From a virus: a DNA stretch of 24,000 nucleotides. Below are positions 1-24,000 of the stretch, piece by piece. Each line of letters begins with the position of its first letter. The stretch's first letter is position 1. The position numbers were made by a program, and so were the translations under genes. Under the pieces are notes generated by a model. It worked only from the letters and a program-made list of their open reading frames with translations, had not been told where the DNA came from and made no database searches. The stretch spans positions 1-24,000 of IMG/VR virus record IMGVR_UViG_3300025000_001035; one strand, given 5' to 3'.

Positions 1-1194
1 CGCCTGCCACTCTCTAATGCCTGCTTCGTTCTGGGCACTGGGGCCACCTGCTATCAGGGTTAGCTCCGTGGATCTGGCTATCACAAATTGGTCATCAATC
101 TCACAAGCCGTTGAATCAGCAGACAGGAGCGCAGGCTTGTCACCGCCCTTCAACTTCATCAGACGGTATCCTGCCTGTAAGCGGCCCCCGTTGGTTAGAA
201 TCAGGTCTCGGTTCAGTTCGTCCACCCGCCAGGAGCGATTGTCCAGTGAAACCCAAACTGATGAGTCATCCTTGACTGCCTTGATGTCGTTTATCCAAAT
301 GGTGCAGGCCCCAATGTCCACGTCGTATTCCAGCCCGATGCTGATGATGGCTGTGTCCAATTCAGGGTTCGCCAAGGATATTCGCACGTACGCCCAGGTG
401 TCCGCTACCAGGGCAGGTACGCTCAATATCTCTAAGGCAGAAGCAACTAAAGCTGTATCGTCCAGGTGAAGTTTCAAGTCTCCTGCTGCTGTCGCTATGG
501 TGCTCTTTATCCAGAACTCCACGTAGTCATAGCCAGAGATGTTGAGGGAGGTAATCGCCTTGCTACCTAGAATCGCCCCCGCCGCCGCTGTGGACAGTAT
601 GGCAAACTTGAGTGCCTTTGGGGGTGATTTGTAATCTTTGGAATCCAGGGAACGGGTGACGCCTGTCACCGCTCCACCTTCATCCCAGTCTGCCGTTGCT
701 GCGTGGATGCGCTTGCTTTCTACCTTGCTGCGTAGCTCCACGCCGTTCAGCATGGCAAACTGCGTGGGTATGTCATAGCGACTCTGCCTGCCATCGGCAA
801 ACAAAGCTACGCTCTCCTCTGGGTCGTAGACCAGCCCCGTGACCTCAATGATGGCCTGGTTGATGAACTCCTCAACCATCTTTGGGTCGAACCGCATGGC
901 CCACAGTTCGGCGGTATCAGCCGCAAGCGTGGATGTGACAGCGGGGAACAGCGTGAGCGTGGTGCGGTCACTCGTTATAGAAGAGTCTTTTACACGAGCA
1001 TACACGCCAGCATTGGGGGTGTCCGTGCCTACCCACCACTTGCCGTTGTGGTCGTCGGCTCCACCCCATAGCATATCGGACAGAAAGGTAGTGGTACTTC
1101 CGCTGGCAGCAGCAGTGATAAGCTCCATGCCATGGACGTTGTAGCCGATGGCCTCTCGAATCTGAAGCCTCGTGCGTCCCTGTATACTTGGCAT
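1..1194 (-). CDS. Probable virion or tail protein, truncated by the window edge
   Basis: The frame is open for 398 codons from ATG at 1194 to base 1 with no stop, so the C-terminus lies outside the window. An in-frame TAA sits two codons upstream, and AAGAGG precedes the ATG at good spacing, which fixes the start. The N-terminal third begins MPSIQGRTRLQIREAIGYN and contains a helical stretch near FDPKMVEEFINQAIIEV. The part after about residue 200 is rich in beta-type alternation, with a segment ending WAYVRISL...CTIWINDIKAV that resembles the jelly-roll carbohydrate-binding modules of phage fibres and glycosidases. No catalytic motif is visible. It follows the fibre-type genes in the same operon, so a tail, neck or adaptor role fits, but I do not recognise a named family. 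That it is a coding gene is much surer than its function. Confidence 0.75.
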   Translation of the reverse strand, partial: MPSIQGRTRLQIREAIGYNVHGMELITAAASGSTTTFLSDMLWGGADDHNGKWWVGTDTPNAGVYARVKDSSITSDRTTLTLFPAVTSTLAADTAELWAMRFDPKMVEEFINQAIIEVTGLVYDPEESVALFADGRQSRYDIPTQFAMLNGVELRSKVESKRIHAATADWDEGGAVTGVTRSLDSKDYKSPPKALKFAILSTAAAGAILGSKAITSLNISGYDYVEFWIKSTIATAAGDLKLHLDDTALVASALEILSVPALVADTWAYVRISLANPELDTAIISIGLEYDVDIGACTIWINDIKAVKDDSSVWVSLDNRSWRVDELNRDLILTNGGRLQAGYRLMKLKGGDKPALLSADSTACEIDDQFVIARSTELTLIAGGPSAQNEAGIREWQA

Positions 1195-1225
1195 GGCTTA
1201 CCTCTTCTTGCCCACTTTATCTGCC

Positions 1226-1474
1226 TTACGGGACTTCTTCCGCTTTTTCTTTGGAAGGATGATGCTCCGATGTTTCAGACGCTTCTTGGACGGGTGCAGA
1301 AATCCGTCTTGACACCCTCTTTAGCGCCGCAAGATACCCACTGGTCTCACTAGCCTTAGCTGGCGTGGAGAGTTGCCATTCTTCACCACCATGCTCTTTT
1401 ATTGTCAACGCTTCCACTCTTGTAATCGGCTCTTTACCAGGACTCTTAGCGTTGTATACTTTGAAAGTCGGCAT
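1226..1474 (-). CDS. Small hypothetical protein, 82 aa
   Basis: This encodes 82 residues from ATG at 1474, preceded by AAAGGAG at ideal spacing, to TAA at 1226. The protein starts MPTFKVYNAKSPG, then has a short acidic and polar middle (TIKEHGGEEWQLS) and ends in a charged Lys/Glu tail. No domain, signal peptide or membrane segment is visible. It overlaps the 3' end of the 58-codon gene upstream by 29 bases in another frame and sits 31 bases before the long left-edge gene, so it is part of the same transcript. The function is unknown. The strong ribosome binding site and the coupling are the main reasons to believe it is real. Confidence 0.6.
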   Translation of the reverse strand: MPTFKVYNAKSPGKEPITRVEALTIKEHGGEEWQLSTPAKASETSGYLAALKRVSRRISAPVQEASETSEHHPSKEKAEEVP

Positions 1475-1622
1475 CTGATTGCTCCTTTGAATCTATAACT
1501 TTGAAGCCTTCACTGGCTAGGAGTTTTTCGCCCTCCAAGATTTCTAGCGAATATCCATGTACAGCATCCACCTTTAGGAGAGATGCTTCCATTTCTTTTC
1601 CTTGGTCTGCGGCATCGTTCAT
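1446..1622 (-). CDS. Small hypothetical protein, 58 aa
   Basis: A 58-codon frame runs from ATG at 1622 to TAA at 1448-1446. Its start overlaps the stop of the upstream exported-protein gene as ATGA, the same coupling used across this genome. The product begins MNDAADQGKEMEASLLKVDA and is acidic and probably helical, with no cysteine, membrane segment or recognisable motif. Without it there would be an unexplained gap of about 145 bases in an otherwise fully packed region, which supports it as a real gene. The function is unknown. Confidence 0.55.
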   Translation of the reverse strand: MNDAADQGKEMEASLLKVDAVHGYSLEILEGEKLLASEGFKVIDSKEQSDADFQSIQR

Positions 1623-2191
1623 CTCCCTAGCAACGCCGATAGTTCAGATAAGAGCACGTATTTGCCGCCAGCCGTGAACTTCAAGTCGGGGGTGTACTTT
1701 CCGCCCACCCGCTCTACGCAGGCATCGAGGTTGTTGGAGTGCTGGGTGCTGCCTTCGGGCGCAAAGCACACTCTATCGTAGTACAACGCCACTCGCAGGG
1801 CAGCAGGGTCGCCAGGATTGCCCTTGGGCTGCATCCCGTACAGTAGCGGGCTTGCGTTCCACCCCTGGTCGCCGTATCTATGCCCCTCGAAGGTCGCTAC
1901 CGAGGCTCCACCATAGGGGTCGCCTGTCACGTCGCTGCAAATCGCAAACATGGGAGCGGAGTTGAGTTCGGTCCGACAGTTAGCCCATCCGCCATAGGCG
2001 GTGATACTCACTTCGTCCACAAAGTTTGCACCACCCGCCCATATCCGGTTATGTACTCTGCCGTCTTCATCAATCCACCGTATCCGCTCAACATCAAGAC
2101 TGGGCAGATGGCTAGCCTGGACATTACTGCTTTGCCACAGGGCTGCTATTGCCAATATCAGCGCCAGAATTGTGGTTATCTTGTAGAACAT
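1619..2191 (-). CDS. Exported or membrane-anchored hypothetical protein with four cysteines
   Basis: I chose ATG at 2191, which overlaps the upstream stop as TGATG and has GGTGGAG upstream. A TTG six codons earlier would extend the frame. The 190-residue product begins MFYKITTILALILAIAALWQ, a Lys followed by a long hydrophobic stretch, then SSNVQA|SHL. This reads as a signal peptide with a possible signal peptidase I site after Ala26, or as an N-terminal anchor. The remaining part contains four cysteines (72, 85, 142, 158), as in secreted disulfide-bonded proteins, and many Gly and Tyr. I do not recognise the family. In a phage tail region an exported protein could act in lysis, superinfection exclusion or as a surface-displayed accessory, but no lytic motif is visible. 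Confidence 0.65.
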   Translation of the reverse strand: MFYKITTILALILAIAALWQSSNVQASHLPSLDVERIRWIDEDGRVHNRIWAGGANFVDEVSITAYGGWANCRTELNSAPMFAICSDVTGDPYGGASVATFEGHRYGDQGWNASPLLYGMQPKGNPGDPAALRVALYYDRVCFAPEGSTQHSNNLDACVERVGGKYTPDLKFTAGGKYVLLSELSALLGR

Positions 2192-2400
2192 CACCCAGCG
2201 CTCCACCAATGTTTCTTCACTTCTGGCCCAAGAACAGGCAGCAACTGCTCACCGTCCCATGTGTCTCCGACCCCACCACCTGTCTCAGCGTCCACAAGGA
2301 TACAGCCCTCTGGCGGCGTCCAGTTGCCTTCGGTATCGTAGACAATGACGTTGACCACGTTGTTTTCTGCGTCAACCACTGCCATGCGTTGAATTGCCAT
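2191..2400 (-). CDS. Small fibre-associated protein, 69 aa
   Basis: The start is ATG at 2400, preceded by TAGGAGC. A TTG five codons earlier is in frame but lacks a good site. The 69-residue product begins MAIQRMAVVDAENNVVNVI and contains GNWTPPEGCILVDAE, a pattern known from small proteins next to phage tail-fibre genes, often grouped with fibre chaperone or fibre-associated proteins. It lies directly downstream of the glycine-rich fibre-type gene and its stop overlaps the next start as TGATG. The fibre link is an inference from the local pattern and position. No enzymatic motif is present. Confidence 0.65.
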   Translation of the reverse strand: MAIQRMAVVDAENNVVNVIVYDTEGNWTPPEGCILVDAETGGGVGDTWDGEQLLPVLGPEVKKHWWSAG

Positions 2401-2408
2401 GTTAGCTC

Positions 2409-3398
2409 CTACCAAGAATAGACATACACTGCACCATCGCCGCCTAGCCCACCATCGCCGCCAACAGATGTTCCGCCTCCGCCTCCGCCCCCACCACCTC
2501 CATTTGCTCCACCTGCTCCGCCAACGCCGCCCGTGCCGGAATCCTGTGCTCCGCCACCTCCACCGCCCGTTCCGCCCTTTGTAGAATCCCCTGCTGTTCC
2601 AGCGCCGCCAGCGCCGCCGTTTACAGCGCCACCACTGCCACCACCACCACTCGTTATCATAGAGTTTGCTCTGCCGCCAGCCTTACCTGCATCTTCAACG
2701 TTATCTGTATCTATTGGGCCACCGCCACCACCACCTGCACCGCCGAACACACTACTAGCGCCAGTAAGCCCCTCAGCAACGTTGCCGCCTCCACCACCTG
2801 CCCCGCCGAAAGCAGCAGCCTTACCCGCAGATCCCGGAGTTGTGCCGCCCCCACCAAATCCCTCTCCTGTTTCGTTGGCTGTGTTAGCAGGCAATCCACC
2901 TAGTTGGGCAGACCCAGCGCCAACATTTCCACCACCCCCTATTCCACCGCCAGTGCCCCCACTCCGACTATTGCCCACGGAACCGCCAGCGCCACCACCT
3001 CCACCATAGGCGTAAAGGCGAGTTCCAAAGTCGGTAGCTCCGCCCTGATCTCCGTTAGACCCGTTTCCACTACTACCGCCAGCGCCTAGCGCCCCTCCAG
3101 CGCCAATAGTAACCGCTTCTGTTGCGGCAAGGTCGGAGGCCCTGTACGTACACTTGTTACAGGCTCCGCCGCCGCCGCCTGTGCCAGGGGGCCTACCTGT
3201 GCCAGTTGCACCACCAACGCCGCCGCCACCGCCCCCGCCCGCACCAAACAGCACAACCTCAACCACTGTAGCCCCCGCAGGCTTTGTCCATGTGCCAGAA
3301 GCGGCGAAGACCTGGACATCAACGGGAGGGTTAGTGACCTGAACAGTCATCTGCCCATCCGCTTGAACTATTCTTACATCCATCTGCGGTGTTGGCAT
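2409..3398 (-). CDS. Glycine-rich tail fibre or virion surface protein
   Basis: 329 residues from ATG at 3398 with TAGGAG upstream. Residues 1-45 are a short beta-type region. The motif GTWTKPAGATVVEVVLFGAG then opens a glycine-rich domain of the kind widespread in phage fibres and adhesins (pattern W-x-x-P-x-G, then V-x-V-x-G-x-G-G-G). The following roughly 270 residues are more than half glycine, in runs of up to nine, with a CNKC pair near residue 82. The protein ends VYVYSW, a typical closing beta strand of this domain. Such domains can fold as polyglycine-II helix bundles at fibre tips in some phages; whether this one does is inference. The opposite strand shows long proline-rich open frames, which are only its complement. 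Confidence 0.82.
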   Translation of the reverse strand: MPTPQMDVRIVQADGQMTVQVTNPPVDVQVFAASGTWTKPAGATVVEVVLFGAGGGGGGGVGGATGTGRPPGTGGGGGACNKCTYRASDLAATEAVTIGAGGALGAGGSSGNGSNGDQGGATDFGTRLYAYGGGGGAGGSVGNSRSGGTGGGIGGGGNVGAGSAQLGGLPANTANETGEGFGGGGTTPGSAGKAAAFGGAGGGGGNVAEGLTGASSVFGGAGGGGGGPIDTDNVEDAGKAGGRANSMITSGGGGSGGAVNGGAGGAGTAGDSTKGGTGGGGGGAQDSGTGGVGGAGGANGGGGGGGGGGTSVGGDGGLGGDGAVYVYSW

Positions 3399-3407
3399 TG
3401 GTTTCTC

Positions 3408-3785
3408 CTACTTCGCCCCTTGGTAGTACGTCTTGTTGTTGGTGCTTTCACGTCTTGCAGCGGCATAGCTGCGGAACTCCCTTATGGCCTTCCCCACTTC
3501 CTGCCGCTCCGCAACACTTGCAGGGGCATGTTTACCCACCTTGCGCTGCCGCTTCTCCTCCAATTCTATCAGCCAGGTTTCCAGGGCAGAAGCGGCCATG
3601 TCCTCTATCTGCGCCTTGCTCATGGAGTCATCGGCTAGTATCCGTACCTCACGTGTCTTGCCGTACGTGGCAGAGTGAAAACGGAAGCTATGGGACACAA
3701 CGGCACTGCCAGTCTCTACATTACGCCCCAGGAGACTAGGCGTACCCTGAGTAACTCCTTTAGGCAACCACAGTTTGGCTACCAA
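3408..3785 (-). CDS. Hypothetical protein, 125 aa, TTG start
   Basis: The frame runs from TTG at 3785, with GAGGGAG at good spacing just upstream. No ATG is available near the N-terminus, so a TTG start is the best reading. It overlaps the end of the LicD-like gene by 26 bases. The N-terminal half is of mixed beta type. The C-terminal half is strongly helical and charged (MSKAQIEDMAASALETWLIE then many Lys, Arg, Glu and Ala), suggesting a short coiled coil. No family is recognised. Its position between the sugar cassette and the glycine-rich fibre gene makes either a small virion protein or a cassette accessory possible. Confidence 0.55.
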   Translation of the reverse strand: MVAKLWLPKGVTQGTPSLLGRNVETGSAVVSHSFRFHSATYGKTREVRILADDSMSKAQIEDMAASALETWLIELEEKRQRKVGKHAPASVAERQEVGKAIREFRSYAAARRESTNNKTYYQGAK

Positions 3786-4290
3786 CTTTCACTCCCTCTT
3801 TGCCCATCGCAGCGTTGCGGTTCTCTTTATTCCACCATTCGCCGTAGGCCAGTTGCAAATACGCCTGGACAGGGTGCGGCACACGGTACAGTTCGTCCTT
3901 GTACGGCACGGCGTCAAAGAAACGCGTAAGGTTCTCCTCGTCGTCGGTGAAGGTGTAGAACACGTCCACCAGGATGCCGCCGTCTTTGATGTTGGGAACG
4001 TCGGGGTCGTAGTAGATATGCCTGTTCTTTGTCCCGTCCACGTTCTCGCACCATCGTCCAAGGTTGAAGCCTGCTTCATACAACGCAGGCCACAGCTTCT
4101 CCAACTCCTCTGGCGTGGCCTTTACCGCCAGGTCTATGTCGTCGTCATGGGTTATCCACCGTCCGTCTCGGTACATGCCCAGGGCAGAGCCAGCAAACAA
4201 GCACCAGTCCAACCCAAGGTCGTCTGCCACTCCTTTGAAGCGCAGGAGCGCTTTGTCTGCATGGTCTTTGTTCATGGGTATATGTTTCAT
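3760..4290 (-). CDS. LicD-like nucleotidyltransferase-fold protein
   Basis: 176 residues from ATG at 4290, two bases after the radical SAM stop. The core motif is near residues 33-54: AGSALGMYRDGRWITHDDDIDLAV. It combines the Gly-Ser-Ala-Leu-Gly lead with the D-D-D-I-D metal-binding acids that mark the LicD/fukutin branch of the nucleotidyltransferase superfamily. LicD proteins transfer phosphocholine or similar phospho-substituents to surface glycans, and relatives act on other phosphosugars. At 176 residues it is shorter than most LicD proteins (about 260 or more) and lacks their long C-terminal half, so it may be a minimal or related nucleotidyltransferase. It closes the sugar cassette, which fits a role in adding a phospho-group to a glycan. 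The substrate is unknown. Confidence 0.75.
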   Translation of the reverse strand: MKHIPMNKDHADKALLRFKGVADDLGLDWCLFAGSALGMYRDGRWITHDDDIDLAVKATPEELEKLWPALYEAGFNLGRWCENVDGTKNRHIYYDPDVPNIKDGGILVDVFYTFTDDEENLTRFFDAVPYKDELYRVPHPVQAYLQLAYGEWWNKENRNAAMGKEGVKVGSQTVVA

Positions 4291-4292
4291 GG

Positions 4293-5420
4293 CTATATGA
4301 AGTTGAAGTTGACTGTTGGTTCAGTTGCCGCTTGGATTATCTCTAGCCCTTTTACTTCCTTTTCAAGGGCACGGTTTATCATATCTTGTCTACAAAGGGG
4401 GCCACAAGAGCGTTGTGCGTTGAACTCCTCAGAGACCAGATAGTCCATGACTTCCCAGTATCGCTCGGAGTGGAAGATGTCTTTGAACCGTTGCTCGGTA
4501 ATGTTGCCGATGTGCAACTTGGCGTAGCGGTCATTGAACTTATCGCCGCATGGAGCCACCAGTCCGCTACCGCTTATCTGCAACATGAATCTTGGTCCAC
4601 GGCATCGCTGATATGTCCTGGTCATGCCTTCTAGTATCTTGTTCCACATGACAATGACCTGATACTCAGGCGTGGCAAGTTTCTGTGCCTCTTGCAGCGT
4701 GGGTATCATTCCCTTGACCGCTCCGTAGTTGACACCCAAGTTGCCATCCTCATCATCCGCCACGTGCTTTACGGTGCAGGCTTCCACGCCAAGTTCTTTG
4801 CCTAGCCTTACGAATGGAATCACCTGGTCAACATCCTGTGGTAAGCAGACCATCTGAAGCACCAATTGAACAGGCAGATTGTTCCGCTTCTTGATAGCCA
4901 CCATGTTGCGGATATTCGAGAGCACCTGTTGGAAGAACTTGGGCTGAACGCCCATGATTTCACAATAACGTTGCTCAGTACCAGCAGGACAGTTGATGCG
5001 GATGTAAGACAGGGCGGGTAGCGATACCTCCTGTCTGTCAGGTGTGAGCGTGTGACAGTTACTTCCTGCTGCCACGTCCATGCCAAGGGCTTTGCACTTT
5101 TGCACAAATGGAACCCAGTGTCGGGATAGCAGACTCTCGCCGTCTGAAAGCAGGCTGATAGCTCTAACCCCTATCTCAGCGGCGTCATCCAGGAAATCGG
5201 ATAGGATGGGCCAAGTAAGCTCGTGGCGGTCATTTTCCTGGAGCATGGCGTAACAAAAGCTACAAGCTGCGTCACACTTGCGGGTCAACGCCATATCTAT
5301 GGTTACGGGAGCCAGTCGCTCTCCATGCCGCCATTGCTCTACACGGTCAATGTGGTAGGGCAGTTTGTGGCCGTCCATAATGCGGAGGCTGGTGGTAGGT
5401 CGCTCAATTACGATGACCAT
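4293..5420 (-). CDS. Radical SAM enzyme with SPASM/twitch-like auxiliary cysteines
   Basis: 375 residues, with ATG at 5420 overlapping the preceding stop as TAATG. The radical SAM motif is C49-D-A-A-C53-S-F-C56 (CxxxCxxC), which binds the [4Fe-4S] cluster that cleaves S-adenosylmethionine. LSDGES at 91-96 occupies the GGE-type SAM-binding position. The C-terminal third has C273, C291, C339 and C343, followed in part by KLHIGNI, arranged like a SPASM or twitch auxiliary cluster. Members of that group modify peptides or sugars (sactipeptide maturases, anaerobic sulfatase maturases, BtrN-type dehydrogenases). The substrate cannot be read from sequence. Its place between thiamine-dependent and LicD-like genes suggests sugar or small-molecule chemistry, but a peptide or virion-protein substrate is equally open. 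Confidence 0.85.
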   Translation of the reverse strand: MVIVIERPTTSLRIMDGHKLPYHIDRVEQWRHGERLAPVTIDMALTRKCDAACSFCYAMLQENDRHELTWPILSDFLDDAAEIGVRAISLLSDGESLLSRHWVPFVQKCKALGMDVAAGSNCHTLTPDRQEVSLPALSYIRINCPAGTEQRYCEIMGVQPKFFQQVLSNIRNMVAIKKRNNLPVQLVLQMVCLPQDVDQVIPFVRLGKELGVEACTVKHVADDEDGNLGVNYGAVKGMIPTLQEAQKLATPEYQVIVMWNKILEGMTRTYQRCRGPRFMLQISGSGLVAPCGDKFNDRYAKLHIGNITEQRFKDIFHSERYWEVMDYLVSEEFNAQRSCGPLCRQDMINRALEKEVKGLEIIQAATEPTVNFNFI

Positions 5421-5674
5421 TAGACCTTCGCGCCCCTTAGCTTCACCCGTAGCTTTTCCATGTCGCCTCTTGGCTGTAGAAAGACCTGCACATCTGGGTC
5501 TATCTCCCGATGCAGCCGCTTCTCCAACTCCAAGAGCATGTGCCCCCGTTCTGCTGTTGGCATGTCCTGTTTCATCCGCAAGGTGAGTTTATTCCCATTC
5601 CATGAGACAAACTCGACTTCCTTTGGAAAGTCCACACTAGAAAGCACTTGTAGGTACTGCGATGTCGCTTGCAT
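5420..5674 (-). CDS. Hypothetical 84-aa protein coupled to the E1 beta and radical SAM genes
   Basis: 84 residues from ATG at 5674. GGAGGT lies 8 bases upstream, the best Shine-Dalgarno in this stretch. The gene overlaps the end of E1 beta by 38 bases in another frame and its TAA overlaps the radical SAM ATG. The protein looks like a small alpha/beta domain: FVSWNGNKLTLRMK as a strand pair, TAERGHMLLELEKRLHREI as an amphipathic helix, then DPDVQVFLQPRGDMEKLRVK ending in a basic tail. I do not recognise the family. The tight coupling suggests a subunit or accessory of the thiamine enzyme or of the radical SAM protein. That is inference from position only. Confidence 0.65.
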   Translation of the reverse strand: MQATSQYLQVLSSVDFPKEVEFVSWNGNKLTLRMKQDMPTAERGHMLLELEKRLHREIDPDVQVFLQPRGDMEKLRVKLRGAKV

Positions 5675-6545
5675 GAGATTCCACCTCCGCTGGCGGCGTT
5701 TTCCCTAGCAGCTGGCATACTCTGACTACAATATCCCTGGCAGAAGGATACCACATCCGTTCCATTGGTACAGAGGCGCCCTGGGGGATGAAGGGCGGGG
5801 ATACGATGCCTGGGCTAGGTCTATGAACAACGGTGTCCACAAGTAAGTATGGGTGATCAGTAGACGGAAGTTCTACTACATGCTCCCATACATGGAGATT
5901 GGGCCGTACACCCATGCCCTCTAGCACCTTCACTGCCTCATATCCCTCTAGCACCATGTCGCCAAGGGCGAAGATGGTGATGTCGGGCAGAGGGTAGTAT
6001 TTCTGGTCAGACATTCCCAGCAGGTCGTGGTCATAGAGGCGGCGTGGTTCAAAGATGATGGTGGGGGTGCCGCTCTCCAGAGCCGATTTCAGCCATCTGT
6101 GATATCTGCCTGGCAACACTGGCATGAACACATCCAGCCCTGGTATCTGCGCCAGAAGGTGATGCCAACTCTGGCTATGGACTGGCCCCTGGCCCCATCC
6201 ACGGCCCACTACACACCGCATGATAAACGGCAGCGGCTCCCCGTGCAGGAAATTGAACTTCGCCGCCGTGTTGATAAGGTGCTCAAAGCTGAACAGAGAG
6301 AAGTCTGCCCGGGTATGTACCAGGATGGGCTTCCAACCTTCCATCGCCAGACCCACACATGCCCCAGTCATCATCGTCTCGGATATGGGCATCTCTAAGA
6401 CACGCTTGGGGAAGAGCCGTGCCGCTTCGGAGACTGTCCCAAAGACGCCATGTGGTGTGGTGACGTTCTGCCCAATGATAACCACCCGTTCATCGTTGCG
6501 GAGAGCGTCCACCATCGCCTGAGAGATAGCGTTCTTATACAGCAA
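5637..6545 (-). CDS. Thiamine-diphosphate enzyme, E1 beta / transketolase C-terminal type
   Basis: I place the start at TTG 6545, preceded by AGAGGTGG, giving about 302 residues that begin LLYKNAISQAM, where E1 beta homologues begin. The frame is open up to an ATG at 6620, but those extra 25 residues overlap E1 alpha and look non-homologous. Family landmarks are VLEMPISETMMTGACVG, whose Glu corresponds to the one that activates the thiamine aminopyrimidine ring, DFSLFSFEHLINTAAK, GWGQGPVHSQS and PGLDVFMP. These define the pyrimidine-binding domain of pyruvate/acetoin dehydrogenase E1 beta and split transketolases. The C-terminal domain (PLPDITIFALGDMVLEG) is present. No lipoyl E2 or E3 gene is in the window, so a transketolase-like or carboligase reaction on a sugar is an alternative to dehydrogenation. 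Confidence 0.82.
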   Translation of the reverse strand: MLYKNAISQAMVDALRNDERVVIIGQNVTTPHGVFGTVSEAARLFPKRVLEMPISETMMTGACVGLAMEGWKPILVHTRADFSLFSFEHLINTAAKFNFLHGEPLPFIMRCVVGRGWGQGPVHSQSWHHLLAQIPGLDVFMPVLPGRYHRWLKSALESGTPTIIFEPRRLYDHDLLGMSDQKYYPLPDITIFALGDMVLEGYEAVKVLEGMGVRPNLHVWEHVVELPSTDHPYLLVDTVVHRPSPGIVSPPFIPQGASVPMERMWYPSARDIVVRVCQLLGKTPPAEVESHASDIAVPTSAF

Positions 6546-7476
6546 CTTCCACCTCTGCCCAAGGTGCTGATTCAGCCTTCTGGAACGCTTCCGACACGGC
6601 AAACTCCACTGCCCATTCAATGTCGTCTCGCTGTGTAGCTGGCAGCAGTGCGCCTAATATCTCCAAGGGGTCGTATTCTGGCTTGGCCATCTCGATAATT
6701 GGCCCCACGTGCTCTGCCCATCGGTGTGTCCTGATTTCCAGGAAGGCGGGCAGTTCATGGAGCATGGTCTGAACTGTTTTGTAGATAACCTCAACATCCT
6801 TATCGGTCACTCGATTGGATTGCATGAAAAGAAGGACTCGCTGCCAGATGTTTGAACTCCCTGGCTGACGTTGCTCTACGGGCGTCTGTGTAGCCAGGCG
6901 GTTATTCTCGCAGACATAGAGGAGCCTGAGCTTATGGGTGGCGGCGAAGTTGAATGATTCCCATACCTGCCCTGATTCCATCGCTGCGTCACCAAAGAAC
7001 ACCGCCGTTACTCTATCGCTGCCTTCTAGCTTCGCCGCCAAAGCAGCCCCCGTTGCCAGGCTGACGCCATCTCCGACTATAGGGAAGGCTCCCATGAAAC
7101 CTGCCGCCTTGTCCCGCAGATGCATGGAACCGCCCCTACCACCACAGCAGCCCGTGCCCTTGCCGTAGAGTTCGGCTATCATGGCGTCCAGGTTGCCGCC
7201 CTTGGCAAGATAGGCGGCATGGCATCTGTGACTGGCAAACACATGGGCGTCGGCAAGCAAAGCCATCATCACGCCAACGGCGCAACTCTCCTGGCCCAGG
7301 CTCAGATGTGTTGGAGTCCGCATGGGATTATAAGATGCGCCATACCCACCATAGACCTGTGCAATCTTCAAGTCCACCTGTCGGCACAGGTACATCTTCT
7401 CATAGGCTGTGGCAGCGTCAAAGGTCATTGTGGTATACTGCTCCTGAGTTGGTGGATAGCTGCTCTGTATTATCAC
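6535..7476 (-). CDS. Thiamine-diphosphate enzyme, E1 alpha / transketolase N-terminal type
   Basis: 313 residues from GTG at 7476. That start forms a GTGA overlap with the upstream micro-ORF, but its ribosome site is poor. ATG at 7428, with CAGGAG 12 bases upstream, is a plausible alternative. Landmarks are THLSLGQESCAVG (about 56-68), SHRCHAAYLAKG, YGKGTGCCGGRGGSMHL (104-120) and the diphosphate/Mg2+ motif G162-D-A-A-M-E-S-G followed by N191-N192. These match the alpha subunit of pyruvate, acetoin and branched-chain keto acid dehydrogenases. It pairs with the overlapping beta gene as a heterotetramer. With a GmhA-like isomerase and HldE-like enzyme just upstream, it could supply or extend a sugar phosphate. 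The usual dehydrogenase partners are absent. The family is clear and the substrate is inferred. Confidence 0.85.
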   Translation of the reverse strand: MIIQSSYPPTQEQYTTMTFDAATAYEKMYLCRQVDLKIAQVYGGYGASYNPMRTPTHLSLGQESCAVGVMMALLADAHVFASHRCHAAYLAKGGNLDAMIAELYGKGTGCCGGRGGSMHLRDKAAGFMGAFPIVGDGVSLATGAALAAKLEGSDRVTAVFFGDAAMESGQVWESFNFAATHKLRLLYVCENNRLATQTPVEQRQPGSSNIWQRVLLFMQSNRVTDKDVEVIYKTVQTMLHELPAFLEIRTHRWAEHVGPIIEMAKPEYDPLEILGALLPATQRDDIEWAVEFAVSEAFQKAESAPWAEVEVAV

Positions 7477-7556
7477 CCTTTGCTAAGGTTAAGTGGTACA
7501 GGGTTGCCGTACAAATACTCGGCGAAGGAACACAAGCCAACTCTTCCCCTTTTCAT
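7473..7556 (-). CDS. Candidate 27-codon micro-ORF between isomerase and E1 alpha
   Basis: A 27-codon frame exactly fills the only gap inside the sugar cassette. It starts at ATG 7556, overlapping the isomerase stop as ATGA, and its TGA at 7475-7473 overlaps the GTG of E1 alpha. The peptide begins MKRGRVGLCSFAEYLYGNP. There is no clear ribosome binding site, so translation would depend on coupling. It may encode a real small peptide, or merely serve to bring ribosomes to the weak GTG start. Only its junctions support it. Confidence 0.35.
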   Translation of the reverse strand: MKRGRVGLCSFAEYLYGNPVPLNLSKG

Positions 7557-8086
7557 TTCAAAGCCTCAGCTATCATGTGCAGTATACAAGACATCGCATC
7601 CTCCACGGGGCCATACTCGGCCTGTGGCAAGACCACCGCACTCTGACACATTGGCAGAGCTAGGCCACCCCCAAAGCCCAATATCCCAATGTTTGTGCCT
7701 TTCCCTACACCGAGACATTCCAGGATGTTGTCCGAGTGCCCAGAACCGCTTATGACAATAAGGGCGTCGCTGCCACGTTGAAGTAGTGTCAGTAGGCGGG
7801 CTGCGCTGCCTTGGTAGCCATAGTCGTTGCTCTGCGCTGTCAGGTAGGCAGAGTCGGCCATAAGGTCAATGGCCTTTATGCCCACATCACGGAGATGGAG
7901 TACAAGGTGTTGGGCATTAGCCTGGGAGCCGCCGTTGCCCACCACAAAGACCGTGCTGCCCCTATCTCGCATGACCCGCAGCAGTTCTATCAGGACAACT
8001 ACTTCCGTCGCCCTGATATTCTCAATGGCTTCAATAACTCGCCCCTTGTATAGGGCTATCTGGTCTGCTACTGTCACCACAGCCAT
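7553..8086 (-). CDS. SIS-domain sugar-phosphate isomerase, GmhA-like
   Basis: 177 residues, close to GmhA length (about 190). Its ATG overlaps the upstream stop as TAATG. The SIS fold is marked by VVGNGGSQANAQHLV at 48-62, the sugar-phosphate loop VISGSGHSDNIL at 111-122 and a C-terminal EYGPVEDAMSCILH. GmhA converts sedoheptulose 7-phosphate to manno-heptose 7-phosphate, the first committed step of ADP- or GDP-heptose synthesis. Its zinc ligands are a His-x3-Glu pair and a Gln/Glu-x7-His pair. Here the first pair reads H60-x3-H64, so the usual catalytic Glu seems replaced by His, while E162 and H170 are kept. This may change the substrate or mechanism. The next upstream gene is the HldE-like enzyme of the same pathway. 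Confidence 0.85.
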   Translation of the reverse strand: MAVVTVADQIALYKGRVIEAIENIRATEVVVLIELLRVMRDRGSTVFVVGNGGSQANAQHLVLHLRDVGIKAIDLMADSAYLTAQSNDYGYQGSAARLLTLLQRGSDALIVISGSGHSDNILECLGVGKGTNIGILGFGGGLALPMCQSAVVLPQAEYGPVEDAMSCILHMIAEALK

Positions 8087-9441
8087 TACACAAGTCTCCT
8101 GATGAACTTCCGTAAGACCTTGGGGTCAATGGGCTTCTCGTTGCCAAAAGTAGCACACTGCATGGCGGCGGCGCAACTGCCCACAAAGGCCGCTACCTCT
8201 CGATCTACCCCCAGGCATGTCAACGGTGCCGCCAGGGAAAAGAGGGCATCACCAGCGCCTACTCTGTCAACCAATTGCGTCACGAAGGATGGGACGTCCA
8301 TGCCAAAGTTGCAGCCTTTTGAGCCGTTGGTCAGCAGCACATTGCTTGCGCTGTATATATCCCAGCCGTTAGCTAGGGCCAGCCGCTGTTCAGGACCATC
8401 CATGCAAATAAAGTCCAGCCGCTTCCATTTGGTCGCAAGGTTCAGCCCATAGTTGGCAGAGTTGGTCTGGCAGTTCACGGCAAGGAACCTGGCCTGCTTT
8501 TGCAGTCCGTCCCGTAACTCAGGCGTGAACAGGCCATGCCCGTAGTCCATCGCTATGACCATGCTGTACTCGGCGGCATGGGCCAGAAGGTCAAGCCCTT
8601 CCAACTTGATAGATAGCGTGTCTGGCAATGTTTGTATCGAGAACAGTTTGCGGAACTCCTGTTCCTCTACAAACCGCTCTTTTACAATCGGCTCACGCTG
8701 GCATACCAGCCGCACGTTCTTGGCAAACCCTGCCAGGTGGTTCTGGATAGCTACAGAACCGCCATGATAAGCCTCGGTTCGCAGCTTCTTGACAGACAGA
8801 TGGTGCTCTCTAGGACTCTTGGTGAGCGTGTTCACTATCACATATCTATCGGTAATGCTCTCCCCCACCACCAGGATGCTCAGATTCGCAATGGAGTCCA
8901 CCGATCCCAGAATCTCGTCTGCGCTGTGGCGCCGCCTGAATCCTTCCAACCACCGCCATGTCTCCTCTGAGTAGCTGTGAAATGTGCCGTTGAGGTCTTC
9001 CTTGGGAACTGGAAAGTATGGCGTGAAGGCCAACCGCCCCCCTACTGACGCCAGGGCATCCTTCTCTTCCTGTATGATACCCTGCTCGTCATAGTCGCCA
9101 CCCTTGACGAATAGGTCTGGACGAACTGCCTCAATAACCTCTGCGGCAGTGGGTGCATTACTCGGCACAACGTAGTCCACCATGTCGAGAGCCGCTAACT
9201 GCTCCATGCGTTGCCATTGGGAAAACACGGGCTTTCCTGGCCCCTTGTTCACATATTCATCCGCGGTGACGCTCACCACAAGCACATCGCCCTTCGCCTT
9301 GGCTTCTCTCAGATAGCCGATATGCCCTGGATGCAGCACGTCGAAGCAGCCGTGGGCCAGCACAACAGGCTTGCCGCCCCGACAGCCATTCAACTCCGCA
9401 ACGTCGGCAAGAACTTTGTGCCGTCCGGGTGCAACTGTCAT
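8086..9441 (-). CDS. Bifunctional nucleotidyltransferase-PfkB kinase, HldE-like with swapped domains
   Basis: 451 residues, with ATG at 9441 overlapping the preceding stop as ATGA. Residues 25-145 are a cytidylyltransferase-type domain with AHGCFDVLHPGHIGYL (HxGH at 37-40) and FVKGGDY at 111-117, as in the adenylyltransferase part of HldE and in glycerol-3-phosphate cytidylyltransferases. Residues 185-451 are a ribokinase/PfkB domain with VVGESITDRYV, DYGHG at 299-303 and the anion-hole and base motif DRVGAGDALFS at 392-402 (Asp398). HldE phosphorylates heptose 7-phosphate at O1 and then adds AMP. In the E. coli enzyme the kinase is N-terminal, so the order here is reversed. With the GmhA-like gene next to it, activation of a heptose or similar sugar is the best reading. 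Confidence 0.85.
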   Translation of the reverse strand: MTVAPGRHKVLADVAELNGCRGGKPVVLAHGCFDVLHPGHIGYLREAKAKGDVLVVSVTADEYVNKGPGKPVFSQWQRMEQLAALDMVDYVVPSNAPTAAEVIEAVRPDLFVKGGDYDEQGIIQEEKDALASVGGRLAFTPYFPVPKEDLNGTFHSYSEETWRWLEGFRRRHSADEILGSVDSIANLSILVVGESITDRYVIVNTLTKSPREHHLSVKKLRTEAYHGGSVAIQNHLAGFAKNVRLVCQREPIVKERFVEEQEFRKLFSIQTLPDTLSIKLEGLDLLAHAAEYSMVIAMDYGHGLFTPELRDGLQKQARFLAVNCQTNSANYGLNLATKWKRLDFICMDGPEQRLALANGWDIYSASNVLLTNGSKGCNFGMDVPSFVTQLVDRVGAGDALFSLAAPLTCLGVDREVAAFVGSCAAAMQCATFGNEKPIDPKVLRKFIRRLV

Positions 9442-11054
9442 TTCGTCCCCGTCAAGATTGCGAACTTGCTCTGTATCACCACGTCGTCTTGTGTGATGGT
9501 AGCTTTATACGCCTTCCGCACCGCATCGGGCATCGTCCTGTGTATCTCCATGATGCGGTCTGTGCTCTCCTTGGGTAGCCCGCTGTTATCTAGCCAGTTG
9601 CGGATGCTAAACCCCTCCATGATATATTCAGCAGCCTTGATGTACTTGAAGCCCGCTCTGACCATAAGGCGGTTCATAAACGGCACTGTCATGGTCATAC
9701 GGTCTTCCTTCAACTTGAACATTTCGGTATACCATTGCTGCGCCATCCGACTAATTGGCACACCCTCGGAGAAGATGAACTTGCCGCCAGGGACTAGCAC
9801 CCGCAGGCATTCCCGCATGGCCTTGTCCGCATCGCCCTGCCCTGTCAGTCCATGCACTACCATCCTGGCAAACACCTTGTCGAACCGTCCCCTGGGGTAA
9901 GGAATAGCCCTGATGTCCCCCTCTACGAACTCCGTGTTTACAGCCGTGCGTCCATTCACCCGTGCAAGCATGGCGGGCGATACATCCAGGCCGACTACCT
10001 GGTGCACCACCGGAGCAACTTCATGGGCAATGTAACCAGGGCCAGTGCCCGCATCCAGCACATAGTCATCAGACACAACCCCAGCAGCATCCATGAGTGC
10101 CGCCAGATAACCTTTGTCCTGGGGCCATTGGAGTCTGGGATAGCTCATGGCTCTGCCTTCCCAATGCTCTCGAAGAGTTGCCATCTCGACCATCAATGAT
10201 GGGTTATTCATCTCATCTGGCCTGATGGTTTGTGGTTTCATGGTTATCATCTCGTATTTGCACCCCTCGGCTTTACAAAGATAGAGTCCCATATCTCGTG
10301 ACTGATGGCTCAGATAAACAGGGCCAATACAGAATGTTCCATTGTTATTATGGGCACGAAAAGGAATCTGGTAGAAGTCTTTGAAGCCCCGTGCCAACTC
10401 CAGGATTTTGACTGGCGTGTCCACATCCATGTGCGGGTAGCAACCCTGCTGCTGCCAGAAGTAGTGGTCTTCGCCCTCAGTACCAAAGCCTCTCCATACA
10501 GGAGGGGCAATACGCTTCAAAGCTTCAACTTTGAACAGAATGCAACAATGGGCAGCCCAGGTCAGACGCAACAGTCCTTCCCGTGTTGGCCTGTCATGCG
10601 GCCCATAGTTCATGTCTTCGACAGGTGGGAAGTCAGGGAAGGTGAGTCGTGGCAGGATGATGTCTTGCCCGTGGCGGAGCAATCTTTCGAGTGTGTTAGG
10701 GGTGAAACAGGCGTCGTTCTCAATCAGGAAGAGGTAGTCATAGCCACCGTCTATAGCGGCCTGGACTCCCCAGTTACGCATCTGGGTATGGCCCCGCAGC
10801 CTGCTTCGGGGGACAGTGGATGCAGCCTCTTCCTCAGTGATGAAACCTGGAATGAATACAGGAACAGCCGATGGCCCGTAGGCAGCGCACATCGCCAGAG
10901 TGTCATCTAGCGTGGTGCGGCCCTCAGTGCCATAGCTCATGGGCCGAGGCCCCACGATAGCCACAAGCACTGTGGGCAAGAGTGCCCCTGTAGGCGCAGG
11001 GGGCACAACGCCGACAGGAACACTCTTGAGGTCATATTCAAGCAAAGTAGCCAT
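9438..11054 (-). CDS. Glycosyltransferase-methyltransferase fusion protein
   Basis: 538 residues from ATG at 11054, with AAGGTAG upstream. Residues 1-250 look like a GT-A family glycosyltransferase: a TVLVAIVGPRP strand, GGYDYLFLIENDACFTP at 103-119 with an acidic metal-binding motif in place of DxD, and FGTEGEDHYFW at 190-200, as in family 2-like transferases. A C260/C265 pair lies in the linker. Residues 310-538 are a class I SAM methyltransferase with motif I VLDAGTGPG at 332-340, acidic motif VVGLDVSPAML and a FVEGDIRAIPYP segment near 390, close to UbiE-type enzymes. A single chain could add a sugar and methylate it, or methylate a neighbouring glycan. It heads the sugar cassette and directly follows the capsid genes. 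Confidence 0.8.
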   Translation of the reverse strand: MATLLEYDLKSVPVGVVPPAPTGALLPTVLVAIVGPRPMSYGTEGRTTLDDTLAMCAAYGPSAVPVFIPGFITEEEAASTVPRSRLRGHTQMRNWGVQAAIDGGYDYLFLIENDACFTPNTLERLLRHGQDIILPRLTFPDFPPVEDMNYGPHDRPTREGLLRLTWAAHCCILFKVEALKRIAPPVWRGFGTEGEDHYFWQQQGCYPHMDVDTPVKILELARGFKDFYQIPFRAHNNNGTFCIGPVYLSHQSRDMGLYLCKAEGCKYEMITMKPQTIRPDEMNNPSLMVEMATLREHWEGRAMSYPRLQWPQDKGYLAALMDAAGVVSDDYVLDAGTGPGYIAHEVAPVVHQVVGLDVSPAMLARVNGRTAVNTEFVEGDIRAIPYPRGRFDKVFARMVVHGLTGQGDADKAMRECLRVLVPGGKFIFSEGVPISRMAQQWYTEMFKLKEDRMTMTVPFMNRLMVRAGFKYIKAAEYIMEGFSIRNWLDNSGLPKESTDRIMEIHRTMPDAVRKAYKATITQDDVVIQSKFAILTGTK

Positions 11055-11065
11055 AATAGGCTACC

Positions 11066-11830
11066 TTACCGGGCTATTTGAAGGAAAATCTGGGCATACC
11101 CCGTTGCGGTGGCGATGCTTTCAAAGATGCCGATTACAGGCAAGAGGCTGTCTGTTGCCTGAGCGCTTGCTGTCTTGTTCATCCTGACGCCACCATCCAC
11201 GGTGCCCGTGGCATAGACCCGTGCCTTGTAACCTATAACAGACGATTGGGCTATCATCAGGATTTGTGCGGAACCCCAGGTCTGGCACCAGAAGTAGCGG
11301 TCATCCGCCACCTCAACGGGGGCCACGCCCAACGGGATGCCGTCAATGTCGTTGGAGTCAAACAGTTCGCAGTCCAGCCACTTGTTCTGCCGCAACCCCA
11401 CCTTCGAGGCAGTGGTGAGGGCTTCGTCAGCGATGCCATCCTCTTCGTCAAGATTTACCTTGAAGGTGGCGGTGGTGGCAGCGGCAAGATGGCCCTTGAC
11501 GATGTACATGTGGCCTTCTGCATTACCATCAGTCACGTAGATGGTGCCGTCGGCGTACTTGTCCTTGGTAAGCGATGCGCCTGAGTTGGTCACGATGATG
11601 GCCAGGGTGCCCAGGGCGGCGGCTGCAACAGACCTGCCACGTCCGTGGACACCAGTCACCAAGTCCTTCTGCATCACCAGCTTACCAGCGCCAATGGCAC
11701 CGTTGCTGAAGGCGTAGTAGAACACACGACCATCAGGCAACTCCATACGAGTGCCCAGGCGGTGCTTCTTGCCAACGGTGGTAATCTTCTCCCACCCGAA
11801 CTTGCCGTAAATGTTCAATGGAAATGCCAT
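11066..11830 (-). CDS. Probable capsid-associated or decoration protein
   Basis: 254 residues with a strong site (AAAGGAG) before ATG at 11830. The sequence is dominated by short beta-type segments with many Ala, Thr, Gly and Val, and a long Ala-rich central part (GRGRSVAAAALGTLAIIVTN, LAAATTATFKVNLDEEDG). It has no enzymatic motif, signal peptide or coiled coil. It lies one small gene downstream of the major capsid gene. Its composition and place fit the head decoration or minor capsid proteins often found there, but I recognise no named family. A tail or head-fibre role is an alternative. Confidence 0.68.
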   Translation of the reverse strand: MAFPLNIYGKFGWEKITTVGKKHRLGTRMELPDGRVFYYAFSNGAIGAGKLVMQKDLVTGVHGRGRSVAAAALGTLAIIVTNSGASLTKDKYADGTIYVTDGNAEGHMYIVKGHLAAATTATFKVNLDEEDGIADEALTTASKVGLRQNKWLDCELFDSNDIDGIPLGVAPVEVADDRYFWCQTWGSAQILMIAQSSVIGYKARVYATGTVDGGVRMNKTASAQATDSLLPVIGIFESIATATGYAQIFLQIAR

Positions 11831-11832
11831 AG

Positions 11833-12231
11833 CTAGTCTCCTTTGCCGGCTCTGCGTCCAGCGGTAGCCCGACGTTTGTTTTTAGAACCCGCAGGACGGC
11901 CTCGGACTACCGTTACAACCGCCTGCTCTTCTACGCCTGCTTCCTCGGCAGGTTGCGTTACAATCCTTGATTCTCTGCAAGCCTTGCATTGGCAGCTTTT
12001 GCTTGGAGGCCAGGACAGCAATCCTATCCTGGATTTCCGTGCCAGGTGGTCTGGGTGCCCAGGATGATTGGGCATCTCAGTCCCTTTCGCCACTGCTACC
12101 TGACCAGTCGTGTTTAGTAAGTCCCGATGCGCCCAGAGCGTGACCTTGGGCGGCCAGGAGTCCACATAGCCAAATGAGTACCCCTGGCTAACCAGTTCCG
12201 TCCGTACCTCTATGCGTTTTCTGGCATCCAT
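11833..12231 (-). CDS. Small basic Cys/His-rich protein, possible zinc and nucleic acid binding
   Basis: 132 residues from ATG at 12231, immediately after the major capsid stop. The middle contains HPGHPDH (H56, H59, H62) and, 18 residues later, C80-Q-C82-K-A-C85, a spacing that could bind zinc. After an acidic linker the C-terminus is strongly basic with VVRGRPAGSKNKRR, which resembles an AT-hook core (RGRP) flanked by Lys/Arg. Such tails bind DNA minor groove or RNA in other proteins. Lying between capsid and capsid-associated genes, it could be a small head protein that contacts DNA. The family is not recognised and the metal binding is inferred from spacing only. Confidence 0.65.
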   Translation of the reverse strand: MDARKRIEVRTELVSQGYSFGYVDSWPPKVTLWAHRDLLNTTGQVAVAKGTEMPNHPGHPDHLARKSRIGLLSWPPSKSCQCKACRESRIVTQPAEEAGVEEQAVVTVVRGRPAGSKNKRRATAGRRAGKGD

Positions 12232-12233
12232 CG

Positions 12234-13112
12234 TTACGCCGTGGCAGCAGTGCTAGGAGCAGCAGCGTCACACTTGAATCCGGCCCCTCGTTTGTCGTCA
12301 AGCTCGAAGACGCCGTAGTCGGATACCATCACGACTTCCGTGGCCCGCAGCGATGCGTCTCGCTGCCTCTCCGTCCGGGTCTTGACCGATTCCAACACCA
12401 CCATAGCGCCCTGGTCTGCTATGACACCCACTGCATCATCCGAGGAGTCTACGGCAAGGTTGCCATCCTCAAAGATTGGCACTCCATTCAGGGGCCGCAG
12501 TCCCACAAAGAACTTGCCCAGTAGTTCTTGCGACCAACCATTCGGAACGGGATAGGTGGCCCCGGGCGTGATGGCGCCAGACTTGGTGAAGATGTACACA
12601 GAGTTGGGATGATGCAGGATGGAGAGCTTGCTCCCGAACTTGTTTGCCTTGGCGTAGGTGATGGCAGCGGCCACGTTGCTTACGTTGAACTTGGCATTTG
12701 CGATACCCAGCAAGGTTCCACCGTTCAGGCTGGAATACAGGGCATGGACATCGGTGTCCTTCTTGCGAGCCATGCCGTCGCCCAATTGCCGCCCAATCAT
12801 GCTGAACACATTGGGCTGGCTCTGCCTCACCAGTTTGTCTGTCACGATGACCTTTGCACCAACCTCGGCAGAGGTCAGGTCAACCGTGGTCGGGCCGATT
12901 TCCTCTTCGTCCACGATGTCCTGCCCGTCCACCAGGTCGTTTATGGTCATCTGCCCCACCTTTGGTACAGTGACCTGCTTCTCTCCCTGGTTCAGTATCA
13001 TGTGCTCAATGAGCGACATGGCGGGAGCGTTATGCTCCTCGGTGTACCGCACCGCTGCGATGATGATTCGCTGTGCATTCTCCAAATTACCCGTCGTTGC
13101 TGTCTGTGGCAT
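12234..13112 (-). CDS. Major capsid protein, HK97-fold type
   Basis: 292 residues with GGAGGGTAAG before ATG at 13112. Position and sequence pattern support the call: after a scaffold-like gene, with an early beta-rich region (KQVTVPKVGQMTINDLVDGQ), a helix with IGRQLGDGMARKKDTDVHAL typical of the HK97 spine region, YVFTK-type strands in the middle, and a C-terminal part GVIADQGAMVVLESVKTRT with VVMVSDYGVFELDD, typical of the A and P domains. No protease gene is visible nearby and the scaffold is a separate gene, as in phages with uncleaved capsid protein. The fold is an inference from these motifs and the neighbourhood. It would be the most abundant protein of the late operon, consistent with the promoter just upstream of its scaffold. 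Confidence 0.85.
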   Translation of the reverse strand: MPQTATTGNLENAQRIIIAAVRYTEEHNAPAMSLIEHMILNQGEKQVTVPKVGQMTINDLVDGQDIVDEEEIGPTTVDLTSAEVGAKVIVTDKLVRQSQPNVFSMIGRQLGDGMARKKDTDVHALYSSLNGGTLLGIANAKFNVSNVAAAITYAKANKFGSKLSILHHPNSVYIFTKSGAITPGATYPVPNGWSQELLGKFFVGLRPLNGVPIFEDGNLAVDSSDDAVGVIADQGAMVVLESVKTRTERQRDASLRATEVVMVSDYGVFELDDKRGAGFKCDAAAPSTAATA

Positions 13113-13115
13113 TTC

Positions 13116-13892
13116 TTACCCTCCCGCGTATTTCCTAGCGGCTGCTATGGTCTGTTCCGTCCTAACGCCCTTGTTGTACTGGTCGAGAAGCGCATTATCG
13201 TTGTTGGCGGCAATAGGCATCACCGTGTTGTTGGCAAAGGTCTGAGCGGGCACTAGCCGCTTCTTCAGGGCGGCATTCTCCGCTTCCAGTGCCGCCAGGC
13301 GTTGCTCGGTCTTGCCCTGCGTCGTAGCTTGCTTAGCAGCCTCGGTCATAGCCGCTGGCGTGGGAAGATTCATAATGGAACGGGCATCTACGCCGTGCTG
13401 CTTGGCAATCTCGAAGGCAGCGTTGATTTGCCCCTGGCGTAGTCGCTCCTGATCATATTGCCTGTAAACAATGTCGCCCTGCTGCTTGGCAATCTCGAAG
13501 GCGTGTTCAGGGGCAAGTCCATACCGAGCCTCTAGCTGCTGGGCATGAGCAGCAACAACATCGGCCAGGATTCTGGTCTCATTCTGTTGCTGTGCAATTC
13601 TGTTCTGCTCTTCCAGTCTGGCAATGTACTGCTGGGTTTCAGTTGACACAGCAGATGGAGCAGGAGTCTCTGGGGGCTTGGTCACAACTGGTTCTACGAC
13701 GGGGGCTTCGGCAACGGGAACCTCGACCGAAGCAGCAGGAACAGGTTCAGGAGTGCCATCTTCCTGGGCATTGAGATTCGCTATCTCAGCCAGAATCTCC
13801 TTGTCGTCGCCCGTGGCGTCAAGCTGCGCCAACTCGGTAACGATAGGATTGTCCTCTTTGTTGACTTCTGCTGGCGATGCGGTCGTTTCCAT
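13116..13892 (-). CDS. Probable capsid scaffold protein
   Basis: 258 residues from ATG at 13892, with GTGAGGGATCGC just upstream. The frame is open further but has no better start. Residues 1-85 are acidic and Pro/Ala/Val-rich, probably disordered. Residues 90-185 are rich in Gln, Glu, Arg and Ala and predicted helical (TQQYIARLEEQNRIAQQQNE), and LAALEAENAALKKRL near 205-220 is a textbook coiled coil. High helix content, low aromatic content and a place directly before the major capsid gene are the hallmarks of scaffold proteins, which direct capsid assembly and then leave. It is the first gene after the promoter at about 13980-14009. The assignment rests on composition and position, not on a conserved motif. 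Confidence 0.78.
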   Translation of the reverse strand: METTASPAEVNKEDNPIVTELAQLDATGDDKEILAEIANLNAQEDGTPEPVPAASVEVPVAEAPVVEPVVTKPPETPAPSAVSTETQQYIARLEEQNRIAQQQNETRILADVVAAHAQQLEARYGLAPEHAFEIAKQQGDIVYRQYDQERLRQGQINAAFEIAKQHGVDARSIMNLPTPAAMTEAAKQATTQGKTEQRLAALEAENAALKKRLVPAQTFANNTVMPIAANNDNALLDQYNKGVRTEQTIAAARKYAGG

Positions 13893-13914
13893 GCGATCCC
13901 TCACAAACAACAAA

Positions 13915-13950
13915 CGCCCTTCGGAGCGTTCATGGACGCAACAAAGGGCG
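13915..13950 (-). terminator. Terminator-like hairpin in the scaffold leader
   Basis: On the transcribed strand CGCCCUU pairs perfectly with AAGGGCG, seven base pairs at 13944-13950 and 13915-13921. A nested GCGU/ACGC stem (13936-13939 with 13926-13929) is separated from it by a symmetric 4x4 internal loop. A U-rich stretch UUUGUUGUUU follows directly. This is the form of an intrinsic terminator. It sits between the promoter and the scaffold ribosome site, so it could also be an attenuator or a mRNA-stabilising leader hairpin. The interrupted U tract makes termination partial at best. Confidence 0.5.
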
Positions 13951-13960
13951 CATCAGGGGC

Positions 13961-13978
13961 GCACTAACTATTTAGTGC
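13961..13978 (-). promoter_or_regulatory. Perfect 7-bp palindrome at the expected transcription start
   Basis: GCACTAA and TTAGTGC are perfect inverted repeats around a four-base centre (CTAT). They lie two bases downstream of the -10 box at 13980-13985, so they cover the predicted start of the capsid transcript. That position is classic for a repressor operator. It may instead be a short 5' stem-loop that protects the mRNA. No regulator gene is in the window. Confidence 0.45.
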
Positions 13979-13979
13979 T

Positions 13980-14009
13980 AATGTAAAACCATTTATTCCC
14001 GCTTGTCAA
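13980..14009 (-). promoter_or_regulatory. Sigma70-like promoter for scaffold and capsid genes
   Basis: On the minus strand, a perfect -35 box TTGACA (14009-14004) and a -10 box TACATT (13985-13980, 4 of 6 matches to TATAAT) are separated by 18 bases that are AT-rich near the -10. This is the only clear promoter match in a non-coding stretch here. The -35 overlaps the last codons of the 69-residue gene. It would boost the scaffold, capsid and downstream sugar genes over read-through from the packaging genes. Recognition by the host sigma factor is inferred. Confidence 0.6.
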
Positions 14010-14215
14010 GTGCCTCGCGAACTAACTACTAAGGTCATTTGTTGTGTGGAGGGCGTTTCCTTTTGGTACAGTGCCTCAATGCGAATTGTGGCTGTGTGTT
14101 TCTTGCCCCGATGCCGAGACTCAATGATGAGAACACCATCTTTCAGATAGGCTATGGGCAATATGCATCCCAATGTGTCGCAGAATATCGCTGTCTTGGC
14201 AGATACAGTCATCAT
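14006..14215 (-). CDS. Small hypothetical protein, 69 aa
   Basis: 69 residues. The ATG at 14215 overlaps the stop of the giant upstream gene as ATGA, and the TGA overlaps the -35 region of the capsid promoter. The sequence begins MMTVSAKTAIFCDTLGCILP, with a Cys-x4-Cys pair, then LKDGVLIIESRHRGKKHTAT, a beta hairpin followed by a His/Lys-rich stretch. This could be half of a zinc-binding site, but the second half is not evident. Function unknown. The start overlap and full coding length support it as a gene. Confidence 0.6.
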   Translation of the reverse strand: MMTVSAKTAIFCDTLGCILPIAYLKDGVLIIESRHRGKKHTATIRIEALYQKETPSTQQMTLVVSSRGT

Positions 14216-17200
14216 CTCGCCCCCACAGGCTCTGGCGTAGGCGTACCCAAGGCCGCAATCGAGGCATCCAGGGTACGTTGCGCTTCTCGGTAAGCATCCG
14301 AAGATATAGGCTGCGTAGGCGTCGGCGCAACAGCAGCTTTGGGCGTAACGGGCGTAGGTGTCTTAGTCCCCAATGCCAGTTCAAACTTGGCCCGCAACTT
14401 GGTACGAGATGGGGCCTCATATTTCTTTACGGCTAGACTTGGGATGTCCTTGATTCCAATACCGTTTTCTTTCATCAATCGCACAGCTATATCGAAGGCG
14501 TCATTCGTCGAAAGAGATTCCACCTGGCCCACAATGAACAGCTTGGCCTCCACGTCGGGATGGTCTGTCCTGTATCTCTGGCGAGTCATTAGGCTAGCCC
14601 GTGTGAACTTATCTGCGATTCCGCCTGTTGCTTTCGCCGTCTCCTCCAAGACCTGCTGGTCATTGGAAGGAATGGCGAAATAGGCATCGTATGCCTTGAA
14701 GTCGTCCTGGGGCCACAGGTCACGAAGATATTGGGCACGTAGGTTCAGACCCGTAGCCTGTACCAGTTGTCCCTTTGTCCCAAGACCACGTTCACTCAAA
14801 GGAATCAGCCCTTTGGGAAGACCTCCTGCTTGGAGGGCTATCTGTCCCGCCGCCTGGCCTACACCTATGGGAGCGAACATATCGTTGATGAGATTGGCCG
14901 TCCTGGAATAGATGCCGCCTGGCCCAACCGTATCAATCGGCCTTCCAAAGTAGTCTCTCTCTGTTACTTGGGTTGTGAAAGCCCTTATAGGCACGGACTC
15001 CCTGGAAGCCAGAAACCCAGGCGGGTCAAGGATACGGAATGCAGTATCAAGCTGCCCCACAATGTCCAATAGATTGTTTCGCCCTTCTGTCCCTTTGATA
15101 GGCAGGTCTGGGGATGCAAACTTTGGGTTGTATCCCACCGGCAATGGCCCCCACTTATCCTTGGATATAGGACTCCATCGGTCAAAAGGCAGCGCCTCTC
15201 CCGTAGAGGCATAATGGATGGCACTCGCAAGGGCGATAAGACCAAGGTAGGCTCCTAGCCAATGCTCACGCCAGTAGCCCGCTTCTGGGCCTCGAATAGC
15301 CCCTGTTGCCTGTCTGAGTAGCCCTTCCGACTCGCTGATGGAAAAAAACACACGACGAAGAATCTCCCTGAGCGGCCTGTTCTGCAAGACGCTCTGCGAT
15401 GCTGGAATTGTGGAATACTTCTTATTCGTCACCTTGGCAATCATGCCATTCAAGGCTTCGTCCGAAAGACTCCCGTAACGCCGCACCAACATAGGAGCGA
15501 TATTGTTCTTGATGTCTGCTATCTGGGCAGCGGGATAAACTCCCTCAAACAGCCCCCGTCTCATAGAGCTTTCCATGCTGCCTATGGCCCGCCTGACCGC
15601 CTTGTTTCCTAACAAACCCGCTTCCTCTGCAACTACCCGTGCCACCTGGTCTAAGTTGCTTGGCAAGATGGTGGTATCAATGGTGGACAGACCACCTTCC
15701 ATGATGCCACGCAGATGTATGCCTGGTCTGTCTTTCAGAAGCGGCGTAGTGCTGTTGAGTTGCACTCTGATAGCGGCCCTGGCTCCAGGACGGAAGTTTG
15801 CTGAAACAATGTCAGCGGCGGACTTAGGCCACACCGCTAGGCGGCGAGCAGCCTCTATAGGCCGTCCTGCCATAAGCGCATCCACCATTCCAGACCAGGC
15901 CCCCACGTAGCTTCTGGTCAGAAAGTCCATCTGCTGAAACACCGAGCCAAAGAGTTTGATCCGCTTAGGAATGAACACCACGGCGTCAATGGCTTTGCTC
16001 AGGTTGAATGTCCTATTGCCCACATGGACATTGCCCAGGTTGTGGGTTATCCCATACATATTCTCCAAACTGCCCGCCAGTTCGTCTGGGACAACCCAGC
16101 GACGAGAGTACATGGCGACTGGCTGTCCCGTGGCGTCAGTAGTAGCAAAGACCTTCCCTTCAAAAGCAGGCCCAACTTTAGGAGTCCTCCATCCCGTGGC
16201 TGCCAGTCCTGACGCATCTGTCATGGCAAGGTCGAGCTTTTTCAGGTGGTCAACCAACTGCATTTGCTGACGGTAGCGCACTCCCTGAAGCCTGGATATG
16301 CGCCCTTGCTCATAAGGGTTCCATGAAATCGGCTCGAAACCAGCATCCCGCATCTCCCGATAGGTGGCGTCCACCCTGGGTTTCTTGAAGGATGGCACAG
16401 AACCAAGCCGTCCCCTGGGAACGCCCTGGGCTACTGCGGGTGCTCCCTCTTTGGGAACAATCCAGCCACGGTAGAAATAGTCCTCCACAGTTGCCATTGC
16501 GGGGTCAAAGTCCAGCCTCATGGACTCTTCCCAGTTGGTCAGTCCCCGCAGGCGGGAATACTCACCTTCCATTCCTACAGGGATTTTGGTTTCACCTTTT
16601 GCAACCTTGCTGGGATTGTGCAGTGCCTCAAACAGTTCGTCCATCACACCCACATCTTTTTGCTCAGGAACCCATCGCCCTTGCCGAATGGCTCCCAGGC
16701 CAGCCGCACGGAACCGTTTGACCCCTTCATCCACCAGGATACGGGCCTCATTCTCTGCTGTTGTGATAGCCGCTTCGTGGCGGCGCAACAAAGTCTCGGA
16801 TATTGTCTCTCCCTTAGTAGCTTGGTTCCTCACGGCCTCAAAGATGTCGTCAGGTTCATCGCCAGGAGGCTTCGCCCCCTTAGCTGTAGGTGGCCTTCGT
16901 ACAGGCGGCGCACCCGATGGGTCAGCGGAGGCGGCAAAGTCCTTCCATGCCACCGCCTCAATGGATGGAACATCTCCTTTGCCAGATTGCGCTATGCTCG
17001 CCACTGTCTCCGTCTCTTGACGTGGCTCAGGCGGCTTGATAGGCGGCTTCCCACCTGCTGCCTGCTTCGCCACAAACGCCTGGCGTTCCTCGGCTGACGC
17101 AAGCGGCCCTACGGCCTGCTCGATTTGCGCTTCTGTAGAAGCGGCAAGGCCAGGGACTACGGGGGAGGTTTTCCCGACCTGGCCTGCCGCAGATGGTGAC

Positions 17201-17973
17201 TGCCTCTTGCCTTTAGCCTTGCTAACGGCTTCCATCGCATCGCCGCCAGAGATTACGTCTTCCGTCGCCGTTCCTGGCCTCCGCCCCGCAGCGGTTGGTG
17301 CTTTTGCGGCGGGTTCCGTAATGGGCTTCAGTGCCGCTCTTGCAACTGACGGTTTAGCCGTACCCTCTAATCTAGCTTGTACAGCAAGGGCTTTGGGGTC
17401 GCCACGGGCTAATGCCGCTTCATATTCGTCAATCGTAGCATAACCTATTGTCCCGCTAGACGACTTCTTCGCCGCTCTCGCCGCCACGGTCTCCGCCGTC
17501 CTGGATATCCCTGCTGCTGCGCCGCCTGTCTCGATGGCACGGCCTACCCCTGCGCCCAGTTGCGGCAGCACGCCACGTCCTGCTGTACCTGCCAGGCTGC
17601 CCACGGGTGCGCCAACAGGCAGACCCATCAATACCTTCGAGACTGGTGACTCACGCTGAAGCGCCTCTGCTGGTGATATTCCCTCTGCTTGTCCAAGTGG
17701 CGTGGTCAAAGCACTCCCAACGGTGCGACTCAAACTTCCAGGGGGAGACAGCACATCTATTGCCTTCTGAACACCTGGAATCTCAGACGGGCCTTTCATG
17801 TACCAGGGTTTCTCGCCGGGCTCAGGCGGCTTCTCCGTCGTCCCCGTGGGCACGGCGAGAGGGCCAAGCGGGGGCTGAAGCGATGTTTGCTCTACTTCGG
17901 GCAATGGAGGTTGCAACGCTAGCGCCTTACGCCTGCGCCGTGCATCCTCTGCAACCAGTCCCCAGTAGGCCAT
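14212..17973 (-). CDS. Giant virion-associated protein, 1253 aa, possibly internal or ejected
   Basis: The frame runs from ATG at 17973 to TGA at 14212. Residues 1-400 are Pro/Ala/Gly/Lys-rich and likely disordered, with repeated short motifs such as EKPPEPGEKP. Residues about 400-1130 are helical. They include FGSVFQQMDFLTRSYVGAW at 675-693 and one strongly hydrophobic stretch, HWLGAYLGLIALASAIHYA at 904-922, that could span a membrane. The C-terminal 60 residues are again Pro/Thr-rich. Large multi-part proteins with a late hydrophobic segment occur in phages as internal virion or 'large polyvalent' proteins that may be injected with DNA. This one lies between portal and scaffold and has that look. 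No catalytic motif (transglycosylase, protease or polymerase) is evident. The role is inferred from position and build. Confidence 0.7.
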   Translation of the reverse strand: MAYWGLVAEDARRRRKALALQPPLPEVEQTSLQPPLGPLAVPTGTTEKPPEPGEKPWYMKGPSEIPGVQKAIDVLSPPGSLSRTVGSALTTPLGQAEGISPAEALQRESPVSKVLMGLPVGAPVGSLAGTAGRGVLPQLGAGVGRAIETGGAAAGISRTAETVAARAAKKSSSGTIGYATIDEYEAALARGDPKALAVQARLEGTAKPSVARAALKPITEPAAKAPTAAGRRPGTATEDVISGGDAMEAVSKAKGKRQSPSAAGQVGKTSPVVPGLAASTEAQIEQAVGPLASAEERQAFVAKQAAGGKPPIKPPEPRQETETVASIAQSGKGDVPSIEAVAWKDFAASADPSGAPPVRRPPTAKGAKPPGDEPDDIFEAVRNQATKGETISETLLRRHEAAITTAENEARILVDEGVKRFRAAGLGAIRQGRWVPEQKDVGVMDELFEALHNPSKVAKGETKIPVGMEGEYSRLRGLTNWEESMRLDFDPAMATVEDYFYRGWIVPKEGAPAVAQGVPRGRLGSVPSFKKPRVDATYREMRDAGFEPISWNPYEQGRISRLQGVRYRQQMQLVDHLKKLDLAMTDASGLAATGWRTPKVGPAFEGKVFATTDATGQPVAMYSRRWVVPDELAGSLENMYGITHNLGNVHVGNRTFNLSKAIDAVVFIPKRIKLFGSVFQQMDFLTRSYVGAWSGMVDALMAGRPIEAARRLAVWPKSAADIVSANFRPGARAAIRVQLNSTTPLLKDRPGIHLRGIMEGGLSTIDTTILPSNLDQVARVVAEEAGLLGNKAVRRAIGSMESSMRRGLFEGVYPAAQIADIKNNIAPMLVRRYGSLSDEALNGMIAKVTNKKYSTIPASQSVLQNRPLREILRRVFFSISESEGLLRQATGAIRGPEAGYWREHWLGAYLGLIALASAIHYASTGEALPFDRWSPISKDKWGPLPVGYNPKFASPDLPIKGTEGRNNLLDIVGQLDTAFRILDPPGFLASRESVPIRAFTTQVTERDYFGRPIDTVGPGGIYSRTANLINDMFAPIGVGQAAGQIALQAGGLPKGLIPLSERGLGTKGQLVQATGLNLRAQYLRDLWPQDDFKAYDAYFAIPSNDQQVLEETAKATGGIADKFTRASLMTRQRYRTDHPDVEAKLFIVGQVESLSTNDAFDIAVRLMKENGIGIKDIPSLAVKKYEAPSRTKLRAKFELALGTKTPTPVTPKAAVAPTPTQPISSDAYREAQRTLDASIAALGTPTPEPVGAR

Positions 17974-17976
17974 CTA

Positions 17977-18294
17977 TCACACCAGCCATCGGGTAAATGG
18001 ATTGAAGCGGCTGATATCCTCTCCCCGCTGCTGAGGGGTCTGGGATTGGAACTGCTGTGCCCAGGGGAATTGTTCAAGGAAGTTGGCGAATTGCAGAGTG
18101 GGCGCCCCGCCAGCCTTCACCATCTGGCCTAGCTGCCCCAGGTACTGGTTTTGAATGTTGGCGAACTGCGACTGGAAGTGCCGCTTCTGATTCGGCGTTT
18201 TCCACTGGTTCTGGTAGCTGTAATACGCAGATTCAGGATTGTCGCCAAAAAAACCTGCGGTATCTCCAGTGAATGCTGCGAATGGGTTAGGCAT
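17977..18294 (-). CDS. Small probable virion protein, 105 aa
   Basis: 105 residues from ATG at 18294, with GAGGTC upstream, ending three bases before the giant gene. It is very rich in Gln, Phe, Asn, Pro and Tyr, and has no acidic cluster, membrane segment or enzymatic motif. The composition resembles small structural or internal head proteins in which aromatics pack against neighbours. Lying between portal and the giant protein, it may be a portal-associated or head-completion protein. No family recognised. Confidence 0.6.
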   Translation of the reverse strand: MPNPFAAFTGDTAGFFGDNPESAYYSYQNQWKTPNQKRHFQSQFANIQNQYLGQLGQMVKAGGAPTLQFANFLEQFPWAQQFQSQTPQQRGEDISRFNPFTRWLV

Positions 18295-18301
18295 ATTGAC
18301 C

Positions 18302-19066
18302 TCACAGCCCCATTTGCTTCATAAGATATTCCAGTAGCGTTGGACTACCTTCAACGCCGCCAGCAGCAGTGTCAGCAGTCCACTGTTGCTGATACCCAGG
18401 GAGATTGCGAGTGGCAGCGCGAGTAAACGGACTCGCATATCCTTTGCCCTGTAAAGCAGCTTGGAACAGGGCCGCCAAACTACCGCCAATATCTTGCCCC
18501 TCCAACTGACTCATCCAATCCCCTTGACCAGCAGAGGTCATGCCTTTAGCACCTGTAAGTGCATTGAGGGCTGTGTCTCCAGCCTGCTTTCCTTGCGGCC
18601 CCATATACGCCTGAAAACTCTGGGGCGTCAGCCTTTGTTGGCGGTTCAGAATCTCTTGGCCTGCGTAGGCTGAGTACGCCGGCCTCGACTGCTGGCTTTG
18701 CCAAGCCTGAAACGGATTGGCCCCAACACTGGGCAGGTTCAGTGCCCTATTCCATGCGGTAGCAGGGTCTTCCTCAGTCAAGTATTTCTGCTGCTCAGGC
18801 GTGAGAGCCTTTACGCCTGAATAAGTCCCTGTCTGCCCCGTCCCGCCCGTGTTGCCGCCCATGCCACCCGTTGTGCCGCCAGAGGCCACGGCCTCGTACT
18901 TGGCCTTGTATAGGTCGTATAGCTCCTGGTAAAACTGATACGAGAGACCGCCGCCCTGATAGGCGGTATTCAGACTCGCATAGATGTCGCTCAGTTCTCC
19001 CAGGCTGGTGGCATTCTGGATCCTCGCTTGGAGCTTCGTGAGTTCGTTGGGGTCGTTTATAGGCAT
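18302..19066 (-). CDS. Hypothetical virion-region protein, 254 aa
   Basis: 254 residues with AAGGAGAAG before ATG at 19066. The first 60 residues are helical (NDPNELTKLQARIQNATS). Residues 61-85 form a Gly/Thr/Met-rich linker (GGTTGGMGGNTGGTGQTG). The remainder is Gln/Ala/Tyr-rich with QAWQSQQSRPAYSAYAG and no acidic catalytic pattern. This flexible-linker layout is frequent in phage head and internal proteins. It lies 12 bases after the portal gene and precedes two other probable virion genes. A scaffold-like or internal head role is possible. The function is unproven. Confidence 0.62.
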   Translation of the reverse strand: MPINDPNELTKLQARIQNATSLGELSDIYASLNTAYQGGGLSYQFYQELYDLYKAKYEAVASGGTTGGMGGNTGGTGQTGTYSGVKALTPEQQKYLTEEDPATAWNRALNLPSVGANPFQAWQSQQSRPAYSAYAGQEILNRQQRLTPQSFQAYMGPQGKQAGDTALNALTGAKGMTSAGQGDWMSQLEGQDIGGSLAALFQAALQGKGYASPFTRAATRNLPGYQQQWTADTAAGGVEGSPTLLEYLMKQMGL

Positions 19067-19078
19067 TGTCTCTTCTCC

Positions 19079-20974
19079 TTACGCTTGCTGTCCTTGCGCT
19101 CCTGGGCGTGGTGTCCCTGGGGCTATCATACCAGGCCCGCTGTTACTTGTCGCTGGCGAAGGCGGAGTCCCTCTGGCCGCTTCGGGCTGTACCTCTGGCC
19201 GCTGCCCTGGTGTTCCTCTCCCTGGCGCACTGCCGCCGCCAAGCCCGGGCCCGCCCTGTTGCGGCGGCAGTATGCCCATCTTTGCAGCCAGGATTTGCAA
19301 AAGCTCCTGATAGTAGAATGAGGCCAGTTCGGGATGCCCCTGGTCTTCCGCAGCCTTCATCAGCGTAAAGAGGCCAGCTTCGGGCAGGACTTCCTGTGCC
19401 TTCTGGAGCATGAACTGATTCTCCGTCTGCTCGGAGTCCTGTATGCCCAGAATGTTGTCCTTTATCCAAGGTCGGGCAAAGAACTCCTTGGCTATCTGAG
19501 CTATCCCGTACTTTGTCATGTCGTCCTGCGGCAACTGGCTCACGAGCTTGACCGTGTAGTCGCAACTGTTCGCTATCATCTCAGGGGCAATGGTCTGAGA
19601 GAAGTATTTGCGATTGCTTTCCATGCCGGAAAGCTGCATGGCATCAAAGTAGCCAGTCTGATACTGGTCAGTGAGCAGATTGCCTATCTGCAGGTACGCC
19701 TGCTCCACGGCATCCAGCCGTGTGGACAGCACTGTCTCTATGCCCTGACTGAGTGTGTTGATGGCGTATCCGCTCAGTTGGAACGCCAGTTCGCCATAGA
19801 CGGTGTGCGGAAGAGTGCCTCGTTGAATCTCGCCCAGGACTACCTGAAGATAGAGGCTGGTGTCCTTTGCCATCTCCAGGAGTTTCATGGCTTCTACCTT
19901 CTCCTCTGGCCGAAGGGAAACCTCTGAACCAGTCACATAGGGGTCTTGCGGCAAGGTCTTCTTGCCGTCTGCCGACGTGATGGTTACAGGGGGCTTCCGT
20001 GACCGCGCCACCAGTTCCAGGACGATGGACATGAGGTCATTGTATTTGCTATAGATGTTTCGGACTGACTCGTAAACGCTTTCCCCTATATCCTTGATGA
20101 CATTTGCCGTAGCCATAGGCTGAATCATGGGCATATTGCCCACCAGAATCATGTATACAGGGACTCTCACGCTGCCGTGCGGCGTCGGGGGCTTCAAGAC
20201 TTCTCTAGCTGTTACGACGGTGTTTATCCAACCGTTATAGAAGTCGTAAACATCGAATCCTTCCCGCTCCACATCAGTTGAGCCGTCCATCTGGAAAGGT
20301 TGCTGTCCCACACTGATGCCGTACTCATCCTGTATCTGCTGACGGGTCTTTTTGATCTTGTAACAGGCCCATTCCAGGCCATCGGCGCCAACCCCCCAAT
20401 GGACGTTCATGGAGTCCCAAGGGGCAACATCCGCATAAGTCGAGCCGTCAGGCCGTTTGGCTAGCAAACAGCGTCCTGAAAGCATCCCTCCGCGAACACT
20501 GACGAAGAAAGATAGCTGATTCCGCAGCTTTGGTTGGAGCATCCGCACCAATCGCTCATCTGCGGCCCGCAGCAAGCCCAGGAACAACCTCTCTTTGAGG
20601 TTATCCACCTCTTTGGGGTGGGTCCTGTCATTGATATGCTCAACCCGTATCATAAGTTGGGCTTGTGCGAGCCATGCAATGACTTTGTTGGCAAAGTTGC
20701 GTGGCTCATTTGATGTGTAAACCGCATAATCCATGAGGCTTTCGCCTGACACAGGGTCGGTGTTCACGTGGTCAGTGAGCCTGTAAAGCTCGTAGTCGCT
20801 CTCCATGCGGTCTCGGAGAGGCTGCACATCCACTTCGTGCTGGTCAACCATCTTGACGATTTGCTCAGGGGTCGGCGGACGTGGGAAGGACGGCATCAAA
20901 GCCATCCCCTGGTCAAAGCCGTTGCCGTTTGGGGAAGCGGCAGGAGCAGGAAGGGCCATCATGTCTGGCATCAT
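19079..20974 (-). CDS. Portal protein
   Basis: 631 residues from ATG at 20974 with GGAG upstream, four bases after the terminase stop. Portal proteins form the dodecameric ring through which DNA enters and leaves the head and to which the terminase docks. Signs here are length and place, a helical N-terminal stem region (VKMVDQHEVDVQPLRDRMES), the central WDSMNVHWGVGADGLEW wing segment, YDFYNGWINTVVTAREVLKP, and the long helices around ESVYESVRNIYSKYNDL, followed by the inner-tunnel type helix GYAINTLSQGIETVLS. The last 70 residues are a Pro/Gly/Gln-rich tail that is probably disordered. The start could also be the Met at 20971. The call rests on context plus these features. Confidence 0.85.
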   Translation of the reverse strand: MMPDMMALPAPAASPNGNGFDQGMALMPSFPRPPTPEQIVKMVDQHEVDVQPLRDRMESDYELYRLTDHVNTDPVSGESLMDYAVYTSNEPRNFANKVIAWLAQAQLMIRVEHINDRTHPKEVDNLKERLFLGLLRAADERLVRMLQPKLRNQLSFFVSVRGGMLSGRCLLAKRPDGSTYADVAPWDSMNVHWGVGADGLEWACYKIKKTRQQIQDEYGISVGQQPFQMDGSTDVEREGFDVYDFYNGWINTVVTAREVLKPPTPHGSVRVPVYMILVGNMPMIQPMATANVIKDIGESVYESVRNIYSKYNDLMSIVLELVARSRKPPVTITSADGKKTLPQDPYVTGSEVSLRPEEKVEAMKLLEMAKDTSLYLQVVLGEIQRGTLPHTVYGELAFQLSGYAINTLSQGIETVLSTRLDAVEQAYLQIGNLLTDQYQTGYFDAMQLSGMESNRKYFSQTIAPEMIANSCDYTVKLVSQLPQDDMTKYGIAQIAKEFFARPWIKDNILGIQDSEQTENQFMLQKAQEVLPEAGLFTLMKAAEDQGHPELASFYYQELLQILAAKMGILPPQQGGPGLGGGSAPGRGTPGQRPEVQPEAARGTPPSPATSNSGPGMIAPGTPRPGAQGQQA

Positions 20975-20978
20975 GCGC

Positions 20979-23423
20979 TTATCTCCGTGTCACCACCCTG
21001 GACCGCTGTCCGCCTGCTCTGATGATGCGTCGGGCATACCCTCCGTGGCGTTGCATCACAAACCTCTGATTGTCCCCGTCCACCAGCTCAGGCGTGAAGT
21101 CGGAAAGGATATATCTTTCTGCGTCGAGGAGGTGGAAAGTACTTTTGTCCTCAATGTCGTCCGTCGGCTCGTATTTATCGTTCAAAGCATACGAGTAAGA
21201 CAGCTTTTCGTCAAGATACTTCTGCAAGTCATTGAACACAAACAGCTTATTGAGCTTGTGAAGGCCATACACCCTATCTATGCCAGTCGCCACGTCGTGG
21301 ATTTTGGGTTCCTGGATGAACCAGCCGTTGGCCCTGTACGCCTCCCGTATCTCCTCCTCTTGGTGGCTGCCGCCAGCCCGTTTCATCACGTTCAAGCCCT
21401 CGGTCAGCCGTTTGAACTCCTGCACATGCTCCCTGGTAGACCGTCCAGGCCCAGGTTTGTACTCATCATAGGCGTAGAAGTATCCCGTGGCGGGGTCCTG
21501 GGCATAGAACATGGCTGCGGGGTTCGCTGTCCCGAAGTCGTGGCCGACGTAGTGGGGCCAGGCTGCGGGAATGGCGAACCGCTTTATCTTGCAGGCGGCC
21601 TCATCGAAGGCGTCGTAGACCAGTCCAGCGGGCCGCTCGAACTTCCCCTCGTAGAACATGCGGAACTTCCATCCAGGCATGGTCTTCTTGGCCCGCTCGA
21701 ACTCCTCCGGGGGGAAAGCGGGATTGGCCGTCGAGGGCCAGGAGATGACTTCAATGCCACTATCTGGCTCTTTTGCTCTGTCAAAAAGCTCAGTCTTCAG
21801 CCAGCCCAACAGGTAGGGCGTCGTGGGGTACAGTATCCGCCCCTGGTGGATGCTGAGGCGTCGCAGGAGAGCCTCTCGTGCCTCACGGCGGAACTGGCGT
21901 TGCCCCGCTTCATCGGCCACAGCAGCCTTCGCCGTCGCCGATTCAAGGCTTTCGGGGTTGGTGGCCGTGCCGAATATCACCCGTGTCTTGCCTACTGTGA
22001 ACTCAAACACCTTATCAGAGTCACGATAGCGGCCTTTGTGCTGCATGTGCTGAAACACGTCCAAGAACTCAGGTAAGAGCTTCAGTTGCATGAGGGGGTA
22101 CGTGGCCGACACCATGAGATAGTCGCCCTCGCCCCGTTCCGCTATCTCCCTGTCCATCCAGTCCACGCCTACTGAGGTGTTATGTGTTGGCACATAACCA
22201 TAGCCAGCCAAATACATGCTGGAAGGACTGCTCACCTGAATACACTTCACTGGCATAGATGCAATGGGGACGACGGCAGTTATAAATCTGCGGCGCACAT
22301 CTGGGCGATTGACCTTCGCCTGTCTTACCAGTTTTCTGGCAATTGTAAAAACAGGCAACGTGGTGCAAAAGTCAAAAACGGTGGTGTCTTTAGATGGAAT
22401 CCCATTACAAAGTGGCGTTTTGATTCGACTACGCCACTTGATGCCAAGCGAGGAGAGCAAGACGCCAAAGCCGTAAGCTAACAAAGGTTTCACGCTCGAC
22501 CACTCACACCGTCCATTTGGAGCGCAATATCCATCGGTGTCCATCAAGCCTCTTAGCAAGGCCATGCGTTGGTCGTAGGAACCCCTGAGATAGCTGTCTG
22601 GGATATGTTTGTTGTTCAACACCCCAAGGGTACGAAGCCGCCCTTGCAGCGTGTTTGCCCGACTTGCAAGGCTTCCGCTTGGATGTCCTCCGCCCACTTG
22701 ATAAGTCTGAGCTTTGCCTGTGTTGGGGGATGGTCGGGCATGGAGACTGTAACCCTCTATAGTGATGCCAGCCAATACCTCCTCGTCCATAGTTGTTATA
22801 TTGGAACTTGCAGATGTGCCGTCTCCAAGCCAGCATCCTAAAGTGTAGGGCTGGATTGGATAGTCTTTTGCTCGATAAGTAACAGGCTGGCAGAGGGCTA
22901 TAGAGTGATTCGTTGACTCATTGAGCGCCCCTTCTCTTGAAATAAGGGTGCGGCGAATGCCATTTGTGGTAACAACACTAGACCGAGGATGCCTGCGCTT
23001 TTGCAGGTATGCCCAGCCAGGCACAGGGATTTTGACTTGTCTCGTCTCATTTTTCCTCTGTGTGGCAGTCTGGGTCTTCCAACAATGGTCAGCATCTGCA
23101 ATGAGCCAGGCCCCATCATCAAACTCTACCCTGAAACATCTCCGTCCATACTGGATTTCGGTGGCAAATATCACTTGGCACTCTCTGCCACCATCGTCAA
23201 AGACCACGTCGCCAGGATGCAGTGATTCCATGCTAACAAACCCGTTAGGGGTTGGAATCGGCGTATCTATGGCTAAGGCTTTTCCACTTTGAACTCCGCT
23301 AAGCGCAAGTATCTCCCGTGCCTTGGACATCATCACGGCTATCTGGCCGTAGTGCATGTTGTGACGCATCTCCCCGTTCGGAAGAAGCTCACGGTAAGGG
23401 CGAACAGCAGGAACGGTGGTCAT
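20979..23423 (-). CDS. terL: Terminase large subunit, interrupted by an intein
   Basis: The full reading frame is 814 residues: 447 of terminase extein plus a 367-residue intein at 49-415. The ATPase part has Walker A SGVQSGK/TS split by the intein between K48 and T416, Walker B KAAVADEAG and the coupling motif YPTTPY. The nuclease domain has VGHDFGTANPAAM, whose Asp is a candidate metal ligand of the RNase H-like fold, and a later HDVATGIDRVYGL. It packages DNA by ATP-driven translocation through the portal encoded next. ATG at 23423 overlaps the preceding stop as ATGA. Because the intein breaks the P-loop, the ATPase can work only after protein splicing. No separate small terminase is certain in the window. 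Confidence 0.92.
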   Translation of the reverse strand: MTTVPAVRPYRELLPNGEMRHNMHYGQIAVMMSKAREILALSGVQSGKALAIDTPIPTPNGFVSMESLHPGDVVFDDGGRECQVIFATEIQYGRRCFRVEFDDGAWLIADADHCWKTQTATQRKNETRQVKIPVPGWAYLQKRRHPRSSVVTTNGIRRTLISREGALNESTNHSIALCQPVTYRAKDYPIQPYTLGCWLGDGTSASSNITTMDEEVLAGITIEGYSLHARPSPNTGKAQTYQVGGGHPSGSLASRANTLQGRLRTLGVLNNKHIPDSYLRGSYDQRMALLRGLMDTDGYCAPNGRCEWSSVKPLLAYGFGVLLSSLGIKWRSRIKTPLCNGIPSKDTTVFDFCTTLPVFTIARKLVRQAKVNRPDVRRRFITAVVPIASMPVKCIQVSSPSSMYLAGYGYVPTHNTSVGVDWMDREIAERGEGDYLMVSATYPLMQLKLLPEFLDVFQHMQHKGRYRDSDKVFEFTVGKTRVIFGTATNPESLESATAKAAVADEAGQRQFRREAREALLRRLSIHQGRILYPTTPYLLGWLKTELFDRAKEPDSGIEVISWPSTANPAFPPEEFERAKKTMPGWKFRMFYEGKFERPAGLVYDAFDEAACKIKRFAIPAAWPHYVGHDFGTANPAAMFYAQDPATGYFYAYDEYKPGPGRSTREHVQEFKRLTEGLNVMKRAGGSHQEEEIREAYRANGWFIQEPKIHDVATGIDRVYGLHKLNKLFVFNDLQKYLDEKLSYSYALNDKYEPTDDIEDKSTFHLLDAERYILSDFTPELVDGDNQRFVMQRHGGYARRIIRAGGQRSRVVTRR
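22179..23279 (-). mobile_element. Class 3-type intein with LAGLIDADG endonuclease, in the TerL P-loop
   Basis: In-frame insertion of 367 residues, Ala49 to Asn415 of the TerL frame, starting ALAIDTPIPTPNG and ending GYVPTHN before Thr416. The first residue is Ala, not the Cys/Ser of ordinary inteins. The residues of the class 3 WCT set are present: Trp115 in ADHCW (block B, after His113), Cys394 in PVKCIQV (block F) and Thr413 in PTHN (block G). Cys394 would be the initiating nucleophile. An endonuclease of dodecapeptide type is inserted, with LGCWLGDGT (Asp201) and LRGLMDTDG (Asp297), both acids intact, so homing is plausible. The segment looks more AT-rich than its flanks (not computed). 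Confidence 0.9.
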
Positions 23424-23677
23424 CGCTCTTCCTCTGCCTTCATCCTCTTGATACTCTTGACAGCAACCCTAGGTATGGTAACAGAATTGGTCATGTTCCC
23501 ACTGAGGTCTGAACGGCTCTGCATGAGCGTTATTGACGTGCGGGCTGACTTCAGTAGATAGCCCACCGACCTACATTGGTCGGGAGCCGCAGATGCCAAA
23601 TACGCCTCTGGCGGACGCCAGCCACCATCCGTAATCGAGTCCAACCACTCCACCTCAACTATCGGGTACTTCTTCAC
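23420..23677 (-). CDS. Small phage protein upstream of the terminase, 85 aa
   Basis: 85 residues from GTG at 23677, with GGAG seven bases upstream. Its stop overlaps the terminase ATG as ATGA and its start overlaps the previous gene as GTGA. It contains VEWLDSITDGGWRPPEAYL near the N-terminus and CRSVGYLLKSARTSITLMQS in the middle, ending in a basic helix (RVAVKSIKRMKAEEER). The pattern VEWLDS..GW..P, then C-R-S-V-G-Y-L, recurs in short uncharacterised phage proteins as far as I recall. Function is unknown. A helix-turn-helix as in small terminases is not apparent, so I do not call it TerS. Confidence 0.65.
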   Translation of the reverse strand: MKKYPIVEVEWLDSITDGGWRPPEAYLASAAPDQCRSVGYLLKSARTSITLMQSRSDLSGNMTNSVTIPRVAVKSIKRMKAEEER

Positions 23678-23817
23678 GACAACTCTCCGTCCCGCAGCAT
23701 GGTGTCCAACTCCTCTTGCTTCTTAGTAGCCTGCCTCGCCATCTCCTCCATGAGCGGCTCCCCTCTGTGTGGGTTGATTTTTGGTACAGGAATAGCCTGT
23801 TGTCGCAACCTAGCCAT
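23674..23817 (-). CDS. Small hypothetical protein, 47 aa
   Basis: 47 codons from ATG at 23817 to TGA at 23676-23674, overlapping the next GTG start as GTGA. The product begins MARLRQQAIPVPKINPHRGE and continues with a charged helix around MEEMARQATKKQEELDTMLR. No domain recognised. The ribosome binding site is weak. Helical character and exact junction with the following gene support it. Confidence 0.5.
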   Translation of the reverse strand: MARLRQQAIPVPKINPHRGEPLMEEMARQATKKQEELDTMLRDGELS

Positions 23818-23860
23818 GGGCTTCGTGGGCTGCTTTTTGTCGGTTACTGTAGTAGGCCAT
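23810..23860 (-). CDS. Candidate 16-codon micro-ORF
   Basis: Sixteen codons, MAYYSNRQKAAHEAHG, with the ATG overlapping the upstream stop as TGATG and AGAGGAT at nine bases. Its end overlaps the next ATG at 23817. The same frame continues open upstream to the window edge, so this may be the tail of an overlapping longer gene instead. Weak evidence. Confidence 0.25.
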   Translation of the reverse strand: MAYYSNRQKAAHEAHG

Positions 23861-23991
23861 CAGTGCCCAATCCTCTCCATCGTGTGCCTGTACCTTTGCA
23901 CAGTTCGGTCTTTCAACGGCGGCACTAACCCCGATAGCTCCCTGGCATACGCTTCCCTGGTCGCTTTCATCGTCTCTTCGTTCCCTTCCAT
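23860..23991 (-). CDS. Small hypothetical protein, start uncertain at the window edge
   Basis: 43 residues from ATG at 23991, ending in TGA at 23862-23860, which overlaps the next ATG as TGATG. The GGAGGT upstream is only one base from this ATG, so a later ATG at 23970 or a start beyond the right edge is possible. The sequence (MEGNEETMKATREAYARELS then a basic helix) is helical and charged with no motif. Another frame is also open across the same bases, so the choice is tentative. Confidence 0.4.
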   Translation of the reverse strand: MEGNEETMKATREAYARELSGLVPPLKDRTVQRYRHTMERIGH

Positions 23992-24000
23992 ACCTCCATT

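Follow-up and report, generated by a model that had tools for sequence, protein, structure and literature searches.

The stretch analysed here, hereafter the window, comprises 24,000 nucleotides (positions 1 to 24,000) of the viral record IMGVR_UViG_3300025000_001035 and is 99.98% identical to 24 kb of a 41.4-kb contig, IMGVR_UViG_3300025030_000221. Along its minus strand the terminase gene is followed by further genes, the major head protein gene, two small genes and then a block that encodes, in order, a glycosyltransferase–methyltransferase fusion, a protein joining nucleotidyltransferase and kinase domains (NT-kinase), a SIS-domain protein, the alpha and beta subunits of an E1-type thiamine diphosphate (ThDP) enzyme, an 84-amino acid protein, a radical SAM enzyme, a LicD-like protein and a 125-amino acid protein; a gene for a glycine-rich fibre protein comes after it (Table 1). 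All genes of the block are open reading frames on this strand, and neighbours either overlap or are separated by short gaps, in each case by a few to some tens of bases. A preliminary description had reported a nucleotide-sugar-type gene set with overlapping ends embedded in a virion operon. An open reading frame check together with Pfam, NCBIfam and PHROGs searches found the named genes in place on one strand, and the virion setting was borne out by recognition of the terminase and major head protein upstream and of the tail-fibre-type protein downstream. That description lacked the 84- and 125-amino acid genes and did not mention that the domains of the protein it called HldE-like stand in reversed order. 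Comparison of the window with locus L127 showed that the block genes are under purifying selection (pN 0.17–0.31 versus pS 0.64–0.74). The product of the gene directly upstream of the block gave no family match and, judging from gene position, is possibly a virion protein. The gene for the terminase large subunit (20979–23423) carries an apparent intein-like insert near Walker A, read by eye, with separate family matches on either side.

Table 1. Genes of the block and its flanks in the window, listed in minus-strand order
Product	Coordinates	Strand	Basis
Major head protein	12234..13112	-	PHROGs head families
Gene adjoining the block on its upstream side, after the major head protein gene	11066..11830	-	Position only
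Fusion of an N-terminal glycosyltransferase (GT-A fold) and a C-terminal SAM methyltransferase	9438..11054	-	Methyltransf_11; GT-A fold match
NT-kinase: N-terminal nucleotidyltransferase and C-terminal PfkB-type kinase	8086..9441	-	CTP_transf_like; weak PfkB
SIS-domain sugar-phosphate isomerase, GmhA-like, not GmhA by metal ligands	7553..8086	-	SIS_2, 4e-8
E1-alpha subunit of ThDP enzyme	6535..7476	-	E1_dh, 3e-36; conserved motifs
E1-beta subunit of ThDP enzyme	5637..6620	-	Transket_pyr, 3e-24; catalytic Glu and His
84-amino acid protein, function not assigned by family match	5420..5674	-	Conserved; just before the radical SAM gene in a subgroup of phages
Radical SAM enzyme, SPASM-type C-terminus, DesII-like fold	4293..5420	-	SPASM/radical SAM families; fold
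LicD-like putative phosphotransferase/nucleotidyltransferase	3760..4290	-	Weak LicD match here, firm in L128
125-amino acid protein accompanying the block	3408..3785	-	Conserved in L127 and L128
Tail-fibre-type protein rich in glycine, next gene after the block	2409..3398	-	phrog_863, 2e-12

The methyltransferase assignment of the fusion protein comes from a Methyltransf_11 match in Pfam over residues 333–428 (5e-20). The N-terminal part gave no Pfam match; a predicted model of residues 1–318, confident in its core only, matches GT-A enzymes, and the nearest folds include protein glycosyltransferases. Homologues of the fusion adjoin the cassette in other phages. The LicD match scores 19.2 bits in the window, under the Pfam gathering cut-off of 22.6, and 40.4 bits in L128, a close relative of the window phage. 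In the radical SAM enzyme, C49, C53 and C56 (CX3CX2C) together with C273, C291, C339 and C343 are invariant across 49 radical SAM sequences, the C-terminal cysteines being fewer than in a full SPASM domain. The folds closest to its predicted model (pLDDT 88) are DesII, SuiB, BlsE and SkfB; the similarity to DesII (TM about 0.6) is of a degree that many radical SAM enzymes show, among them peptide maturases.

The E1 pair finds its best families in E1_dh and PDH E1-alpha, with weak matches to the transketolase N-terminal family, and retains both the ThDP-binding GD...N motif and the catalytic Glu and His of the beta subunit. By these matches the enzyme is of the 2-oxoacid dehydrogenase type, and transketolase was rejected as its identity. 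The alpha subunit probably starts at ATG 7428 and the beta subunit at TTG 6545. Pfam detected no lipoyl E2 partner among the block genes, the remainder of the contig being read by eye only. Some of the closest plasmid relatives of E1-alpha are Streptomyces enzymes (45–47%) whose genes do not lie in a recognised sugar cluster, so the E1 sequence alone cannot settle the reaction. Enzymes that place two-carbon branches on keto-sugars include E1-type alpha/beta enzymes, which have been described, and split transketolases, which have been proposed; the branch is sometimes transaminated (PMC12247030, PMC4753412).

Scans of viral sequences with single proteins recovered the near-identical contig only, and wider relatives required alignments. 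A radical SAM profile built from 49 sequences identified 39 viral loci, of which 37 were analysed following exclusion of two very weak matches. The NT-kinase, SIS, E1-alpha, E1-beta and radical SAM genes were all present in the stretch examined near the radical SAM gene in 17 of the 37 contigs, and a gene for TerL, a portal or a head protein accompanied the radical SAM gene there in 17 of the 37 loci, in some directly before the cassette. A conserved gene order, which the preliminary description had suggested looking for in other viral contigs, was thus found. When three further phages (G002, G003 and G004) were compared with the window phage, only the cassette genes, a related glycosyltransferase and an HNH-type match passed 1e-4; each of the three has its own terminase, portal or head genes, which were verified. 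In an E1-alpha tree (FastTree) the window-type phages group with a support of 1.0, nested among E1-alpha sequences of bacterial cassettes, and the G002/G003-type phages form a separate clade among the bacterial sequences. The radical SAM tree requires at least two gains or losses by phages; it joins the window with L113, a placement that is unsure because both lie on long branches. A search for close relatives of the window phage that lack the cassette yielded none long enough to show an empty insertion site.

Glycosyltransferases adjoin the cassette in several phages, either GT41 enzymes with TPR repeats or weakly Anp1-like proteins. Genes with TPR and GT41 matches were noted near the cassette in two phage contigs (L144, 4953–6815; L154, 12815–14692), with a related open reading frame in L146. 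In G004, a long open reading frame between the portal and the cassette (L124, 9621–11084) resembles a TROVE/Ro-type protein by eye, and the 735-kb phage LR756501 has E1-beta, radical SAM and E1-alpha genes in succession in a region rich in glycosyltransferases (L016, 10594–12812). Unannotated records labelled as 'Listeria', 'Staphylococcus' and 'Enterococcus' phages were set aside since they appear to be bacterial DNA, and an Acinetobacter acoA contig, also apparently bacterial, was not taken as phage evidence.

Outside viruses, tblastn against plasmids identified full-length relatives of the NT-kinase (34% identical) in Azospirillum oryzae and Solidesulfovibrio carbinolicus. Those of A. oryzae sit with genes for a SIS protein, an SDR enzyme, E1-alpha, E1-beta, two DegT aminotransferases and a radical SAM protein that is 51% identical to that of the phage. 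A genome scan with two radical SAM sequences as queries gave 131 confirmed relatives; the 80 that were kept come from many phyla. Among these and four viral loci, many of whose stretches end at contig ends, an NT-kinase was present in 58, E1-beta in 50, E1-alpha in 49 and SIS in 32. The commonest complete one-strand order in the bacterial loci, NT-kinase, SIS, E1-alpha, E1-beta, radical SAM, also occurs in viral loci. The bacterial clusters frequently include DegT aminotransferases, and the core phage set does not contain the SDR and DegT enzymes that many of the bacterial clusters have; therefore, either the host supplies these steps or the product differs. Most bacterial clusters also encode, upstream of the radical SAM gene, a conserved protein of about 360 amino acids with no Pfam match (L064, 8864–9943, and relatives). 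We see an even chance that the cassette is a mobile module for sugar biosynthesis and transfer, acquired by phages from a widespread bacterial cluster of glycan type and kept in the virion or packaging gene region, with its chemistry following the steps proposed below.

We infer these steps and their order together with the substrate, the branched product and the acceptor. The SIS protein would interconvert a ketose and an aldose phosphate, and the kinase and nucleotidyltransferase would turn the sugar into its nucleotide-activated form. Oxidation or deamination of this activated sugar could then fall to the radical SAM enzyme with its DesII fold, and the E1 pair could attach two carbons to the keto-sugar in the manner proposed for AviB1/AviB2-type enzymes. 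The fusion protein would transfer and methylate the sugar, the LicD-like protein would add a phospho-substituent, and the glycan would be produced alongside the virion proteins and transferred late in infection. Judged from gene position, which is what speaks for both acceptor and timing, the glycan most likely decorates the virion or a protein of the host surface; late use on one of these, as the preliminary description had it, is plausible, and the glycosyltransferases beside the cassette in several phages fit with this. Tentatively, diverse tailed phages may share a horizontally moving pathway, encoded among portal and capsid genes, with which they build their own branched nucleotide sugar and glycosylate the virion.

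The same cassette could instead serve the host surface, an S-layer or wall glycan being altered towards the end of infection, perhaps to prevent superinfection or to aid release. The bacterial parent clusters lie among glycan genes, and the sugar clusters of cyanophages lie away from head genes, both of which speak for a surface target. The cassette's position beside portal and head genes in phages of several backgrounds, the protein glycosyltransferases among the nearest folds of the fusion and the GT41 enzymes, often protein-directed, of some phages weigh against it, though none of these is decisive; this target is somewhat unlikely.

The preliminary description had envisaged a route to an activated heptose, in which ADP- or GDP-manno-heptose would be made from sedoheptulose 7-phosphate by GmhA- and HldE-type steps with the E1 pair supplying the ketose. 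A structure search with the SIS protein matched GmhA structures first, and the family nearest to the nucleotidyltransferase domain is HldE domain II (117 bits), as this route would have it. However, the metal ligands of GmhA (H64, E68, Q175 and H183, Burkholderia numbering) are completely conserved among its orthologues (PMC5705639), and the window protein has H, H, E and H at these positions, so that two of four are replaced (E68 by H, Q175 by E). The cassette SIS proteins compared have D or H at the first of the replaced positions and E at the second, none having the E and Q of GmhA. Against TIGR00441 (GmhA) the window protein scores 61.5 bits, with a curated cut-off of 209. The NT-kinase carries its nucleotidyltransferase at residues 29–121 and its PfkB-type kinase at about 188–434, opposite to the order in HldE, and scores 121 bits against the curated HldE family, for which the cut-off is 521. 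Neither label can thus be read as naming the enzyme itself. Furthermore, no GmhB-type phosphatase was recognised, and the block of L128 contains the glycosyltransferase–methyltransferase, the LicD-like gene and the 125-amino acid gene but no SIS gene.

The E1 pair bears on the heptose route in two ways. It is not a transketolase, which speaks against the route, yet in six loci a split transketolase replaces it, which speaks in favour. Counted across loci, E1 only occurred in 61, transketolase only in 6, both in 1 and neither in 14 (Fisher p 0.0007, kinship ignored), and the replacement concerns few loci, three of them from related Campylobacterota. The substitution is compatible with an early ketose-making step or with a later branch-adding step. 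The probable host adds a further argument. The 41.4-kb contig encodes a TatC homologue outside the window (30935–31669; L010, 10935–11669), which aligns to TatC models only from model position 49–68 onwards, so that its N-terminal part may be missing. It has relatives of 59–64% in three other viral contigs and scores up to 173 bits against Dehalococcoidia and other Chloroflexota and up to 96 against Alphaproteobacteria, other phyla being lightly sampled. G004, a related cassette contig, was binned with a Dehalococcoidia metagenome-assembled genome. Chloroflexota are not known to make LPS; a host without LPS is therefore likely, and a role in LPS heptose is disfavoured. Thus, of the route originally proposed, a sugar-activation cassette in a virion operon stands, whereas synthesis of a canonical heptose appears improbable.

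Transfer of the sugar to bases of the phage DNA, as protection from restriction, is highly unlikely: phage glycosyltransferases can glucosylate DNA, as the cited part of PMC12619734 indicates, but none of the block genes was recognised as base-modifying and the cassette lies among virion genes. Equally remote is a peptide-modifying, RiPP-like system composed of the radical SAM/SPASM enzyme and the 84-amino acid gene with the neighbours only loosely related, since, despite SkfB and SuiB among the fold matches and a small conserved gene directly upstream, the radical SAM gene co-occurs strongly with NT-kinase, SIS and E1 genes in bacteria and phages, and the 84-amino acid gene, whose product matches no Pfam family, precedes it in only 9 of the 37 viral loci.

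That phages borrow host sugar genes, and that some glycosylate their particles, is already known. What did not appear in the literature searched is a small set of enzymes in the head-gene region that is common to otherwise unrelated tailed phages. The cassette also points to a widespread and apparently unstudied bacterial pathway combining a radical SAM enzyme, a ThDP enzyme, an NT-kinase and a SIS protein, and it provides defined genes with which a new sugar and virion glycosylation can now be tested.

Within the literature searched, subscription papers lying outside its scope, no comparable phage cassette or bacterial cluster was found; several known systems share parts of it. Mycobacteriophage glycosyltransferases have been linked to glycans on the capsid and tail tube, and the cited parts of those reports mention no multi-enzyme cassette for sugar synthesis (PMC12619734, PMC11256854). 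The cyanophages S-SM2, Sf-FS3 and SynMITS9220M01 likewise encode a nucleotidyltransferase, a PfkB kinase and a SIS protein (phosphoheptose isomerase-like); S-SM2 also has an E1-like fusion, SynMITS9220M01 has a weak radical SAM relative, and the sugar cluster of Sf-FS3 adjoins neck and head genes. However, the cyanophage clusters are larger, differ in composition and order, match at only about 20–39% identity and do not bring a cassette-type radical SAM enzyme together with an E1 pair. The GmhA–HldE pathway has the SIS, kinase and nucleotidyltransferase families in common with the cassette, which differs in ligand residues, in domain order, in having no phosphatase and in its additional E1 and radical SAM enzymes. 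DesI and DesII, an aminotransferase and a radical SAM enzyme acting on a TDP-sugar, resemble the cassette in the radical SAM fold and in the aminotransferase partner of the bacterial versions; identity is 12–14%, the block of the window phage has no DegT gene, and the tie to the nucleotide-sugar deaminase DesII is a fold match only. In fold, the radical SAM enzyme also comes close to BlsE. Finally, the alphaKADH2 (E1-type) and split-transketolase enzymes that make branched sugars, with AviB1/AviB2, Pau11/Pau12 and KbDH as examples, are likewise two-subunit ThDP enzymes of sugar pathways; they are known from antibiotic producers, and the E1 pair of the window is likened to the alphaKADH2 enzymes by family and context only.

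Follow-up and report, generated by a model that had tools for sequence, protein, structure and literature searches.

A predicted mobile intein of class 3, encoding a LAGLIDADG endonuclease, in Walker A of a phage terminase large subunit

Results and Discussion

A terminase large subunit (TerL) gene in the window, the whole 24,000-nucleotide stretch of viral DNA that we analyzed (IMG/VR record IMGVR_UViG_3300025000_001035, positions 1 to 24,000), very probably carries a mobile intein of class 3 that encodes a LAGLIDADG homing endonuclease and is inserted between the Walker A lysine and threonine of the phage protein. Judging from sequence and a structural model, the splicing domain is of class 3 and the middle of the element is a PI-SceI-type LAGLIDADG endonuclease. 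In itself this TerL gene is unremarkable, belonging to a known group, and many phages have the same type of element at the same site.

The interrupted terminase gene

The minus-strand reading frame at 20979-23423 encodes a TerL of 814 residues that is interrupted by the intein and forms a single open frame from end to end. The N-extein (48 residues; 23280..23423, minus strand) ends in translation with the Walker A sequence GVQSGK (23280-23297); the uninterrupted homologue L078 reads GVQSGKTSVGVDWM. The C-extein (399 residues plus stop; 20979..22178, minus strand) begins with Thr+1 and Ser, and matches the PHROG terminase large subunit families (E 4.4e-23) as well as the NCBIfam phage_term_2 model, the latter with an E of 6.8e-11 that is under the model's curated cut-off, while the Pfam terminase families gave no match to it. 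The protein thus combines homology to TerL with a Walker A motif that reads GVQSGKTS after splicing and a Walker B motif, VADEAG, whose Asp (21912-21914, minus strand) is nearly invariant in alignment A2.

A scan of genome contigs recovered two intein-free TerLs, both from one Anaerolineae metagenome-assembled genome; at ~43% identity these proteins are too distant for Anaerolineae to be named as the host. Elsewhere in the window, a minus-strand block of carbohydrate- or metabolic-type genes (3760-11054) adjoins the capsid genes and encodes dehydrogenase E1 alpha-like, transketolase pyrimidine-domain, heptose-kinase/adenylyltransferase-like, SIS-domain, radical SAM/SPASM and methyltransferase products; the block resembles a phage-borne pathway for surface sugars.

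Intein anatomy and class

The intein spans 367 residues from Ala1 to Asn367 (22179..23279, minus strand, as are all positions given below for its residues), corresponding to precursor residues 49-415, and was delimited by alignment and an AlphaFold2 model, with both junctions confirmed by the empty site of L078. It lies between Lys48 and Thr416 of the precursor, splitting GVQSGK/TS, and the initial annotation, which had placed the insertion at 22179-23279 inside this motif, was correct to the base when compared with the translation and the L078 empty site. That annotation had also pointed to an initial Ala and to Trp115, Cys394 and Thr413; these residues, numbered there by the precursor, are present, correspond to W67, C346 and T365 in intein numbering, and match the Trp-Cys-Thr (WCT) set of class 3 DnaB inteins with solved structures. 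No further intein was found in the window, where a profile of the family matches the TerL frame only (E 1e-113, with the query itself included in the profile).

The residues expected of a class 3 intein are all in place, as identified by alignment to class 3 inteins and to the family: Ala1 (23277..23279), which leaves position 1 without a nucleophile; His65 at block B:10 (23085..23087); Trp67 at B:12 (23079..23081), the W of WCT; Cys346 at F:4 (22242..22244), the predicted initiating nucleophile; Thr365 at G:5 (22185..22187), the T of WCT; and His366 followed by the cyclizing Asn367 at G:7 (22179..22181). The next residue, Thr+1 (22176..22178), is both the Walker A threonine and the predicted second branch-point nucleophile. 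In class 3 inteins Cys F:4 initiates splicing, its mutation blocks splicing, and a Thr and a His lie beside it in the active site (PMC6195587, PMC7664689, PMC5222942).

When the PDB was searched with phmmer, the intein matched the Mycobacterium class 3 DnaB-1 inteins best, with E values of 3e-23 (6rix) and 1.2e-22 (6bs8). Blocks A/B and F/G align to both without gaps, and H65, W67, the Cys and the Thr are in register; in M. smegmatis DnaBi1 the WCT residues are W67/C118/T137 (PMC6195587). No characterized class 3 intein resembles that of the window closely in sequence except within the conserved blocks, and the NCBIfam and Pfam splicing models gave no match to the window intein, LAGLIDADG_3 being the only hit, so its class was settled by alignment and structure.

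An AlphaFold2 model of the intein built from 38 homologues (mean pLDDT 89.3, pTM 0.89) superimposes on 6bs8_C with a Z of 20.4 and an rmsd of 1.2 Å over 125/125 residues at 42% identity, which identifies a Hint fold, and it matches the PI-SceI structure 1jva_B over its whole length (Z 27.9 over 334 residues). With the block alignment, these two matches assign the splicing domain to class 3 and the middle to a two-motif LAGLIDADG endonuclease. The latter domain covers approximately intein residues 136-327 (22299..22874), scores above the cut-off of Pfam LAGLIDADG_3 and, taken alone, structurally matches I-Tsp061I. It has two motifs within a PI-SceI-like fold, each with one acid of catalytic type, Asp153 (22821-22823) and Asp249 (22533-22535); the presence of both acids had been noted before, and the family shows almost no variation at either position. 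A chance match is not a credible explanation, given the E of 3e-23 to 6rix, the LAGLIDADG_3 score above cut-off and the relatives encoded by 75 viral loci.

Prevalence of the family

The homologue set comprises 57 distinct full-length sequences, that of the window included. W, C, T, H and both Asp residues are conserved across the family alignment, with the full WCT set in 51 of the 57. Insertions into the P-loop were counted by Lys(-1) together with Thr/Ser(+1), since a strict GxxxxGK pattern undercounts them because the Walker A motif of TerL is often deviant; by this measure 53/57 homologues occupy the site. Their C-exteins fall in several kinds of TerL families (Pfam, PHROGs), and annotated terminase genes interrupted by such an intein occur in deposited phages that include ECD7, 489E54-1, B23, Traaww1, SOVA965, ACF1, RcKickapoo and YungMoney. 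Among class 3-type inteins, that of Gordonia phage YungMoney (L103) has the C-terminus TRN, not THN, and two others (L038, L041) have Gly at G:5, not Thr.

Inteins in the TerL P-loop, and TerL inteins of class 3, have been described previously (PMC5050341), and a survey counted 1701 class 3 inteins in nr by 2020, with LAGLIDADG motifs in 82.5% (PMC7891396). The description of class 3 inteins as uncommon in the initial annotation was thus overstated, and the Walker A motif of phage TerL is a usual address for inteins (PMC5050341). When 38 class 3 inteins (alignment A1) were searched with Pfam, Intein_splicing found 1/38, Hint_2 2/38 and LAGLIDADG_3 36/38. The low yield of Intein_splicing suggests that phage class 3 inteins are likely under-annotated, above all those without an endonuclease, and these models would easily miss class 3 mini-inteins.

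A separate clade of four distinct TerL inteins, related to the present family, has Ser at block F:4 in place of Cys: L055 (identical to L053 and L054), L045/L109, L110 and L111. These are 56-62% identical to L055, are inserted at a PPRHGK/T Walker A motif and keep Trp B:12, Thr G:5, His B:10 and the His-Asn end; position 1 is Gln or Leu in three of the four, which consequently have no Cys at either of the usual places where splicing starts. The Ser F:4 inteins may start from an oxyester, or may be inactive. The large survey picked class 3 inteins by Cys F:4 (PMC7891396) and therefore could not have contained this clade. A second intein lies in the C-extein of one of these terminases (L045, 2165-4408), where Pfam Intein_splicing matches at 3.2e-14.

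Empty and occupied sites in related terminases

Comparison with relatives, which had been proposed as a check, showed related TerLs to be empty exactly at the named junction. The L078 protein is 89% identical over the C-extein and uninterrupted at the same codon boundary (LALSGVQSGKTSVGVDWM). In DNA, similarity between the window and L078 ends at one edge of the intein and restarts at the other, and of the 20 bases on each side of the site, 14 are identical on the left and 19 on the right. When further empty alleles were sought with a degenerate search, L078 alone came up, and the site is also empty in L079, L081, L082 and most other relatives. These empty sites fit a homing site at the junction.

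The same codons hold a class 3 intein in L006/L005, from an uncultured virus, and the same Walker A site in another member of this TerL family, L083 (405-3038), holds a class 1 intein with Cys1, a TxxH block B and a Pfam Intein_splicing match (E 1e-21). One site in one TerL family therefore occurs in three states, empty, filled by a class 3 intein and filled by a class 1 intein, and this supports the view that this Walker A codon pair is a repeated intein target. Downstream in L083, a Mu-like portal gene (3256-4245) has a class 3-type intein that begins after NPEGR and is ended by the contig edge.

In the intein tree, the window and L006 are sisters (support 100/100), while in the extein tree the window groups with the empty L078, L079 and L081 (support 99/99). 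The tree paths between the window and L006 are approximately equal, at 1.30 for inteins and 1.38 for exteins; no recent homing event is demonstrated by these values, and since the paths are alike, the trees allow both an old common origin followed by losses and independent gains.

Splicing, homing and other explanations

The predicted splicing route would begin with Cys346, flanked by His65 and Thr365, attacking the Lys(-1)-Ala1 bond to give a branched thioester at block F. The N-extein would then be transferred to Thr+1, after which cyclization of Asn367 and an acyl shift would join Lys to Thr and restore GVQSGKTS. Either within the precursor or after excision of the intein, the endonuclease would cut the site in TerL alleles that lack the intein, and repair of the cut allele would copy the intein in; the empty site of L078 is a candidate substrate. 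Because the P-loop is split by the intein, the unspliced motor is expected to be inactive, with no ATPase activity before splicing, and it is reasonable to infer that packaging would stay off until then. In line with this, a RadA P-loop intein is reported to disrupt ATPase function (as cited in PMC6195587), and higher-order complexes of TerL have been argued to be unlikely while an intein is present (PMC5050341).

A mistaken class 3 assignment, with the element really belonging to class 1 or class 2, has a close to negligible probability, even with a class 1 intein at the same site in the relative L083. Class 1 inteins have Cys, Ser or Thr at position 1, and the Ala found here excludes class 1 chemistry; moreover, the WCT set (Trp B:12, Cys F:4, Thr G:5) is complete, and the best PDB matches are class 3 inteins. 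The finding that would have spoken against class 3, namely W, C or T at non-equivalent positions, was looked for by both sequence and structure, and the positions are equivalent; the class 3 interpretation of the initial annotation is supported. It is very improbable that the intein has decayed, or is an inactive remnant, and has lost the ability to splice, leaving TerL a dead gene. There is a precedent in Arth_1007, a class 3 phage-type intein reported as a pseudogene (PMC3196547). Here, however, the 814-residue frame is open, and W, C, T, H, the His-Asn end, Thr+1 and both LAGLIDADG Asp residues are intact. The same gene also occurs in three other contigs at a nucleotide identity of at least 99.9%, and TerL is essential to tailed phages.

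A mobile class 3 intein thus remains the favored explanation, to which a redox gate may be considered as an addition, not an alternative, although we regard it as rather unlikely. Oxidation would here form a Cys48-Cys346 disulfide that blocks splicing. In the 6bs8 alignment, Cys48 (23136..23138) falls at the redox-trap position, Cys48, of M. smegmatis DnaBi1, where a disulfide with the catalytic Cys, detected by mass spectrometry, blocks splicing under oxidation (PMC6195587). The same study terms Cys48 non-conserved, in contrast to its presence in 31/57 homologues of the present family. The residue could, however, be kept for packing or catalysis, the other 26/57 have a different residue at position 48, and the five phage terminase inteins tried so far spliced readily (PMC5050341). 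The conservation of Cys48 is accordingly a lead toward regulation only. If the gate were real, the intein would be a redox switch on genome packaging, which would wait for a reducing cytoplasm; oxidation would keep the TerL precursor unspliced, and motor assembly would hinge on the host's redox state.

Comparison with known systems

The intein shares Ala1, Cys48, His65, Trp67, the block F Cys, the block G Thr, the His-Asn end and, at 1.2 Å, the Hint fold with the Mycobacterium DnaB class 3 inteins (Msm DnaBi1, 6bs8; Mch DnaB1, 6rix), and insertion into a P-loop with Msm DnaBi1 (PMC6195587). The DnaB inteins differ in being mini-inteins without an endonuclease and in residing in DnaB, whereas that of the window has a LAGLIDADG domain and resides in TerL; the +1 residue is Ser in Msm DnaBi1 and Thr in the window. 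The mycobacteriophage TerL1-a/b P-loop inteins (PMC5050341) are likewise inserted in the Walker A motif of TerL.

Insertion between Lys and Thr, the full WCT set and the LAGLIDADG Asp pair are all shared with E. coli phage ECD7, Vibrio phage 489E54-1, Synechococcus phage B23 and Mycobacterium phage Traaww1, although the inteins of these four are ~32-33% identical to that of the window and their TerL C-exteins only ~12-13% in alignment. PI-SceI, the Sce VMA intein, is similar in fold over its whole length, with Hint and LAGLIDADG domains, but uses class 1 chemistry and has yeast VMA1 as its host gene. The L006/L005 element combines a full WCT set and an intein identity of 45% with the same site in the same TerL family (C-extein identity 52%), and differs in that intein-free relatives lie between its exteins and those of the window.
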